Assembly (NCBI RefSeq): GCF_012184425.1
Contig: NZ_VTOW01000003.1
Location: 124,001 to 188,000 of the forward strand
Length of the DNA: 64,000 nucleotides
DNA from: Candidatus Manganitrophus noduliformans
GTDB lineage: Bacteria > Nitrospirota > Nitrospiria > SBBL01 > Manganitrophaceae
Direction of reading: 5' to 3'
Shown here: positions 1 to 64,000 of the stretch, one piece after another
Layout: each line of letters begins with the position of its first letter
Numbering within the stretch: position 1 is the first letter of the stretch
The notes under the pieces: generated by a model
What the model saw: only the letters and a program-made list of their open reading frames with translations
What the model was told of the DNA's origin: nothing
Databases searched by the model: none
Position numbers and translations under genes: made by a program

Positions 1-453
1 CTTCCGGGGGATCTGGTTGAAAAGGTCAATCCTTATCTGCGGCCCCTTTACGATGCCCTCTACGATATGATGGAGGTCGATCGCGCCACGCGCCTCCTGG
101 AGCGGGGGGATATCGAAATTGCCCCGCTTGCCTTCATGCGCGGGCGGACCCTCAACGACTCATTTATCATCCTTGATGAGGCCCAGAACGCCACGTCGGA
201 GCAGATGAAGATGTTTCTGACGCGTCTGGGGTTCCGGTCGAAAGCGGTCGTCACGGGAGATATTACACAGGTCGACCTCCCGGTCGAACGGACCTCCGGG
301 CTGATCGAAATCCAGGGGATTTTAGAAGAGGTCTCCGCGATCAAGTTTGTTTATTTCAGCGAGCGCGATGTCATCCGGCACCGTCTGGTCCAGGAGATCG
401 TGAAAGCGTACGAGCGGTATGAGGGAAAGGGGGGAAAATCAAAGAAAAAGTAG
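1..453 (+). CDS. ybeZ: PhoH-like ATPase (YbeZ-type), C-terminal part
   Basis: The reading frame is open at the left edge, so only the last 150 residues are seen. They carry the Walker B-like stretch [11 protein letters not shown] and the following [12 protein letters not shown] block, both typical of PhoH-family P-loop ATPases. The family is a cytoplasmic nucleotide-binding protein linked to RNA metabolism and usually sits directly upstream of ybeY, as here. The Walker A region lies outside the window. The C-terminus ends in a lysine-rich tail. A strong terminator follows within 25 bases, so ybeY is probably not simply co-transcribed with it. Family assignment is confident; the exact substrate is not known. 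Confidence 0.93.
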
Positions 454-473
454 GATCCCTCCATGATCACGCC

Positions 474-510
474 AAATGACCTCACTTTTCTTCTGAGGTC
501 ATTTTTATTT
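474..510 (+). terminator. Intrinsic terminator after the PhoH-like gene
   Basis: An 11-bp perfect stem (474-484 with 494-504, arm AAATGACCTCA) is followed by a T-rich run ending ATTTTTATTT. It closes the upstream gene and separates it from ybeY. Confidence 0.85.
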
Positions 511-572
511 CTTGTTCTTGTTTCCATCAACAGGTAGAATCTGCCGACCCTTGTCGGCGGCTCCCTTATCGA

Positions 573-600
573 TTGACCCGATCTTCCGATCTTCTATTTA
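573..600 (+). promoter_or_regulatory. Candidate sigma70-type promoter for ybeY (leaderless layout)
   Basis: TTGACC (573-578) and TATTTA (595-600) are 16 bases apart. The start codon of ybeY follows after only 7 bases and no purine-rich ribosome site lies between, so the mRNA would begin at or next to the ATG. Confidence 0.5.
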
Positions 601-607
601 ATTTATT

Positions 608-1051
608 ATGCAAATTTCGATGCAAAACCGGCAGCGGACCTACCCTGTGAACCAGAAGAATCTCCTGAGGTGGGCCCGCCAAATTTTATCGCTGCAGAAG
701 CTGGATCATGCGGAGATGGGAATTATTTTGGTGAATAATCGTCAAATCCGCGTTTATAATCGTGATTATAGAAAAAAAGATCAGCCGACCGATGTCCTCT
801 CCTTTCCGATGCGGGAGGGTGTCGGAGGTGAGCTTCATCCTGATTTTCTCGGCGATGTGATGATCTCGTTGGAGCGGTCGGCGGAAGAAGCGATCTTGTA
901 TGGGAGATCCCGCCGCGAACAGTTGCTGATTCTCCTCATTCATGGAGTGCTCCATCTCCTCGGGTATGACCACGAACGATCTCCGAAGGAGGAGCGTCGA
1001 ATGCAACGCCGAGAACGGCTTCTGTTCAAACGCATTTATCATCAGGGGTAG
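608..1051 (+). CDS. ybeY: Endoribonuclease YbeY (rRNA maturation factor)
   Basis: The 147-residue protein has the zinc-binding HxxxHxxxxxH signature at H112, H116 and H122 (HGVLHLLGYDH) and the preceding TDVLSFPM block typical of YbeY/UPF0054. The family is a single-strand endoribonuclease acting in 16S rRNA 3' end maturation and ribosome quality control. Length is normal for the family. The ATG at 608 has no Shine-Dalgarno sequence; the bases before it are A/T only, and a -10-like box ends 7 bases upstream, so leaderless initiation is likely. The stop codon abuts the ATG of the next gene, implying co-translation. Confidence 0.96.
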   Translation: MQISMQNRQRTYPVNQKNLLRWARQILSLQKLDHAEMGIILVNNRQIRVYNRDYRKKDQPTDVLSFPMREGVGGELHPDFLGDVMISLERSAEEAILYGRSRREQLLILLIHGVLHLLGYDHERSPKEERRMQRRERLLFKRIYHQG

Positions 1052-1408
1052 ATGGTTTTTAATCAGATCCTCAAGAGAGCCGTTGTGGAAACCCAAGGAG
1101 CGGTCGGCGCCATCTTTCTTGATCGCGAGGGAGAGGAGATCGCCCATTACACAAGTCTTTCGGGAGATGAAATGAAATTGATGGGGGCGCATTACGGCAT
1201 CGTCTGGCTTGAAATAGAGGCGATGGTATCTCGCCACCTTGCCGCTTCCGCGGCGGAAGCGATTTTTGCGGCAGAGAAGGGAATCTGCCTGATGCGGCCG
1301 GTGCAGAAAGAATATATGGTGCTCTTATTGGTGAATCCCTCGGAAGGGATCGGCCAGGCGAGGCGTTGGCTCCGTTGGGCGGCGGCTGAAATTCAAAAGG
1401 AAATTTAG
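1052..1408 (+). CDS. Roadblock/LC7-like domain protein
   Basis: This 118-residue protein begins on the base after the ybeY stop codon. Its pattern fits a single roadblock/LC7 fold: an N-terminal helix, the strand GAVGAIFLDREGEEIAHY, a central helix with many alanines (about residues 50-75), then a MVLLLVNP strand and a C-terminal helix. In bacteria such small proteins usually pair with Ras-like GTPases (MglA/MglB type); no such GTPase lies in this window, although ftsY, an SRP-type GTPase, follows 41 bases downstream in the same direction. The assignment rests on overall pattern, not on catalytic residues. Confidence 0.6.
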   Translation: MVFNQILKRAVVETQGAVGAIFLDREGEEIAHYTSLSGDEMKLMGAHYGIVWLEIEAMVSRHLAASAAEAIFAAEKGICLMRPVQKEYMVLLLVNPSEGIGQARRWLRWAAAEIQKEI

Positions 1409-1449
1409 GGGAGGCGAAGCGGCCTCTCCTGCGGGTTGGAAGGAGAATG

Positions 1450-2376
1450 ATGGCGGAAGGGTTTTGGGGAAAACTTGGGAAGGGACTGGCGAAGACAAGG
1501 GAATACCTGTCGTCCGGATTGGAGGCGGTTTTTCTCGATCAGCCGAACATCAATCAGGAAACATTGGACAGGTTGGAGGAGCTCCTCATCGGTTCCGATT
1601 TAGGAATGGAGGTGACCGACCGGTTGATGATCGGGCTTCGGGCCTCGGTGGAGCGGAAGGAGATCTCCAATCTCGCCTCCCTCAAAAAAAAGCTGAAGTC
1701 GTATCTGGTCGTCATCCTGAACAAGGGGGTTCCGCAGGAACCGCCGAAGACGACGCCGGTCGTCTCCCTTTTCGTTGGGGTGAACGGGGTCGGCAAGACC
1801 ACCACCATCGCCAAGCGGGCCGCTCAATTGAGGCGAGAGGGGAAAACGGTCCTCCTTGCGGCGGCCGACACCTTCAGGGCGGCGGCCGGAGAGCAGCTCG
1901 CCATCTGGGGAGACCGGGTCGGTGCCGAGGTCGTCCGGCATCAGGAGGGGGCGGATCCCGCAGCGGTCGCCTTCGATGCCGTGAGCGCCGCCCTTGCGCG
2001 GAAGATTGATGCGGTTTTGATCGATACCGCCGGCCGTCTCCAGACGAAGAGCAATTTGATGGAAGAGTTAAAGAAGATCAAGCGGGTCATCGCCAAGGCG
2101 ATTCCCGATGCCCCCCATGAGAGAATCCTGGTGCTCGACGCCACCACCGGCCAGAACGCCCTCTCCCAGGCGCGGCTTTTTCATGAGACGATCGGGGTGA
2201 CGGGGATTATCCTGACGAAGCTGGACGGGACGGCAAAGGGGGGAATCATCGTCCCGATCGTCGAAGCCCTTTCGGTTCCGGTTACTTACGTCGGCGTCGG
2301 CGAAGGGGTGGACGATTTGATCCCGTTCAACATCGAGTCATTTGCAGAGGGACTTTTTGAAAGCGGTAAGGAGTGA
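1450..2376 (+). CDS. ftsY: Signal recognition particle receptor FtsY
   Basis: The protein is an SRP-type GTPase with an N-domain four-helix bundle (about 1-95) and a G domain. G-motifs visible are GVNGVGKTT (110-118), the insertion-box start DTFRAAAGEQL (140-150), DTAGRLQ, and TKLDGTAKGG. It docks the SRP-ribosome complex at the inner membrane. At about 308 residues it lacks the long acidic A-domain of the E. coli protein, which is common outside enterobacteria. Two ATGs are adjacent (1447 and 1450); the second is better spaced from the GGAAGGAG site and is preferred. The next gene is convergent and ends 15 bases away. Confidence 0.96.
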   Translation: MAEGFWGKLGKGLAKTREYLSSGLEAVFLDQPNINQETLDRLEELLIGSDLGMEVTDRLMIGLRASVERKEISNLASLKKKLKSYLVVILNKGVPQEPPKTTPVVSLFVGVNGVGKTTTIAKRAAQLRREGKTVLLAAADTFRAAAGEQLAIWGDRVGAEVVRHQEGADPAAVAFDAVSAALARKIDAVLIDTAGRLQTKSNLMEELKKIKRVIAKAIPDAPHERILVLDATTGQNALSQARLFHETIGVTGIILTKLDGTAKGGIIVPIVEALSVPVTYVGVGEGVDDLIPFNIESFAEGLFESGKE

Positions 2377-2390
2377 GGACCCGCACTGAT

Positions 2391-4415
2391 TTAAGAGAAG
2401 AGTCCATTATCAAATGTAATGACCCTGTTTTTTCCCTGCAGCTTCGCCTGGTAGAGGGCGCGGTCGGCATTTCGGATCAGCTCTTCGAACGTTTCGGCAT
2501 CATCCGGGAAAGTGGCAAGACCGACGCTGACGGTCAGTCGGGCCAAATCGGAGTATTTTTTTTGTAGCGTCTCGTTCCGCTCGATTTCCCTGCACAGCCT
2601 CTCTGCAATGATCCGCGCATCTTCCTTATTCGTCTGGGGAAGGATGATGGTGAATTCCTCCCCTCCGTAGCGCGCGGCGACGTCGATCGCCCGGATGTAG
2701 TTTCGAAGGGCCTGTCCGAGCAAAACCAGAATCTCGTCTCCTCCCAAATGGCCGAAGGTATCGTTGAAGCCTTTGAAATTATCGATATCGACGATAATGA
2801 GGGAGACGGGGATCCGGTGGCGCCGGGATCGCTCGATCTCCTCCGTCAAGCGTTCCTGAAAGTAGCGGCGGTTCAGAAGGCCGGTCAGGGCGTCGGTGAT
2901 CGAGATCCGTTTCAGCTCTTCCGTTTTCTCGTACAATTCGGACCGCTCGATGGCAATCGAGATGTAGCTACCGATCGCCTGCAACAATTGGAGGTCTTCC
3001 TCAGAGAAGACCTCTCCGGTGATTTTATCCGCCAGATTGATGACGCCGAGGGTTCGGTTTCTCAATTTGAGCGGAACACTGACGAAGGAAGGGGTGCGAT
3101 ATCGCGGCTTGGCCCCCTGTTGTACGCGAGGATCGTGGTTGAGATCTTGAACCAGAAGCGGGACGCCGGTTTCATAGACCGATCCCGCAATGCCTTCCCC
3201 CGGCTTCGAGTTGAACATTTCATAAACGGGCCGATTGATCCCCTTCATCGCTTTCACGGAGAGCTCATTTTTGAACTCGTCCAGGACCATCAACGATCCT
3301 TGCTCCGCCTGCAGGAGCTGAAGGGTCTGCTCCAAGATATTATGATGAAGGTGATGAAGGTAAAGGGGCGAATCGATCATGAGGGTGAGGTTCGAGAGGG
3401 CGATCATGATTTTCCGTTGCTCCGCCAATTGATTTTGAAGCTCGATATTTTCAACGGCAGACCCCGCCTGGCTGCAGAACGAAGAGATCATCGCGGTCTC
3501 TTCCGACGTGAGGATGGTGTCGAATATCGCCAGGGTTGACGTTGCGTTCCGGCCTTGGTAAAGGGGGAAGAGATAGCAGGAGGTCACGTCTTGCGGAAGT
3601 TTCGACTTCAACAGGTCAAATGTCACGTCGTTGAAGACGAACGGATCGCCCCCGCTTCTTTTCTGAAAGAGAATGTCCAGGGACGCCTCCAATTGGTTAA
3701 ACCGCTCCTTCTTCTCCCCGAAGACGGCGACGCCGCGGTAAGCTCCTTGTTTTTTGGTTTGATGGAAGATGCAGGCGCTTTTCAAGTTGAAGAGGATGCC
3801 GAGCGTATTCAGAAGCGTGCTGTGAAGGATTGAAATATTGCTGACGCTTTTGAATTGATTTCCCACATTGAGAAGGGTCGTCAGGTGGGCCGCCTTTCCC
3901 TGGTATTGACCGCGACGGTAGATGTTCTCCAACAGGGCGGTGGCGACGACTTGGAGATAGGAGGCGACCTGTTGAAGCCCTTCTTGCGCGCCGGGGCAGG
4001 AGAGATCGACGTCGACAGGCAGCTTCTCGGATGAAATGCCCCACTCGGATGCATTTTGTTTGAAATGGGCATATTCATCGGGATGTTGATACACTTTCCC
4101 GCCGATCATGGCATAACTCATCTCGTTCGAGAGCCGGATCGGAATGACAAAATAGTTCAGGTTGGCCTGGCATTTGGAAAAAGAGATCTGCTGTGTCTGA
4201 ATCGCAAGATCAACCTGTTGCGCAAACGCATTCTGACAAAGGGTCTCCCGCTCGGTCTGATGAACCAGGTGACAAAGAAGGTGTTCACGCGTGATCGCTG
4301 TACATGGCCGGTGTTTCGAGGGATCGTAGATAAAAAGGGTTAGGCCGGTTAAAGACGATAGAGAATGTTGTATTTCTTCCCACTTGTGCCTGTTTAAATC
4401 TAAGGTTCGTTGCAT
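2391..4415 (-). CDS. Diguanylate cyclase with PocR-like and two GAF sensor domains
   Basis: The 674-residue soluble protein starts with a cysteine-containing PocR-like ligand-binding region (about 1-170), followed by two GAF-type regions (about 185-330 and 345-495) and a C-terminal GGDEF domain. The active-site loop is RYGGEEF (GGEEF at 584-588), and the allosteric I-site RAID lies exactly five residues upstream (575-578), so it should make c-di-GMP and be product-inhibited. No transmembrane segment is seen. PocR-type domains often bind small metabolites; the ligand here is unknown. The gene is convergent with ftsY and divergent from uvrB. Confidence 0.9.
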   Translation of the reverse strand: MQRTLDLNRHKWEEIQHSLSSLTGLTLFIYDPSKHRPCTAITREHLLCHLVHQTERETLCQNAFAQQVDLAIQTQQISFSKCQANLNYFVIPIRLSNEMSYAMIGGKVYQHPDEYAHFKQNASEWGISSEKLPVDVDLSCPGAQEGLQQVASYLQVVATALLENIYRRGQYQGKAAHLTTLLNVGNQFKSVSNISILHSTLLNTLGILFNLKSACIFHQTKKQGAYRGVAVFGEKKERFNQLEASLDILFQKRSGGDPFVFNDVTFDLLKSKLPQDVTSCYLFPLYQGRNATSTLAIFDTILTSEETAMISSFCSQAGSAVENIELQNQLAEQRKIMIALSNLTLMIDSPLYLHHLHHNILEQTLQLLQAEQGSLMVLDEFKNELSVKAMKGINRPVYEMFNSKPGEGIAGSVYETGVPLLVQDLNHDPRVQQGAKPRYRTPSFVSVPLKLRNRTLGVINLADKITGEVFSEEDLQLLQAIGSYISIAIERSELYEKTEELKRISITDALTGLLNRRYFQERLTEEIERSRRHRIPVSLIIVDIDNFKGFNDTFGHLGGDEILVLLGQALRNYIRAIDVAARYGGEEFTIILPQTNKEDARIIAERLCREIERNETLQKKYSDLARLTVSVGLATFPDDAETFEELIRNADRALYQAKLQGKNRVITFDNGLFS

Positions 4416-4573
4416 AAATAGATTGCCTGTCCACTGGATGAAGAAGCCATTTGAAAGCGACCAGATTCGCCTTTTTCATCTGCCCTTTATAGTCCGATAC
4501 ACTTTTCGAAGTCAAGCCAAAAGATAGTAAGATTTATCCAGGTGTGTTATCATGCCATCTTCGAGGGGTTTAC

Positions 4574-6565
4574 ATGAATCCATTCAAGCTTCATTCGAAT
4601 TTTACACCGAAAGGGGACCAGCCGAACGCCATCCGTGCCCTTTCTGAAGGGGTCCGTCGGAGGGAGCCGCACCAGGTCCTCCTAGGTGTCACCGGCTCAG
4701 GAAAAACATATACACTCGCCAATGTAATCGAGCGGGTCCAGAAGCCGACGCTCGTGATTGCCCACAACAAGACCTTGGCCGCGCAGCTCTACCACGAGTT
4801 TAAAACCTTCTTTCCTGAAAACGCGGTCGAGTACTTTGTCAGCTATTACGATTACTACCAGCCTGAGGCGTATATCCCCCACACCGATACCTTCATCGAA
4901 AAGGACTCTTCCATCAATGATGCCATCGACCGGATGCGGCATTCCGCGACCCGATCCCTCCTGGAGCGGAACGATATCATTATCGTCGCATCGGTCTCGT
5001 GTATTTACGGCCTTGGATCGCCGGAGGCCTATCATGACATGTTGGTTTATCTGGAGGAAGGGAAGGAGATCGAGCGGGATCAGGTATTGAAGAAGCTGGT
5101 CGAAATCCAGTACGAGCGGAACGACTTTGATTTTTATCGAGGGACCTTCCGGGTGCGGGGAGATGTCATCGAAATCTTTCCGGCGTCATCGGAAGACCGC
5201 TGCATCCGCGTCGAATTTTTCGGCGATACGGTCGATGCGATTTATGAAGTCGATCCCCTCCGCGGAACGATCATTCAACGCCTCCCGAAAATCGCCGTCT
5301 ATCCGGGGAGCCATTACGTGATCCCGCCCGATCGGCTCCATGTCGCGTTGCAAGGGATTGAGGAAGAGCTTCACGACCGGATCAAGTTTTTTCGGGACCG
5401 GCAGATGCTTCTGGAGGCGCAACGGATCGAGCAGAGAACCATCTTCGATTTGGAGATGATCCGGGAGATCGGATACTGCCAGGGGGTTGAGAATTACTCG
5501 CGCCACCTCTCGGGCCGCGCGCCGGGGCAGCCGCCGCCGACCCTGCTCGACTATTTTCCCGACGATTTTCTCCTGATCATCGACGAGAGCCATGCGACGG
5601 TTCCGCAGATCGGCGGGATGCAGGAGGGGGACCGGGCCCGCAAGACGAACCTGGTGGAGTATGGGTTCCGGCTTCCTTCAGCGTTCGACAACCGTCCGTT
5701 GAAGTTCCAGGAGTTCGAGCAATTCATGCGGACCGTCCTCTACGTCTCGGCGACGCCCGGTCCATATGAGCTTGAGCGGGCGAAGGGCCGGATCGTCGAG
5801 CAGGTGATCCGGCCGACCGGCCTGATGGATCCGGAGGTGGTCATCCGGCCGGCCAAAGGCCAGGTGGACGATCTGCTGGAGGAGATCCGAAAGCGGGTCG
5901 ACCGGTCCGAGCGGGTTTTGGTTACGACACTGACCAAGCGGATGGCCGAAGATCTGACTGAGTATTATCAAGAGATCGGGATCAAAGTCCGCTACCTCCA
6001 CGCCGACATCGAAACGATGGAGCGAATGGAGATCATCCGCGATCTCCGGCTGGGGAAGTTCGATGTCCTGGTCGGGATCAACCTTCTTCGCGAGGGGCTC
6101 GATCTTCCGGAGGTGTCGCTGGTGGCGATTTTGGATGCCGACAAAGAGGGCTATCTTCGCTCCCACCGCTCATTGATCCAGACGGCGGGGCGGGCGGCCA
6201 GGCATGTTTCGGGAGAGGTGATCCTTTATGCCGACACGATGACGAAGTCGATGCGGATGATGATCGATGAGACGAACCGGCGTCGTCAGATCCAGGCGGC
6301 GTACAACATGGAACATGGCATCACCCCCGAATCGATCCGAAAGGTGATTCCCGAAACCCTTCGCGAGGCGGTCGAGGCGGACTATTACACGGTTCCGATC
6401 GCCGCGGAGGAGGGGGAGATCTATATCCCGGAAGAGGAGCTGCCGCGGGTTCTGCAGAGCCTGGAGCGGGAGATGCGCGATGCGGCAAAACGCCTTGAGT
6501 ATGAGAAAGCGGCGGAGATTCGCGATCGCATCAAGCGACTGAAGGAGGGGCAAGTCATCCGTTAA
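4574..6565 (+). CDS. uvrB: Excinuclease ABC subunit B
   Basis: UvrB is the DNA-damage-verifying helicase of nucleotide excision repair, working with UvrA and UvrC. The 663-residue protein has Walker A GVTGSGKT (38-45), the beta-hairpin region rich in tyrosines ([13 protein letters not shown]), the helicase motif IIDESH, and a C-terminal UVR motif ([17 protein letters not shown]) for UvrC binding. The open frame extends 30 bases further to a GTG, but the ATG at 4574 is chosen because [17 protein letters not shown] is the usual family N-terminus and GAGGGG lies just upstream. No uvrA or uvrC is in the window. Confidence 0.98.
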
Positions 6566-6574
6566 ACGCCAATC

Positions 6575-6844
6575 TTATGCCTGTTTGTAAGTATAGATTC
6601 CCAGAATAATGCCGAGAAGACTGAGGAGATTGATTCGGAAGGTGAAGCCGAAGGTAAACGTCACCAAATGAAGATCAAAGGTAAACGGAGGGGTAATGCC
6701 GATATGGTACCCTTTGAGAAAAACATCTTTAAGAAAGCCGGAAGGAGAGAAGAGAAGTAGAATCTCTCCCATCACTCCACCTAACAGGCCTCCCGCCAAG
6801 ATGAAGAAAATAAGCAACCAGGGTGTTCTTTTTAAAAGAGCCAT
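6575..6844 (-). CDS. DUF4321-type small membrane protein
   Basis: The 89-residue protein has two hydrophobic segments: LLIFFILAGGLLGGVMGEIL near the N-terminus and a second near residues 70-85. The glycine-rich first helix and the FTFGFTFRINLLSLLGIILG tail match the small DUF4321 family of unknown function. It ends 9 bases after uvrB on the opposite strand. Upstream, TTGACA and TAGTTT 17 bases apart place the transcription start next to the ATG, with no ribosome site. Function cannot be inferred. Confidence 0.75.
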   Translation of the reverse strand: MALLKRTPWLLIFFILAGGLLGGVMGEILLLFSPSGFLKDVFLKGYHIGITPPFTFDLHLVTFTFGFTFRINLLSLLGIILGIYTYKQA

Positions 6845-6852
6845 CGCTGAGA

Positions 6853-6881
6853 AAACTATCTTTTTTTCGTTCCATTGTCAA
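6853..6881 (-). promoter_or_regulatory. Sigma70-type promoter for the DUF4321 gene (leaderless layout)
   Basis: On the minus strand TTGACA (6876-6881) and TAGTTT (6853-6858) are 17 bases apart, and the ATG at 6844 follows after 8 bases. No Shine-Dalgarno is present between them. Confidence 0.6.
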
Positions 6882-6927
6882 GTCATTTCAAGGCCTCCTG
6901 AGAAAGGAGGGATTTTTCACTACGTCG

Positions 6928-6956
6928 TTGACATGCTTTTGATTAGAGGTTATCTT
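6928..6956 (+). promoter_or_regulatory. Strong sigma70-type promoter for the GAF-GGDEF gene (leaderless layout)
   Basis: Consensus TTGACA (6928-6933), a 17-base spacer and TATCTT (6951-6956) are followed after 8 bases by the ATG at 6965. A small hairpin (CCTCCT 6894-6899 with AGGAGG 6905-6910, then ATTTTT) sits upstream and could stop read-through into this promoter. Confidence 0.7.
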
Positions 6957-6964
6957 AAATTCTC

Positions 6965-8068
6965 ATGAAGCTCCATCTTCTCGATCACCGACATTTGAAC
7001 GTCTTGCTGGGACGCGAGCGAAAACAGAGAGCGCCCGATCGGGACGAGCCTGCCCTCGATCTGATGTTGAAGGAAATCCTGAAAAAAGCGAATCAATTCG
7101 TCCCGTCGGAGGCCGGCTCCATTCTGTTGGATGATCCGATCGGAAAGAAAGAGCGGGAAGAGCTGGTTTTTGTCGCCTGCTTCGGACCGGGCTCCTCAAA
7201 GCTTCCGGGCCTTCGGCTGTCGATCAACACCGGCATCGCCGGGGCGACCTATCTCTCCGGGAAGCCGTATTTAAGCAAGAACGTCAAGCGGGATAAGATG
7301 TTCTACGCCAAAATCGACAAGATCAGTCGATTCAGCACCCGTTCGATTATCTGTGCGCCGATCATCGTGGAAAATTCGATTTACGGCGTCATTGAATTAA
7401 TCAATCGCAAAGGGAAGCCCAATTTTACCGAGGAAGAGTTGAAGCTCCTCGAGATCTTCGCCGGGTATACATCGACATTGATTCAAAACGTGTTGGACGC
7501 CCGCAAACATATCGAGCTGGCGAAGCGGGACGGATTGACGGGACTCTATAACGACCGCTATTTTCACACCCGCCTCGAACGGGAGGTCCGGCAGGTCCGA
7601 AGGGGCCAGCATGACCTGATCCTCCTTTTCTTGGACATGGACCACTTCAAAGGGGTCAATGATCAATTCGGTCATCTGACCGGAAGCCATATTCTTCAAG
7701 AGGTCGGCGACGTTCTCCGGAAAGTCGTTCCAGTCCGGGGGACGACGGTCGCCCGTTACGGCGGCGATGAATTTGTCATCATCTTCTCTCAAACCACGCT
7801 GGAGGAAGTGGTGCAGGTGGCCGATCGGATTCGGACCGCGATCAAGAAATTCCCCTTCTCCACCGTGCCGATCAATGAAAAGGCGAAAGCCGAGACCCTT
7901 CAGGGACGGCTGACCTGCAGCATCGGGCTGGCCTCTTTGAAGAAACATGTCGGCAACGGCACTTCGAACAGCAATATCCGCCATCTTTTGATCCGTAAGG
8001 CGGATGCCGCGATGTACGTTGCAAAAGACCAGGGAAAAGACCGCATCTGCGTGGCCCCCCCCGCCTGA
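6965..8068 (+). CDS. Diguanylate cyclase with GAF domain
   Basis: The 367-residue protein has a GAF domain (about 40-185, with the typical VIELINRKG strand) and a GGDEF domain whose active loop is RYGGDEF (266-270), with DMDHFKGVNDQFGH as the metal/GTP-binding block. The RxxD inhibitory site expected five residues before GGDEF is not present (VRGT there), so product inhibition may be lost. No membrane helix is seen, so the sensor is cytoplasmic. The ATG at 6965 has no ribosome site and lies at the predicted transcription start. A Met at residue 34 is a less likely alternative start. Confidence 0.88.
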   Translation: MKLHLLDHRHLNVLLGRERKQRAPDRDEPALDLMLKEILKKANQFVPSEAGSILLDDPIGKKEREELVFVACFGPGSSKLPGLRLSINTGIAGATYLSGKPYLSKNVKRDKMFYAKIDKISRFSTRSIICAPIIVENSIYGVIELINRKGKPNFTEEELKLLEIFAGYTSTLIQNVLDARKHIELAKRDGLTGLYNDRYFHTRLEREVRQVRRGQHDLILLFLDMDHFKGVNDQFGHLTGSHILQEVGDVLRKVVPVRGTTVARYGGDEFVIIFSQTTLEEVVQVADRIRTAIKKFPFSTVPINEKAKAETLQGRLTCSIGLASLKKHVGNGTSNSNIRHLLIRKADAAMYVAKDQGKDRICVAPPA

Positions 8069-8154
8069 ACGGATTTCGATTCATCCATCTGCCCAACTTG
8101 CTTCACCCGCTTCGGATTCCCTATAATAAAAGAAACATAAATCCGAGTGTGGTG

Positions 8155-9846
8155 ATGAAGAAAATAGCGGTTATTCTGGGGGGGATTGTTCTGGTTTTGA
8201 TCCTCATCCTCCTGTTGGCTCCGTTTTTGGTCGACCTCTCTTTTGTTAAATCGCGTTATTTGCCCCAGGTTGAAGCGGCATTGGGACGGTCGGTCGACGT
8301 CGGGAGCGTTCGCCTCTCGCTCTGGCCGCTTGGCGTTCAATTGAAAAATGTCGTTGTCCGGGATGATCCTCAATTCTCTCCCGAAGATTTTTTCCGGTCC
8401 GATTCAGTCGTTGTGAGCTTCCGGCTTCTTCCGCTCTTGCAGAAAAGGGTGGAAGTGGAGGAGCTTCTCATTCAAAGCCCGGCGCTCCAACTGATCCAGG
8501 ATGCGAGCGGAAAATGGAACACATCGACCCTCGGCGGCGGCGGGAAATCCCCGCCGGGGGGGGCAACATCCCCGCAGGAGCAACGTCCGATCGGAATTCT
8601 TGCGGACGAAGTGATCGTCAAAAACGGGCGGATCGCCTACGTTCGCCGTGTGAAAGGAGGGCCGCCGTTGTCGACGGCCGCGGAAGATTTCGATCTCAAC
8701 CTATCCAACCTTCAGTTGGGTGAGATCGCTTCGATCGATCTGGAGACACGGATCGAGCCGCAGGGGAAGCAGACAAGTTTGAAAGGACGGGTCGGACCGC
8801 TGACCACAGCGCTCAAACCGGAAACGATCGATCTTTCGGGAACCGTCGGGCGGAGCGATCTTCACCTCCAGGGGGGATACCAAAAAGGGCGCCTTCTCTT
8901 GACGGCGAATGCGAAGCAGGTCGATCTCGATGAGATCATGCTTCTTCTGCCGCAAGGGGGGTCTCCTCCACAGAAGACCTCACCTCCTCCGGGACCCCCT
9001 CCTTCCTCTCCGGGAGCGGCTCCGATGGAGGTTGATTTTAATCTGGAGGAGGTCCTGGTAAAAGGAATGACCATTTCGGATCTTTCCGGCCGGGCAAAGG
9101 TGAATCGAAGATGGGGCGCCCTGGAAGATCTCAGCGGCGATATTTGGGGCGGTCATTTTACAGGAAGCGGCCGGGTGGGCCTATCGAGCGGCGCTTTTCC
9201 ATTCATGACCGATTTCGCCCTGGAGAATGCTTCTCTCGGGTCGGTCATAAGGCAGTTTGTCCCGATTGACCCGGAGATTTTCAGCGGGGAGGCGTCGGTC
9301 GGACTGACGCTGCAGGGGAGCGGGGGGAGTTGGGGAGCGCTTTCAAAGACGTTGACGGGGAAGGGAGAATGGGAAGTGGGAGAAGGGGAGATTAAGAATG
9401 TGAACCTCTTGAGAGAGTCTCTCGCCACGCTTCAGATCCTCGATCAGGTTCAACTCCCGTTGGAGCCGAACACCCGATTTTCTTCCGCAAAGGGGGGGCT
9501 TCAGGTCGAGGCCGGCCGCATCGGGCTGAGCCGTCTTTCCATGGACAACCCTCTTTTTGATCTTTTGGGAGAAGGGGAGGTCGGATTGGACGGCCTTTAT
9601 CATCTTCTCGGCGAGATGAGACTGGCCGAGTCGGTCACACAGAAAATTCGAAGCACGCCGGTCGGGTCGCTCCTCCCGATGGAGAGAGGGAGATTGGAGA
9701 TCCCGATCGAAATTGCGGGGACCCCCCAAGGGGCCCGCCTCGCCTTGCGTGAAGAGGCGCTGAAAGAGACGGCGGCGAAGCAGCTTCGGGAAAGATTGAC
9801 AGAGAGGCTGGAGAAAGAGGGATTGGGAGGGCTACTGCAGAGATAG
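8155..9846 (+). CDS. AsmA-family inner-membrane protein
   Basis: A short cytoplasmic start (MKK) is followed by one hydrophobic helix of about 20 residues and a large periplasmic region. The signature after the helix (LPQVEAALGRSVDVGSV, then VRLSLWPLGVQLKNVVV) matches AsmA-like proteins, which are thought to bridge lipids or assist outer-membrane biogenesis. A proline-rich linker lies near residues 260-290, and the last third resembles the AsmA C-terminal repeat-beta region. The ATG at 8155 is chosen because the membrane anchor begins right after it; the open frame extends upstream to a TTG. TATAAT at 8122-8127 could be its -10 box, but the -35 is poor. Confidence 0.8.
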   Translation: MKKIAVILGGIVLVLILILLLAPFLVDLSFVKSRYLPQVEAALGRSVDVGSVRLSLWPLGVQLKNVVVRDDPQFSPEDFFRSDSVVVSFRLLPLLQKRVEVEELLIQSPALQLIQDASGKWNTSTLGGGGKSPPGGATSPQEQRPIGILADEVIVKNGRIAYVRRVKGGPPLSTAAEDFDLNLSNLQLGEIASIDLETRIEPQGKQTSLKGRVGPLTTALKPETIDLSGTVGRSDLHLQGGYQKGRLLLTANAKQVDLDEIMLLLPQGGSPPQKTSPPPGPPPSSPGAAPMEVDFNLEEVLVKGMTISDLSGRAKVNRRWGALEDLSGDIWGGHFTGSGRVGLSSGAFPFMTDFALENASLGSVIRQFVPIDPEIFSGEASVGLTLQGSGGSWGALSKTLTGKGEWEVGEGEIKNVNLLRESLATLQILDQVQLPLEPNTRFSSAKGGLQVEAGRIGLSRLSMDNPLFDLLGEGEVGLDGLYHLLGEMRLAESVTQKIRSTPVGSLLPMERGRLEIPIEIAGTPQGARLALREEALKETAAKQLRERLTERLEKEGLGGLLQR

Positions 9847-9960
9847 CTCCTCCCCCTGAACTCATCGGAACGACATCGGTTTGTAGATCATTCAAGAGGA
9901 GGCGGTTCGGGCCGCATTGCCGCTGCTAAGGAGGGCCGCCTGCTCGAAGCGCCTTTATCG

Positions 9961-9997
9961 AACGGTCAGGGCAGATCTCTCTCCTTGACCGTTTTTC
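9961..9997 (+). terminator. Intrinsic terminator downstream of the AsmA gene
   Basis: AACGGTCA (9961-9968) pairs with TGACCGTT (9986-9993), followed by TTTTTC on the plus strand. It overlaps the 3' end of the histone gene on the other strand, where no T-run follows, so it acts for plus-strand transcription only. Confidence 0.7.
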
Positions 9998-10148
9998 TTT
10001 TGTCCGCTCTGGCGCGTTCAATCGCTTCCATCGCGAGTTTTTCGACACGCTGACTGAGCGCCTGGAGAAATTCAGCGGAGGTGTTGAATTCGGATTTCTC
10101 TCGAATGAATTTCTTAATTTTCGAACTTACTACCAAGATATCGGCCAT
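9966..10148 (-). CDS. Bacterial singlet histone (histone-fold DNA-binding protein)
   Basis: The 60-residue protein is about the size of one histone fold. It shows ILVVSSKIKKFIREK (alpha-1), NTSAEFLQALSQRVEKLAMEAIERARADK (loop and long alpha-2) and the C-terminal RKTVKERDL, the hallmark loop-2/alpha-3 motif also seen in archaeal histones (GRKT-x-x-x-D). R51-T53 and the R51/D58 pair fit the conserved R-T and R-D clamp positions. Small singlet histones of this kind have been described in Bdellovibrio and Leptospira. A very good ribosome site AGGAGG lies 6 bases before the ATG, suggesting high expression. It is monocistronic, flanked by asmA-like and helicase genes. Confidence 0.88.
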   Translation of the reverse strand: MADILVVSSKIKKFIREKSEFNTSAEFLQALSQRVEKLAMEAIERARADKRKTVKERDLP

Positions 10149-10358
10149 TCATTTCCTCCTTCAGCTCTACGTTTACCCTATTGGAATACGAGAAAAGAAC
10201 TCTACGAAGTTCGCGATCTGTGATCGGGGATTCATTCTGCATCCAGTTAAAAATGTAGCATGAAAGAAGGAAGCCGCGCAACCAGAATTATTGAACGACT
10301 CCTCTCGTGTGAGATAAAAATGTCCGGCGCATCGGGCCTCGTCGAAGTCAATCGGTCC

Positions 10359-10387
10359 TTGCATTTTAGGAGACGGCAGGGTAATAT
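10359..10387 (+). promoter_or_regulatory. Candidate promoter for the DEAD-box helicase (leaderless layout)
   Basis: TTGCAT (10359-10364), a 17-base spacer and TAATAT (10382-10387) are followed by 9 bases and the ATG at 10397. No Shine-Dalgarno lies in the interval. Confidence 0.5.
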
Positions 10388-10396
10388 ATCAACGAT

Positions 10397-11662
10397 ATGC
10401 CTACTGAATTTCGATCGTTGCCGATTCCTCCTCCTGTTCTTGAGGGAATTGAGTCTCTCGGTTTTAAAGAATGTACTCCGATCCAGGAGGGGACTCTTCC
10501 CATCACCCTTGCCGGTAAGGATGTCGCGGGTCAGGCCCAGACCGGGACCGGAAAGACCGCCGCCTTTCTGATCGCCCTTTTTTCACGTCTTCTCAAAACC
10601 GAGCCTTCCCCTTCCTCCAAGCTCTCTTCTCCGCGGGCGATCGTCATCGCCCCGACGCGGGAACTGGTGATTCAAATCGCCAGAGAAGCAACCCTGCTCG
10701 GACAAAAGACCCCTTTTAACATCCAGGCCGTCTACGGCGGAATCGATTATCAGAAGCAGCGATCGATGCTGGCGGAGGGGGTCGATCTTCTCATCGGAAC
10801 GCCGGGACGACTGATCGATTATTATAAGCAAAAGGTCTACGACCTCCGCCGGGTGGAGGTCCTCGTGATCGATGAGGCCGACCGGATGTTCGATATGGGA
10901 TTTATCGCCGACCTTCGTTTCATGATGCGGCGTCTCCCTCCTTATCATAAGCGGCAGTCGATGCTCTTTTCCGCCACCCTCACGCAGCGCGTGATGGAGC
11001 TGGCTTATGAGCATATGAATAATCCGATCAAGATCGAAGTCTCTCCCGAGCAGATCACCGCAGAGAAGGTGGAACAGATCCTGTTCCATGTGGAGCGGAC
11101 AAAGAAGATCCCTCTCCTGCTCGGCTTGCTCAAGAGAGAAAGCTGGGAGCGGGTGTTGATTTTCGTCAATACCAAAAACCAGGGGGAGGTGTTGGCGAAT
11201 CGGCTGACCGAGCAAGGGTATCCGGCCCGTGCGATCACCGGCGACTTGCCGCAAAAACAGCGGATGAAGGCGTTGGAGCAATTCAAGGAGAGGAAGGTGC
11301 CGATCCTGGTCGCCACCGATGTCGCCTCGCGGGGGCTGCATATCGAGGGGGTCAGCCTCGTCGTGAATTACGATCTTCCCCAGGACCGGGAGGCGTATGT
11401 CCACCGGATCGGCCGGACCGCCCGCGCGGGCGCGGCGGGAAAGGCGTTGAGCCTGGCCGATGAGGAGTATGTCATGGCCCTGGAGGAAATCGAGGAGTAC
11501 ATCGGACAGAAGATTCCGGTCGAATGGCCGGAAGACGACCTCTTCGTTCAGCCCAAATCGATCCCTCATTCCGAGCGGATACAAAGAACGCGGCCGGCCC
11601 ATCCCCCTTCGCGCCCGACCAAGGGACGGCCTTCCTCTTCAAGGCCGAGAAGAAGCCGGTGA
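10397..11662 (+). CDS. DEAD-box ATP-dependent RNA helicase (RhlB/RhlE-like)
   Basis: The 421-residue protein carries the full helicase set: Q-motif near F23-Q30, motif I AQTGTGKT (47-54), motif Ia PTREL, motif II DEAD (159-162), motif III SAT (192-194), motif V TDVASRGLH and motif VI HRIGRTARAG. These enzymes unwind short RNA duplexes in ribosome assembly or mRNA decay. The C-terminal tail after about residue 385 is basic and proline/serine-rich, typical of RNA-binding extensions. RhlB-like order is suggested by the short core, but RhlE cannot be excluded. The start has no ribosome site and fits leaderless initiation. Confidence 0.93.
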   Translation: MPTEFRSLPIPPPVLEGIESLGFKECTPIQEGTLPITLAGKDVAGQAQTGTGKTAAFLIALFSRLLKTEPSPSSKLSSPRAIVIAPTRELVIQIAREATLLGQKTPFNIQAVYGGIDYQKQRSMLAEGVDLLIGTPGRLIDYYKQKVYDLRRVEVLVIDEADRMFDMGFIADLRFMMRRLPPYHKRQSMLFSATLTQRVMELAYEHMNNPIKIEVSPEQITAEKVEQILFHVERTKKIPLLLGLLKRESWERVLIFVNTKNQGEVLANRLTEQGYPARAITGDLPQKQRMKALEQFKERKVPILVATDVASRGLHIEGVSLVVNYDLPQDREAYVHRIGRTARAGAAGKALSLADEEYVMALEEIEEYIGQKIPVEWPEDDLFVQPKSIPHSERIQRTRPAHPPSRPTKGRPSSSRPRRSR

Positions 11663-11686
11663 TCGGCCCCCTTCCATCGGCTTTTT
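11653..11686 (+). terminator. Possible weak terminator at the helicase 3' end
   Basis: AAGCCG (11653-11658) can pair with CGGCTT (11678-11683), followed by TTTTT. The stem is only 6 bp and overlaps the stop codon region, so efficiency is doubtful. Confidence 0.35.
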
Positions 11687-11708
11687 CCATTCTAATCTTC
11701 CATAAATT

Positions 11709-12362
11709 ATGCAATACGGTCCCGGCTTCTTTTTAAATCTGTGGCACCTCCTCGGGCTTTCCTTCTGGCATTTCGTCTTCAAGTGGATCAATCACGTCGA
11801 GGTCTTCGGCGAAGAAAATATCCCAAAACGGGGAGAGGAGGGGGTGATGCTTTTGTACAACCACATCTCGGCGATCGATCCCTTTCTGGTGGGGGCCACC
11901 AGCATGCCTTTTTTCTCCCCCGTCTGGTGGCGCGCCCCGGGGAAGGAAGAGCTGTTCGGCATTCCGATCGTTCGGACGATTCTTTCCTCCTGGGGGGCTT
12001 TTCCGGTCCGGCGGGGAAAACGCGATCTGGCGGCAATGCAAAAAATGGCGGAAATGCTGTCGCATTCGGTCGTGGTGATCGCGCCGGAGGGGAGGCGTTC
12101 TTCCGACGGCGCGCTCCAGCCGGGGCGGGCCGGTGTCGGAAAGATCCTTTACGACGCGCGCCCGCGAAAGGTGATTCCGGTCCGGGTGCGGGGGGTCGAT
12201 CAGATTTTACCGGTCGGGAAGATCCTTCCCCGAATCGGAAAGAAGACGACCATCACCTATGGATCTCCGATCAACCTTTCAATTTATTATTCCCTCCCCG
12301 ATACGGTCGAAACTTCCCAGCGAATTGTTGATACAATAATGGAAGAGATCGCGAAGTTATAG
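11709..12362 (+). CDS. 1-acyl-glycerol-3-phosphate acyltransferase family protein (PlsC-like)
   Basis: The 217-residue protein has the acyltransferase signature NHxxxxD (NHISAIDPF, H52 and D57) and the later motif PEGRRSSDG (about 126-134), with an N-terminal hydrophobic helix near residues 8-28 for membrane attachment. The family transfers acyl chains onto lysophosphatidic acid or related lipids at the inner-membrane face. Which lipid is acylated here is unknown. No good ribosome site precedes the ATG. The mtgA-like gene begins 25 bases after its stop, so the pair may form an envelope-synthesis operon. Confidence 0.87.
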   Translation: MQYGPGFFLNLWHLLGLSFWHFVFKWINHVEVFGEENIPKRGEEGVMLLYNHISAIDPFLVGATSMPFFSPVWWRAPGKEELFGIPIVRTILSSWGAFPVRRGKRDLAAMQKMAEMLSHSVVVIAPEGRRSSDGALQPGRAGVGKILYDARPRKVIPVRVRGVDQILPVGKILPRIGKKTTITYGSPINLSIYYSLPDTVETSQRIVDTIMEEIAKL

Positions 12363-12387
12363 CGCGTTCACGTCCGGTGAGATCAAC

Positions 12388-13185
12388 ATGAAACGGGTAA
12401 GGCTTCGATCGGTTGTTTTTCTTTGTCTCTTCATTATCCCCATCTCCGTAGGAGCCTATCTCTTCTCCTACTGGCCGGAGGTGGAGCGGCTGGCCAAAAC
12501 CAATCCGAAAACGACGGCCTTGATCGAAGCGCGGAGGGCGAAGGGAAAAAAAGAGGCGTCGATCTCGCTCGCCGCGCGCTGGCGGCCCCTTGGCCAGATC
12601 TCGCCCCACCTTCAGCGCGCCGTCGTCCTTGCGGAGGATGCGCGTTTTTACCAACATCAGGGATTCGATTGGGAGGCGATCGTGGAGGCGGCCGAACGGG
12701 ACTGGGCGGCGAAATCGTTCGAATACGGCGGGAGCACGATCAGCCAGCAGCTGGTCAAGAACCTCTATCTCTCTTCGGAGAAGAGCCCGATTCGAAAGAT
12801 AAAGGAAGCGTTGATCACCTCGGTGATGGAGGCGAAGTTGAAAAAGCGGCGCATTCTGGAGGTTTACCTCAATGTGGTGGAGTGGGGAGAGGGGATTTAT
12901 GGCGCGGAGGCGGCCGCCGACCATTATTTTTCCAAGCCTGCGGCGGAGTTGGCCCCTCAAGAGGCGGCTTTTCTGGCGGCGATTCTTCCAGCCCCCCGTT
13001 ATTACCAGAATCGCCGGTCGACCCCTTATCTACGAAAGCGGATCGATTCCATTCTTCAGGCAATGCAAAAACGCTATCCGGAGACCCGGATGGCGATGGA
13101 AAAGGAAATTCCAAAAGAAAGGACGATAGAAAACTCAGAGGGACCGGAAGGGGTGGAGAGAGCGACTACCCCTCAAACTCCTTAG
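12388..13185 (+). CDS. mtgA: Monofunctional peptidoglycan glycosyltransferase
   Basis: This is a GT51 transglycosylase that polymerises lipid II into glycan strands in the periplasm. An N-terminal signal-anchor (about 8-28) precedes the catalytic domain; the catalytic Glu is E83 in the LAEDARFYQHQG motif, and the second conserved block GGSTISQQLVKN lies at 114-125, followed by KIKEALITSVMEAKLKKRRILEVYLN. No transpeptidase domain follows, so it is monofunctional. The C-terminal 25 residues are polar and non-conserved, and the last 20 bases overlap the 3' end of the convergent PilZ gene. Confidence 0.95.
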   Translation: MKRVRLRSVVFLCLFIIPISVGAYLFSYWPEVERLAKTNPKTTALIEARRAKGKKEASISLAARWRPLGQISPHLQRAVVLAEDARFYQHQGFDWEAIVEAAERDWAAKSFEYGGSTISQQLVKNLYLSSEKSPIRKIKEALITSVMEAKLKKRRILEVYLNVVEWGEGIYGAEAAADHYFSKPAAELAPQEAAFLAAILPAPRYYQNRRSTPYLRKRIDSILQAMQKRYPETRMAMEKEIPKERTIENSEGPEGVERATTPQTP

Positions 13186-13504
13186 CCATTTCGATATGCG
13201 AGAGGATCACGAAATGGTTCTCTTCCGAGATCTCTTCGGAAAACTCGATCCCACCGGTCTGAAGGTGGCCGAAATTTTTGGCCCACCGAATGATCCCGTT
13301 CACCGATTCCGAGTGGACAGCCCCCTGCTCGTCATTGAAGTAAAACGTCAATGAGACTTCGCTTTTCGGGGCAAGCGGGGTGAGGCAGCAGACGCCGACC
13401 CCTTTGTAGCTGAAATTGACCGCGACGCCATGGACACGGAAATCGTTCGATTCGATCTTCGCTTCGACAAAAATACTATATCTTCTTAGCTTCCGCTGTT
13501 TCAT
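13166..13504 (-). CDS. PilZ-domain protein
   Basis: The 112-residue single-domain protein carries the c-di-GMP binding signature: RxxxR at R4-R8 (RKLRR) and an (D/N)xSxxG-like block NFSYKG, followed by alternating beta-strands of a PilZ barrel. Such proteins act as c-di-GMP receptors. It lies 19 bases after the glyoxalase-fold gene and is probably co-transcribed with it. Its last codons overlap mtgA on the other strand. With two diguanylate cyclases nearby, a c-di-GMP role is plausible, but the partner is unknown. Confidence 0.82.
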   Translation of the reverse strand: MKQRKLRRYSIFVEAKIESNDFRVHGVAVNFSYKGVGVCCLTPLAPKSEVSLTFYFNDEQGAVHSESVNGIIRWAKNFGHLQTGGIEFSEEISEENHFVILSHIEMAKEFEG

Positions 13505-13523
13505 CTTCTCCTCTTCTTGGAAG

Positions 13524-13928
13524 TCAACCGACCTCTTTTTCTAAGAGAACGATCTCTTCTCCATCGGGGCCTTGAATCATCGCAGCCCGCTCCCCCGGGA
13601 CCGGCTCATAGGGGGGTTTGATCACCGGCACGTTTGCTTCCATGAGGCGCCGGACCGCCTCCTCTAAATCGTTTACCCGAAAACCGATCGAGATCGGACC
13701 GACTGAATTGGGACTCCACGGTTTGATCAGCGCTTGTTCCGGCTTGCCGCTGTAAAGCTCGATCCGTCCTGTTCCGGAATCAAACCAAATAATTTTTCTC
13801 CCTTTGGGGGTTTTCTCTTCTTTGATCCGGACCAAACCGAGGGTCTCGCCGTAGAAGGCGGCGGAGCGTTCCAGGTCGGCCGTTTGGATAGCGATGTGGT
13901 GAATCTGGAAGTATGAATCGTTTCTCAT
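13524..13928 (-). CDS. VOC-family (glyoxalase/dioxygenase fold) protein
   Basis: The 134-residue protein has the paired beta-alpha-beta-beta-beta modules of the vicinal oxygen chelate superfamily: IHHIAIQTADLERSAAFYGETLGL at the N-terminus supplies the first metal histidine region, and the second half ends in MIQGPDGEEIVLLE with the usual metal-binding glutamate. Members include glyoxalase I, epimerases and dioxygenases; substrate cannot be told from sequence. A ribosome site GAGGAT lies upstream of the ATG. It heads a two-gene unit with the PilZ gene. Confidence 0.85.
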   Translation of the reverse strand: MRNDSYFQIHHIAIQTADLERSAAFYGETLGLVRIKEEKTPKGRKIIWFDSGTGRIELYSGKPEQALIKPWSPNSVGPISIGFRVNDLEEAVRRLMEANVPVIKPPYEPVPGERAAMIQGPDGEEIVLLEKEVG

Positions 13929-13948
13929 CCGATCCTCATAAAGTGACC

Positions 13949-13977
13949 ATCTTACTTCTGGAAGTATAACATGTCAA
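13949..13977 (-). promoter_or_regulatory. Sigma70-type promoter for the VOC-PilZ unit
   Basis: On the minus strand TTGACA (13972-13977) and TAAGAT (13949-13954) are 17 bases apart. The leader would be about 13 bases and contains a GAGGAT ribosome site. Confidence 0.65.
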
Positions 13978-14073
13978 TTCGTGATGCGCTTGATCGACAG
14001 GTTCATCACGGAATCGAGGGTGATCCGGCGGTTCAACCGACCGACGCACCGGTCCGTTGCAACGTCTCCGCTG

Positions 14074-14103
14074 TTGACACTTCGGGCGGCGAAGTGCTAA
14101 CCT
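14074..14103 (+). promoter_or_regulatory. Promoter with a palindrome inside its spacer, before the delta-60 gene
   Basis: TTGACA (14074-14079) and TAACCT (14098-14103) are 18 bases apart. A 7-bp inverted repeat, CACTTCG (14078-14084) and CGAAGTG (14090-14096) around GGCGG, fills the spacer, an arrangement that can host a repressor or a MerR-like activator. Confidence 0.45.
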
Positions 14104-14176
14104 CAGATGGGTTTTATTAAGACCAAAGTGGGATAGGCCGCGGTCGGTGAGCGTTCTATCCGTAGTGGGGAGAGGC

Positions 14177-16738
14177 ATGTTTTACCGAACACAAAGAAGC
14201 GTCGCTTTTTGGGCGATTTATTTCCTTTTCACCTTGATGTTCCTGGCCGCCTGCGGCGGGGGTGGAGGCGGCGGCGGAACCGGCGGAGGAGCGCCGGGAA
14301 CCAATACAGGCGGACCTCCGGGATCCGCATCAGGGCGACTGGATGCCGGTTTCGGGGTGAACGGCAAAGTGGTGACTTCTCTGGGAAAGACGCGTAATGC
14401 GATATACGGTATGACGGTTCAGCCCGACGGGAAAACCATTATCGTCGGGGAAATGATAAACGCCACGCTCGATTTTTTTGTGTTGGCGCGGTTCAATGTG
14501 GATGGAACTTTCGATAACAGCTTTGGAAACGACGGTAAGGTGGTCATCCCTTTTGGGAGCCGTTTCGATTTTCTTCAGGCGATTATTCTTCAGCCGGACG
14601 GCAAAATCGTCGTGGCCGGAGGATATTTTAACGGAAACGATTACGACTTCGGTCTCCTTCGGTTTCAATCGAATGGCGATCCTGATCCATCTTTCGGTAT
14701 AGAAGGGGGGGTGACGACCCCCATCGGGTTCAGCGATGAATCGATCCGCGCCATCGGTATCCAAACAGACGGGAAGATTGTTGTGGCGGGTTTTTCAAGG
14801 AATGGGAGCAATAACGACTTCGCCGTCGTGCGTTATCTGACCGACGGCCACCTTGATTTGCAGTTTGGAACGGCGGGGAAGGTAGTGACTTCGTTCGGTA
14901 GCGGAGATGATTCAATCCTTGCGCTGGCGATTCAGGCCGACGGGAAGATTGTGACCGGAGGGTCGGTTGATACCGGAAGCACCGGCAGCAACTTGGATTT
15001 TGGGATGGCCCGATACAACGCGAACGGGGATCTCGATCTGAGCTTTGGGTCCGGAGGCAAAGTGGTCACCGCCGTCGGTGTCAGCGATGATTTCATACGG
15101 GCCATTACGATCCAGCCTGATGGAAAAATCATTGCGGGTGGGGAATCGTATGACGGGTTGGGTTTTCCCAATTTTGCGCTGGCGCGCTTCGATTCGAACG
15201 GAAGCCTCGATCCTCTCTTCGGCTCGGGAGGTGGAAAGATCGTCACGCCGGTCGGCCAGGCGGGCGCTATTTTCTCTCTAGCGCTGCAACAAGATGGGAA
15301 AATCGTGGGAGCGGGATACGCTTCCGTCGGAAACAACGAAGACTTCGCCTTGGTCCGGTTCAACATGGATGGTTCTTTGGATGACCATTTCGGTGCGGGA
15401 GGGAAGGTAACCACCGCGATCTGGAGCGGTTCGGAATTTATCGAATCGGTTATTATTCAGACGGACGGAAAACTTGTGGCGGCTGGAAGGGTCTTCCAGG
15501 GCAAGAACGAGGATACAGGACTCCTGCGGTATAACCTCGACGGAAGCCTGGATCAAACTTTCGGCACGGAAGGAGGCATCCTGATCCATTTTGGTGAGGG
15601 AGACGATTTCCTTTTATCGGTCGCCGTTCAACCTGACGGCAAGGTCATTGCGGCCGGCTGGTCCTTTAACGGCCTCGATAACGATTTTGCCTTGGTCCGC
15701 TATCATTCAAACGGGAACCTTGATACCACCTTCGGAAATGAGGGGAAGGTGATCACCGATTTTGGTTTCGGGGGGGACGGAATCCGTGCGATGGTTATAC
15801 AGCCTGATGGAAAAATCGTCGTGGGCGGCGAGACCTTTAATGGAATCAATGTTGATTTCGCATTGGCCCGATACCAGCCGAGCGGGCTCCTCGACCCTGA
15901 ATTTGGAAATGGAGGAATGGTGACCGTTGGGATCGGCCCCGGCGACAACCGGATCTATGCGCTCGCCCTTGCGCCGGATGGAAAGATCGTGGCCGCCGGG
16001 TCTTTCTATAACGGGAGCAGCGACGACTTTGCCCTAGTCCGGCTGCAGACAAACGGGGCTCTTGATACAACATTCGGACAGCGAGGGGTGGTTCGGACCG
16101 GGATCGGCGGCGGGGATGACATCGCCCAAGCGGTCAAACTGCAATCCGACGGGAAAATCGTGGCGGCGGGAATGTCGGAAAGCGGGGGCGTTTTTCAAGC
16201 GGCCTTGGTCCGTTACGATTCAAATGGAGCGCGCGATTTGACCTTTGGCATCGTCGGTGTCGTGACCTCCGACTGGGGACCGGACGAAGATGTGATTGCT
16301 GCCATGGAGATGACCTCGGACGGGAAGATCCTTGTCGCAGGACAATCATTGAATGAGCGCGACGACGATTTCTTTCTGGCCCGGTATGAACAAAGTGGAG
16401 GGCTCGATCCGACCTTCGGAAACAACGGGACGGTTCGGACCGCCATCGGAACGGGAGGGGAGGCGGCCACCTCGTTAGTTCTTCAATCGGACGGCAAGAT
16501 CATTGCGGCAGGGATCAGCTTCAACGGCGAGAACGATGACTTCGCCGTGGTCCGCTATCAACCCGACGGCGATCTTGACCCGACGTTTGGGGACGATGGA
16601 AAGATCACCACCCCGATCGGTCTTGGCGACGATTCGTGGGGGATGGCTCTTCAGCCGGACGGTAAGATTGTTGTTGCCGGCAACACTTTCCAGGAAACCA
16701 ACGGTTTTGATTTTGCTTTGGTCCGCTACTTGCCGTAA
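14177..16738 (+). CDS. Delta-60 repeat lipoprotein
   Basis: The 853-residue protein starts with a lipoprotein signal peptide ending in the lipobox LAAC, then a glycine-rich linker and 14 copies of a roughly 52-60-residue delta-60 repeat, each containing a motif like QPDGKIVVAG followed by FALVRYxxxGxLDxxFG. These repeats form a beta-propeller-like surface domain of unknown function. It should be exported and lipid-anchored. The ATG at 14177 is preferred over an upstream GTG because a GGGGAGAGG ribosome site fits and the signal peptide begins there. The repeats differ in sequence, so this is an old expansion rather than a recent tandem duplication. Confidence 0.88.
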   Translation: MFYRTQRSVAFWAIYFLFTLMFLAACGGGGGGGGTGGGAPGTNTGGPPGSASGRLDAGFGVNGKVVTSLGKTRNAIYGMTVQPDGKTIIVGEMINATLDFFVLARFNVDGTFDNSFGNDGKVVIPFGSRFDFLQAIILQPDGKIVVAGGYFNGNDYDFGLLRFQSNGDPDPSFGIEGGVTTPIGFSDESIRAIGIQTDGKIVVAGFSRNGSNNDFAVVRYLTDGHLDLQFGTAGKVVTSFGSGDDSILALAIQADGKIVTGGSVDTGSTGSNLDFGMARYNANGDLDLSFGSGGKVVTAVGVSDDFIRAITIQPDGKIIAGGESYDGLGFPNFALARFDSNGSLDPLFGSGGGKIVTPVGQAGAIFSLALQQDGKIVGAGYASVGNNEDFALVRFNMDGSLDDHFGAGGKVTTAIWSGSEFIESVIIQTDGKLVAAGRVFQGKNEDTGLLRYNLDGSLDQTFGTEGGILIHFGEGDDFLLSVAVQPDGKVIAAGWSFNGLDNDFALVRYHSNGNLDTTFGNEGKVITDFGFGGDGIRAMVIQPDGKIVVGGETFNGINVDFALARYQPSGLLDPEFGNGGMVTVGIGPGDNRIYALALAPDGKIVAAGSFYNGSSDDFALVRLQTNGALDTTFGQRGVVRTGIGGGDDIAQAVKLQSDGKIVAAGMSESGGVFQAALVRYDSNGARDLTFGIVGVVTSDWGPDEDVIAAMEMTSDGKILVAGQSLNERDDDFFLARYEQSGGLDPTFGNNGTVRTAIGTGGEAATSLVLQSDGKIIAAGISFNGENDDFAVVRYQPDGDLDPTFGDDGKITTPIGLGDDSWGMALQPDGKIVVAGNTFQETNGFDFALVRYLP

Positions 16739-16803
16739 CCCGAGATTGCGGCCATCTTAGTGGAATCGTCTCCATCGGGAATTCCTTCATCAGAGCTTTT
16801 GAA

Positions 16804-17592
16804 GTGATCGCACATGAAAGACGTGTCGTCGTTCACGGCGCATCGATTCGTTATCTAGAAGCCGGACAAGGAGCGCCTATCCTCCTTCTTCCCTCCGCCG
16901 CCGGGCGTGCCGCCGAATACCGGGAGGTCCTTCCGCTTCTTTCAAAATCGTTTCATGTTTATGCCCTCGACTATCCCGGCTTCGGCCAATCCGATTCCCT
17001 CCCTTCCATTGAGGGGACCGAAGATCTCGCGAGGTTCATGATCGATTGGATGGATGCCGTCGGCCTTCAGCGCTGCCATCTGGTCGGATTTTCCCTCGGC
17101 GGATGGATGGGTCTGCTTTTGGCCCTCTCCCACCCGGAGCGATTCCAAACCCTCATCCTGATCGCCGCTTCCGGCGGACGTCTTCCGGGAGTTCCGATCG
17201 TCAGCCCGTCCGGGATGAATTTCAAAGAGATCCTCGATCGATTTTATCATCGTCCGGAAATTCGCGAAAAATTGGCCCGACATAAACCGACACCGGCGGA
17301 GAGAGAGGAGATCCTCCGTTCTTCTCGGGCCCTTGCCCGCCTGGTTGAACGAAAAAAAGTGGTCCCGGAGCTTCACAACCGGCTTCACGAGATCCGGATG
17401 CCGACCTTAATTATTAGTGCCGATCACGATCGGGCGATTCCGGCGATATACCAAGAACGTCTCCATTCGGGTATACTTGGATCAAAGCGCTCGGTTTTTA
17501 GGGAAACCGGCCATGCCGTTCCGGCGGAGCGGCCGATGGAACTGGCGGGTGAAATAGAGAAATTTATCGCGGAAATTTCCGAAAAATATTGA
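16804..17592 (+). CDS. Alpha/beta hydrolase
   Basis: The 262-residue cytoplasmic protein has the alpha/beta-hydrolase fold with nucleophile elbow GFSLGG (S97), an acid residue in ISADHD and the catalytic histidine in GHAVPAERP. The oxyanion region is LPSAAGRAAEY. Substrates range from esters to C-C bonds and cannot be assigned. The start is a GTG at 16804 with no clear ribosome site; no earlier ATG fits. It stands between the delta-60 lipoprotein and an anti-sigma-like protein in the same direction. Confidence 0.85.
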   Translation: MIAHERRVVVHGASIRYLEAGQGAPILLLPSAAGRAAEYREVLPLLSKSFHVYALDYPGFGQSDSLPSIEGTEDLARFMIDWMDAVGLQRCHLVGFSLGGWMGLLLALSHPERFQTLILIAASGGRLPGVPIVSPSGMNFKEILDRFYHRPEIREKLARHKPTPAEREEILRSSRALARLVERKKVVPELHNRLHEIRMPTLIISADHDRAIPAIYQERLHSGILGSKRSVFRETGHAVPAERPMELAGEIEKFIAEISEKY

Positions 17593-17643
17593 TTTTAAAA
17601 GTCTGGAAGACAATGAGCCGTTCAGGCATCGCTGGGATAAAAG

Positions 17644-18459
17644 ATGAAGTGCCGAGAGATTGAGGAAGACCTCTCCGCTTATCTTGCTGAAGAGGCCGAT
17701 CCAGCCCTCTGCCGATCGATCAAGGCGCACCTGAAGGGGTGTAAAAAGTGTCGGAGCCGTATTGCGGCCTTGAAGGCGGAGAAAGGGGGTCCAAAAAAGG
17801 CGAAGGAGGTTGCAATTTCGTCGGAGAAGATTGCCTCTCCCCCGCAGGAGCGCTCCTCCGGCTTTCCATCCACTTCTGGAATGCTCTCCGCTCTGTGGCA
17901 TCGCCCCGTTGAGATAACCGTGACGATCGTGTTGATCGGCGGGACCCTTTTCCTCTATCAACGGGGAGCGTCCGATCTGAAGGCCGATTTCTCAATGACG
18001 GAAAATGGCGCTGCGCGGGCCGCAGAGGCGGTAGCCCTCTCCGCTCCCGCGGAAAACCACGGAGGTACACAGGAGAAGGAAACGCCGATCTCTCCCCCTC
18101 CATCATCGCAAACCGCGCCGGCCGATCCGCCGGCCCCTATGCCGATGAAAGTTCACAACGAAACGACCCAACCTCTTTCGAAAGCGGCCCGTCGGCAGGC
18201 CGCACTTCCGCGGCCGTCCGAGATCAAACTGCTTCTGATTTCCAGAAATATCAAGGAGGCCGCCGATACGGTAGCCTCTCAGGGAAGGGTGCTCAGCAAA
18301 AAAGGAGATGAGATGGAGGCCAAGGTGGTGCTTCTAATTCCCGCCGAACGTTATGAGAGTTTTTCCCAGTCGCTCCAATCGCTTGGACTGGTCAAAGAGA
18401 TTTCCAAAAAAACTCCTCCCTCCGAGGGATCTTTGAAGGTAGAAGTAATGATTGAATAA
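17644..18459 (+). CDS. Anti-sigma-like transmembrane protein with zinc-finger (zf-HC2)
   Basis: The N-terminus carries the zinc-binding ZAS motif HxxxCxxC (H29, C33, C36; C3 may also take part), typical of anti-sigma factors that bind ECF sigma. One membrane helix (about 95-115, VTIVLIGGTLFLYQ) leads to a proline-rich periplasmic linker and a small C-terminal domain of about 80 residues with alternating strands (KLLLISRNIKEAADTV, then VVLLIPAERYESF). No sigma-factor gene is adjacent, so the partner is elsewhere or the gene is repurposed. The overall plan resembles zf-HC2/DUF2275-type proteins. Confidence 0.7.
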   Translation: MKCREIEEDLSAYLAEEADPALCRSIKAHLKGCKKCRSRIAALKAEKGGPKKAKEVAISSEKIASPPQERSSGFPSTSGMLSALWHRPVEITVTIVLIGGTLFLYQRGASDLKADFSMTENGAARAAEAVALSAPAENHGGTQEKETPISPPPSSQTAPADPPAPMPMKVHNETTQPLSKAARRQAALPRPSEIKLLLISRNIKEAADTVASQGRVLSKKGDEMEAKVVLLIPAERYESFSQSLQSLGLVKEISKKTPPSEGSLKVEVMIE

Positions 18460-18556
18460 GGTGTGTTTGGTCCGTTTCTCCTTCCTAAGATTTGTCTGTT
18501 GCAATTCTTCTAAAAAGCATTTTTATTCTTGTTGCTCTCGTCCGAGTAAGAAGGTA

Positions 18557-18586
18557 TTGTTGCCATCGGTTTGAGATCCCTATAAA
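18557..18586 (+). promoter_or_regulatory. Candidate promoter for the VanZ-LamG gene
   Basis: TTGTTG (18557-18562) and TATAAA (18581-18586) are 18 bases apart, giving a leader of about 13 bases before the ATG at 18606. Confidence 0.45.
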
Positions 18587-18605
18587 AATCAACGGCAGAG
18601 CATAG

Positions 18606-20063
18606 ATGCGAAGAGTCTGTTTCGTCGGTTTGGTCTTTTATCTCCTTTACCTTGGCGCCGCGACCCTCGGCCCTTTTGATTTTCAGCAGGTCTCACAGCC
18701 CCACCGATGGGAAAAGTCGCTCGTTTTTTCGTTCCCCGATATTGCCGTCAACCTCCTCCTTTTTCTTCCACTGGGAGGGTTGCTTTATGGTCTTTCGAAC
18801 CGTCCGCCCCGTCTCATATTTATTCTTCTTATTTCCGCGGCGATCAGCCTCTTGGTGGAGATGTCGCAGCTCTTTCTTCCAATGCGATTTCCCTCTTACA
18901 GCGATTTGATCACCAATACTCTGGGCGGTGGAGCCGGTTTTTTATTGTTCAAGGCATCGGCCGATCGGGGGTGGCTTCGCCGGATAGGGCATCACCGACG
19001 CCGTTTTGCGCAGCTTGGGTTTTTGCTCCATGCCGGGCTTCTCCTATTTCTTGCAGGCTTCTCATGGGAAAATTTGGACCGATGGGATCCGGGTGCATTT
19101 CTTTGGGTCGGTGTCGATCCGGAAATGGAAGACGGCTGGAAGGGGAAGATTTATCGGCTGGCCGTTTACGATCGGTCTTTTGATCCCGATACGATCCGGC
19201 GGCATTACCAGACCGGTATTTCTGCTCCGCCGGAGATCTATCTGCAGCAGAACCCGATTGTGCTCTACCTCTTTGATGAACGAGGAGGGGCCACGCTCCA
19301 GGACCACGCCGAAACGCTTCCGCCGCTCGACCTGCGGCTGTTGAATCCGGAGAGGGGGAGATGGCTCTTTCCCTTCGGCTACGAGTTCAATCGGTCTGCT
19401 GCATTTATTAGTTCGGAACCGGCGGAAAAGATCCGGCGGAGAATCTCAGACAGAGATCAATTTACCGTAGAAGCCTGGGTTGAGATGGGGCCGCTTCCGT
19501 ATGAAGAACGGGGCCGGTTGGTCTCTTTAGCGAAGGCGCCGGGCATTGAATACTTCTTACTCCAGCAGGGAGGAATCAATCTCGGGTTTGAAGTCCGAAA
19601 CCGCCTGAAGGCGGGATTTCCGAACTTAGGAAATATACAAACAACCCAATTGCCCCTCCCGCAAGGGCCATCCCATCTGATTTCGGTCTATAACCGGGGA
19701 CTAACACGCCTCTACGTGAATGGAGTCCCCGTGGCCGAAGCAATTTTAACCGGCGGCCTTTTTCTCCTGGCAGATTCCCTCGCTTTGAGAACGACGATCG
19801 AGAGGGACCGGGGCTTACTTGGATTTCTTCTCTTCCTCCCGGTCGGTTTTTTAGCGGTTCTCTCCGGTCGAAGTCGTTCGACAAGAGGATTCTGCGAGTC
19901 TCTCCTCTCCGCATTATCTGTCGCTCTGGTCATCCACCTGCTGCAAGGCCGACATGATCCTGTTTTCTTGGCAGGAAGTTACATTTTTGTTCCAGCCCTT
20001 GCCATTCTTTTGGGCACACTTACAGGACAATTCGTTCAGAAGGTGTTAGAAGAATCTTTATAG
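18606..20063 (+). CDS. VanZ-like membrane protein with LamG-type domain
   Basis: The 485-residue protein begins with four hydrophobic helices in VanZ arrangement (residues 1-125; GPFDFQ, DIAVNLLLFLPLGGLLYG, EMSQLFLPMRFPSYSDLITNTLGG). A further helix near 140 leads to a large beta-rich region (about 155-375) with a FTVEAWVEM strand typical of concanavalin-A/LamG folds, then two or three more helices at the C-terminus. VanZ domains occur in teicoplanin-resistance proteins and in envelope genes of Gram-negatives; the LamG region would face the periplasm. Function is not known. Confidence 0.72.
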   Translation: MRRVCFVGLVFYLLYLGAATLGPFDFQQVSQPHRWEKSLVFSFPDIAVNLLLFLPLGGLLYGLSNRPPRLIFILLISAAISLLVEMSQLFLPMRFPSYSDLITNTLGGGAGFLLFKASADRGWLRRIGHHRRRFAQLGFLLHAGLLLFLAGFSWENLDRWDPGAFLWVGVDPEMEDGWKGKIYRLAVYDRSFDPDTIRRHYQTGISAPPEIYLQQNPIVLYLFDERGGATLQDHAETLPPLDLRLLNPERGRWLFPFGYEFNRSAAFISSEPAEKIRRRISDRDQFTVEAWVEMGPLPYEERGRLVSLAKAPGIEYFLLQQGGINLGFEVRNRLKAGFPNLGNIQTTQLPLPQGPSHLISVYNRGLTRLYVNGVPVAEAILTGGLFLLADSLALRTTIERDRGLLGFLLFLPVGFLAVLSGRSRSTRGFCESLLSALSVALVIHLLQGRHDPVFLAGSYIFVPALAILLGTLTGQFVQKVLEESL

Positions 20064-20078
20064 AGAAGCCGCTCACCT

Positions 20079-20888
20079 TCAATGTTTTGTAAAAGATTGA
20101 GAAAGGAGCGTCCCCCGCGAAACCGTGACCGCCTTTCCGCCGAGCTGTACACGATCTCCGGCCAAACGGACCCGAACGACCCCTCCTCGCGCGGAGGCTT
20201 GGTAAGCAAGGAAAGTGTTTTTACCGAGCCGTTCTTTCCAGAAAGGACCGAGGCAACAATGCGCCGACCCCGTCACCGGATCTTCGTTGATGCCGGCCCG
20301 CGGCGCGAATGTCCTTGAGACGAAATCAAACCGGTCCGAATCCGACCGGCTCGTTACGATCACCCCGCGGCACGGCACGGTGGCGAGCAGTCCGAAATCG
20401 GGCTGAAGTTTTCGCAGGACCTCTTCCGATTCGACTTCAATCAAATAGTCGAAACGATTCTTGCCGATGTATTTCGGCGCCACCCCCAGCGCCTTCCGAA
20501 GGGCCGGGGGAAACGGCGCCTCCTTCTCTGGCTCGGCCGGGAGGTCCAGCTCGATCCACCCTCCTTTTTTGTCGGCGGTCAGAAGGCCGCTTTTCGTCTG
20601 AAAACGGGCCTGCTCATCCGGCTTCAAAATTCCCCATTCCCAGAGCATGTGGGCGCCGGCGAGCGTGGCATGGCCGCAAAGATCGACTTCGATCGTCGGC
20701 GTGAACCAGCGGAGATGAAACAGCGCTCCCTCTTTGAGAAGGAAGGCGGTTTCGGAAAGATTCATCTCCCGGGCGACCTTCTGCATCCAGGCGGCCTCCA
20801 TCGGCTCGTCGAGAAGACAGACAACCGCGGGATTCCCCGAAAAAGGCTGATCGGTAAAGGCGTCGACTTGGGCGATTGGAATTCCCAT
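20079..20888 (-). CDS. PhzF-family isomerase
   Basis: The 269-residue protein shows the PhzF/diaminopimelate-epimerase-like fold. Seen are the N-terminal DAFTDQPFSGNPAVVC block with the family's conserved pattern, MNLSETAFLL with the catalytic Glu region, VDLCGHATLAGAHML, and the C-terminal half with DPVTGSAHCCLGPFW. The family catalyses double-bond isomerisation in phenazine synthesis, but most members outside phenazine clusters have unknown substrates; no phenazine genes are nearby. The frame stays open far upstream on this strand, but that stretch is antisense to the pilB-like gene. An AGGGACAGA ribosome site supports the ATG at 20888. Confidence 0.9.
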   Translation of the reverse strand: MGIPIAQVDAFTDQPFSGNPAVVCLLDEPMEAAWMQKVAREMNLSETAFLLKEGALFHLRWFTPTIEVDLCGHATLAGAHMLWEWGILKPDEQARFQTKSGLLTADKKGGWIELDLPAEPEKEAPFPPALRKALGVAPKYIGKNRFDYLIEVESEEVLRKLQPDFGLLATVPCRGVIVTSRSDSDRFDFVSRTFAPRAGINEDPVTGSAHCCLGPFWKERLGKNTFLAYQASARGGVVRVRLAGDRVQLGGKAVTVSRGTLLSQSFTKH

Positions 20889-20999
20889 TCTGTCCCTGAA
20901 AAAGAAAGATCGGCGAAACGTAAGAGGGTGAATCGTCACTATATCCAAGCGATCGGGATCGATCAAGAGAAATATCCGCCCTCCCCGCATCCCGTGAAG

Positions 21000-21028
21000 T
21001 TGCGTATTATCCCATCCTCGGATAAAAT
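21000..21028 (+). promoter_or_regulatory. Candidate promoter for the GspE/PilB-like gene (leaderless layout)
   Basis: TTGCGT (21000-21005) and TAAAAT (21023-21028) are 17 bases apart and the ATG at 21036 follows after 7 bases; no ribosome site is present. Confidence 0.5.
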
Positions 21029-21035
21029 AAACGTG

Positions 21036-22925
21036 ATGAAAGAGCCGTCGTTCACAAAAAAACGTATTGGCGATCTTCTCTGCTCTTCCGGACTGATCAC
21101 CGAGGCCGACCTTCAGATGGCGATCGAGGAGCAGAAACGGACCGGCAAGCGGATGGGGGTCACCCTCATCGAGCTGAAGCTGGTGACCGAGTTTGATATT
21201 GCAAATACCCTCGCCAACCAACTCGGCATCCAATACATCTCCCTTGAAAGCACCCCCATCGAGCCGGAGGCGATCGCCATCGTCCCGGAGAATCTGGCGC
21301 GCAAATATCACTGTGTCCCGATCAACGTCGATAAAAGGCAACTCTCGGTGGCGATGGTCGATCCCCTCGATTATGAATGCATCAAAGATATCGGCTTCAA
21401 CACCAACTTGGAAGTAAAACCGCTGATCTCCACCCGAAAAGAGATCATCAAGGCGATCGAGCAGCACTACCATCTGGAGGACTCGGTGGAGAATATCGTC
21501 GAAGAGACCACCGATGCCTTCAAGGATTCGTACCTTGAAATTGTCCCGGTCATCTCGCAATCGGAAGTGGCCCCTTCCGAGGATCTCAGGGATAAGAGCC
21601 AGATGGCCCCGATTATCCGGCTCTTCAATCTGATTCTTCTTAAGGCGATGAAAGCGCGGGCGAGCGACATCCACATCGATTCGCAGCGGAACAAAGTTTC
21701 CGTTCGGTTCAGGGTCGACGGGATTTTGAAGGAGGAGATGAGTCTCCCCAAATGGGTCCAGGGGGCGGTCGTCTCGCGGATCAAGATTCTGGCTTCTCTC
21801 GATATCTCCGAGCGCCGACTTCCCCAGGACGGGGCGATCCGTGTCCGGCTGGACAACCGTGATATCGATCTGCGAATCGCCACCCTCCCGACGCAGTATG
21901 GGGAGAAGGTGGTGATCCGGATCCTCGACCAATCGGCGATCCCCGTGAACATGGAGACGCTCGGACTGTCCGAGAAGGATTATCAGCAGCTTCTCCAATT
22001 CTCCCAGAAGCGGCAAGGCATCCTTCTCGTTTCAGGCCCGACGGGAAGCGGGAAGACGTCAACACTTTATTCCTTCATCAATCAGATCCGCTCCGAAGAG
22101 ATCAACATCATGACGGTGGAAGATCCGATCGAGTACAACATCGAGGGATTGAATCAAATCCAGGTAAAACCCGATATCGGACTCACCTTCGCCAACTGTC
22201 TCCGATCGATCCTCCGACAAGATCCGAATGTGATTATGGTCGGAGAGATCCGGGATCTGGAGACCGCGGAGATCGCTTTCCGGGCGGCGATGACGGGTCA
22301 TTTTGTGATCAGCACCATCCATACCAACGACGCAATTGCGACCATCGTCCGGCTGCTCGATATGGGAATTCCGAGATACATCATCGCCAACACGCTGGTG
22401 GGGATCGTGGCCCAACGGCTCGTCAGAAAGATCTGCTTAAAATGCAAGGAGACGGCGCCGGTTTCCGAGGAGGGGATTCGGAAATTGAGCAAGCGGGCCT
22501 CCCCGTTGAGCCCTTCCGATTCCTATCGGGGGAAAGGCTGCGCCCAGTGCAATTTCACCGGATTCCGAGGTCGGACCGGAATTTTTGAAGTCCTTCCCTT
22601 CAGCACCAAAATCCGGGAGATGATCGCCTCGGGCGGAGCGGAAGAAGAGATCCGTTGGGCCATCGAGGGGCAGGGGGTCACGACGATGGGAGAGGACGGG
22701 CTGACCAAGGTCAAGCAAGGGGTGACCACGCTGGAGGAGGTCCTCCGTGTGATCGAAGTGGAAGAGGAGATTCGTATTCTGTGCCCCGGGTGCCAAAAGG
22801 CGATCCATCTCGATTTCGTGATCTGCCCTCATTGCCGGCATGAGATTCAATCAAACTGTTCTTGTTGCAAGAGACACCTGAAAGCCGACTGGTTGGTCTG
22901 CCCCTATTGTAAGAAAGAGAGATAA
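21036..22925 (+). CDS. GspE/PilB-family ATPase with MshEN domain and C-terminal zinc ribbons
   Basis: This hexameric motor ATPase powers type IV pilus or type II secretion. The first 60 residues hold two MshEN-like c-di-GMP-binding repeats (KRIGDLLCSSGLI, then KRMGVTLIELKLV). The ATPase core has Walker A GPTGSGKTSTLYS, Asp and His boxes, and Walker B VGEIRDLETAEIAF. The usual tetracysteine (CLKCK and CAQC) is present. After the normal family end, the last 45 residues add a double zinc-ribbon of four CxxC pairs (CPGC, CPHC, CSCC, CPYC), which is unusual. No other pilus or secretion genes flank it. The frame extends upstream, but MKEPSFTKKRIG is the natural start. Confidence 0.9.
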   Translation: MKEPSFTKKRIGDLLCSSGLITEADLQMAIEEQKRTGKRMGVTLIELKLVTEFDIANTLANQLGIQYISLESTPIEPEAIAIVPENLARKYHCVPINVDKRQLSVAMVDPLDYECIKDIGFNTNLEVKPLISTRKEIIKAIEQHYHLEDSVENIVEETTDAFKDSYLEIVPVISQSEVAPSEDLRDKSQMAPIIRLFNLILLKAMKARASDIHIDSQRNKVSVRFRVDGILKEEMSLPKWVQGAVVSRIKILASLDISERRLPQDGAIRVRLDNRDIDLRIATLPTQYGEKVVIRILDQSAIPVNMETLGLSEKDYQQLLQFSQKRQGILLVSGPTGSGKTSTLYSFINQIRSEEINIMTVEDPIEYNIEGLNQIQVKPDIGLTFANCLRSILRQDPNVIMVGEIRDLETAEIAFRAAMTGHFVISTIHTNDAIATIVRLLDMGIPRYIIANTLVGIVAQRLVRKICLKCKETAPVSEEGIRKLSKRASPLSPSDSYRGKGCAQCNFTGFRGRTGIFEVLPFSTKIREMIASGGAEEEIRWAIEGQGVTTMGEDGLTKVKQGVTTLEEVLRVIEVEEEIRILCPGCQKAIHLDFVICPHCRHEIQSNCSCCKRHLKADWLVCPYCKKER

Positions 22926-22943
22926 TCCCAGGTTTCCATCTGA

Positions 22944-22978
22944 AAAAATAGACCCGTCGACAGCGGGTCTATTTTTTT
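22944..22978. terminator. Bidirectional intrinsic terminator between pilB-like and clpS
   Basis: A 13-bp stem (22944-22956 with 22964-22976, core ATAGACCCG) has A-runs on the left and T-runs on the right, so it can end transcription from both convergent genes. Confidence 0.85.
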
Positions 22979-23008
22979 GCCTTGAGGTGGAATGGATGTT
23001 CGTCGGAA

Positions 23009-23305
23009 TTATACGGCCCGCTCGATCTCCGCTGTGAGCTCGATTTGCCGGAGGATCACGGCAACATGCTCGCAACGTTCGAGTGGGCCGGTAAAGCAGA
23101 CCGCGCGCCCTTTGAGATGGGCCTCCAGCGTGATCTCGGCGGCCCGCTCCAGCGAGACGCCGGTCGCCTTTTGGACCTGGAGGATGACTTCATCGAAGCC
23201 ATGAAAGTCATCATTGTAAAGAATGACATTCCAGGGAAGATCGACCTGCGTCGCCTCCTCCGAGATGGTTTCGACTTCGGGAAGATCGAGAACTTCCGTG
23301 CCCAT
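23009..23305 (-). CDS. clpS: ATP-dependent Clp protease adaptor ClpS
   Basis: ClpS delivers N-degron substrates to the ClpAP protease. The 98-residue protein has a flexible N-terminal extension and the core PWNVILYNDDFHGFDEVI, where N31, D32 and D33 bind the substrate N-terminus, then the helix VQKATGVSLERAAEITLEAH and the conserved GRAVCFTGPLERCEHV. It starts 2 bases after the stop of the upstream DUF255 protein, so the two are translationally linked. No clpA lies within the window. Confidence 0.95.
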   Translation of the reverse strand: MGTEVLDLPEVETISEEATQVDLPWNVILYNDDFHGFDEVILQVQKATGVSLERAAEITLEAHLKGRAVCFTGPLERCEHVAVILRQIELTAEIERAV

Positions 23306-23307
23306 AG

Positions 23308-25386
23308 CTAACCCTTTGCGATGAGCTGCGCCCGGATCGCCTCCCAATCGGTGAGCGGCTGAGAACAGGTAAAGTGGTGGCAAATGTAGACGGTCGGTTT
23401 TCCGTCGATCATCTTCTTCCCTTTGACCGGATCGGGGAGGGGAGTCTCCTGCGGTTGACCGGGGTCGACGCGAAAGAGAACCTTGTTCGGAAGGTAAAGC
23501 CGCTGAATGCCGGCGAGAAGGCGCTCCGTCTCGGGAGATTTTGGGTCTCCGATGACGACGATCTCCTTCGGTTTTCGCAGGTAGAAGTCGGCAACGGCGA
23601 TCATGTTGCCGGTGGCAAAGACGTTTTCTTCCATCGCTTCGGAGAAAAATTGGAGGGTCTTTTCTGCTTTGTCAAAATAAGAGGCCTCCCCGGCCAGGTA
23701 GAAGAGCCGGAGAAGACTTTGCGCGGCGACGGCATTTCCGGATGGGATCGATTGGTCGGCCGACGATTTGTACCGGGCAATCAGCGATTCGTGATCTTTC
23801 GAGGTAAAAAAGAACCCCCCCTGAGCGTCATCCCAGAACTGGTCGATCAAGCGGGTGGTCAGACCCCGGGCCCGATCGAGATATGTTGCATCGGAGGTTG
23901 CCTCATATAGGTCGAGTAAGGCATCGACGGTGAAGGTATAATCGTCGAGATAACCGTTGAGCTTGGCGACCCCTTCTTTGAAAGTGCGAAGCAATCGCCC
24001 TTCTTGGTAGAGGCGGGTCCAGAGAAAATCGGCCCCCTTCTGAGCGGCGGCCAGGTAACGCTCATTTCGGGTGACATTGTATCCATTCACAAAGGCGCCG
24101 ATCATCAGGCCGTTCCAACTCGTCAGCACCTTCTCATCCCGAAACGGTTTGATCCTTCTCTCCCGTTCCAGGAAGAGCTTTTTCTTCGCCTCGCCGACGA
24201 TCCGCTCCATCTCCTCCGTCGTTTTCCCCATTTCCCTGGCAAGATTGTCGAGCGGTTGTCGGACGTGGAGGATGTTTTTCCCCTCGAAGTTGCCCGCATC
24301 CGTGACACCGTAGTGCCGGCAGATCAACGCACCTATTTCCTCTCCGACGACCGCTTTGATCTCCTGCGGGGTCCAGACGAAGAACTTCCCTTCTTCTCCT
24401 TCGCTGTCGGCATCTTGTGTGGAGTAGAATCCGCCGAGGGGGTCGGTCATCTCGCGGAGGACATATTCGAGAATCTCCTCGCCGATTTTCATATAGAACG
24501 CTTGGCCGGTTGCCTGGTATGTCGCGAAATAGAGACGGGCGAGCTGAGCATTATCATAGAGCATCTTCTCGAAGTGGGGGACCAACCAGTGATCATCGGT
24601 GGAGTAGCGATGGAATCCGCCGCCGAGCTGATCGTAGATTCCTCCCCAGGTCATTTTCCCGAGGGTATAGGTGACCATCGTCAAATAGGTTTCTTCGCCG
24701 TTTTGTTGGTAGTATCGCAGGAAGAGGTTCAGCGCCGGTGTGCTGGGGAACTTCGGGGCGCCGCCGAATCCGCCCTGTTTGGTGTCGAAAATCCGGCCGA
24801 GGCTCTCCGCCGCTCCTTCCAAAAGATGAGGGTCGATCTCTCGTTTTGCGGGGGCGGCTTTGCCTCCCGACATTTCCCCCAGTGCCGTCCTGACCTGCTC
24901 CGCCGTCTTCACGATCTCGTCTTGTTTTTCGCGGTAGGTGTTCGTGACAATTTCCAGCAGCTTGGAGAAAGCGGGGAGACCGTAGCGGTCCTCCGGGGGG
25001 AAATAGGTCCCGCCGTAAAAGGGGACCTTCTCGGGGGTGAGAAACATCGTCAACGGCCATCCCCCGCCGCGCCGGATGAAGAGCTGAACGGCATTCTGAT
25101 AAATCTGGTCGAGATCGGGCCGCTCCTCGCGATCGACTTTGATGTTGACGAAGTGCTCGTTCATGAGTTGCGCGGTCTCTTCATCCTCGAACGATTCGTG
25201 TTCCATCACGTGGCACCAGTGGCAGGCGGAGTAACCGATGGAGAGGAGGATCGGCTTGTTTTCATTTTTGGCCTTTTCAAGGGCCTCTTCCCCCCAGGGG
25301 TGCCAATCGACCGGATTGTGGGCATGCTGGAGAAGATAAGGGCTGGTCTCGTGAATGAGGCGATTGGTGTGCTTCGGCTGCTCCAT
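23308..25386 (-). CDS. Thioredoxin-domain protein of the YyaL/DUF255 (SPATA20-like) family
   Basis: The 692-residue protein has an N-terminal thioredoxin-like DUF255 region (about 1-165) with a CHWC motif (C55, C58; SACHWCHVM) and conserved [18 protein letters not shown], followed by a long alpha/alpha-barrel region resembling N-acylglucosamine 2-epimerases (about 190-640). The biochemical role of the family is unknown; the redox motif suggests thiol chemistry. An AAAAGGA ribosome site precedes the ATG. clpS follows immediately. Confidence 0.88.
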
Positions 25387-25465
25387 CGGTTCCGTCCTTT
25401 TCTCTTAGGATTGAAGTCTCTTGGGTCATCTTAAATCGTCCGGGATCGGTTTGTAAATACGGAAA

Positions 25466-25494
25466 TTGACAACGATCCGGGCCGCCGAAGTAAT
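25466..25494 (+). promoter_or_regulatory. Candidate promoter for the RskA-like protein gene
   Basis: TTGACA (25466-25471) and AGTAAT (25489-25494) are 17 bases apart, about 95 bases before the start codon. Confidence 0.4.
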
Positions 25495-25588
25495 CCACCA
25501 GAGGGATAATGCAGTGGGGGGCTTCCTTGACAGGTTTCCAAACCTCGTCTACCTTTTACTCTAATTATTCTAAAACACGGAGGGACCG

Positions 25589-26485
25589 ATGGACCACTCT
25601 GAAATCGAAGGGGAAACGCAGATCGGCACGTTTGGGGATATCGATCCTCTCAAGGCGGCTCCGGGAAAGGCGACGGTTGAAAAGAAAGCCAAGCCGACGA
25701 AAACGAGCCGACGGTCCTATCAGCCGGTATTGATCTCCGTTCTGATGGTTGCCTTAGCGGGCCTCGGCGGTTTGAATTATTTCAAGCTTCAAGAAGAGAT
25801 TCAGGGGATGCATTCGGTCATCCAGGGACTTCGAACGGAGACGGCGGCCAGTGATCGGACCGTCGCCATGTTGACGGAGGAAGCGAAAGGCCGCGAAGAT
25901 TTCCTCCAGCAAACGCGTGCGGAGACCAACCAATTGAAGGGGCAGATCGAGTCGATGCGGCTGGCCCTGATGGAAAGGGACGGCCAAATCGCCCGGCTTC
26001 AGCAGACGGCCCAGTTCGGCGCCAAGCTGCCGAAGAAGACGCGCGAATTACAGTCGCAGCTCGTTCAAAAACAGCTCGAAAACGCCTCCCTCCAGAATGC
26101 GATGACCAATCAAACGGAATGGCTCCGGCTCCTTTCATCGCCGACGGCCGAGCTTGTCCGGATGACCGGATCGAAAGAGGCCGGAGGGGCGGGAGGGCTC
26201 CTTTTGTTCGATCCTCAGACACAGACGGCGGCCTTCTACGGCTTTGACCTGCAGAAGCTGCCGGCGGGGAAGATCTACCAGCTTTGGACCATCGGAGCGG
26301 CTCCGGTGAGCGCCGGGATGTTCCAACCCTCCAAAGACCGGACAGCGGTGATGAAGGTCCCAAAGATCATCAACCTGGAAGGGCTGAAGGCGTTTTCCGT
26401 CACGATCGAGCCGGCGGGAGGAAAACCTAAACCGACCGGGCCGGTCTATCTGAAGGGAGAGTTTGCGGGAGTCTCACCGTCTTAA
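25589..26485 (+). CDS. Membrane protein with anti-sigma-K (RskA) C-terminal domain
   Basis: The 298-residue protein has a polar N-terminus of about 45 residues, one membrane helix (about 46-65, VLISVLMVALAGLGGLNYF), a coiled-coil-like stretch rich in Glu/Gln/Arg (about 70-170), and a C-terminal RskA-like domain with GGLLLFDPQTQTAAFYGFDLQKLPAGKIYQLW and FSVTIEPAGG. RskA-type domains occur in anti-sigma factors, but the zinc-finger sigma-binding part is missing, so it may sense envelope conditions without binding sigma. A GGAGGG ribosome site lies 5 bases before the ATG. Confidence 0.75.
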   Translation: MDHSEIEGETQIGTFGDIDPLKAAPGKATVEKKAKPTKTSRRSYQPVLISVLMVALAGLGGLNYFKLQEEIQGMHSVIQGLRTETAASDRTVAMLTEEAKGREDFLQQTRAETNQLKGQIESMRLALMERDGQIARLQQTAQFGAKLPKKTRELQSQLVQKQLENASLQNAMTNQTEWLRLLSSPTAELVRMTGSKEAGGAGGLLLFDPQTQTAAFYGFDLQKLPAGKIYQLWTIGAAPVSAGMFQPSKDRTAVMKVPKIINLEGLKAFSVTIEPAGGKPKPTGPVYLKGEFAGVSPS

Positions 26486-26549
26486 TTTCAAAGAGACTTG
26501 TAAGAAATCACAAGAGATGTCCGAGATCGCGAGCGGTCGAGGACCTCTT

Positions 26550-26915
26550 CTATTTGGTTCTGTCTGTTATAAAATGTCGGCCGGACCGTTCGCGAAGGGC
26601 GAGGGCTTTTTGGACGGCCGATTCGATCGCGCTCTTCTTTCCCATCCCGCCGATGAACTGAACGAACTTCCCCTTTGAAAAAAGGGCGAGCGCCGGCAGG
26701 CTGGAGATCTCGTACTCGGCGGGGATTTGGTAGTTTTCCGTGACGTCCATTTTGTAAATGGCGATTTCATCCCCTCTTTCCTCCGAGAGCCGATCGAGCT
26801 CATATAATAACGCTCTGCAATTTCGACAGGTCGGGGACCAAAATTCCACCAAAACCGGCGTCGGGCTGTTCTCGATGATTCGATCGAAAGAATGGTCGGT
26901 CGCTTCAGGAATCAT
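26550..26915 (-). CDS. Thioredoxin-fold protein with CRNC active site
   Basis: The 121-residue protein has a thioredoxin fold with LVEFWSPTCRNCRALLYELDRL; the dithiol motif is C30-R-N-C33 in place of CGPC. The cis-proline region is ISSLPALALFSKG, and the end GGMGKKSAIE is typical. It lacks a signal peptide, so it is cytoplasmic. The unusual CRNC motif may shift its redox potential. ATG at 26915 is chosen because GGAGAAAA lies before it; a longer frame would add a basic stretch without support. Confidence 0.85.
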   Translation of the reverse strand: MIPEATDHSFDRIIENSPTPVLVEFWSPTCRNCRALLYELDRLSEERGDEIAIYKMDVTENYQIPAEYEISSLPALALFSKGKFVQFIGGMGKKSAIESAVQKALALRERSGRHFITDRTK

Positions 26916-27028
26916 TTTTCTCCGCCGATACAGTAGGAACAACAATAAGTAGAAATTAACATTTTGCGATGTTATACTTCAAGCGTTTCGTCATTTACGT
27001 CAGGCGACAAAATTTTCAAAGAGGTGAT

Positions 27029-27259
27029 ATGGGTTCGATCAAGATCATTGGAATGAACGAAATGAATGCGATTTTCAGCGTGACCGACCGACTCGGCATC
27101 TCGCGAGAAGCGATTGTCGTCCCGCTCGGCCCGGCCTCCCCGGGGCGGGTCCGCCGACTTCTCAATGGAAAGTTCGAGATCACCGTCGACGCCGATCAGC
27201 CGATCGAGGCCTGGCTGCCGGCGATGGAGAAAGATCTCGCCGCCCTGCTCGAATCTTAA
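27029..27259 (+). CDS. Small hypothetical protein
   Basis: The 76-residue protein is not recognised. It is soluble, with a GSIKIIGMNEMNAIFSVTDRLGISREAIVVPLGP start and an acidic C-terminus (PAMEKDLAALLES). The arginine-rich centre (GRVRRLLNGK) could bind nucleic acid or a partner. The ATG at 27029 has an AAAGAGGTGAT ribosome site; the frame continues upstream to another ATG with no such site. Confidence 0.55.
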   Translation: MGSIKIIGMNEMNAIFSVTDRLGISREAIVVPLGPASPGRVRRLLNGKFEITVDADQPIEAWLPAMEKDLAALLES

Positions 27260-27275
27260 GCCTTTCCAGCGGTCG

Positions 27276-27758
27276 TTAGCCGCCCATTCCCGCCGGATTT
27301 AATTTTGACTGAAAATACTTCTCTCCGGTCGAGGTCAGATACCAGCTTTTCATCCCCCGCTGTTTCTGATTTCCTTCCGCCAGCCAGCCGTTTCGCGCGC
27401 AGCCGGCCAAGACATCGGAGAGGTTCTTCGGCTTCTCGGCGCGGCATTTTGAAAGAGATTCCGCGATATCCTGAATCGTAAACGATTGGACCTTTTCGCC
27501 GTGAAGGAGATGATAGGCGATCGTGATCACGGCATCGGTATAGGCCTTGGGGTGCACCGCCGAGAAGAACTCGTTGATCGGAGGAAATGATTTCGGCGGC
27601 AGATCCGGGCGCTGAACACGTTTTAATTCCGGCGCGATCCCTTCTCGAAACAATTCTTTTAGAATCACCTGAAAGGCAATCCCGCGATACGGCTCATCCA
27701 ATCCTTGAACGCAGTCGAGCGCTTGCTGGACGCGCTCCTTGATCAGATCGTTTTCCAC
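27276..27758 (-). CDS. Hypothetical protein with possible winged-helix C-terminus
   Basis: The 160-residue protein is not recognised by name. The second half (DIAESLSKCRAEKPKNLSDVLAGCARNGWLAEG, then SWYLTSTGEKYF) looks like a winged-helix DNA-binding or PCI-like module. The first half is helical. It uses a GTG start with GAGAGAGGA upstream and a TATAAT -10 box on the minus strand at 27788-27793. It is convergent with the small gene before it and divergent from ligD. Confidence 0.5.
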   Translation of the reverse strand: MENDLIKERVQQALDCVQGLDEPYRGIAFQVILKELFREGIAPELKRVQRPDLPPKSFPPINEFFSAVHPKAYTDAVITIAYHLLHGEKVQSFTIQDIAESLSKCRAEKPKNLSDVLAGCARNGWLAEGNQKQRGMKSWYLTSTGEKYFQSKLNPAGMGG

Positions 27759-27787
27759 GGCTCGTCCTCTCTCTAGAAGTTCAAGCC

Positions 27788-27793
27788 ATTATA
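27788..27793 (-). promoter_or_regulatory. Consensus -10 box upstream of the 27276-27758 gene
   Basis: A perfect TATAAT lies on the minus strand 29 bases before the GTG start. No clear -35 hexamer is seen at 17 bases. Confidence 0.4.
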
Positions 27794-27916
27794 TCGAAAA
27801 TAAAAGCAGAAAGAAACCAACAATACTAGTTTTCTCTAGTTTTCCAGCCGAGTCGTCTACTCCTTTAAGCGTATTCGGGCCGATTTACTCCTTTTGGATT
27901 AGACACGGCGACGGAA

Positions 27917-27946
27917 TTGACCCGCGGGATTCAATCATTCTAGGAT
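27917..27946 (+). promoter_or_regulatory. Candidate promoter for ligD-ku (leaderless layout)
   Basis: TTGACC (27917-27922) and TAGGAT (27941-27946) are 18 bases apart, with the ligD ATG 9 bases later. The sequence CTAGGATGAAA is repeated twice around the start (27940-27950 and 27951-27961). Confidence 0.45.
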
Positions 27947-27955
27947 GAAACTAGG

Positions 27956-30421
27956 ATGAAAAAGAACCCGCTTTCAGTTTATCAACAGAAGAGGAACTTT
28001 AATAAAACGCCGGAACCGAGCGGCGTCCGAATACCCCCGCGTCCTTTTTCCATCGGGAATCGCTTCTCGATTCAAGAGCACCATGCGCGGCGGCTCCACT
28101 ATGATCTCCGTCTGGAAATGGATGGGGTCCTCAAGTCGTGGGCCATCCCGAAGGGGCTTCCCGCGTCGGAGGAGGAGCGGCGTCTGGCGGTCCGAACGGA
28201 GGACCATCCGCTCGACTATCTCGACTTCGAGGGGGTGATTCCGGAAGGAAATTACGGCGCCGGAGAGGTCTTTCTTTGGGAGATCGGCACCTATCAAGTT
28301 GTCTCCGGCGATCTGGAGAAAGGAAAGCTGACGTTCGTCGTGTCGGGCCGCCGGCATCATGGCCGATACACGCTGGTCCGAACGGATCGGAAAGGGGAGA
28401 AGGAAGCCTGGCTGATCATGAAGAGCGGGTCGTCCCTTCCCGAGGGGAATGATCCCATTCCCTCTCCCTTTGCTCCGATGCGCGCCGCGCTCGGTGAGAA
28501 GCCGTTTGTCGATCCCGATTGGGTTTTTGAGGAGAAGTGGGACGGGGTTCGCGCCCTGGTGAGATTGGTTCGGGAGGGAGAATCGGTTCGGATCGATCTC
28601 TGGGGGAGAAATCTCTCCCGGTTCGATTCGCAGTATCCGGAGGTGGTCGAACAGTTGTGTCAGCTGATGGAAGCCAACCGGTCGATCCGATCGCTGATTC
28701 TGGACGGAGAGGTGGTGGCGTTGGACGAAAAAGGAAAGCCCTCTTTCCAGCTCCTTCAGCATCGGATGCATCTGACCGATTCAGAGGAGATCGGGGTGGT
28801 GCGAAAGGACGTTCCGGCGACGTATCTTCTTTTCGACCTGCTTTATATGAACGGCAAGTCATTGATGACGGCTCCTCTCATCTACCGGCGCGAGCTGCTC
28901 GCTTCTCTCTCCTTGCCTCATGGAACGCTTCGGTTGAGTCCTCTTTATGAAGATGGAATCGCTCTTTTTGAGCGTCTTCGCGCGGAGGGAGGAGAGGGGA
29001 TCGTCGCCAAACGAAAAGACTCGGTCTATTCTCCAGGGAGACGGAGCCGAGAGTGGATCAAGCTCAAACTGGTTCAGGAGCTCGATTGTGTCGTGGCGGG
29101 ATGGACGGAGGGGAGGGGGAACCGGTCGCATACGATCGGAGCGCTCCTTCTGGGTCTCTACGAAGGGGAGGCGCTCCACTATATCTCGCACACCGGAAGC
29201 GGCTTCGATGCGGAAATGCTGCGGCAGGTCGAAAAAGAGCTCCGGCCGCTTGAAATCGACCAATGTCCCTTTTCAACCCGGCCGAAGACCAATGCCCGCG
29301 CCCATTGGGTGACGCCGCGTCTGGTGGCGCGGGTGAAGTTCACCCACTGGACCCAAGACCGCCACCTTCGCGCGCCGATCCTGCTGGGGCTCCGGGACGA
29401 TATCGCGCCGAAGGAGTGCCGGTTTGAGCCGCGCGTGAATCCGGAGGAGGTCGTCCCGCAGAAAAAAGAAAAAAAGGAGATCTGGATCGGTGAGCGCGTC
29501 GCCGTTCAATTCGAGGGGAATCGGCTGGAGTTGGGCCATTTGAACAAACAATTCTGGCCGAAGCGTGGATATACCAAGGCCCATCTGATCGACTATTACT
29601 CGAAGGTCGCCCCCTTCGTCCTCCCTCATTTACAGGATCGTCCGTTGACGTTAATTCGCTTTCCGGAGGGGATCGAGGGGGAGTCGTTTTATCAGAAGGA
29701 TTGGAAGGAAGCGGCTCCCCACTGGGTCCACCGGGTGACGATTGAAACCGAGGAGGAAACGCATCGAAGGATGATCGTCTGCAACAATGCCTCCACCCTG
29801 GTCTGGCTCGCCAACCTCGGGAATATCGAGCTGCATCCCTCGTATAGCCGCGTCGATCCGGAAGGGTCTCTCGCCCCCCCCGATTTTATCGTTTTCGACA
29901 TCGACCCTCCGAAGCGCGAAGGGAAAGAAGGGGTGGATTGGAAACGATTCGAGCAGGGAGCGGAGGTCGCCCTTTGGCTGAATCGCCAGTTGGGGGAGTT
30001 GGGGATACAGTCGCATGTAAAGACGACAGGGAAATCGGGTCTCCATGTTTTTGTGCCGATCATTCCGATCTACAGCTACACCCAGACCCGCCGGTTCGCG
30101 CGCGCCATGGCCGAGCAGCTTCAGGCCGAGCATCCGAAGCAGATCACAACCGCCTGGCAGAAGGAGCAACGGGGAAAGAAGGTGTTGATCGATTTTAATC
30201 AGAATGCGGCGGGGAAAACGCTTGCTTCCATCTATTCGCTTCGCGCGGTGCCGGAGGCGACCGTTTCCTTCCCGATCAAATGGGAAGCGCTCCGGCGCGT
30301 CTCTCCCCTTGATTATACGATGGAGTCGGTCCCCGATTTGCTGACAAAATCGGGCGACCTCTGGGAGGGAATCCTCAAATCGGCGCAAGATCCGATGGAG
30401 GCTCTAAAGAAGCTCCAATAA
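27956..30421 (+). CDS. ligD: ATP-dependent DNA ligase LigD (phosphoesterase-ligase-polymerase)
   Basis: LigD is the end-processing and sealing enzyme of bacterial non-homologous end joining. The 821-residue protein has three domains in order: 3'-phosphoesterase (about 1-165, EHHARRLHYDLRLE with H42, H48 and D50), ligase (about 180-500, adenylated lysine K194 in EEKWDGVRA, then LILDGEVVALDE and IVAKRKDS), and a primase-like polymerase (about 530-815, DIDPP metal site, HVKTTGKSGLHVFVP). This PE-ligase-polymerase order differs from the mycobacterial order, where the polymerase comes first. ku follows after 15 bases, so both are co-transcribed. Confidence 0.97.
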   Translation: MKKNPLSVYQQKRNFNKTPEPSGVRIPPRPFSIGNRFSIQEHHARRLHYDLRLEMDGVLKSWAIPKGLPASEEERRLAVRTEDHPLDYLDFEGVIPEGNYGAGEVFLWEIGTYQVVSGDLEKGKLTFVVSGRRHHGRYTLVRTDRKGEKEAWLIMKSGSSLPEGNDPIPSPFAPMRAALGEKPFVDPDWVFEEKWDGVRALVRLVREGESVRIDLWGRNLSRFDSQYPEVVEQLCQLMEANRSIRSLILDGEVVALDEKGKPSFQLLQHRMHLTDSEEIGVVRKDVPATYLLFDLLYMNGKSLMTAPLIYRRELLASLSLPHGTLRLSPLYEDGIALFERLRAEGGEGIVAKRKDSVYSPGRRSREWIKLKLVQELDCVVAGWTEGRGNRSHTIGALLLGLYEGEALHYISHTGSGFDAEMLRQVEKELRPLEIDQCPFSTRPKTNARAHWVTPRLVARVKFTHWTQDRHLRAPILLGLRDDIAPKECRFEPRVNPEEVVPQKKEKKEIWIGERVAVQFEGNRLELGHLNKQFWPKRGYTKAHLIDYYSKVAPFVLPHLQDRPLTLIRFPEGIEGESFYQKDWKEAAPHWVHRVTIETEEETHRRMIVCNNASTLVWLANLGNIELHPSYSRVDPEGSLAPPDFIVFDIDPPKREGKEGVDWKRFEQGAEVALWLNRQLGELGIQSHVKTTGKSGLHVFVPIIPIYSYTQTRRFARAMAEQLQAEHPKQITTAWQKEQRGKKVLIDFNQNAAGKTLASIYSLRAVPEATVSFPIKWEALRRVSPLDYTMESVPDLLTKSGDLWEGILKSAQDPMEALKKLQ

Positions 30422-30436
30422 GCAAGGAGAATCACA

Positions 30437-31255
30437 ATGGCATTTCGCTCATTTTGGAAGGGTTCGATTACATTCGGACTGGTGAACATTCCCGTCCGGC
30501 TTTACACCGCCACGGAAGATCGTCCGTTGAAATTCCACTATCTCCACAAAGAATGTAACTCCCGGATTCAATATCGTAAATATTGCCCGAACTGCAAGAG
30601 GGAGATCGCACAGGAAGAGATCATCCGAGGTTATCCATACTCGAAGGAACAGTTTGTCCTGCTGGATGAAAAAGATTTTGAGAAAGCGGCCGAACAACTG
30701 GAGAGAACGATCGAGATTCTCAACTTCGTCCACATTCAGGAAATTGATCCGGTCTATTACGATCGGGCCTATTACGCCGTCCCCGAAGAGGGAAGTGCGA
30801 AAGCCTATACGCTCCTCCGCGAGGCGATGAAAAAGATGAATCTCGCCGCGGTCGGCCGGATCGCCCTCCGGCAGAAGGGACATCTGGCCCTCCTGCGGCC
30901 GATCGAAAACGCCATCGGATTGGAGACCCTTTATTACCCTGAATCGGTCCGGACGGTGGACACCCTTTCAAAAGAGCTTCCGAAAAAAATTGAGTTGAAG
31001 CCGAAGGAGCTGGAGATGGCGGTTGAATTGATGAAGCAATTGTCCGCCCCGTTTGATCCGGAGGCGTATCACGACACCCATCGCGAACAGCTGCTTGAGA
31101 TCATTCATAACAAGATCGAGGGGAGGGAGGTGACGATCTCGAAGCAGGCCGAGGCCCCGCTCATCGATTTGGCCGAGGCGCTCAAGGCGAGCCTGAAACG
31201 GACGAGAGAAAAAGCAAAAGGGAGAAAGAAAACGGAGTTACCGCAGGCGGGATAG
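30437..31255 (+). CDS. ku: Ku protein (non-homologous end joining)
   Basis: Ku forms a homodimeric ring on double-strand break ends and recruits LigD. The 272-residue protein starts with the typical WKGSITFGLVNIPVRLYTATE strand, has CPNCKREIAQEEIIRGY and the core FVHIQEIDPVYYDRAYY. The C-terminal tail after about 250 is basic (KRTREKAKGRKKTE), as in other bacterial Ku proteins that bind DNA and ligase there. An AAGGAG ribosome site is present. It is the second gene of the ligD-ku operon. Confidence 0.97.
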   Translation: MAFRSFWKGSITFGLVNIPVRLYTATEDRPLKFHYLHKECNSRIQYRKYCPNCKREIAQEEIIRGYPYSKEQFVLLDEKDFEKAAEQLERTIEILNFVHIQEIDPVYYDRAYYAVPEEGSAKAYTLLREAMKKMNLAAVGRIALRQKGHLALLRPIENAIGLETLYYPESVRTVDTLSKELPKKIELKPKELEMAVELMKQLSAPFDPEAYHDTHREQLLEIIHNKIEGREVTISKQAEAPLIDLAEALKASLKRTREKAKGRKKTELPQAG

Positions 31256-31363
31256 GAACAGATTGAGAAGATTGTATCCAAGGACGGTTTTCGGTACCAT
31301 GGAAGTATAGAAGGGGCGGCGGCTCAAGCGTCGTGCTCTCATGAACAACAGAAGGGGTGGGAG

Positions 31364-31996
31364 ATGCCGGCTCGGAATCCCGATCTGCACGGTAATGTTC
31401 CAGACAAGGCGGACGTCGCCTTGCTGTTGATCGACGTGATCAACGACATGGAGTTTAAAGAGGGACGGTCTCTTCTTAAGCGGGCCTTGCGGGTCGCCGA
31501 CAAAATCGCGCAGCTGAAGAGGCGGGCAAAACGGGCGGATGTTCCGGTCGTTTACGTCAACGACAACTTCGGAAAGTGGCGGTCGGACTTCAAAAGGCTG
31601 GTGGCCCACTGTCTCGACGACGACGTTTGCGGGAGGCCTCTGGTGCAGAAGTTAAAGCCGGAGCCGGACGATTATTTTGTATTAAAGCCGAAGAACTCGG
31701 GTTTCTACTCGACGACCCTCGACGTCCTTCTCAATTATCTCAATGTGAAAACCTTGATTCTCACCGGCATCACGGGAGACAACTGCGTCCTTTTTACGGC
31801 GAACGATGCCTATCTTCGCGATTATTATCTGATCATTCCCTCCGACTGCGTGACCTCCCACACCGAAACTGAAAACCGGCAGGCGCTTCGAATGATGAAG
31901 CGCCTGCTGAAAGCGGATATCCGGCCTTCAAACAAAATCCGCTTCCCTCATGCCGCTTGGGCCCGAAGTGGCGAAGAGCAGCGAAAATTGGCATGA
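31364..31996 (+). CDS. Isochorismatase-family cysteine hydrolase
   Basis: The 210-residue protein has the catalytic triad pattern of the family: D24 in LLIDVINDME, a lysine near K108-K110 (VLKPKNSGFYST), and the nucleophile C141 in ITGDNCVLFTANDAY. Members hydrolyse amides such as nicotinamide, or enol ethers such as isochorismate; the substrate here is unclear. A purine-rich ribosome site GGGTGGGAG precedes the ATG. It stands alone between ku and the oxidase gene. Confidence 0.87.
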   Translation: MPARNPDLHGNVPDKADVALLLIDVINDMEFKEGRSLLKRALRVADKIAQLKRRAKRADVPVVYVNDNFGKWRSDFKRLVAHCLDDDVCGRPLVQKLKPEPDDYFVLKPKNSGFYSTTLDVLLNYLNVKTLILTGITGDNCVLFTANDAYLRDYYLIIPSDCVTSHTETENRQALRMMKRLLKADIRPSNKIRFPHAAWARSGEEQRKLA

Positions 31997-32036
31997 GGAC
32001 GGTCCTCATTGTCTGCGTGTCTCATTGCCATGGAAA

Positions 32037-32065
32037 TTGATTTATTATTTAAATGAGAATAGAAT
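32037..32065 (+). promoter_or_regulatory. Promoter for the bd-like oxidase gene
   Basis: TTGATT (32037-32042) and TAGAAT (32060-32065) are 17 bases apart, giving a leader of about 46 bases with a GAGAGA ribosome site before the ATG at 32118. Confidence 0.6.
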
Positions 32066-32117
32066 ATGCAACGACGCTCGTCCGGTATGGGTCGCTTGAT
32101 CGTTCGGAGAGATCGAC

Positions 32118-34031
32118 ATGGAGAAAAGCGGATTCTCTGATTTTCTAGAACCGCCCCTTTCTCGGAGGGCTGTTCTCCTTCTCCTGATCTTTTTTCTCAC
32201 GGTTGTCCTCCCGTCGGATTCGGACGGCCAGTCCGCTGTTCAGCCGTCCTCTCCTCCGCTTCAAAAAGAAACCTCCAAAGACATTTATTTCAAATCGGAC
32301 GGGGTGATCTCCGGCCCACCCGCGCCACGCCTAAAGCAAACCGATTATCTCTACTTCATACCGCTTCCGCAGTTCGGAGGAAATCGGATCCTCGTCTGGA
32401 TGATGGCCCAGATCCATCTCTATTTCGGCGCATTTACATTAGGCACGTTATTTTTGGTGATGATCTTTGAGCTGAGAGGAATTTGCTCGCGACAAAATGA
32501 GACCCGGCAGAAGTATGATCGGATGGCCCACGAAATGCTCCGAGCCGTTTTGTTGGCGCTCTCCCTGACTGCGATCACCGGAGGGCTCTTTTTGTTTGGT
32601 CTGTTGGCGTTCTATCCGGAGCTTCTCAGATATTTGGCGACGGTCTTTCGACCACTTCTCCTGATCTATGCGCTTCTCTTCATCCTTCTCAGCGGTACGA
32701 CCGCCCTTTATGAATATGCATGGCACCAAATGCAATCGGGGATTGCGAAGTGGGGCCACTTTTTCATTGGAATTCTAATCAACATATTCGGTTTAATTCT
32801 CTTGCTTGTCGCGAATGGCTGGAGCAGTTTTATGAGTTCTCCTTCCGGGGTCGATGAGGCGGGCCGCTTTCTGGGGAACAGCTGGAATGTTCTGAACAAT
32901 CCATTATGGATAACGTCCAGTGTGCATCGTTTCTTCGGAAATATCGTATTGGGCGCTGCTGTGATAACGGCCTATGCGGCGGTCAAGTCCCTGGCATCGA
33001 CGTCGGTCGAACATCGAAGCTGGTATGAATGGATGAGCCATGTTTCCCTACTGGCAATGATCGCCGCCCTCTGCACCCTTCCGGCGGGAGGGTACTGGAT
33101 GATGCGGGCGACGTATGGCTATCGGCAGCAGATGGGGATTACCCTTCTCGGGGGATTGTTGGCATGGGTTGGGATGCTTCTTGTCATTTTACTGGGGGGC
33201 CTCTTTATCGCGATCAACTACTATCTCTGGCTGCGGATCGATTCGACCGGAGAGCGCCGATTCAATAGACAAGCAAAGTACCTGCTTCTTATCCTAGGGG
33301 TCTGCTTTCTTATTTACGTCACGCCGCATACCCTTGTCATGACCCCGGCGGAGTTGAAGGCGATGGGAGGGGCGCAGCACCCGGTCACCGGCAATTATGG
33401 AGTGGAGTCGTCGAAACAGCCCGCCGTCAACATCATGATCATTGTAACAATCTGGTCTCTCCTTTCGTTTTGGAGATCACGCTCTCGGAGATCGAAGCCG
33501 AGAGCAGCGGAGATCGCTTTGATCACCCTCTTTGCAGCTGGGGTGGCCAACATCGTCGTACTTGGAACGTACGGGTATTTTATTCCCGCGAATGCGCGAA
33601 TCGGTCTCCAGATTCCAATGGTCATGACAACATTGAGCATCGCTTTGTTCGGATCGATTCTCAGCCATGCCATGGTCAGAAAGGAAGAGAAGATCGACCG
33701 GCCGATCTGGGGCCGTCTTCCCAACAGGGGGCATTACGCCCTCCTTTTTATCGCGGTCACGGTCACATGGATCATGGGAGTCGGAGGGTATCGGAGATCG
33801 GCGGTGAGACTCCACTGGCATATCAATGAAATTTTGCGCGATTCTTCCCCTTGGGCCTTCACGCCGCCCTTGGCTCAGGTTGGCTTGGTGATCACGGCAA
33901 ACGTCCTCCTTTTCTGGAGCGCGCTCCTTGTTCTCTTTTGGTTAGTCGGTCTCAAGAGGAATTCTCAGTCCGAGAATCAAAAAGAGGACAAAATAAAGTT
34001 AGGGCAAGAGTTCGCCGAAATGCCGGAGTGA
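32118..34031 (+). CDS. Cytochrome bd-like quinol oxidase subunit I homologue
   Basis: The 637-residue integral membrane protein has an N-terminal signal or anchor, a short periplasmic stretch and about 13-14 predicted helices. Candidate heme-ligand histidines occur in QIHLYFGAFTLG and VHRFFGNIVLGA, and a QMGITLLGG block recalls the quinol-side region of CydA. It is longer than standard CydA and no cydB follows, which matches the distant bd-like oxidases described in Nitrospira and related bacteria. Electron donor and oxygen chemistry are not proven; the role could be quinol oxidation. Promoter TTGATT-17-TAGAAT precedes it. Confidence 0.75.
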   Translation: MEKSGFSDFLEPPLSRRAVLLLLIFFLTVVLPSDSDGQSAVQPSSPPLQKETSKDIYFKSDGVISGPPAPRLKQTDYLYFIPLPQFGGNRILVWMMAQIHLYFGAFTLGTLFLVMIFELRGICSRQNETRQKYDRMAHEMLRAVLLALSLTAITGGLFLFGLLAFYPELLRYLATVFRPLLLIYALLFILLSGTTALYEYAWHQMQSGIAKWGHFFIGILINIFGLILLLVANGWSSFMSSPSGVDEAGRFLGNSWNVLNNPLWITSSVHRFFGNIVLGAAVITAYAAVKSLASTSVEHRSWYEWMSHVSLLAMIAALCTLPAGGYWMMRATYGYRQQMGITLLGGLLAWVGMLLVILLGGLFIAINYYLWLRIDSTGERRFNRQAKYLLLILGVCFLIYVTPHTLVMTPAELKAMGGAQHPVTGNYGVESSKQPAVNIMIIVTIWSLLSFWRSRSRRSKPRAAEIALITLFAAGVANIVVLGTYGYFIPANARIGLQIPMVMTTLSIALFGSILSHAMVRKEEKIDRPIWGRLPNRGHYALLFIAVTVTWIMGVGGYRRSAVRLHWHINEILRDSSPWAFTPPLAQVGLVITANVLLFWSALLVLFWLVGLKRNSQSENQKEDKIKLGQEFAEMPE

Positions 34032-34649
34032 TGGGAAGTTTTTGGAATCGTCGCGGGGGACCCGGCTGCTGGCGTGGGTTTTAAAGAAGAGATACTTGAT
34101 CCCGAAGGCGTGCGCGGCGAGAAGGACCTCTTCGTTGTCGTCGATAAAGAGCGATCGTTCCTTATCGAATTGGAGCACCCTCTGGGCGCCTCTCCAGAAA
34201 TGGACCTCTTCCTTCGGTAAGCCGATGTCGCTGGAGCAGAGGATCACATCAAAGTAGGGGGTCAGGATCGTCTGGCCGAGCTTGATTTGAACCGTTCTGG
34301 GGTGCGCGTTGGTCACCAGGGCGATCTGCTTCTCCTCCTGCTTGAGAAAATGGAGGAACGGCTCCACGCCGGGATGAACCTGAACCCGGCTGCAGATGCT
34401 CTCCTTCAGCGCCACGATGTCGATGCCGAGCCGCCGCGACCAGTATTCGATGTCGGTCCAGTTCAGCGTTTTCTCCTCCGCGCGATAAGCGGCGAGCAGT
34501 TGGCGTTTGGCCTCATCGAGAGGAATCTTTTTTAACTCCGAAAATTTCTCCGGGATCAACTCTTCCCAGAAGTAATCATCGAAATGTTTGTCGAGGAGGG
34601 TTCCGTCCATGTCGAGCAGGACGGAATCGATCTGGTTCCATTCGATCAT
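33999..34649 (-). CDS. HAD-family hydrolase (nucleotidase-like, YrfG type)
   Basis: The 216-residue protein has HAD motif I DMDGTLLDKHF, motif II VTNAHP, lysine in KLGQTI/GLPKEEVHFW and motif IV FIDDNEEVL. The closest pattern is the GMP/IMP nucleotidase YrfG group, where DxDGTLLDxxFD is typical. Cytoplasmic. The start MIEWNQID is preferred; a longer frame upstream overlaps the next gene. It lies 31 bases after the diiron-like gene and probably shares its mRNA. Confidence 0.82.
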   Translation of the reverse strand: MIEWNQIDSVLLDMDGTLLDKHFDDYFWEELIPEKFSELKKIPLDEAKRQLLAAYRAEEKTLNWTDIEYWSRRLGIDIVALKESICSRVQVHPGVEPFLHFLKQEEKQIALVTNAHPRTVQIKLGQTILTPYFDVILCSSDIGLPKEEVHFWRGAQRVLQFDKERSLFIDDNEEVLLAAHAFGIKYLFFKTHASSRVPRDDSKNFPSLRHFGELLP

Positions 34650-34680
34650 CCGGAGGGCCTCATACTTTATCGCAGGACCG

Positions 34681-35505
34681 TCAAGAGGGGCGGATCCCGG
34701 CTTCTTTGGCGACCCCTTCTCGATAGGCAAGCCAGAGATCTAAAGAGCGATGGAGATGGTCGTAAACCCGCTTCCGTGAGGCGTGGGATGTTGCATTCTT
34801 GAGCACAATCTGCCAGGCATCCAGCCGGTGACCATGTTCCACCAGGTAGTGGGCCCGAATCAGATCGAGCGCCGAGGGATCGAGTTGATGATGGCGGACC
34901 AGAAAATGATTTCTTAGGACCTCTTCGATGGGAGGGGCGGCGGGGGGATTGTCGCCGATCTCTTTTCGATCGTGAATGCTCCCCTCGACAAAAATGGTGA
35001 TGACGGCCGTTCCCTCCAACCAGGAGGGGGAGAGGGTGACCTCATCCAGCCAGCGGCGGTAACGGCGGCTGGCCGGCAGAAGAGAGATGCGCTGGAAGTG
35101 ATTTTCCTGAAGTCCGAGCGCTTCCATCATTTTTAGGAAAAGCGCCGGGTGGGGCTTCCCGAGGCTCAAGCCGCCGGTCTCTTCTTCATATAAGTTGGTG
35201 GCCAGGGGACGCCGGGCTTCGGCCGAGGGGGTTTTTGAATAAAGCCGCCCGAGAAAGATGGGAAAATCCCGAACGTAGACCGCATATTCTTGTTGATAAT
35301 GAATCTTCAATTGCGCTTTGCTGATTTTGGGACCGGAGAAGCGGGTCCACGCCCAATGATTTTTCCGGTCCATAATGGATAGAAGCTGCTCCCTGAAATG
35401 CTCGTCCGTCCACCGATCTTGCCGACTCAACGTTCCTCCTTGTGACAGCGGTTCTATACAAAGTGAATCAACGATCCCGTCTGAAAAGGGATCACCGGCT
35501 TCCAT
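34681..35505 (-). CDS. Heme-oxygenase-like iron-containing redox enzyme
   Basis: The 274-residue helical protein matches the heme-oxygenase-like diiron (HDO, TenA/PqqC-related) fold. Candidate metal ligands are the glutamates in NLYEEETGG, the histidine in KPHPALFLKMMEALG, the glutamate in FVEGSIHD, and the HxxxExxH-like cluster RAHYLVEHGHRLDAW. The family oxidises or cleaves C-C/C-N bonds in fatty acids, amino acids or cofactors (for example UndA, SznF, CADD); substrate unknown here. The ATG at 35505 lies 8 bases after a -10 box and has no proper ribosome site, pointing to leaderless expression. A HAD hydrolase follows. Confidence 0.72.
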   Translation of the reverse strand: MEAGDPFSDGIVDSLCIEPLSQGGTLSRQDRWTDEHFREQLLSIMDRKNHWAWTRFSGPKISKAQLKIHYQQEYAVYVRDFPIFLGRLYSKTPSAEARRPLATNLYEEETGGLSLGKPHPALFLKMMEALGLQENHFQRISLLPASRRYRRWLDEVTLSPSWLEGTAVITIFVEGSIHDRKEIGDNPPAAPPIEEVLRNHFLVRHHQLDPSALDLIRAHYLVEHGHRLDAWQIVLKNATSHASRKRVYDHLHRSLDLWLAYREGVAKEAGIRPS

Positions 35506-35513
35506 CCTAAATG

Positions 35514-35542
35514 AGTGTATTCAAATATCGGGCGATCGTCAA
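35514..35542 (-). promoter_or_regulatory. Promoter for the HDO-like gene (leaderless layout)
   Basis: On the minus strand TTGACG (35537-35542) and TACACT (35514-35519) are 17 bases apart; the ATG follows after 8 bases. It is back to back with the promoter at 35551-35579. Confidence 0.6.
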
Positions 35543-35550
35543 ATGGTAAC

Positions 35551-35579
35551 TTGACGGGTCACGTAGGCTCAAGTAGAGT
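35551..35579 (+). promoter_or_regulatory. Promoter for the FAD monooxygenase gene (leaderless layout)
   Basis: TTGACG (35551-35556) and TAGAGT (35574-35579) are 17 bases apart; the ATG at 35588 follows after 8 bases. The two -35 boxes of the divergent pair are only 8 bases apart, so RNA polymerase or a regulator would affect both. Confidence 0.6.
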
Positions 35580-35587
35580 AGGGCCTC

Positions 35588-36883
35588 ATGGAGGGAGCTG
35601 TGGTAAGACCCCAAAAATGGGATCTGATCATCGTCGGCAGCGGGGCGGGTGGGCTTGTTCTTGCGCTGGAGCTGGCGAAGAAGGGGCTTCAGATCGCGAT
35701 CCTCGACCGGCAGCCGCATCCCGTCTCCCTTCCGAGGGGGGAGATTATCCAGCCGAACGGCCTCCGTCTTCTTGACCGGTTCGGCCTTCTTCCGGAACTT
35801 CTCGCCTCGGATATTTACCGAAATGAGCGTGTGGACTTTTTTCAAAAAAAAGGACCGCTTCTCTGCACCGTCGATTATCGTCTCCTTCCGGCGCCTCCTT
35901 CCTACTCTTTGATCCTTCTCCCCAAGGTCGCGCAGGACCTTCTCTTAAAGAAAATCGCTCAGAGATCGAATGTCTCTCTTTTTTGGGGGACCACTTTCCG
36001 AGGCTTCGTATATGAAGGGACGCGGCTGACCGGGGTCGAGGTCGACTGGAACGGGGAGAAAACAACATTGCGCGCGCCGGTGGTCGTGGGGGGGGACGGC
36101 GCCCGCTCCGCGATTCGGACGGCGCTCCAAATCGAGCATCGGCTTCATCAATATAAGGATGGTTATTTGACGATGGTCGTCGATCGCCCCGCCGGGTTCG
36201 AGGGGGAATCGCGGTATTATCTCGGCCGCCGGGCGATCTTCGGCGCCTTTCCGGTCTCAAAGGAGAAACTTTATCTTTTCTATATGGTTCCTTCCGGTCT
36301 TTTAGAGCGGCTCCGTGAGGGGAGCTTTGACCTATTTAAAGAGAAGATCCTCTCGTTCCATCCCTCCACCCGTTCCTTTTTAGAAGGACCGCTCAAAGCG
36401 GTTTCTTCTTGGAAGGAGACCTCCTATATGTCCTGTTTTCGAGTTCGGTGCGGGCGGTGGGTCACGGACGGCGCCGCGCTGATCGGGGATGCCGCCCATG
36501 CGATGAACCCTCACGTGGCGCAGGGGAGAAATACGGCGATGGAAGATGGAATCGTTCTCGCGGAAGTTCTGGAGACATGTTTCCGGAAGGGAGAGTTTTC
36601 GGCGGAAGCGCTCTCCGACTACGAATCACGGCGCCGCCCCTCCGTGGAGGCGCTCCAACGGCTTGGAGACGAGCTGACCTGGCTCTGGAACAGCGGTTTC
36701 CCCCCGGTGACCTGGGCGCGAGATCGGATCTTCCGATCGATCCATTTCAAACGAGATCTCCACGATAAAATCCTGATGACGATCGCGGGATTAAAGGAGA
36801 GTCCCTTTGATCTAACCGACCGTTGGAGAGCGCTCCATCTTTGGGGCGGGCTTCCCGACGGCCCCGGAGAAAATCTGACATAG
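35588..36883 (+). CDS. FAD-dependent monooxygenase (UbiH/PHBH-like)
   Basis: The 431-residue protein has an N-terminal dinucleotide-binding motif GSGAGGLVLALELAKKGLQIAILDR, the middle motif VVVGGDGARSAIR (DG motif) and the FAD-ribityl motif ALIGDAAHAMNPHVAQGRNTAMEDG. This is the class A flavoprotein hydroxylase group, which includes ubiquinone-synthesis hydroxylases and p-hydroxybenzoate hydroxylase. Substrate cannot be assigned; an aromatic or quinone precursor is likely. It is divergent from the HDO-like gene through an 82-base gap holding two opposed promoters. Confidence 0.87.
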   Translation: MEGAVVRPQKWDLIIVGSGAGGLVLALELAKKGLQIAILDRQPHPVSLPRGEIIQPNGLRLLDRFGLLPELLASDIYRNERVDFFQKKGPLLCTVDYRLLPAPPSYSLILLPKVAQDLLLKKIAQRSNVSLFWGTTFRGFVYEGTRLTGVEVDWNGEKTTLRAPVVVGGDGARSAIRTALQIEHRLHQYKDGYLTMVVDRPAGFEGESRYYLGRRAIFGAFPVSKEKLYLFYMVPSGLLERLREGSFDLFKEKILSFHPSTRSFLEGPLKAVSSWKETSYMSCFRVRCGRWVTDGAALIGDAAHAMNPHVAQGRNTAMEDGIVLAEVLETCFRKGEFSAEALSDYESRRRPSVEALQRLGDELTWLWNSGFPPVTWARDRIFRSIHFKRDLHDKILMTIAGLKESPFDLTDRWRALHLWGGLPDGPGENLT

Positions 36884-36954
36884 GCTGTCCTTTTGCAGAA
36901 CAAGCCGGCAGGGGCTTGGAGCATCCGGTCTTCTCCGGAAGCCCGCTCCAGGAT

Positions 36955-36983
36955 TTGACATTTGTACTCTTCTCGGATACCTT
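36955..36983 (+). promoter_or_regulatory. Sigma70-type promoter for the TPR lipoprotein
   Basis: Consensus TTGACA (36955-36960) and TACCTT (36978-36983) are 17 bases apart, giving a leader of about 38 bases. Confidence 0.6.
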
Positions 36984-37027
36984 CATGATCGATATGAATT
37001 GATTGAATAATCATGGAGAATCGTTCA

Positions 37028-39310
37028 ATGCGCCTGACCGGAGGGCCCTGGGTCCCGATGCTCCTTGTTCTCTATTTCGTTGTGTTGTCGTCTTGCACAT
37101 CGGTGGAGGCAAAGCGGGAGAAGCACTATCAAAGGGGGCGGGACTATGTCGCCGAAGCGAAGTACCCGGAGGCGGTCGTCGAGTTTAAAAATGTTCTCCA
37201 ACTCGATCCGAATCATGTCGATGCGAAGTATCACCTGGGGCTTGCTTATCTGAAAATGGGCGGACCGGCCAATCTACGAAATGCTTTTAAGATGTTGAGT
37301 GAGGCGGTGGAAAAAAAACCGGATCTCATCGACGCTCAAATCAAACTCGCCGGCCTTTATTTGGCGTCGAACGACCTGATCAAGGCAAAGGAAAAATCCG
37401 ACTGGATCCTCGATAAAGAGCCCAACAGTGTCGACGCCCTTTTGGTGAAGGCTCGCATCGAGCAGAGGGAAGGCCGTCTGGACGATGCGGAGAAAACGTA
37501 TCGTCAACTCCTCGATCTCGATTCGAAGCGGCTGTTGACCTACTATGAGTTTGCCGGCCTTCACCTGCTGAAGAAGGATCCTGCGTCGGCCGAGGCGCTT
37601 CTCCAGAAGGCCCTTGCAATCGATTCCAACTCGGTTGAAAGCCATGTTACCCTCGCCCGGTTCTATCATTATAATCGGCAGCCTGCCGAGGCCGAGGCCT
37701 TTTACCAAAAAGCGCTCGCCCTTTCCCCTCAGAACAAATCGCTCTATTTTGCGTTGGCGAATTTTTATACGATTGAAAAAAGGACGGCGGAGGCGGAAAC
37801 CAAACTGGTAGAGGCGAGTCAACTCGACGTAAAAGATCCCCAACCCTTTATCGCGCTCGGTGATTTTTACGTCAGCCACCGTAAGATGCAAGAGGCGGAG
37901 AGGGCCTATCGGCAGGCGACGGATGCCAGGCCGGATGGAATATTCAGCCGGAAGCGGCTGGCCGATTTTTACCTCAATCAAGGGAAGAGGAACGAGGCGG
38001 GAGGGATGATTGAAGAGCTCTTGACGAAGAATGCAAACGATCCGGAAGGGCTTTTGCTAAAGGGCCGCCTTCTCCTGGCGGAGAACAAAAGCGGCGAGGC
38101 CGTGGCCCTGATCAGGAAGGCGGTTCAGTCGGAACCCTCTCTTCGTTCGGGACATTACTTCCTCGGACTGGCTCATTTTGCGGATCACGATATCCAACAG
38201 GCGAAGTCGGCATTTTCGGAGGCGCTCAGTCAGAATCCAAAAGATGTCCGCGCCCGAACGGCGATCGCGGAGATGCACCTTCAGGCGCGGTCGTTTGATC
38301 TTGCCGAGACGGAAGCCGAACGGGCGATCGAATTGGATCCTTCCAATATCAAAGCGCTCTTGATTTTGGGGGATGCCTCTGCAGCAAAGGGGGAGATCAA
38401 AAAAGGGGAAGGTTCTTATCAGCAGATCGTCAAATTGGCGCCGAATGAGCCGATCGGCTATTACAAGCTCGGTCTTCTCCGGCGCGGACAGAAAAGGGAC
38501 CCGGAAGCGCTGACGCTTTTCGAGAAGGCATTATCGCTCAACTCGGACCATGTCGATGCGTTGGCGCAGATTGTTACGATCGATTTTTCAAGAGGGGATT
38601 CGGAAAAAGCGCTAAAACGGGTCACGACGCAGGTGGATGCATCGCCGCAAAACCCGGCTTTGTATAACCTGCTGGCAAAAGTTTATATTGCAAAAAAAGA
38701 GTTCAAAAAGGCGGAAGAGAGTTATCAGAAGGCAATCGAAGTTGATCCGGATTATCTTGCCTCTTATGTAGATCTTGGGAGCCTCTATGTTCAGGGGAAG
38801 CGGTTTGATCAGGCGATCCAAAAGTTGGATGAGGCGGTCAAGGTCAATCCGAACCTCCCCCAAATCTATATGACACGGGGGTCGATTTATGAGGCGCAGC
38901 AAAAGTATGCTCAAGCGAGAGGCGACTATGAGAAAGCGCTGCAGATTGATCCGAGCTTTGCGCCGGCCGCGAATAATTTAGCCTGGATTTACGCCGAACA
39001 TGGGGGCAACATCGATCGTGCGTTGACCTTGGCGCAAATGGCAAAGGAGAAATACCCGGATGATCCTGCCATTTCCGACACGCTCGGCTGGATCTATTAT
39101 AAAAAGAATGCCTTTCTGAAAGCGGTTTCTCTGTTGGAGGAGAGCGCCCAAAAGTTGTCGAAGAACCCGGTTGTTCGTTATCATCTGGGAATGGCCTATT
39201 ACAAAAGCGGTCAGAATGGGCTCGCTAAAAAAGAGTTGTCCGAATCATTAAAGCTCGGGAAGGAATTTCCCGGCGCCGATGAGGCGGAGAGGACATTGAA
39301 CGAGCTGTAG
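37028..39310 (+). CDS. TPR-repeat lipoprotein (PrsT-like, exopolysaccharide locus)
   Basis: The protein has a lipoprotein signal peptide with lipobox LSSC and then about 20 tetratricopeptide repeats covering the rest of its roughly 760 residues (for example YPEAVVEFKNVLQLDPNHVDAKYHLGLAYL). TPR lipoproteins of this size occur next to exosortase/PEP-CTERM loci, where PrsT is thought to scaffold outer-membrane polysaccharide machinery; the gene lies about 11 kb before the exosortase gene. The ATG at 37028 is preferred because GGAG stands 10 bases upstream; another ATG at 37013 lacks a ribosome site. Confidence 0.82.
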   Translation: MRLTGGPWVPMLLVLYFVVLSSCTSVEAKREKHYQRGRDYVAEAKYPEAVVEFKNVLQLDPNHVDAKYHLGLAYLKMGGPANLRNAFKMLSEAVEKKPDLIDAQIKLAGLYLASNDLIKAKEKSDWILDKEPNSVDALLVKARIEQREGRLDDAEKTYRQLLDLDSKRLLTYYEFAGLHLLKKDPASAEALLQKALAIDSNSVESHVTLARFYHYNRQPAEAEAFYQKALALSPQNKSLYFALANFYTIEKRTAEAETKLVEASQLDVKDPQPFIALGDFYVSHRKMQEAERAYRQATDARPDGIFSRKRLADFYLNQGKRNEAGGMIEELLTKNANDPEGLLLKGRLLLAENKSGEAVALIRKAVQSEPSLRSGHYFLGLAHFADHDIQQAKSAFSEALSQNPKDVRARTAIAEMHLQARSFDLAETEAERAIELDPSNIKALLILGDASAAKGEIKKGEGSYQQIVKLAPNEPIGYYKLGLLRRGQKRDPEALTLFEKALSLNSDHVDALAQIVTIDFSRGDSEKALKRVTTQVDASPQNPALYNLLAKVYIAKKEFKKAEESYQKAIEVDPDYLASYVDLGSLYVQGKRFDQAIQKLDEAVKVNPNLPQIYMTRGSIYEAQQKYAQARGDYEKALQIDPSFAPAANNLAWIYAEHGGNIDRALTLAQMAKEKYPDDPAISDTLGWIYYKKNAFLKAVSLLEESAQKLSKNPVVRYHLGMAYYKSGQNGLAKKELSESLKLGKEFPGADEAERTLNEL

Positions 39311-39577
39311 TGCCGTTCCGAATCGACGTCGATGAGGCGTTGGATGGTTCAGCTAGCCTTACTGCCAATATTTATTTTTGGGTAAGGTCGATTATTTATT
39401 ATTACTTATTATAGGATAAACGAATTAAATTCGTAATGCCAAGATCGAGTGATCCGGTCAAGAGCGACGGTCTTCTTTCAAGCCGCTGTTTTTTAATGAA
39501 AACTTAAAATTCATTTCTTTAATTCATTTCTTTAGATGACCTGAATTTCGATAATGAAGCCTCTCGGCGTCAAAAAA
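39311..39577. other. AT-rich intergenic region with palindrome and tandem repeat
   Basis: This gap before the LuxR-type gene is far richer in A/T than its surroundings. It holds a 7-bp palindrome (ACGAATT-A-AATTCGT, 39420-39434) and a perfect tandem duplication of the 13-mer AATTCATTTCTTT (39508-39533). No open frame of note is seen. These could be binding sites for a regulator of the polysaccharide locus. Confidence 0.5.
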
Positions 39578-39606
39578 TTGACTTTTGACCCGGATTCATG
39601 TTATTT
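39578..39606 (+). promoter_or_regulatory. Candidate promoter for the LuxR-type regulator
   Basis: TTGACT (39578-39583) and TTATTT (39601-39606) are 17 bases apart; the start codon follows after 23 bases. Confidence 0.5.
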
Positions 39607-39629
39607 AGGTATATTCCTCGGGTTCTGAG

Positions 39630-40799
39630 ATGGTTGGTTCCATGATTTCTAATCAAAAGCGGCTTGCGGCCCAGCTTAAGAAAATCGATTCGAATGATCT
39701 TGACCTCGATTCCCTTTTCAATGAGATCTTTTCAGAAGTCAAAAAAGAGATTCCATTTCGGGCCGGATGGTTTTTTCAGACGAGTCCGAATACGTTGCAA
39801 CCGATTCAATCCGCTCGGCAAGTCTGGAGCGGAGTGGCTCCCCCGGAAATGAACGGCGCGAATCACGGTTCGTCGCTATTCCCGACCGTTCGACAACTGC
39901 TGCAAAGGGGTGCGCTCTGTATGCGGGGAGAGGAGTGGTGGAGTCCCTCTCGTCTCAGCAGCCATCCGATCTATCAAAGAGTATTGAAGCCGAATCAGCT
40001 TCACTTTGCCCTTATTCTTGTTCTTCTCGATGGGGAGAAGAAGTGTAGAGGGTACATTACCCTTTGGAGAGAGAAGAATAAAGGCGATTTTACTGACGCA
40101 AATCTTGAAGCATTAAGCTTTGCTTCCCCGATCATCGGAGCCCACTTAGAGAGAATTCCTGTTTCTCAAAAGAAATCAATAGTTTCTGAGATCAGCGAGG
40201 AAGAGCTCCATCAGCTGGTTCGCCGGCGGGCGCAACCCGGTATCCTTATTCTCAATCAGGATGGGCACATTCTTTATGTGAACCAGGACGCCAAAGGCCT
40301 TCTGGAAGCGCTTACAGCGAAAAGCCCTTCACCCTCTCCGAATCATGGTCCGTTGCCTCAAATCGTCTATCAACTTTATACCCAGTTTAAGGAAAACATC
40401 AACGGCATCGGCCCGGATCTGCTTGGGTCATCCATGCCGACGGTCAACCGAGTTTGCATCCATGAGGGGGTTGTCTTTCTTTTCCGGGCGCTTCTTTTAC
40501 AGAAGCAAGGCACCAGTCGAGACTCCATGCATATTATGGTATTAATCGAAAAAGTATCCCAAGGGGTTCGGATCGATCAGTTTGTCCAGTCGACGAACCT
40601 GACCGAGCGCGAGCAGGCTGTTGTGCGGCTCCTCCTTGAAGGGAAAACGAATAAAGAGGTTGCATCGTGCATGAATATCGGGGAGTATACCGTCAAAGAT
40701 CATGTCAAAAGAATCATGAAAAAATTAAACGTTACGACGCGAGCCGGCATTGTGGCAAAAATTCTTCACCAGCACCTCCCCGCCAATAATGAACGTTAA
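39630..40799 (+). CDS. LuxR-type transcriptional regulator with GAF/PAS-like sensor
   Basis: The 389-residue protein has an N-terminal GAF-like region (about 20-185), a PAS-like segment (about 190-300, PGILILNQDGHILYVNQDAKGLLEAL) and a C-terminal LuxR helix-turn-helix (NLTEREQAVVRLLLEGKTNKEVASCMNI, then YTVKDHVKRIMKKLNV). It lacks a receiver domain, so it likely senses a small molecule or redox state directly. Its position at the head of the polysaccharide genes makes it a candidate local regulator. Its stop codon lies inside a palindrome cluster. A second ATG at 39642 is an alternative start. Confidence 0.83.
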   Translation: MVGSMISNQKRLAAQLKKIDSNDLDLDSLFNEIFSEVKKEIPFRAGWFFQTSPNTLQPIQSARQVWSGVAPPEMNGANHGSSLFPTVRQLLQRGALCMRGEEWWSPSRLSSHPIYQRVLKPNQLHFALILVLLDGEKKCRGYITLWREKNKGDFTDANLEALSFASPIIGAHLERIPVSQKKSIVSEISEEELHQLVRRRAQPGILILNQDGHILYVNQDAKGLLEALTAKSPSPSPNHGPLPQIVYQLYTQFKENINGIGPDLLGSSMPTVNRVCIHEGVVFLFRALLLQKQGTSRDSMHIMVLIEKVSQGVRIDQFVQSTNLTEREQAVVRLLLEGKTNKEVASCMNIGEYTVKDHVKRIMKKLNVTTRAGIVAKILHQHLPANNER

Positions 40800-40902
40800 A
40801 CGTTATTCGTTTAACGTTAAACGTGAAAACCCAAGACAAAGAGCAACTCCCCCTTATTTTCTTTTATCTCTACGATTAACGAATACCATTTAACGAATAA
40901 CG
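40792..40902. repeat. Nested palindromes at the end of the LuxR-type gene
   Basis: AACGTTAAACG (40792-40802) is a perfect inverted repeat with CGTTTAACGTT (40808-40818) around TTATT. CGTTATTCGTT (40801-40811) is also complementary to AACGAATAACG (40892-40902), so two alternative hairpins compete. TTAACGAATA occurs twice (40876-40885 and 40890-40899). A further CCCCC/GGGGG hairpin lies at 40915-40930. Confidence 0.6.
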
Positions 40903-40976
40903 ATTTCTTCACAACCCCCTCTTTTGGGGGGATTGATATTTGGACGATTATCACTTAGATTGTAACAATATTTCGG

Positions 40977-41077
40977 CAAGAAAAAGGGTAGCGATGGACG
41001 GATCGCTACCCTTTTACCTCCCCTGAGTGGTGGTAAACGCTTCTTGTAAGGAGGGTATCCCAGTGGATGAGATACAT
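40977..41077 (-). ncRNA. Candidate small RNA A (minus strand), paralogue of 41553-41651
   Basis: A minus-strand transcript of about 100 nt is predicted. Its promoter is TTGACA (41107-41112) with an extended -10 TGA-TATATG (41083-41088), spacer 18. The RNA begins with a hairpin (GTATC at 41071-41075 with GATAC at 41055-41059), then a C-rich stretch ACCCTCCTTA complementary to ribosome-site sequences, a variable middle, and a perfect 10-bp terminator hairpin (40986-41011, arm GGGTAGCGAT) followed by TTTTTCTT. A second copy with the same plan lies 575 bases away. The hairpin also carries TTTT on the plus side and may end the LuxR-type transcript. No Rfam family was recognised. Confidence 0.6.
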
Positions 41078-41082
41078 TTATT

Positions 41083-41112
41083 CATATATCATCTTTCAGG
41101 AATACCTGTCAA
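41083..41112 (-). promoter_or_regulatory. Promoter of candidate small RNA A
   Basis: TTGACA (41107-41112) and TATATG (41083-41088, preceded by TGA) lie 18 bases apart on the minus strand. The box AAGGAGGGAATC sits immediately upstream of the -35 and is conserved in copy B. Confidence 0.6.
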
Positions 41113-41242
41113 GATTCCCTCCTTTTGAAATTGAAACAATCCTGTGAAGTATAGAGGCTCTTGTCTGAGCCGTGCTTCGAACCCTGTAAGACAGAGTATT
41201 CGTATGCCACGATTAACCAACTACCATGTAGGAAGGGCAAGC

Positions 41243-41548
41243 ATGGCGAAAGGAATCGATCGAGAACGGAGGGAATCAGAGCGGTATGGACTTCGGACAA
41301 AAGTAATGTATGAGCCCTCCGCGGGACTGGACCTTAAAGAAAAGGTGCATGCTGGAAGAACGATCAATATCAGCAGCGGGGGCTTTTGTTTGAAGACGGA
41401 AACGCCTCTGTCGCAATCCCAGATCATACGGGTGAGCATTCCCATACCGAAAGTAAATGCGATGTCACCCACATTGGCGGAAGTGTGTTGGGTGGAGGGG
41501 CTGAAGAAGCAAAAGGGATATTGGGTCGGTCTTCGTTTTCTCTTATAA
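41243..41548 (+). CDS. PilZ-domain protein at the head of the polysaccharide genes
   Basis: The 101-residue protein has the c-di-GMP-binding motifs RxxxR (R10-R14 in RRESER) and NxSxxG (NISSGG), then a PilZ beta-barrel pattern ending in YWVGLRFLL. As a stand-alone receptor it may act on the polysaccharide synthesis or export proteins encoded just downstream. ATG 41243 with a GGAAGGG ribosome site is chosen; the open frame runs 99 bases further upstream without support. Candidate small-RNA genes flank it on both sides, on the opposite strand. Confidence 0.82.
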   Translation: MAKGIDRERRESERYGLRTKVMYEPSAGLDLKEKVHAGRTINISSGGFCLKTETPLSQSQIIRVSIPIPKVNAMSPTLAEVCWVEGLKKQKGYWVGLRFLL

Positions 41549-41552
41549 AGTA

Positions 41553-41651
41553 AGAAAAGGGTAGCGATGGCCAGATCGCTACCCTTTCAGTTTCCTTACG
41601 ATACTATGAACGTCCCATAAGGCGGGGTATCTCCACGGTGGAGAGATACAG
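41553..41651 (-). ncRNA. Candidate small RNA B (minus strand), paralogue of 40977-41077
   Basis: Promoter TTGACA (41679-41684) and extended -10 TGA-TATACA (41656-41661), spacer 17, drive a predicted RNA of about 100 nt on the minus strand. It starts with a hairpin (GTATCTC at 41643-41649 read on the minus strand with GAGATAC at 41627-41633), then ACCCCGCCTTA, a variable centre and the same terminator hairpin as copy A (41559-41584, arm GGGTAGCGAT, changed loop) followed by TTTTCTTA. Conservation of promoter, hairpin and terminator with a divergent middle is what is expected of duplicated small-RNA genes. It is divergent from the export gene. Confidence 0.6.
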
Positions 41652-41655
41652 GTGC

Positions 41656-41684
41656 TGTATATCATGATAAAAGGCCTGTGTCAA
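41656..41684 (-). promoter_or_regulatory. Promoter of candidate small RNA B
   Basis: Consensus TTGACA and TATACA at 17-base spacing with an extended TG. The upstream box AGGAGGGGATAT adjoins the -35, as in copy A. Confidence 0.62.
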
Positions 41685-41685
41685 T

Positions 41686-41729
41686 ATCCCCTCCTCCCGC
41701 ACCCGCGAGTTGGAAGAGGGGATTTTTGT
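41686..41729 (+). terminator. Terminator/attenuator in the leader of the export gene
   Basis: ATCCCCTC (41686-41693) and GAGGGGAT (41716-41723) form a perfect 8-bp stem followed by TTTTTG, ending 9 bases before the GGAGG ribosome site. The left arm can instead pair with GGCGGGG (41621-41627) upstream, which would open the hairpin. Such mutually exclusive pairing is the layout of an attenuator. Confidence 0.5.
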
Positions 41730-41746
41730 TTGCGACTGGAGGAAAT

Positions 41747-42370
41747 GTGTTTGTCGGAAAGTATTTGATGGTGGTCTCCTTAGGGTTGGTTTTGCTGGTG
41801 AACGGCGCCTGCGCCGAACGCCGGAAAACGATTTCTCAATCGGAGAATCAAACGGCGGAGATGCAGGAATCGACCATTTCAGCATCCAAAGAATATATTC
41901 TCGGCGCGGAGGATGTCGTAGAAATTCTTGTTTGGAGAAATGAAGCGCTCTCCCGGACGGTGTCCATTCGTCCCGATGGTAAGATTTCACTTCCAATTGT
42001 GGGCGATTTACAGGCGGCCGGCTTATCCGCGACGCAGTTGCGCGATTCGATCAAAGAACATCTGCAGGAATACAAAGAGACGCCTGAAGTCTCTGTCATT
42101 ATCCGAGAAGTCAACAGCCTGGCGGTTTTTATCCTGGGAGAGGTCGCCCGTCCCGGAAAACTTCAACTCCGAAGCGAGACGACCCTCCTTCAGGCTTTGT
42201 CCTTATCGGGCGGCTTCACCCAGTATGCGGACCCGGATAACATTCTCCTCTTGCGGAGAGAAGGAGGTGGCGAGACGCGGATCCGCGTCCGCTACAAGGA
42301 CATCGTCAGCGGCAGGAATCCCGACGGAAATCTTCTTCTCCATCGAGGGGACACCATTTTAGTTCCATGA
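41747..42370 (+). CDS. Polysaccharide export lipoprotein (Wza/EpsE family)
   Basis: The mature protein follows a signal peptide with lipobox NGAC. The poly-export domain reads YILGAEDVVEILVWRNEALSRTVSIRPDGKISLPIVGDLQAAG, and one SLBB-like segment (VFILGEVARPGKLQL, then LLQALSLSGGF) follows. It should form the outer-membrane export channel. At about 207 residues it is short compared with Wza (about 380), a size typical of EpsE-like exosortase-locus proteins. The start is set at a GTG with GGAGG just upstream; an ATG at 41768 is an alternative, and the frame is open to 41678. Confidence 0.85.
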   Translation: MFVGKYLMVVSLGLVLLVNGACAERRKTISQSENQTAEMQESTISASKEYILGAEDVVEILVWRNEALSRTVSIRPDGKISLPIVGDLQAAGLSATQLRDSIKEHLQEYKETPEVSVIIREVNSLAVFILGEVARPGKLQLRSETTLLQALSLSGGFTQYADPDNILLLRREGGGETRIRVRYKDIVSGRNPDGNLLLHRGDTILVP

Positions 42371-42427
42371 TTTTCATGATTCACAACGTAAAAACAAGAT
42401 CAATCCGTAGCGAAGGATAGGGTGAAG

Positions 42428-44071
42428 ATGGAAGAGACGAACCAGGATCTTCTACAGCTTGTGCGCGATTACCTTGGGATGGTTTGGCGTCAAAAAATGT
42501 GGATCATCCTTCCGCTCATCGGAGGAATCCTCATCGCCGGCGTTCTGATCGTGAAATTACCCAAAATCTATCGATCCAAGACGCTCATCCTGGTCGAGGC
42601 GCAAAAGGTTCCGGAGGAATATGTCAAGTCGGCCGTCTCGGGGACGGTGGAAGGCCGCCTTTCAACCATCCAGCAGCAGATCATGAGCCGGAGCCTTATT
42701 GAAAAAATTATCAAAAAGTTCGGACTCTATCCGGAAAACTCCAACGGGGTGATTACGGAAGAAGCCGTCGGCCGGATACGGAACAATATCGATGTCAGAA
42801 CGACCGTGGCGAGAAACAACAATATCGAGGCCTTTTCCATCTCCTTCCAGGGAAAAGATCCGGTGATGGTGATGAATGTAACCAACGAACTCGCCTCTCT
42901 CTTTATCGAGGAGAACTTGAAGATCCGAGAGCAGTTGGTCGAAGGGACCACTGAATTCCTCGACAACGAGTTAAAAAACTTGAAAGAAACGCTGGAGCGG
43001 CAGGAGGCCCGGATCGGTGAGTTCAAACGGATGAATATGGGAGAACTTCCCCAACAGTTGGAGGCGAACCTTCGTTCGCTCGATCGGATTCAGTCGGACC
43101 TTCTAGCGACTCAATTGGCCAAACGGTCCGCGCAAGACCGAAAACTGGTTCTTGAGAAAACCATCGAATTGACACGGCAGCGGATCGAGAGGGCAGCCAG
43201 TCAGGAACGGGAAATCGACGATAAAACCCTTCTCGAATCGGGGATCGCACCTCCTACGGCGGAAAGACCCCCCTCTCCGCAGATGCTTAAATTGATCCAA
43301 AAGAAAATGGATCTTGCCAATCTTCAGACGGAATATAAGGAGACTTATCCCGATATTATTATGCTGAAGCGGGAGATTCAAGAGCTGGAGGATCAAGTCG
43401 CCCTTACGGAAATGAGCGAGGCGGGAACGCTTCCGGCGGGATTGAGGGAGCCGGGCCAAAACAACCAAAGTGATCGAAGAAGAGCGCCGTTGAGGGTGCC
43501 GATGGGTTTTGAGCTGGAGAGATCGCACATCGCCGAAAGCCAACGGCAGATTCAGACGATTGAAGTGGAGCTGAACACCCTGAAAGAGCGGGAGATCGGG
43601 CTTCAAAAACAGATTCAACTTTACGAAAGACGGGTCGAAAACGTGCCGGCACGCGAACAAGATCTGGCTGTTTTGGAGCGAGATTATGAAAACACCAAGA
43701 AAAACTATGAGTCGCTCTTGGACAAGAAGTTAAACGCACAAATCTCCGAAAACCTCGAGAAGCGGCAAAAAGGGGAGCAGTTTCGGATCCTCGATCCGGC
43801 CAATTTTCCGGAAAGGCCTTTCAAACCGGTGCCGATGCAAATCGGTTTGATGGGGATCGCCGGCGGGCTGGGGGTGGGCATTGCGCTTGCTTTTATTCGA
43901 GAGAAACTCGACAGCTCCATCCGCAAACCGGAGGAAGTGGAACGGATTACCTCCGTGCCGGTCCTTGCCTCGATTCCGGACTTCGATGAAGAATTGATGA
44001 TCACTGAGAAGTACTTGAGCAAAACCGCGGTGAATGATGAGAAAACAAATGGCGAAACGAGTCATACCTGA
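42428..44071 (+). CDS. Polysaccharide chain-length determinant (Wzz/GumC-like)
   Basis: The 547-residue inner-membrane protein has an N-terminal helix (about 24-44), a long periplasmic coiled-coil region with GNVR/SLRL-like Wzz features (VEAQKVPEEYVKS), and a second helix near residues 475-495 (MQIGLMGIAGGLGVGIALAF). The coiled coil is rich in Glu/Arg/Lys (about 170-430), as in PCP-2 co-polymerases of exosortase loci. It sets chain length together with the tyrosine kinase encoded next, whose start overlaps its end by 38 bases. ATG 42428 is preferred over GTG 42422. Confidence 0.88.
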   Translation: MEETNQDLLQLVRDYLGMVWRQKMWIILPLIGGILIAGVLIVKLPKIYRSKTLILVEAQKVPEEYVKSAVSGTVEGRLSTIQQQIMSRSLIEKIIKKFGLYPENSNGVITEEAVGRIRNNIDVRTTVARNNNIEAFSISFQGKDPVMVMNVTNELASLFIEENLKIREQLVEGTTEFLDNELKNLKETLERQEARIGEFKRMNMGELPQQLEANLRSLDRIQSDLLATQLAKRSAQDRKLVLEKTIELTRQRIERAASQEREIDDKTLLESGIAPPTAERPPSPQMLKLIQKKMDLANLQTEYKETYPDIIMLKREIQELEDQVALTEMSEAGTLPAGLREPGQNNQSDRRRAPLRVPMGFELERSHIAESQRQIQTIEVELNTLKEREIGLQKQIQLYERRVENVPAREQDLAVLERDYENTKKNYESLLDKKLNAQISENLEKRQKGEQFRILDPANFPERPFKPVPMQIGLMGIAGGLGVGIALAFIREKLDSSIRKPEEVERITSVPVLASIPDFDEELMITEKYLSKTAVNDEKTNGETSHT

Positions 44072-44744
44072 TTTTCAGGAAGGAAAAGGGGAGGAGTTGG
44101 TGACCTTGACCCGACGGGCTTCCCTTGCCTCCGACCGGTACCGAATGCTTTTTGCAAAGGTGGATCAACTCTGCCGCACACCGGAGAAAAAGTTGATCGC
44201 CCTGACCAGCTCGATCAAGGGGGAGGGAAAAACAACCACCACGGCGAATTTGGCGATTGTGGCCGCGCGCGATTTCGGGAAGCGGTGCCTCATTATCGAC
44301 GGGGATTTTAAAAACCCGACATTGGCAAAAAAATTCGCCATGCCCGAAGAGTCGGGTTTGATCGATGTCATCGAGGGAAGGGTGCAGCTTGGAAACGCGC
44401 TGAAAAGAGGGCCGGTTGAGAATTTGGCCATTCTCCCGATGGGACGCCGATCGGGCAAGGAGAATAATATATGGACGACGGAAGAGATCAAGCATGTTTT
44501 GACCGAAGTGCGGGCTTGGTTTGATTACATTTGGATCGACGCCCCGCCGATTCTTCCCCTTTTCGATATGAGCTTCATTTCGGATTCGGTCGACGGCACC
44601 CTGATTGTGGTCCGAGCCGGGGAGGTTCCCGAGCAGGTCCTCGCCCAGGCGATCAAATCACTCGGTTCTTCAAAGATCATCGGAAGCGTCCTCAACAGGG
44701 CCAAGATGGATTGGCCTTCCCGGTATTATGAGTATGGGTATTAG
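44034..44744 (+). CDS. CpsD/CapB-family bacterial tyrosine kinase
   Basis: The 236-residue cytoplasmic kinase has Walker A SIKGEGKTTTTANLA, Walker A' IIDGDFKNP and Walker B IWIDAPP, with a C-terminal tyrosine cluster RYYEYGY for autophosphorylation. It is the separate ATPase partner of the chain-length protein before it, as in BY-kinases split from their activator. The overlapping start indicates coupled translation. Several ATGs (44034, 44037, 44049) are possible starts. Confidence 0.9.
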   Translation: MMRKQMAKRVIPDFQEGKGEELVTLTRRASLASDRYRMLFAKVDQLCRTPEKKLIALTSSIKGEGKTTTTANLAIVAARDFGKRCLIIDGDFKNPTLAKKFAMPEESGLIDVIEGRVQLGNALKRGPVENLAILPMGRRSGKENNIWTTEEIKHVLTEVRAWFDYIWIDAPPILPLFDMSFISDSVDGTLIVVRAGEVPEQVLAQAIKSLGSSKIIGSVLNRAKMDWPSRYYEYGY

Positions 44745-44826
44745 CAGGCAGCAGTAAAGGGCATCGGAACGTCACATCGTCGGTTGTTTTAAGCATTTTG
44801 ACCTTTCTTTCTGGTGGACTTGGAAA

Positions 44827-46161
44827 ATGATTCGGATTTTTAATCGTTATCTCCCGATTCGGGATACCGTGTACTTCATCTTGGAAAATGCGCTCATCCT
44901 TCTCTTCCTCATGTGGTCTACGACCATGGGAAGCGGGTGGCCCAATTTAATCTTGGTCCCGCTCGTCGTTCAGGTTTGTCTCTATTACAATGAATTGCAT
45001 CCCTCCTTTCCCCGATTTTCCCTGAAAGAGTTTTGGGTGAAGCATCTTCAGTCGATCCTGCTGGCGGGGGGAATTCTTTTTGCGATTTTTGTGGTCACCC
45101 CCGTTGAGATCGCATCGACGGAGCGCTTCTGGAAGCATCTGGCTTTTTCCCCGTTCATCCTGATCGGACTTCGTCTCGGGTACCAGGCGCTGGTCGCCGT
45201 GCGACAATGGGAGACATCGGTGCTCATCATCGGATCGGGACAGGTTGCGACGCTCTTGATGGATACCCTGAGTCGACACCGGAATTTGGGTTATCGGCCC
45301 GTTCAGTTCAAATGGGATTTAGGCGCCCCGGATAAGCTGGGAGAAGAATGGGAAAAACTCGGAAATGTGCTCGGGATGCATCAGGTCCGCAAGGTGGTGA
45401 TCGCTTTGAATGACCGGCGCAGGCAGCTTCCGGTCGAAGCGCTCCTCAACCTTCGGGTGCAGGGGGTCGAGGTGATCGAAGGCGTTTCTTTTTACGAGCA
45501 GATTTCGGGCAAGATCCTCGTCAAACCCCTTCGGCCGAGCAGCCTAATCTTCAGCGAAGGGTTCAACCGGATGAAGATTATGCGCCTATCGAAGCGCGCG
45601 CTGGATATTTTTCTCGCCTCCGTCGGCTCGATCGTTTCCTTGCCGATCTTTGCGATCCTCGCCGTTTTGATCAAGCTCGATTCGAAGGGGCCGATTTTTT
45701 ATCGCCAGGAGCGGGTGGGAGAGAAGGGAAAAACCTTCATGGTGATTAAATTCCGCTCGATGCGCCAGGACGCCGAGACAAAAACCGGGCCGGTTTGGGC
45801 CAGTGAAAACGACCCGCGCGTGACGCGACTGGGAAGGATCATGCGGTTGCTCCGTCTCGATGAGATTCCTCAGATGATCAACGTCCTCAGGGGAGAAATG
45901 AGCTTCGTCGGGCCGAGGCCTGAAAGGCCGGTCTTTGTAGACCAGCTTCGGAAGAAAATTCCCTATTATGATCTCCGGTTTACCGTCAAGCCCGGACTGA
46001 CCGGCTGGGCCCAGATTAAATACCAATATGGATCGACCGAGGAAGACGCCCTGGAAAAGCTCCAGTATGACCTCTACTACATCAAGCATCTTTCCCCCCT
46101 CTTTGACCTGACCATCGTGATGGAGACCATTCAGGTGATCTTGGGAGGAAAAGGACGATGA
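44827..46161 (+). CDS. Undecaprenyl-phosphate sugar-phosphate transferase (WbaP/WcaJ-like)
   Basis: The 444-residue protein has four N-terminal membrane helices (about 15-125), a CoA-binding-like Rossmann segment (about 130-240), and a C-terminal bacterial sugar-transferase domain with RALDIFLASVGSIVSLP, DSKGPIFYRQERVGEKGKTF, RLDEIPQMINVLRGEMSFVGPRPERP and VKPGLTGWAQI. It links the first sugar-1-phosphate to undecaprenyl phosphate, starting repeat-unit synthesis. The substrate sugar is not known. Confidence 0.94.
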   Translation: MIRIFNRYLPIRDTVYFILENALILLFLMWSTTMGSGWPNLILVPLVVQVCLYYNELHPSFPRFSLKEFWVKHLQSILLAGGILFAIFVVTPVEIASTERFWKHLAFSPFILIGLRLGYQALVAVRQWETSVLIIGSGQVATLLMDTLSRHRNLGYRPVQFKWDLGAPDKLGEEWEKLGNVLGMHQVRKVVIALNDRRRQLPVEALLNLRVQGVEVIEGVSFYEQISGKILVKPLRPSSLIFSEGFNRMKIMRLSKRALDIFLASVGSIVSLPIFAILAVLIKLDSKGPIFYRQERVGEKGKTFMVIKFRSMRQDAETKTGPVWASENDPRVTRLGRIMRLLRLDEIPQMINVLRGEMSFVGPRPERPVFVDQLRKKIPYYDLRFTVKPGLTGWAQIKYQYGSTEEDALEKLQYDLYYIKHLSPLFDLTIVMETIQVILGGKGR

Positions 46162-46207
46162 AGCGGCGCGGGTCTGGAGGGGAGCGAGCCGGAGGGCGGG
46201 GAACCGA

Positions 46208-47416
46208 TTGAGGGCGCACAATACCCGACACCGCATTTTCTCCCGGGGACTATTAGGAAAGTGGGTCACGCCGGTTTTGATTTTCCTCATCGGTTTTCAT
46301 GAAAGCGCAGAAGGGGTCGTCACTTTTTCCCCTTCGCTCGCTCTTTCGGAAAGATACAGCGATAATTTTTTCTTCTCGGAGATAGAGGCGAATCGAGAAG
46401 GTGAATTTACAACCAGGGTGGGTCCGCAATTGACATTGGCCGCTGAAAATCGAAATTGGAGCATGTCCGCAAGGTATGAAGGGACCGCGGAGTTCAACGC
46501 GCGCCATCCGGAAGAGAACCAGTACGGCCAAACGCTCGGGATCGATCTCCATTCGCGGGGGGGCAGAAGGTTTGACCTCCGTATTACCGAGAGCGTCGCT
46601 TATGTGCCGGAGCTCCCCGCTTTTTCTTTCGGCCGAAGCGGTGACCCGCTCGCCCCCGAGGCCAACCAGGGGATTCAGGTCGGCCGGACCAATACTTTCC
46701 GAAACCGTGCCGGAATGGTGCTCGGTTATCGCTGGACCCCTCTTTTCAGCGCGTCCCTCTCTTATAATAATCTGATCAATCGATATCAGGGAGGGACACT
46801 GAGGGATCACATCGTCCATGAGGGTGGTTTGAGCGGCAACTATCAAGCGTCGCGAAACCTTCAGTGGAGGATCTCTTATTCGGCCTCTCTCAAGGAATAT
46901 GAAGAAGCGGATTCAATCCTGGCGCATCAGTCCGACATCGGAGCGGTTTATCAGATCAACCGGACCTTCAGGGCGAATCTCGGGGCGGGCGCCGCGCTCA
47001 TTCCGGGGGACTCGACGCAATGGACATTCGGCGCGGGGGTGGAAAAGACCGGTCCGATGGGGAGTCTCTCGCTGCAGTACATCCGTGGAATCGGAACCGG
47101 CGGCGGTGTGACGACGACGCCGACCCTTACCCAAAATCTGGTGGCCGGGGTCACGCGGGTCCTGGGACGGTCGGCGTCGGCTTCCCTCCGATTCGGCTAT
47201 GGCGTCAACGAGGCCCTTTCCGGCTCCCCTCTGGAGATCTCCACCCAGGAGGTCGGAATAGAAATGCAAGCGAGTCTCTTTTCCTGGCTGAGCGGAGGGG
47301 TGAATTATTCCTATTTGAGCCAACGGACGGAAGGGGGTGCGACCGATCGCGGTGCCCGGAGAAATCTGGTGATGGTCACCCTGACGGCCGCGCCGGCGTT
47401 GAGGATCATGCAATAA
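46208..47416 (+). CDS. Outer-membrane beta-barrel protein of the exosortase locus
   Basis: The 402-residue protein has a signal peptide (about 1-36) and then many short amphipathic strands with aromatic ends (for example SMSARYEGTAEFNAR, FSASLSYNNL, SLSLQYIRGIG), typical of a barrel. Similar proteins lie in exosortase/EpsH loci and may form a polysaccharide or protein export pore. No ATG is found; the start is a TTG at 46208 preceded by GGCGGGGA. The stop codon is directly followed by the deacetylase gene. Confidence 0.78.
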   Translation: MRAHNTRHRIFSRGLLGKWVTPVLIFLIGFHESAEGVVTFSPSLALSERYSDNFFFSEIEANREGEFTTRVGPQLTLAAENRNWSMSARYEGTAEFNARHPEENQYGQTLGIDLHSRGGRRFDLRITESVAYVPELPAFSFGRSGDPLAPEANQGIQVGRTNTFRNRAGMVLGYRWTPLFSASLSYNNLINRYQGGTLRDHIVHEGGLSGNYQASRNLQWRISYSASLKEYEEADSILAHQSDIGAVYQINRTFRANLGAGAALIPGDSTQWTFGAGVEKTGPMGSLSLQYIRGIGTGGGVTTTPTLTQNLVAGVTRVLGRSASASLRFGYGVNEALSGSPLEISTQEVGIEMQASLFSWLSGGVNYSYLSQRTEGGATDRGARRNLVMVTLTAAPALRIMQ

Positions 47417-47417
47417 A

Positions 47418-48371
47418 ATGGACACGAGGATGGGTCAAGTGATGGATGGTCGATTGAATGCACTGACGATCGATGTTGAAGATTACTATCAGGTCTCCGG
47501 CTTCGAATCCCACATTCGGTTCGAGCAGTGGCCCGATTATGAGAGCCGGGTGGTCGGAAACACCTGGCGCCTTCTGGAGATGCTTCATTTTCATCGGGTG
47601 AAGGCGACCTTTTTCATTCTCGGCTGGATTGCGGAACGTTACCCCCAGGTCGTCCTCGCCATCCACAAGGAGGGGCATGAGATCGCCTCTCACGGCTACC
47701 GGCACCGTCTCGTTTACAATATGAGCCGGGAGGAATTTCGACAGGACACCGAACGGTCGAAGGAGGTTTTGGAAGATCTCTGCGGTGTGCCGGTCGTCGG
47801 CTATCGGGCGGCGAGTTATTCGATCACCAAGCAGACTCTCTGGAGTCTTGAAGTCTTGCATGCGTTGGGTTTTCAATACGATTCGAGCATCTTTCCAATT
47901 CATCATGACCGATATGGAATCCCAAATGCTTCCCGATTCCCCTATGGCCACTCCCTGTCGGAGGGGAGAGAACTGCTGGAATTTCCTTTGTCGACGGTCC
48001 GAATGATGAAGTGGAATATCCCGATAGCGGGCGGGGGATATTTGCGGCTCTTTCCCTATTGGTTTATTCGGTGGGGAATCGCACAAATCAACGAAAAGGA
48101 GAAGGCTCCGGCGATTGTTTATCTTCATCCTTGGGAAATTGACCCGAACCAACCCCGGATAAATGGAGATCGGCTCTCCCGGTTCAGGCATTATGTCAAT
48201 TTGGAAAAAATGGAACAGAAACTGAAGAATCTTCTTTCTGATTTCCAATTTGTTCCCCTGAGGGTATTGGCGGAATCGTACCGCGGGAGCGATCTCAGCC
48301 TGCCGGGAGAGGTCAAGGGGATTTCGGCACCGGTCGCCGTCGGCCGCAATCATATCGGGATCACAGAATGA
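47418..48371 (+). CDS. Polysaccharide deacetylase, exosortase-associated (DUF3473 type)
   Basis: The 317-residue protein has the NodB fold: TIDVEDYY with D19, E21 and D22 region, HxxxH at H92 and H96 (ASHGYRH), and GYRAASYSI. The C-terminal DUF3473-like half (WNIPIAGGGYLRLFPYWF, then VYLHPWEIDPNQPR) is the version found next to EpsH-type exosortases. It should remove N-acetyl groups from the exported polysaccharide. There is no signal peptide, so it may act on lipid-linked intermediates on the cytoplasmic side. It overlaps the exosortase gene by 4 bases. Confidence 0.92.
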   Translation: MDTRMGQVMDGRLNALTIDVEDYYQVSGFESHIRFEQWPDYESRVVGNTWRLLEMLHFHRVKATFFILGWIAERYPQVVLAIHKEGHEIASHGYRHRLVYNMSREEFRQDTERSKEVLEDLCGVPVVGYRAASYSITKQTLWSLEVLHALGFQYDSSIFPIHHDRYGIPNASRFPYGHSLSEGRELLEFPLSTVRMMKWNIPIAGGGYLRLFPYWFIRWGIAQINEKEKAPAIVYLHPWEIDPNQPRINGDRLSRFRHYVNLEKMEQKLKNLLSDFQFVPLRVLAESYRGSDLSLPGEVKGISAPVAVGRNHIGITE

Positions 48372-49933
48372 ATCTCTCCATCTCCGAGATGGTTCAGAAG
48401 ACTTGGGTTCAATTCGGGTACCCGGCCAAGCAGTTTTGGCTGCAATCCGCTCTGCTGGCGGGAGCGGTGCTCTTTTGCTATGCCGGTCTGTTTGCCAGCC
48501 TGGTACAGACTTGGTGGAGCAATGATGTCTACTCTCATGGCTTTTTGGTTCCATTCATCAGTCTTTACATCGTATGGCTTCGGCGAGGGAACCTCGTGAA
48601 TCTCCCCCTTGCTTCGAACTATGTTTGGGGACTTCCTGTTGTTCTGGCCGGCCTGACATTGCGGCTTGGCGGAAATGCCGGAGGGGTTCTCCTGGCAGAG
48701 GAATTCTCTCTGATCATTACCGTGGCCGGGATGGTGCTCCTTCTCCTCGGCGTTGCATTTCTGAAGGTATTGTGGTTCCCTATCACTTATCTGCTTTTCA
48801 TGCTCCCCTCTTGGGGAATCATGATTGACCGGCTTCATTTTCCCTTTCAGAAGTTCTCGGCGATTTTGGGGACGGCAATGTTGCAGATGATCGGTGTTCC
48901 CGCCTTTCGGCAGTCGATCTTCATTGAATTGCCGAATATTACCCTGGAGGTGGCGAAGGTATGCAGCGGCGTAAGTTATCTCATCGCGATCTTGGCCATG
49001 GCGGTGGCGCTGGCTTCGATTGTCTTGCGCAGCTGGCCTAGAAAAATCCTTCTGGTCGGTGGTGCGGTAGTGATCGGAATTTTGACAAACAGCCTCCGAA
49101 TTGCTTTTATCGGGGCCCTTTCTTACCATCAGATATCGGAAAGTCTGCACGGCCCGTATCACATTCTACAGGGACTCGTCGTTTCGCAGATCGGTTTCGT
49201 CGTCTTATTTCTAGGAACGTGGTCTCTCTCGAAAAGGCCTGCCGTCTTAGTCGCGGTCCCGCGGCCGTCGGCTTCGTTTGAAGCGGATGTTCGGCCAAAA
49301 CTCATTTTGAAGGGGCTCCCTGGCTATCCCCTTTCGATTCTGACGGCGATGTTGCTTTTGGTCGGAGGATATCTTCACTTCTTTCAGCCCCGTCCTGTTC
49401 CGTTGAAGATGGAATTGACAGCTTTCCCCTTCTCCGTCGGACCCTGGTGGGGAAGCGACGGGGGGAGCGGTTACGGCGCATTCGGAGTTGTCGATGCAAG
49501 CCTGTCGAGAACATACAGGACCGCCTCCGGGAAAGCGCTGCATTTCTATATCGGCTATTACGAAGCGCAATCACAAGGAAGAGAACTGGTCAACTATGAA
49601 TCCGGGGCGTTTCATCGGGCCTCGGTGCCGATGCAGGTCGGACTAAACGGTGGGAAGAGCCTGGAGGTCAATCGACTGATTGATCAAAAAACGAATCGAG
49701 TGATCTTATTCTGGTATGACCTCAACGGGCGCACTGCGACCGATCGGTTTTTGGCGAAAGCCTACACCACCTGGGATACCCTTGTTCGCGGATCGTCGAA
49801 TGGGGCGGTGATTGTCGTTTCGGGCGAATTCACCCAGAGCGATCCAGATCCGGCATTGTCGGATGCTGAGGCATTTATCAGAGAGATCGTCCCGGTGCTC
49901 CGGGGTTATCTTCCTCCCGAAAGCGGGGCGTAA
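48368..49933 (+). CDS. Exosortase-EpsI fusion (XrtA/EpsH type)
   Basis: The first 300 residues form an exosortase with about eight helices and the catalytic residues C199 (VAKVCSGVSYL), R244 (NSLRIAFIG) and H265 (GPYHILQG), the triad of the family that cuts PEP-CTERM sorting signals and attaches proteins to an exopolysaccharide. After about 320 the sequence continues into an EpsI domain (LTAFPFSVGPWWG, YYEAQSQGRELVNYESGAF, ILFWYDLNGR), so the two are fused. No PEP-CTERM substrate is seen in the window. The start overlaps the deacetylase stop codon. Confidence 0.92.
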   Translation: MNLSISEMVQKTWVQFGYPAKQFWLQSALLAGAVLFCYAGLFASLVQTWWSNDVYSHGFLVPFISLYIVWLRRGNLVNLPLASNYVWGLPVVLAGLTLRLGGNAGGVLLAEEFSLIITVAGMVLLLLGVAFLKVLWFPITYLLFMLPSWGIMIDRLHFPFQKFSAILGTAMLQMIGVPAFRQSIFIELPNITLEVAKVCSGVSYLIAILAMAVALASIVLRSWPRKILLVGGAVVIGILTNSLRIAFIGALSYHQISESLHGPYHILQGLVVSQIGFVVLFLGTWSLSKRPAVLVAVPRPSASFEADVRPKLILKGLPGYPLSILTAMLLLVGGYLHFFQPRPVPLKMELTAFPFSVGPWWGSDGGSGYGAFGVVDASLSRTYRTASGKALHFYIGYYEAQSQGRELVNYESGAFHRASVPMQVGLNGGKSLEVNRLIDQKTNRVILFWYDLNGRTATDRFLAKAYTTWDTLVRGSSNGAVIVVSGEFTQSDPDPALSDAEAFIREIVPVLRGYLPPESGA

Positions 49934-51123
49934 TGAATCGACCGGCGGATGCGCTGACCATTCAGAGACTCACGACAGAGGAAGGGTTTTCACGACTTCG
50001 AGGCCGTTGGAATGCGCTTTTGGAGGCCTCTTCGGCAGATCACTATTTTCTGCGCTGGGAATGGTTATCGACTTGGTGGGATGCCTACAAAACCAGCCGG
50101 GATAGACTCTGCATCCTTCTTCTTCTTAGAGGGGAGGATCTGGTCGGTATTGCGCCGTTTTACGTGACCAATCAATCGTGGAAAAATATCTTCAAGGTCC
50201 GGCGCCTTCTTTTTTTAGGAACCACGCAGGAGAGTCTCGTCTCAGAATATATGAACATTATTTGCCGGCCTGGGGAAGAAGAGGCGGTTGTCAAACGGGT
50301 GATCAATGAAGTGGTGCAGGAAGACCTTTGTGACGATCTCTCACTTCATAACATTGTCACCACCTCGCAAACGCTCCCCCTTCTTAAAAAAGCGTCAGAG
50401 GCGAGACAATTTTTATGCAATACGAGCTGTGAAATGGAGAGCCCGTATATTCATCTGCCTTCTTCATGGGAGGAATTCCTATCGGGTTGCCGACCCTCTC
50501 TGAGGCATCAGATTCGAAGCCAACAAAAAAAGCTTTTCCGATATCCGGCGGTTTCGTTCCGGAAGACGCGCGATCTCTCTGAATTGGAAAGGGATTTTAA
50601 GGAATTTGTCCGGCTGCACCAGCAGCGGTGGGAGGCGCGGCGTCTTCCCGGTTCGTTTGCAGAGGGACGGTTTCCGCTCTTTCAGCGCCGGATGGCGGCA
50701 TCAATGCTCGAAAAAGGGCATCTAGAGTTGAAATTCCTCTCAATTCAGGGGAAAAATGTGGCCGCCTTGTACAACATCAGATACAAAGATCGGGTATATT
50801 ATTATCAATCGGGGATGGATCTTTCTTTCGATCCGACCTTGGCACCCGGACTATTGCTCCACGCTCATGCAATCGAGGAAGCGATCCGGGACGGGATGAA
50901 GGAGTACGATTTTCTGATGAGGGGCAGCGGGGATTCTTATAAGAAAAGATGGACCGGCGAGTACAGGACCCTTTGCAGCATCTATCTGGCGCGTCCGGGC
51001 ATTGTAAAGATCGTTGAACTGATTCGAAACAAGGCGAGGGCCATTCGCTCCTTCGCCAAGGCCTCCGCAGAGAGGCCCAAGCTCATATCAACGATCCTGA
51101 AGAGGGGGGAGGCGATTCGATGA
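49933..51123 (+). CDS. FemAB/CelD-like GNAT acyltransferase
   Basis: The 396-residue cytoplasmic protein has two GNAT-like halves: a first with FLRWEWLSTWWDAYK and LVGIAPFY, and a second with LELKFLSIQGKNVAALYNIRY and YDFLMRGSGDSYKKRW, the CelD/FemAB-type pattern (BioF2-like). In exosortase loci such proteins are thought to modify polysaccharide or a lipid-linked sugar. Its start codon overlaps the exosortase stop, and rfbF begins 4 bases before its end. Confidence 0.82.
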   Translation: MNRPADALTIQRLTTEEGFSRLRGRWNALLEASSADHYFLRWEWLSTWWDAYKTSRDRLCILLLLRGEDLVGIAPFYVTNQSWKNIFKVRRLLFLGTTQESLVSEYMNIICRPGEEEAVVKRVINEVVQEDLCDDLSLHNIVTTSQTLPLLKKASEARQFLCNTSCEMESPYIHLPSSWEEFLSGCRPSLRHQIRSQQKKLFRYPAVSFRKTRDLSELERDFKEFVRLHQQRWEARRLPGSFAEGRFPLFQRRMAASMLEKGHLELKFLSIQGKNVAALYNIRYKDRVYYYQSGMDLSFDPTLAPGLLLHAHAIEEAIRDGMKEYDFLMRGSGDSYKKRWTGEYRTLCSIYLARPGIVKIVELIRNKARAIRSFAKASAERPKLISTILKRGEAIR

Positions 51124-51893
51124 AAGTAGTTATCCTTGCGGGAGGCTTCGGTACACGCATCAGCGAGGAGAGCCATCTCAAGCCGAAGCCGATGATCGAG
51201 ATCGGAGGGAAGCCGATCCTTTGGCACATCATGAACATTTATGCATGCCAGGGGGTCAAGGAGTTTGTGATCGCCGTCGGCTACAAAGCGGAGGTCATCA
51301 AAGAGTACTTTCTTAATTTTTACGCGATCAATAATGATATCTCCATCGATCTCGCCACCGGAGCGGTCAAAATTCTCGCTGGGAAACAGCCAAACTGGAA
51401 AGTTCACATCGTTGATACCGGCCTCTATACGCAGACGGGTGGACGGCTAAAGCGAATACGGAGTTGGCTGGAGGACGATGAGGAGTTTTTTTTTACTTAT
51501 GGGGACGGGCTGGCCGACGTCGATATCGGAGCGCTGTTGCGATTCCACCGAGCGCACGGTAAGCTCGCCACGATGACGACCGTCCTTCCACCGGCTCGGT
51601 TCGGGCGAATCACATTTAAAGAGGATCAGATCGTCCAATTTCATGAGAAGCCGATTGACGGAGAAGGACGGATTAATGGCGGCTATTTCGTCCTGAATCG
51701 GCGGGCGATTGATTACATCAACGATGATGAAACCATCTGGGAGAGAGCGCCGCTGGAGCATTTGGCAGGCCACGGCGAATTGATGGGATATCGCCACGAC
51801 GGTTTCTGGTCGTGCATGGATACGATTAAAGAGAAGAGTATTTTGGAAGAACTATGGATCTCGGGGAAAGCGCCTTGGAAAATCTGGGAATGA
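51120..51893 (+). CDS. rfbF: Glucose-1-phosphate cytidylyltransferase
   Basis: The 257-residue enzyme makes CDP-glucose from CTP and glucose-1-phosphate. The N-terminus ILAGGFGTRISEESHLKPKPMIEIGGKPILWHIM is the nucleotide-binding signature of the RfbF group, where GGFGTRISEES is diagnostic; the metal site is FFTYGDGLADVD. It is the entry step of the CDP-3,6-dideoxyhexose or CDP-6-deoxyhexose pathway, and rfbG follows with an ATGA overlap. Confidence 0.95.
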   Translation: MKVVILAGGFGTRISEESHLKPKPMIEIGGKPILWHIMNIYACQGVKEFVIAVGYKAEVIKEYFLNFYAINNDISIDLATGAVKILAGKQPNWKVHIVDTGLYTQTGGRLKRIRSWLEDDEEFFFTYGDGLADVDIGALLRFHRAHGKLATMTTVLPPARFGRITFKEDQIVQFHEKPIDGEGRINGGYFVLNRRAIDYINDDETIWERAPLEHLAGHGELMGYRHDGFWSCMDTIKEKSILEELWISGKAPWKIWE

Positions 51894-52966
51894 ACCGGCC
51901 CTTCTGGAATGGCAAAAAGGTCCTACTGACTGGACATACCGGATTCAAGGGAAGTTGGTTATCCCTTTGGCTCCAGAAGATGGGTGTCGATTTGGTCGGC
52001 TATGCCCTTCCTCCCTCGACGACGCTAAGCCTATTTAAGGTAGCCCGGATCTCGGATGGGATGACGTCGATTCTGGGCGACATTCGGGATTTTGATCATC
52101 TCAAAAGGGTGATTCTCAAGGAGCAACCTGAGATCATCATACACATGGCCGCGCAATCACTGGTCCGCCGCTCTTATACGCATCCCGTCGAGACCTACGC
52201 GACCAATGTCATGGGGACAGTGAATCTTTTTGAGGCCGTCCGCCACGCCGAGAGTGTCCGCATCGTGGTCAACGTGACGAGTGACAAATGCTATGAAAAC
52301 AACGCTCCCCACCCTGGATACCGGGAAGAGGAACCGATGGGGGGAAAGGACCCTTACTCTAGCAGCAAAGGATGCGCGGAATTGGTGACCTCGGCCTACC
52401 GCCAATCGTTCTTTGCCGATAAGGGTCATCCCCATCGGGGCGTCGCCGTCGCGACTGCCCGGGCAGGCAATGTGGTCGGGGGTGGGGATTGGGCGGAGGA
52501 CCGGCTTGTTCCCGACATCGTACGGGCATTCATGGAAGAGCGTCCCGTTCTCATCCGCAATCCACATGCAATTCGTCCCTGGCAACATGTGTTGGAGCCA
52601 CTCCGGGGATATCTCTCCCTCGCGGAGCGGCTCTGGACGCAGGGGTCTGCCTTTGCCGAGGGGTGGAACTTCGGTCCGGCCGAAGACGATGCAAAGCCGG
52701 TCTCCTGGATTGTAGAACGACTGGCCGATCTCTGGGGAGAGAGAGCCCGATGGGAATTGGATTCGGCGCAACATCCCTATGAGGCCGGCGTTCTAAAATT
52801 GGATTGTTCTAAAGCGAAGAGTCTGCTAAGTTGGTATCCGGTCCTTGGTTTACCAGTGGCGCTGGAATGGATCATCGAATGGTACCGCGGCTATCTTAAT
52901 CATCTGGATATGCGCCTTTTGACTGAGGAGCAGATTGCGCGGTATGAGCGGCTGGCTGCGAAATGA
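51890..52966 (+). CDS. rfbG: CDP-glucose 4,6-dehydratase
   Basis: This short-chain-type dehydratase turns CDP-glucose into CDP-4-keto-6-deoxyglucose. The NAD-binding loop is TGHTGFKGSWLSLWL, followed by the catalytic YxxxK (DPYSSSKGCAE) with the preceding NVTSDKCYEN block. About 358 residues is normal. The start ATG is at 51890 because it overlaps the rfbF stop as ATGA; the open frame extends slightly further. The product should be used by the epimerase and oxidoreductase encoded next. Confidence 0.95.
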   Translation: MNRPFWNGKKVLLTGHTGFKGSWLSLWLQKMGVDLVGYALPPSTTLSLFKVARISDGMTSILGDIRDFDHLKRVILKEQPEIIIHMAAQSLVRRSYTHPVETYATNVMGTVNLFEAVRHAESVRIVVNVTSDKCYENNAPHPGYREEEPMGGKDPYSSSKGCAELVTSAYRQSFFADKGHPHRGVAVATARAGNVVGGGDWAEDRLVPDIVRAFMEERPVLIRNPHAIRPWQHVLEPLRGYLSLAERLWTQGSAFAEGWNFGPAEDDAKPVSWIVERLADLWGERARWELDSAQHPYEAGVLKLDCSKAKSLLSWYPVLGLPVALEWIIEWYRGYLNHLDMRLLTEEQIARYERLAAK

Positions 52967-53538
52967 TCTTCATTGAGACAAAACTCCCGGGAGCGTTCAT
53001 TATCGAACTCGAAAAACGCGAGGATGAGCGGGGATTTTTTGCGAGGGCGTGGTGCCAGAAAGAGGTCCGGGCCAAAGGGTTGAACGATTTTTCAGTTCAG
53101 ATGAACATTTCCTATAATAAAACGCGGGGAACCTTGCGGGGGATGCACTATCAGGTGGCCCCCTCTGAAGAGATCAAGTTGGTCCGCTGTGTCCGGGGAA
53201 TTGTCTACGATGTCATTATCGATCTGCGACCCGATTCACCCACACATGGAGAGTGGATCGCCGTAGAATTGACGGCCGATAATTATCGAACGCTTTATGT
53301 ACCCAAAAACTTTGCGCATGGCTATCAGACGTTAAGGGATGATTCTGAAGTTCTCTATCAGGTCTCGGAGTTCTATTCTCCCGCGTTGGAGAGGGGCGTC
53401 CGATATAATGATCCTGCATTCGCGATTGAATGGCCGTTGCCGGTCAGTGGGATATCGGATAAAGATCGGAGTTGGCCGGATTATATTTTGATGAAAGATT
53501 CTGATTCACCGACGTGGCGTACGAGGGGAGGGAGATGA
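52963..53538 (+). CDS. RmlC-like NDP-4-keto-6-deoxyhexose epimerase
   Basis: The 191-residue cupin-fold protein has the RmlC signature TRGTLRGMHYQVAPSEEIKLVRCVRGIVYDVIIDLRPDS (split over residues 50-90), with catalytic histidine H63-like in RGMHYQ, and the pattern FAHGYQTL later. In this cluster it probably acts on CDP- rather than dTDP-linked sugars as a 3- or 3,5-epimerase; that is inference from the neighbours. It overlaps rfbG and the next gene by 4 bases each. Confidence 0.85.
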   Translation: MIFIETKLPGAFIIELEKREDERGFFARAWCQKEVRAKGLNDFSVQMNISYNKTRGTLRGMHYQVAPSEEIKLVRCVRGIVYDVIIDLRPDSPTHGEWIAVELTADNYRTLYVPKNFAHGYQTLRDDSEVLYQVSEFYSPALERGVRYNDPAFAIEWPLPVSGISDKDRSWPDYILMKDSDSPTWRTRGGR

Positions 53539-54866
53539 TCATCATTGATAAAATGCTGGAGAGATGCGAGGAGGAGGGTCGTCCTATCCGGGTTGGAATG
53601 ATCGGCGCCGGGTTCATGGCCAAGGGAATTCTCCTGCAGACATTTAGCGCGGTGAAGGGGATCCGGATCGTCGCCGTTTCGAATCGCCGCCTGGAGCAGG
53701 CGAGGCGGGCTTTTATGGAGGTGGGCATCGACCGAGTGCGTGAGGTTCATACCGTGGCAGAGATGGAGGAGTGTGTCTCCTCCAACCAATATGCGGTGAC
53801 CGAGGATCCCGAGTTCCTCTGCCGGGCGGAAGGGATCGACGCGATTATTGAGGTCACGGGGACAATCGAATTTGGAGCCCGGATCGTCTGCGAGGCGCTG
53901 GCGCATCGAAAGCATGTCATCCTGATGAATGCAGAGCTCGATGGCACATTGGGCCCAATTTTGAAGGTGTATGCCGAGCGAGCGGGTGTGGTGATCACCA
54001 ATGTAGACGGCGATCAACCCGGGGTGATCATGAACCTTTATCGGTTTGTGAAGGGAATCGGGGTCAGGCCCGTACTGTGCGGCAACATCAAAGGACTGCA
54101 TGATCCCTATCGCAATCCGACCACCCAGGAAGGATTCGCGCGCCGATGGAAACAAAATCCGTATATGGTCACCTCGTTCGCCGATGGGACCAAGATCTCC
54201 TTTGAACAGGCGATTGTGGCCAATGCGACCGGAATGCGGGTGTTCAAGCGGGGGATGATGGGACCGCACGTTCCGGAGGGGACCCCGGTCCAGGAAGCAG
54301 TCAACTGGTATCCCAAAGACGCCATGATGGAAGGGGCCGGGTTTGTGGACTATGTCGTCGGCGCGTCGCCCAATCCTGGCGTTTTCGTGATCGGTGTGCA
54401 TACCGATCCTGTTCAGCAGCATTATTTGAATCTCTACAAAATGGGAACTGGCCCCTTTTATTGTTTCTATACGCCCTATCATCTCTGCCACTTTGAGGTG
54501 CCGAACACCGTTGCGCGCGCTGTCCTATTCCGGGATGCCGCCATTACGCCGCTCGGCCGGCCGATGGTGGATGTGGTGGCTGCAGCAAAGAGGGATCTCA
54601 AGGCCGGCGAGGTCTTGGACGGGATCGGGGGTTACATGACGTATGGGCTTTGCGAGAATGCGGAGGTGGCGAATTTGCTGGAACTCCTCCCCATGGGACT
54701 GGCGGAGGGGTGCAGGTTGAGTCGGGATGTACCGAGAACTCAGGTGCTCACCTACGCGGATGTAGCGCTTCCCGAAGGACGGCTCTCGGATCGGTTGAGG
54801 AATGAGCAAAACGCCCACTTCGGAATGACCAGCGCGCGACTAAGTTGTCAACCCCCTGTGTCATAG
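53535..54866 (+). CDS. NAD(P)-dependent oxidoreductase with SAF-like C-terminus
   Basis: The 443-residue protein opens with a Rossmann motif (VGMIGAGFMAKG) of the homoserine-dehydrogenase/GFO-like type, followed by a catalytic-type domain and a SAF-like C-terminal stretch (KRDLKAGEVLDGIGGYMTYG). Such proteins occur in O-antigen and CDP-sugar loci, but their reaction is not established; a role in ketosugar reduction or in making an acyl or sugar modifier is possible. The ATG at 53535 overlaps the epimerase stop (ATGA). Confidence 0.72.
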   Translation: MIIIDKMLERCEEEGRPIRVGMIGAGFMAKGILLQTFSAVKGIRIVAVSNRRLEQARRAFMEVGIDRVREVHTVAEMEECVSSNQYAVTEDPEFLCRAEGIDAIIEVTGTIEFGARIVCEALAHRKHVILMNAELDGTLGPILKVYAERAGVVITNVDGDQPGVIMNLYRFVKGIGVRPVLCGNIKGLHDPYRNPTTQEGFARRWKQNPYMVTSFADGTKISFEQAIVANATGMRVFKRGMMGPHVPEGTPVQEAVNWYPKDAMMEGAGFVDYVVGASPNPGVFVIGVHTDPVQQHYLNLYKMGTGPFYCFYTPYHLCHFEVPNTVARAVLFRDAAITPLGRPMVDVVAAAKRDLKAGEVLDGIGGYMTYGLCENAEVANLLELLPMGLAEGCRLSRDVPRTQVLTYADVALPEGRLSDRLRNEQNAHFGMTSARLSCQPPVS

Positions 54867-54937
54867 GGCACTGTAAGTGTTCAAGGAATGTCGACGATGG
54901 AATCATACGGAGAAGACTTTATTTTGAGGATGAGGAA

Positions 54938-55825
54938 ATGAAAATCGAAGAGCAGATACAACTGAACACGCCGTCTGCCGTCTTGGAGCGTGCGAAGGAG
55001 AAACAATTTCCCCCCATTCGGATCGAACCTTCCAAAGGATGGATTTCCCTCAAACTGGATGAAGTCTGGACCTACCGGGAGCTTCTCTATTTCCTCATCT
55101 GGCGGGATGTGAAGGTTCGGTATAAGCAGACGGTTTTAGGAATTGCCTGGGCGATCATTCAACCGCTCTTTACGATGATGATCTTCTCGCTCTTCTTCGG
55201 CGGTCTGGCGAAGATGCCGTCGGACGGAGTTCCCTATCCGATCTTCACCCTGGCCGCTTTGGTCCCATGGACTTTCTTCGCGAACGGATTGACGCAGGCG
55301 TCCAACAGCCTAGTCGGCAGCGCCAATTTGATCAAGAAAGTTTATTTCCCGAGGCTGACGGTACCGCTCGCTTCGGTCTTCAGCGGCATCGTCGATTTCG
55401 TCTTTGCCTTCGTCATCCTGCTGGCGATGATGCTCTATTACGGCGTTGTGCCGACGGTCAACCTGATTTGGCTGCCGGCCCTTCTCCTACTTGCTCTGAC
55501 GACGGCACTGGGGGTGTCGCTCTGGCTGTCGGCCATGAACGTTCAATTTCGGGATGTTCGTTATGCTGTCCCCTTCCTGACGCAGCTCTGGCTTTTCGCC
55601 ACGCCGATCGCCTATCCCAGCAGCCTGCTGAGTGAGCCTTGGAGAACGGTCTACGGCATCAACCCGATGGTCGGCGTGGTGGAGGGGTTTCGTTGGGCGT
55701 TGCTCGGAACCGAAACGGCATTGGGCCCGATGATGGGGGTTTCGGCCGTAACGGCCGTCGCGCTTCTGGTAAGCGGGACCTATTATTTTCGCCGTCTGGA
55801 AAAAACCTTTGCGGATGTGGTTTGA
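54938..55825 (+). CDS. wzm: ABC-2 polysaccharide exporter permease (Wzm)
   Basis: The 295-residue protein has six hydrophobic helices and the ABC-2 family markers WRDVKVRYKQTVLGIAWAIIQP near the N-terminus and IAYPSSLL, GINPMVGVVEGFRW in the second half. Together with Wzt it exports undecaprenyl-linked O-antigen-type glycan across the inner membrane. ATG at 54938 with GAGGATGAGGAA upstream is chosen; the open frame reaches 54845 without support. A decayed gene lies between it and wzt. Confidence 0.92.
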   Translation: MKIEEQIQLNTPSAVLERAKEKQFPPIRIEPSKGWISLKLDEVWTYRELLYFLIWRDVKVRYKQTVLGIAWAIIQPLFTMMIFSLFFGGLAKMPSDGVPYPIFTLAALVPWTFFANGLTQASNSLVGSANLIKKVYFPRLTVPLASVFSGIVDFVFAFVILLAMMLYYGVVPTVNLIWLPALLLLALTTALGVSLWLSAMNVQFRDVRYAVPFLTQLWLFATPIAYPSSLLSEPWRTVYGINPMVGVVEGFRWALLGTETALGPMMGVSAVTAVALLVSGTYYFRRLEKTFADVV

Positions 55826-55866
55826 TGAATGATCCTTGGGGATAGATGGGCACAGGGCAGCACAGA

Positions 55867-56259
55867 CACAGAGGCACAAAGAGAAGTGAGAATGTATAGA
55901 GACTTACAGATTTGGCAAAGATCCATGGTTTTAATTGCTGAAGCATATAAGATTTCTAAAGGGTTTCCTAAAGATGAAACTTACGGATTGACTTTTCAAA
56001 TGAGGCGCTGCGCAACTTCAATTCCCAGCAACATGGCGGAAGGTTATGGTCGGAATTCGACGAATGCTTCATTTCCTGCGAACTGCAACGGGTTCTCTAT
56101 ATGAATTGCAAACCCAGATGGAAATTTCTATGAATCTGCATTATTAAACAGAGATTAATTCGATAAGGTATATGCGTTAAGCTGAGAGATAGAACGAATG
56201 CTCAGCAGTTTAATTAGGAAGCTAAGTGGCAAATAGGCAAGAACCTTTGTGCCTCTGTG
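55867..56259. repeat. 15-bp inverted repeats flanking the decayed S23-type gene
   Basis: CACAGAGGCACAAAG (55867-55881) and its exact reverse complement (56245-56259) bracket the broken four-helix-bundle gene. The right copy lies directly before wzt. The pair suggests the unit was inserted between wzm and wzt. Confidence 0.6.
55892..56236 (+). pseudogene. Decayed four-helix-bundle (S23 / 23S rRNA-intervening type) gene
   Basis: The first 60 residues read MYRDLQIWQRSMVLIAEAYKISK and MRRCATSIPSNMAEGYGRNS, the standard start of the S23-type four-helix-bundle family. The frame is then lost near 56060; the expected continuation GSLYELQTQMEISMNLHY appears in another frame, and the normal tail RMLSSLIRKLSGK with its stop codon (56234-56236) is found later. 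At least two frameshifts or deletions have broken it. Intact members are about 120 residues. It splits the wzm-wzt pair. Confidence 0.8.
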
Positions 56260-56290
56260 CCTATCTCAGCTTTCTCGAATGGATGAAATC

Positions 56291-57589
56291 ATGGGCGATA
56301 TCGCGATTCGGACCGTCGGCCTGAGCAAACTCTACCACACAGGGAGCAAGCAAGAGCCGTATAAGACCCTTCGAGACACACTGACCGAGGCGTTTCTCTC
56401 GCCGATCCGGCGGGTCGGCCGACTGATTCGTGGCCAGGCGACCGGCGCGGCGGAGCTCAACGAGCCCTTCTGGGCGTTGAGGGACCTTTGCCTGGAGATT
56501 AAACATGGTGAAGTCGTCGGCATTATCGGACGAAACGGCGCCGGGAAGAGCACCCTGTTGAAGATTCTTTCCCGAATCACCGAGCCGACGCATGGTTTTG
56601 CGGAAATCCATGGACGGGTCGGCTCTCTCCTGGAAGTGGGGACCGGCTTCCACCCGGAGCTGACCGGGCGGGAGAACATCTATCTCAACGGCGCCATCCT
56701 CGGGATGAAAAGGGCCGATATCAAACGTCGGTTCGATGAGATCGTCGATTTTGCTGAAATCGAGAAGTTCCTCGACACGCCGGTCAAGCACTACTCCAGC
56801 GGGATGTACATGCGGCTGGCGTTCGCCGTGGCTGCTCATCTGGAGCCGGAAATACTCATGGTGGACGAGGTCCTAGCGGTGGGAGATATCGCGTTCCAGA
56901 AGAAATGTTTGAATAAAATGAGAGAGGTCGGCAAGGGAGGGCGGACTGTGCTCTTTGTCTCCCACAACATGCAGGCCGTCACCCGGATGTGTCAACGGGC
57001 GATTCTCGTCAACGAGGGCCGGATCAAAGAGGATGGACCCGCAGGCCGGGTTGTCGCGAGCTACATGAATGCCGGCTTGCTTAACGTACCCGAGCGCGAA
57101 TGGCCCGATCCTGCTACGGCACCTGGGGGTGAATTAGCCCGATTGAGAGCGGTGCGCGTGCGCGATGGGGAGGGACGTGTGGCCGACCTGATTGACGTGA
57201 CGAGCCAGATCATGATCGAAATGGAATACGAAATCTTGAAATCGGGCTATGTGTTTGCGCCTAATTTTGGTGTTTGGAATGAAGAGGGGATCTGCATATT
57301 CGCCTCCCTAGATGTCGATCCGGCCTGGCTTGGACGCAGACGCCCCTCCGGCAGATACCGAAGTCGGGCGATCATCCCTAGACACTTTCTCAAAGAAGGG
57401 ACCCTTTTCGTGAACGCAGATCTCGTCACGCTCGATCCGATGACTGTACAGTGTAATGAGCATCAAGTGGTGTCCTTCTCGGTAGTCGACTCAGGGAGTG
57501 GTCTATCGGCCAGAGGGGGGTACAACGGAAGGATGCTGGGTGTTGTGCAGCCGCTATTGGAATGGAAAACGGAAAGGCTCGATTCGTGA
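56291..57589 (+). CDS. wzt: ABC polysaccharide exporter ATPase (Wzt) with C-terminal glycan-binding domain
   Basis: The 432-residue protein has Walker A GRNGAGKS (80-87), the signature YSSGMYMRLAFA, Walker B ILMVDEVLAVGD and the H-loop VSHNM. After about 250 it carries a Wzt-type beta-sandwich domain, which recognises the capped non-reducing end of the glycan before export. The start at 56291 has GGATGA upstream; another ATG at 56279 is possible. The cap-binding C-terminus suggests the glycan carries a terminal modification, perhaps made by downstream enzymes. Confidence 0.93.
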   Translation: MGDIAIRTVGLSKLYHTGSKQEPYKTLRDTLTEAFLSPIRRVGRLIRGQATGAAELNEPFWALRDLCLEIKHGEVVGIIGRNGAGKSTLLKILSRITEPTHGFAEIHGRVGSLLEVGTGFHPELTGRENIYLNGAILGMKRADIKRRFDEIVDFAEIEKFLDTPVKHYSSGMYMRLAFAVAAHLEPEILMVDEVLAVGDIAFQKKCLNKMREVGKGGRTVLFVSHNMQAVTRMCQRAILVNEGRIKEDGPAGRVVASYMNAGLLNVPEREWPDPATAPGGELARLRAVRVRDGEGRVADLIDVTSQIMIEMEYEILKSGYVFAPNFGVWNEEGICIFASLDVDPAWLGRRRPSGRYRSRAIIPRHFLKEGTLFVNADLVTLDPMTVQCNEHQVVSFSVVDSGSGLSARGGYNGRMLGVVQPLLEWKTERLDS

Positions 57590-57649
57590 ATCGACGTTCG
57601 CAGCGATATTTAGATCAGCCAAAATATCGAAAGTCGGGAGGCAGCCAAG

Positions 57650-59530
57650 ATGTGTGGAATTTTCGGCATTGTAATGCATAACGGCGAGTTCGTTCCTGGG
57701 AAAGACCGGCTGGAACAGGCCGCCCGTCTCCTGGAACATCGAGGTCCGGATGGTTATGGAGTATATTCAGAGCCCGGTCTGGGATTCGTCCACACCCGAT
57801 TGTCTCTCGTCGACCTCTCATCACGAAGCAACCAACCGTTTTGGGATACCGAAGGGCGCTATTGTATCGTCTATAATGGGGAGATTTATAACTTTAAGGA
57901 GTTACGTTCGGAGCTTGAAACGCAGGGCATCCCCTTCCGAACGACGAGTGACACGGAGGTTCTATTACAGAGCATCATTTACACAGGATTGGAAAAAACC
58001 CTCCAGCGCTTGGAGGGAATGTTTGCATTTGTTTTCTACGATAAAGTTGAAAAAAAGCTGGTTCTTGCCAGAGATCGGTTTGGAATCAAACCGCTATTCA
58101 TTTATGAGGATGAGAATTGTTTTTTGTTTTCTTCAGAAGTGAAGGCGATGATGCCCTGGATCGACTTGAAGCCTGATTTCCCAACCATTTCGGCCTTCCT
58201 CTACGGCTTTAACGGTCCGACCAAGGGACATACGTTTTTCGACAAAGTCAAAATCCTCTCTCCCGGATCGGTCGTGAAGGTGCGAATCGGTGGCAAGTCC
58301 GAATTCAAGACGTTCTTTTCTATGCCGGATTTCTGGGACCCGGAACATGCCGATCGGATAAAATGCTTAAAGCCGGCGCAGATCGTCGATCAGGTGGAGC
58401 AGCTGCTGCTTGAGAGTGTTAGGAAGCAGCTTGTCGCGGATGTTCCCATCGGAGGCCTCTGCAGCGGCGGCTTGGATTCCTCCATCATCGTGGCAATGGC
58501 GGCCAGATTTCATAAGAACTTGGCTGTCTTCCATGCAAACATTGTTGGCAAGCTCAGCGAATATGATGCCGCCTATCAACTTGCCAAGCATCTGAAGTTG
58601 GATTTACAAGCAGCCGATGTTCATGACCACCATTTTATTGATGAGATTCCGGTCGTCACCGAGCATTTCAGCCTCCCGTTCTATATCTGTCCTCACTCTA
58701 TTCCTCTGTTGATGGTTGCCAGGTTGATCCGCAGAAATGGGATAAAAGCTGTTCTGTCGGGAGAGGGTTCTGACGAGTGTTTCCTCGGTTATGATTATTT
58801 GTCCCCGGATATTCGGAAGTGGCCTCAATACGCACTCCGGGCGTTCAGGAAGATGATGAGGATAATACGCCGCCGTAAACCGAACACTGCTCCTTACTGG
58901 GCTCAATCGTCCGAATTTGCGATGGGTTTACACACCCGATTTGAGCGCGAGTATGAGAACGCGGAAATCCGCTCCAGTCTGAAAAAAGAACTCGGGACAT
59001 CGGCGGGCGAGTCGGCTTATCATTCGATGGACCTGCTGAGCTATCACCTCCGCAGATTGCTTCATCGGAACGATACAATGGGGATGGCCGCCAGTGTCGA
59101 GGCCAGGTTTCCGTTCCTGGACAGCGCCCTGGTCAAGTTCGCGGTCAATATGCCGTACGAGTACAAGGTCAGATTCTCTCCTTTCTTCTTGGACCCAAAC
59201 CATTATTTCTTCAAGGATAAATGGGTCGTGCGGGAGGTGGCAAGACGGTATCTGCCCAAAGAGTTGCACGAGAGACCGAAGAAACCCTTCCCGATTAATG
59301 CGTTCGATCGTATGGAGATATCTTCTGAACTGTTTGAAGGATCAGTCATTCTTGAGATGTTCGGCTTGACAACGCGTGAGGCCGATTTTCTCTTTGAGAA
59401 TGCAGGCAGGAACCTCCGGCTCAGGCTTATGCATTTGGAAGTTTGGTCCAAGGTGTTTTTTGAAGGCGTCTCCAAAGAGGCTATTACGGAAAGGCTACGG
59501 AAAAACATTTCGATCACAGCCGCGGGATGA
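57650..59530 (+). CDS. asnB: Asparagine synthase (glutamine-hydrolysing) family protein
   Basis: The 626-residue protein has an N-terminal class II glutaminase domain with nucleophile C2 (MCGIFGIV) and conserved RGPDGYG and YNGEIYNF, and a C-terminal synthetase domain with the PP-loop SGGLDSS (272-278) and GEGSDECFLGYDYL. In polysaccharide loci such proteins often amidate uronic acids or other acidic groups rather than make asparagine, which is plausible here but unproven. A second PP-loop protein follows 56 bases later. Confidence 0.9.
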   Translation: MCGIFGIVMHNGEFVPGKDRLEQAARLLEHRGPDGYGVYSEPGLGFVHTRLSLVDLSSRSNQPFWDTEGRYCIVYNGEIYNFKELRSELETQGIPFRTTSDTEVLLQSIIYTGLEKTLQRLEGMFAFVFYDKVEKKLVLARDRFGIKPLFIYEDENCFLFSSEVKAMMPWIDLKPDFPTISAFLYGFNGPTKGHTFFDKVKILSPGSVVKVRIGGKSEFKTFFSMPDFWDPEHADRIKCLKPAQIVDQVEQLLLESVRKQLVADVPIGGLCSGGLDSSIIVAMAARFHKNLAVFHANIVGKLSEYDAAYQLAKHLKLDLQAADVHDHHFIDEIPVVTEHFSLPFYICPHSIPLLMVARLIRRNGIKAVLSGEGSDECFLGYDYLSPDIRKWPQYALRAFRKMMRIIRRRKPNTAPYWAQSSEFAMGLHTRFEREYENAEIRSSLKKELGTSAGESAYHSMDLLSYHLRRLLHRNDTMGMAASVEARFPFLDSALVKFAVNMPYEYKVRFSPFFLDPNHYFFKDKWVVREVARRYLPKELHERPKKPFPINAFDRMEISSELFEGSVILEMFGLTTREADFLFENAGRNLRLRLMHLEVWSKVFFEGVSKEAITERLRKNISITAAG

Positions 59531-59586
59531 TCGTCTGGGTTGAGAAAGATCCGTCTGCGAGGGAAAATTAGAGCTGTGTGGATGAC

Positions 59587-60834
59587 ATGAGAATAGAAAA
59601 TTTAAGGACGGAATTTGGCACAGATAAGGCAAAAGTGATTGCAACGGTAATCTGGGAAGACTATGACCAGCCGGTTACGGACGTGTATTTTGAAACGGAT
59701 GCGGCGTTTGCCGACAGCTTGACCTGCAATCCGCATGCGTTCCTGGTGGCGAGTCTGATCCCTGCCTTCCATTTCGGAGAAAGAAGAATCCTCATCAAGG
59801 AGGAGATCTGTCCCGAATTGAGAGAGGGGCTCCTTGCAGTGATGACATTAATGCGGCATTGGTATTACAAACCCGATAAACAACTGGTACAAATCGAGAC
59901 GAAAACAAGAGCAAAGGTCCTGACCCCCAATAAACCGCCAAGGACAGGGGTTTTTGTCTCCGGCGGTTTAGATTCCTTCGCAGCGCTACGCTCAAATCGG
60001 CTCAATTTTTCGCCGGAGCATCCGGGATCATTTAAGGATGGTCTTATCGTTTTTGGTTTCCACGGGGAGGAACCCGATCACTTCAAGCAGGTTCTGGCGT
60101 CGCTTTCGGAGGTGGCCGAGGAGGTCGGGATCACTCCTATCCAGATACGGACCAACCTGGTTGCGCTCGGTCCAGGCTGGGCGTTCTGGGCGGATGAGCT
60201 ATTTGGAGCCGCCTTCGCCGCAGTTGCACATGCCTTCACCAATCGCCTCACAACAGTCGCCCTCGCTTCGGCCGGGTTCTGCTTTCCAAGAAAATTCGAT
60301 CCGCATGGATCACACCCTTTGATCGATCCCAATTACAGCAGCAGTGATCTTAGAATACATCATGACGGAATCGCCCTCTCAAGGTTGGAGAAGGCACGGT
60401 TGATTTCTGACTGGGACTTCGCCTTGAAGCATCTGAGGGTTTGCAATAGGACAGGGAGTGTTCGATCCGAGACATTAAACTGTGGGAAATGTGAAAAATG
60501 TATCCGAACCATGCTGTCCTTCTCGGCCTTGGGGATTCTCCATAAGGTTCCCGTTTTCCCTGCGCAAGACATCTCGGCTGACCTTGTCAGATCCGTTCGT
60601 TTAAGCAGCGTCAGTGTGCGTTGCTACCATGAATTGTTAGCTCCTTTGGCGGAGAGAGGTCGCAAAGATCTTGTATCGGCCATTGAGGATAAGATCAAGC
60701 AGTGCGAGAGATCAGAGAAGTTGAATCGGTGGAAAACGAAGCTCAAACAGTTCGACCGAAAATATCTCAACAGCAGTCTGGTTCATCTAAATCAAACCCT
60801 TCTCCAGAAAAAAGAAATGGCCCGGAAACTATGA
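59587..60834 (+). CDS. PP-loop ATPase-like protein of the polysaccharide locus
   Basis: The 415-residue protein has the adenylating PP-loop SGGLDS (125-130 in VFVSGGLDSFAAL) and a C-terminal cysteine pair CGKCEKC, which may bind metal, as in 7-deazaguanine-type ATPases. The N-terminal 110 residues have no known match. It might adenylate a carboxylate or sulfur acceptor for modifying a glycan. The ATG at 59587 is preferred; a GTG lies 9 bases upstream. Its stop codon overlaps the GMC gene start (ATGA), so the two are co-translated. Confidence 0.68.
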   Translation: MRIENLRTEFGTDKAKVIATVIWEDYDQPVTDVYFETDAAFADSLTCNPHAFLVASLIPAFHFGERRILIKEEICPELREGLLAVMTLMRHWYYKPDKQLVQIETKTRAKVLTPNKPPRTGVFVSGGLDSFAALRSNRLNFSPEHPGSFKDGLIVFGFHGEEPDHFKQVLASLSEVAEEVGITPIQIRTNLVALGPGWAFWADELFGAAFAAVAHAFTNRLTTVALASAGFCFPRKFDPHGSHPLIDPNYSSSDLRIHHDGIALSRLEKARLISDWDFALKHLRVCNRTGSVRSETLNCGKCEKCIRTMLSFSALGILHKVPVFPAQDISADLVRSVRLSSVSVRCYHELLAPLAERGRKDLVSAIEDKIKQCERSEKLNRWKTKLKQFDRKYLNSSLVHLNQTLLQKKEMARKL

Positions 60835-62489
60835 TTGTTGACGCGCGGTCGCTTCCTCATAACCAACAAATCGACACCGACGTCTGCATCGTCGGTGGGG
60901 GTGTGGCGGGCATCACGGTCGCTCGCGAATTTATCGGCCAGCCGTTCCGGGTCTGTTTGCTGGAAAGCGGGGGGATGGAGCCCGCCGGCGATACGCAGGC
61001 TTTGTCCGGCGGCGAAAATGTCGGCCACCCGTACTTTCAATTAGAATTGGCCCGCCCCCGATGCTTTGGGGGAGCCGCGTACAATTGGTTCCTGCAGATC
61101 GCTGAAAACCGACCGGGTATTCAACTGCGACCTTTAGACCCGATCGATTTCGAGGAAAGAGATTGGGTTCCATACAGCGGTTGGCCTTTTAAACGGGCTC
61201 ATTTAGATCCGCTCTATGAACGGGCTCAAGCGGTCTGCCGACTCGGACCGTTCAAGTATCGCTCGGAGGATTGGGCAGACCCGGAAAGGAAACCATCCCT
61301 CCCTCTGCTAAATGGACGTGTCGAGACGGTCATCTTTCAACTGGGGGAGCGAGACACGTTTATCACGCATCATCGCGCCGAGATCACGCGTGCGGAGAAC
61401 ATTACGACCTATCTGCATGCCACCGTCACAGAGATCGAGACTGACTCGGCCGGGCGGACCGCGACGCGGCTGAGGATGGCATGCTCCGCCGATAAGGTCG
61501 TCTGGGTCACGGCGAAACTCTTTATTTTAGCGCTCGGCGCAGTTGAGACACCTCGGTTGTTGTTGCTGTCAAACCGGAGACAGCGGGAGGGGCTGGGGAA
61601 CGGCAACGATCTTGTCGGCCGCTTCTTTATGGAGCATCCCCATTTGACCTCGGGTACTTATATAACTTCAAAGCTCCACCTCGAACAGACTCTGGCGTTA
61701 TATTCATTCCCTCCCTCAGACAACGGGCGCACGTACGGGAGGTTTGCGCTTTCGGAAGAGACGTTGAGGAAGGAACAACTGCTGAATTGGACGGTGTCGA
61801 TCAGTCCGAAGTTCTGGCCTCTGACGGTTAGGGCAGGTCTACAAAAAGTGGATCAGACCTGCCGAATGATTGGAAACGCGGTCGTGAGGGGCAATTTCCG
61901 GGACTGCGGGCGACATTTGAAGTTCCTGGTTCCTTTCGTCTTCAATGAGGTGTCGGCAGCGGTCGGTCGGAAAATGATCGGCCTTTTAAGGAGGCGGGTT
62001 CTCAATTATCTTTTCGCTTCACGTAAGGTCGGATTTTTTTCGCTTCAGCACATGTCTGAGCAAGCGCCTAATCCGAGTAGCCGGGTGACCCTTTCCGAGG
62101 AGCTGGACTGTTTTGGACAGAGGCAGGTCAAACTCGATTGGCGACTCAGCGCAATCGATATACGGACCCTTCTGCGCGGTCAGCAAATTCTGGATGAAGA
62201 GTTACAACGCGCCGGCCTGGGGCGCTTGGAAATTGAAATGGAAGGGGAAGGGGAGGTTTCTCCTCCCGACCTTCACGGCGGTTGGCACCACATGGGGACA
62301 ACCAGAATGCATCATAGCCCGAAGCAGGGTGTCGTCAACGAGCATTGTCTTGTCCATGGAATAAACAATTTGTTCATCGCGGGTCCGTCTACATTCCCGA
62401 CCGGTGGCTATGCGAATCCAACCCTGACGATTGTTGCCCTGGCCATTCGACTGGCGGACCATATTAAACAGCGTATGGCGTCGTATTAA
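60831..62489 (+). CDS. GMC-family FAD oxidoreductase
   Basis: The 552-residue flavoprotein has the N-terminal FAD motif DVCIVGGGVAGITVAREF, a GMC-like cap region and the C-terminal signature GGWHHMGTTRMHHSPKQGVV with the following NLFIAGPSTFPTGGYANPTLTIVALAIRLADHI. GMC enzymes oxidise alcohols, including sugars, to aldehydes, ketones or lactones. In this locus it may oxidise a sugar before amidation or adenylation by the neighbours. ATG 60831 overlaps the stop of the PP-loop gene. Confidence 0.88.
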   Translation: MIVDARSLPHNQQIDTDVCIVGGGVAGITVAREFIGQPFRVCLLESGGMEPAGDTQALSGGENVGHPYFQLELARPRCFGGAAYNWFLQIAENRPGIQLRPLDPIDFEERDWVPYSGWPFKRAHLDPLYERAQAVCRLGPFKYRSEDWADPERKPSLPLLNGRVETVIFQLGERDTFITHHRAEITRAENITTYLHATVTEIETDSAGRTATRLRMACSADKVVWVTAKLFILALGAVETPRLLLLSNRRQREGLGNGNDLVGRFFMEHPHLTSGTYITSKLHLEQTLALYSFPPSDNGRTYGRFALSEETLRKEQLLNWTVSISPKFWPLTVRAGLQKVDQTCRMIGNAVVRGNFRDCGRHLKFLVPFVFNEVSAAVGRKMIGLLRRRVLNYLFASRKVGFFSLQHMSEQAPNPSSRVTLSEELDCFGQRQVKLDWRLSAIDIRTLLRGQQILDEELQRAGLGRLEIEMEGEGEVSPPDLHGGWHHMGTTRMHHSPKQGVVNEHCLVHGINNLFIAGPSTFPTGGYANPTLTIVALAIRLADHIKQRMASY

Positions 62490-62516
62490 AAGTTTAGCTT
62501 TTGTACGGAAATTTTG

Positions 62517-63323
62517 GTGAACGACTTGCATCCACAAACAAACTCGAATGCCCACGAGAGCTATCGCACCTTAGCTTCAAAAGTAAGCCATGCATATGGG
62601 GTTTGGAAGCGCCTGAAATTTCGTTTGCTGCCGAAATTATGGATACGATTGTGGATTCGATTCTGGATGCGATGGGCCGGTTTATCTTGGACTGGCCGGA
62701 TCGCCACGCGCCTTGCGACCTGGTTCGCCCCCCGGTATAAAGCCGCGCGCCAACTAGCCGGCTTTTCCCCCGCGGGATATATCGCCCCCAGCGCAACCAT
62801 CCGTCATCAGGGGTTTCGCCTCGGACGGCATGTGTTCATCGACGACCGCGCGCTCATCTTCCAGGATCATGAGGGGGGGCCGGTCGAGTTGGGAGATTGG
62901 GTCTCGATTTACCGCGATGCCATTCTCCAAACCGGTTACGGGGGAAGCATCAGCATCGGCGCCCATTCAAGCGTGCAGCCCCGCTGTATCCTCTCTTCTT
63001 ATGTGGCTCCCATTCAAATTGGCCAGCACGTCATGATCGCCGCCTATTCCGTATTTTATTCCTACAATCACGGCATTGCCCCGGGAGTGTTCATCAAGGA
63101 GCAACCTCTCCAATCCAGGGGCGGCATTGTGGTGGAGGATGACGTCTGGATCGGCGCGCGCGCTATTGTCTTAGACGGTGTGCGGATCGGAAAAGGCGCG
63201 GTGGTGGGCGCAGGGTCGGTCGTGACAAAGGACGTTCCGGCCGGGGCCGTCGTGGGGGGATCTCCCTTGCGCATCCTCAAGTGGCGTGACGGGACGGAAT
63301 TGAATTCCTCGGAGGAGAACTAG
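62517..63323 (+). CDS. Left-handed beta-helix acyltransferase (hexapeptide repeat)
   Basis: After a basic N-terminal 90 residues with aromatic patches (about 25-75, possibly membrane-associated), the protein shows hexapeptide repeats ([LIV]GxxxxI) from about residue 90: VELGDWVSI, ISIGAHSSVQPRCILSS, IQIGQHVMIAAYSVFYSYNHG, VWIGARAIVLDGVRIGKGAVVGAGSVVTKDVPAGAVVGGSPLRI. The His in YNHG fits the catalytic position of O-acetyltransferases, so it probably O-acetylates a sugar. The start is a GTG (62517) or TTG (62514). Confidence 0.8.
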   Translation: MNDLHPQTNSNAHESYRTLASKVSHAYGVWKRLKFRLLPKLWIRLWIRFWMRWAGLSWTGRIATRLATWFAPRYKAARQLAGFSPAGYIAPSATIRHQGFRLGRHVFIDDRALIFQDHEGGPVELGDWVSIYRDAILQTGYGGSISIGAHSSVQPRCILSSYVAPIQIGQHVMIAAYSVFYSYNHGIAPGVFIKEQPLQSRGGIVVEDDVWIGARAIVLDGVRIGKGAVVGAGSVVTKDVPAGAVVGGSPLRILKWRDGTELNSSEEN

Positions 63324-63324
63324 C

Positions 63325-64000
63325 TTGGAGAAAGCGTCAGAGCCTTTCGTCAGCGTGGTAACACCGGTCTATAATGGTGAGACCTTTTTGGCGGAATGTA
63401 TCGAAAGTATTCTCGGCCAGACCTACAAAAACTGGGAATATGTGATCGTCAACAACTACAGCACCGACCGCACCCCGGCGATCGCGCAACGTTACGCCGA
63501 AAAAGACGCGCGTATTCGAATTCATCACAACAGCACCTTCTTACCGTTGATGCAGAACTTGAACAATGCAATGCGCCAGATCTCTCCCGAGAGCAAGTAT
63601 TGCAAGGTCGTTCATGCCGATGACTTCCTACTCCCAGATTGCATTACTCAGATGGTCCGGTTGGCCGAGGCGCATCCGTCGGTCGGTGTCGTCGGGTCAT
63701 ATCGGATCAATGGGGATCAAATGGCGGGCGGTGTCCGCCACCCGATTGCGGTCATTTCAGGCCGAGAGATCGGCCGATCAACCCTGTTGGGAGGGCCGGA
63801 TGTGTTTGGCCCGCCGACCGCCATTTTACTCCGTTCGGAGTTGGTTCGAAGCCGCCCAAGCTTTTACAATGAGATTAATTATTCAACGGCCGACAAAGAG
63901 GCGGTCTACGATATCCTTCGGACCCACGATTTTGGCTTTGTTCATCAAGTCCTCACCTGTTTCAGGGTCCATAAAGAGCAGGCGAGCACTTTTCTGGCGA
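63325..64000 (+). CDS. Family 2 glycosyltransferase, 5' part
   Basis: The frame starts at a TTG 8 bases after a GGAGGAG site and runs off the right edge, so about 225 residues are seen. It begins VSVVTPVYNGETFLAECIESILGQTYKNWEYVIVNNYSTD, the standard GT2 start, and contains HADD (the DxD-equivalent) at about 95-98. It should add one sugar from a nucleotide donor to the growing repeat unit. Confidence 0.92.
   Translation, partial: MEKASEPFVSVVTPVYNGETFLAECIESILGQTYKNWEYVIVNNYSTDRTPAIAQRYAEKDARIRIHHNSTFLPLMQNLNNAMRQISPESKYCKVVHADDFLLPDCITQMVRLAEAHPSVGVVGSYRINGDQMAGGVRHPIAVISGREIGRSTLLGGPDVFGPPTAILLRSELVRSRPSFYNEINYSTADKEAVYDILRTHDFGFVHQVLTCFRVHKEQASTFLA

Follow-up and report, generated by a model that had tools for sequence, protein, structure and literature searches.

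MtlS of Vibrio cholerae is a ~120-nt cis-antisense RNA to the 5′ leader of its target, and the promoters of the two transcripts converge (PMC6597380). RnaG of Shigella is an antisense RNA to the initial ~120 nt of the icsA mRNA, with convergent promoters that interfere with one another (PMC8383071, PMC6597380), and RNA-beta of Vibrio anguillarum is an antisense RNA within the fatDCBA-angRT operon that ends transcription between cistrons and sets unequal levels of the upstream and downstream genes (PMC8383071). Two candidate small RNAs of Candidatus Manganitrophus, here called c1 and c2, would have the same geometry as these systems. Like MtlS and RnaG, both are predicted to be antisense to a leader and to face a convergent promoter, and c2 recalls RNA-beta in sitting between a PilZ gene and a polysaccharide export gene, just before a terminator-like hairpin. 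There are also differences. MtlS is an unrelated gene, has a mannitol transporter as its target, exists as a single copy and has been demonstrated experimentally. The RnaG promoter overlaps the coding start of the target, whereas the two paralogues c1 and c2 are confined to non-coding leader sequence; RNA-beta terminates transcription, whereas the terminator near c2 is predicted to fold without it. Judged by geometry, cis-antisense control is the most likely role for c1 and c2.

Ca. Manganitrophus is a manganese-oxidising chemolithoautotroph of the Nitrospirota, and the window that we analysed, a 64-kb stretch of its DNA, holds an exosortase/PEP-CTERM polysaccharide cluster. Its genes encode a PrsT-type TPR protein, a LuxR-type regulator, PilZ, export and chain-length proteins, an autokinase, a sugar transferase, an outer-membrane protein, a deacetylase and the exosortase XrtW; several of these names are given by similarity because the scores fall under the NCBIfam cut-offs. 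On the plus strand lie the LuxR-type regulator (39630..40799), whose DNA-binding end is like that of EpsA from exosortase loci at a score far under that family's cut-off, the PilZ-domain protein (41243..41548; PF07238), and the polysaccharide export protein of the PEP-CTERM/exosortase type (41747..42370; PF02563; TIGR03027 at E 6e-42, under the cut-off). Gene order across the genus is invariably LuxR, c1 where present, PilZ, c2 and export. The PilZ gene of Ca. Manganitrophus GAC4 (G003:C1:3830491-3830792; L084, L087) appears to be split by a frameshift into two overlapping pieces; it has one base fewer in the alignment, which may be a sequencing error.

The first candidate, c1 (minus strand, 40979..41075, ~100 nt), comprises a promoter, a 5′ hairpin, a middle hairpin and a terminator. 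Its −35 element TTGACA (41107..41112), invariant in the genus, is followed by a spacer of 18 whose last three bases, TGA, belong to the extended −10 element TGA-TATATG (41083..41091, with TATATG at 41088-41083), of which TGATATA is invariant, and this spacing predicts a +1 near 41075. The RNA would begin with the 5′ hairpin GTATCTCATCCACTGGGATAC (41075-41055), run through the C-rich stretch CCCTCCTTA (41055-41047) and a second hairpin, TTTACC...GGTAAA, and end in an intrinsic terminator with a 14-bp stem (40978..41015), the U-run stopping near 40980. Abutting the −35 element is a G-rich block, AGGAGGGAATC (41113..41123), whose column conservation makes it a candidate regulator site: 10 of the 14 columns before the −35 element are invariant, compared with 30% farther upstream.

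The second candidate, c2 (minus strand, 41552..41649, ~100 nt), is built alike. An invariant −35 TTGACA (41679..41684) and an extended −10 TGA-TATACA (41656..41664, with TATACA at 41661-41656), all nine columns of which are invariant, predict a +1 near 41649. The spacer is 17 here and 18 in genomes G002, G003 and G005, the only two lengths found across the genus. A G-rich block common to c1, AGGAGGGGATA (41685..41695), again abuts the −35 element and is shifted in G001. From the predicted start follow the 5′ hairpin GTATCTCTCCACCGTGGAGATAC (41649-41627), the C-rich run CCCCGCCTTA (from 41627) and the intrinsic terminator (41549..41588), which ends at the PilZ stop codon; CCCCGCCTTATGGGA stands between the 5′ hairpin and the terminator. 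Taken together, the −35 and TGA/−10 columns of c2 are invariant at 15 of 15 positions against 4 of 14 (29%) in the spacer (P about 5e-5). The c1 spacer is also conserved (87%), so c1 cannot separate promoter from background conservation; a regulator site may be hidden in it.

The preliminary description, made from one sequence, had proposed two paralogous minus-strand units with a common TTGACA, TGA-TATA (spacers 18 and 17), 5′ hairpin and C-rich linker, and these elements proved to be present as proposed, as did the identical terminator arms GGGTAGCGAT/ATCGCTACCC of the two copies, whose loops differ; the offset, given as 575, is in fact 572-573 nt. It is in the terminator that c1 and c2 resemble each other most (94% identity over 33 nt, E 2e-7 genome-wide). 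Searched on both strands, the window has just two TTGACA-N16-19-TATA matches in all, at c1 and at c2, where base shuffles lead one to expect 0.26. A similarity search of the genome found no third copy, and a repeat family or REP element was rejected on that account. Folding gives a z of about −4.3 for each RNA, better than all of 200 shuffles, and the window has no Rfam match at the gathering threshold, the sub-threshold matches being chance-like; identity with a known RNA family was rejected on that ground.

Conservation was seen within the genus and not outside it. In a comparison of modest power, with six genomes of which G003 and G005 are close relatives, c2 is present in all six and c1 in five (G004 lacks it), at the same location. 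A blastn search of 52 genomes from beyond the genus detected neither, and when a covariance model was run on 270 genomes from the class, all 11 strong matches lay within the genus. The search of related genomes envisaged earlier thus recovered strong homologues in the genus and none that we accept outside. Loss of the TTGACA/−10 pair in homologues, named beforehand as evidence against small-RNA genes, was looked for, and the pair is kept in all 11 copies of the genus. Weak matches in Nitrospira (covariance E 1e-5 to 0.08; L041, L044-L053) were rejected as homologues: they lie in a different neighbourhood and have no evident 5′ hairpin. They proved to be another conserved element, one whose terminator loop is of a similar type, and may be remotely related to c1 and c2. 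This element, around position 1500 of those loci, is ~80 nt long and reads ...GCTGCTTTCTT..CGCYATGGAGTCTCTCC..GCTAAGGAA..GGGAGGTGATGTGGCCATCACCTCCC followed by a T-run; upstream lies a −10 box resembling TGN-TAAGAT. The three loci tested gave no Rfam match, and by its sequence the element looks like an undescribed small RNA of Nitrospira. A pattern match in Pelagibius (L034) was also seen; by our own estimate a chance match or two is expected from a scan of this size.

The strand on which these elements are read can be judged from their base pairs. A base pair that is G-U on one strand becomes an A×C mismatch when the complementary strand is read. Within the terminator stem and the 5′ hairpin, 6-7 changes preserve pairing on the minus strand only and 1 on the plus strand only (one-sided P 0.04-0.06, from a count that mixes independent and shared events), an asymmetry that is suggestive of a minus-strand RNA. 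Past the terminator stem, the minus direction has the longer U-run and the plus direction a weak one. Both observations point to minus-strand RNAs. Comparative sequence thus bears out the original proposal of two paralogous minus-strand small-RNA genes, and c1 and c2 are very likely real; that they are transcribed small-RNA genes is, taken alone, a claim that we make with high confidence.

What the preliminary description missed is a conserved plus-strand promoter at 40915-40961. Just beyond c1 lies the palindrome CCCCCTCTTTTGGGGGG, of the form CCCCCTC-TTTT-(G/A)GGGGG, followed by TTGATA (40933-40938), 17 nt and TAGATT (40956-40961), with a predicted start at ~40968, roughly 10 nt from the c1 3′ terminus. 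All six congeners have the general arrangement, which runs CCCCTC-N4-GAGGGG, then A or C, TTGAnn, a 17-nt spacer and TA(A/G)A(G/T)T; it also stands immediately ahead of the export gene itself in seven sister-family (f5) genomes and, in G014, upstream of PilZ. Of 296 genomes of the phylum, 7 contain the exact pattern, 6 of these belonging to the same order; the reversed control never occurs. An arrangement so conserved and almost confined to the order is very probably the promoter of the operon, coupled to a dedicated regulator site; in principle, the LuxR transcript could also end at the palindrome. Sites of the form CCCCTC-N4-GAGGGG-(A/C)-TTGA-N19-TA(A/G)A(G/T)T number 1-8 per genome (L069-L078, L085, L089-L095, L110-L118) and lie upstream of export, PilZ, PEP-CTERM-like (L114), GGDEF-like (L113) and other genes; these order-specific sites probably form one regulon.

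The interval from PilZ to the export gene showed no conserved plus-strand promoter. A terminator-like hairpin, ATCCCCTC...GAGGGGATTTTT with a T-run (TTTTT), is conserved there in all six species (plus strand, 41686..41727) and ends about 10 nt before the Shine-Dalgarno (SD) sequence of the export gene. On the predicted plus transcript, c1 falls within 40968-41243 and c2 within 41549-41747, so an operon mRNA started at the 40915-40961 promoter would carry the complements of both RNAs.

Sequence and conservation support the RNA-gene anatomy, the plus promoter and the antisense geometry, and we suspect, at roughly even confidence, that c1 and c2 are duplicated cis-antisense RNAs of the polysaccharide operon that lower or uncouple the expression of PilZ (c1) and of the export and biosynthesis genes (c2). 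According to this model, paralogous sigma-70-type genes for structured RNAs of ~100 nt would have been duplicated within the exosortase locus, and the operon would be transcribed from the regulated plus-strand promoter at 40915-40961 into an mRNA that runs through the c1 complement, PilZ, the c2 complement, the T-run hairpin and the export gene. c1 would be antisense to about +10 to +108 of the mRNA 5′ leader, upstream of PilZ, and c2 to the leader between PilZ and the export gene, immediately before the terminator-like hairpin. Full complementarity and convergent transcription would then lower or uncouple PilZ through c1 and the export and biosynthesis genes through c2, possibly by duplex formation, termination or polymerase collision. 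Transcription, start sites, duplex formation and the sign and step of the regulation are the parts of the model that we infer. Consistent with cis-encoded antisense RNAs, each candidate has, by sequence and conservation, a promoter and a terminator of its own. Complementarity is automatic if both strands are transcribed, so that geometry alone is no proof of function, and in G004 the plus promoter and PilZ are both retained although c1 is missing, which makes c1 dispensable.

Attenuation of the pT181/pIP501 kind is defined by an antiterminator that prevails over the terminator as long as no antisense RNA is bound. The resemblance to c2 lies in an antisense RNA placed opposite a terminator-bearing leader (PMC8383071); the difference is that folding does not support the defining antiterminator at the c2 locus. 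An antiterminator of the c2-complementary AGGAGGGG with the terminator arm CCCCTCCT is not predicted, except partly in G004. Folding also disfavours a pT181-style switch in which c2 would remove an antiterminator: even with no c2, the terminator is predicted to form with P 0.70-1.00 across the six species, and the antiterminator pair has P ≤0.30.

An alternative is that c1 and c2 act in trans, with the linkers ACCCUCCUUA (c1) and CCUUAUGGGA (c2) pairing to distant mRNAs, possibly at the SD sites of polysaccharide genes. A 5′ hairpin with a terminator is standard small-RNA anatomy, and within the linkers CCCTCCTT of c1 is invariant in five species and predicted to be unpaired in G000 and G005, CCTTATGGGA of c2 is invariant in six species, and both segments are partly single-stranded. 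However, the anti-SD run on which such pairing might draw is broken in c2: CCUCC is kept in all five c1 copies and lost in four of the six c2 copies, where the run is CCCCGCCTTA in three species and CCCCTTCCTTA in another. The suggestion that the C-rich strand is an anti-SD seed for polysaccharide genes thus finds no support in c2. Target prediction had also been proposed, and a duplex scan of 40 gene starts with shuffled controls found the export-gene start unremarkable (z −0.96 and +1.54); anti-SD control of that gene was rejected since it is no outlier. Also against action in trans, the position opposite the operon does not vary within the genus, and Hfq was not found: with positive controls detected, PF17209 is absent from all six genus genomes, a result compatible with long perfect antisense pairing. 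Pairing in trans is a reading that we consider doubtful. CsrA is present in five of the six genomes; a CsrB/RsmZ-type CsrA sponge, which would carry many GGA motifs in its hairpin loops, was rejected upon inspection, as each RNA has few GGA motifs, mostly in or between stems.

We find it improbable that the stretches are plus-strand leader elements, riboswitches or attenuators before PilZ and the export gene, with coincidental minus-strand promoters. The inverted repeat ATACAGGT...CCTGTGT across the c2 promoter (plus strand, 41646..41682) does show paired changes between species (G001, G004) and plus-strand wobbles, and may be an operator or a plus-strand leader hairpin; the terminator hairpin with TTTTT ahead of the export SD is found in 6/6 species; and AGGAGGGG is able to pair with CCCCTCCT in most of them. 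Yet on inspection that helix has no compensated change, it is unpredicted in five of the six species, no Rfam family matches, wobble pairs in the terminator and the 5′ hairpin speak for the minus strand, and the c2 promoter hexamers stay invariant inside a drifting stretch. A plus-strand three-way-junction riboswitch was rejected on the uncompensated closing helix and the minus-strand bias of the hairpin wobbles. Plus-strand leader elements had been put forward as the alternative to minus-strand small RNAs; given the antisense geometry, the two probably both apply. That c1 and c2 are merely duplicated punctuation at gene ends, bidirectional terminators with spurious promoters and no RNA function, is very improbable: each hairpin does follow a plus-strand gene and the terminator is where the copies are most alike, but conservation extends 100-130 nt past it in a pattern of promoter, hairpin and linker, and the plus-direction U-run is weak.

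Returning to cis-antisense control, one speculative extension, which we think rather unlikely to hold as a whole, is that c1 and c2 are linked antisense rheostats, one per leader, that set the output of PilZ and the exopolysaccharide machinery. A common GAGGGG site lies next to the −35 element of all three promoters, and a single regulator, perhaps the EpsA-like neighbour, might drive both the operon and its antisense brakes without Hfq. To our knowledge, few small RNAs appear to be on record for the Nitrospirota. The order-wide operator-promoter would define a small regulon open to tests of its own, and c1 and c2 offer a concrete candidate pair through which RNA may control how much polysaccharide and PilZ is made in a manganese-oxidising genus in which Hfq was not found.
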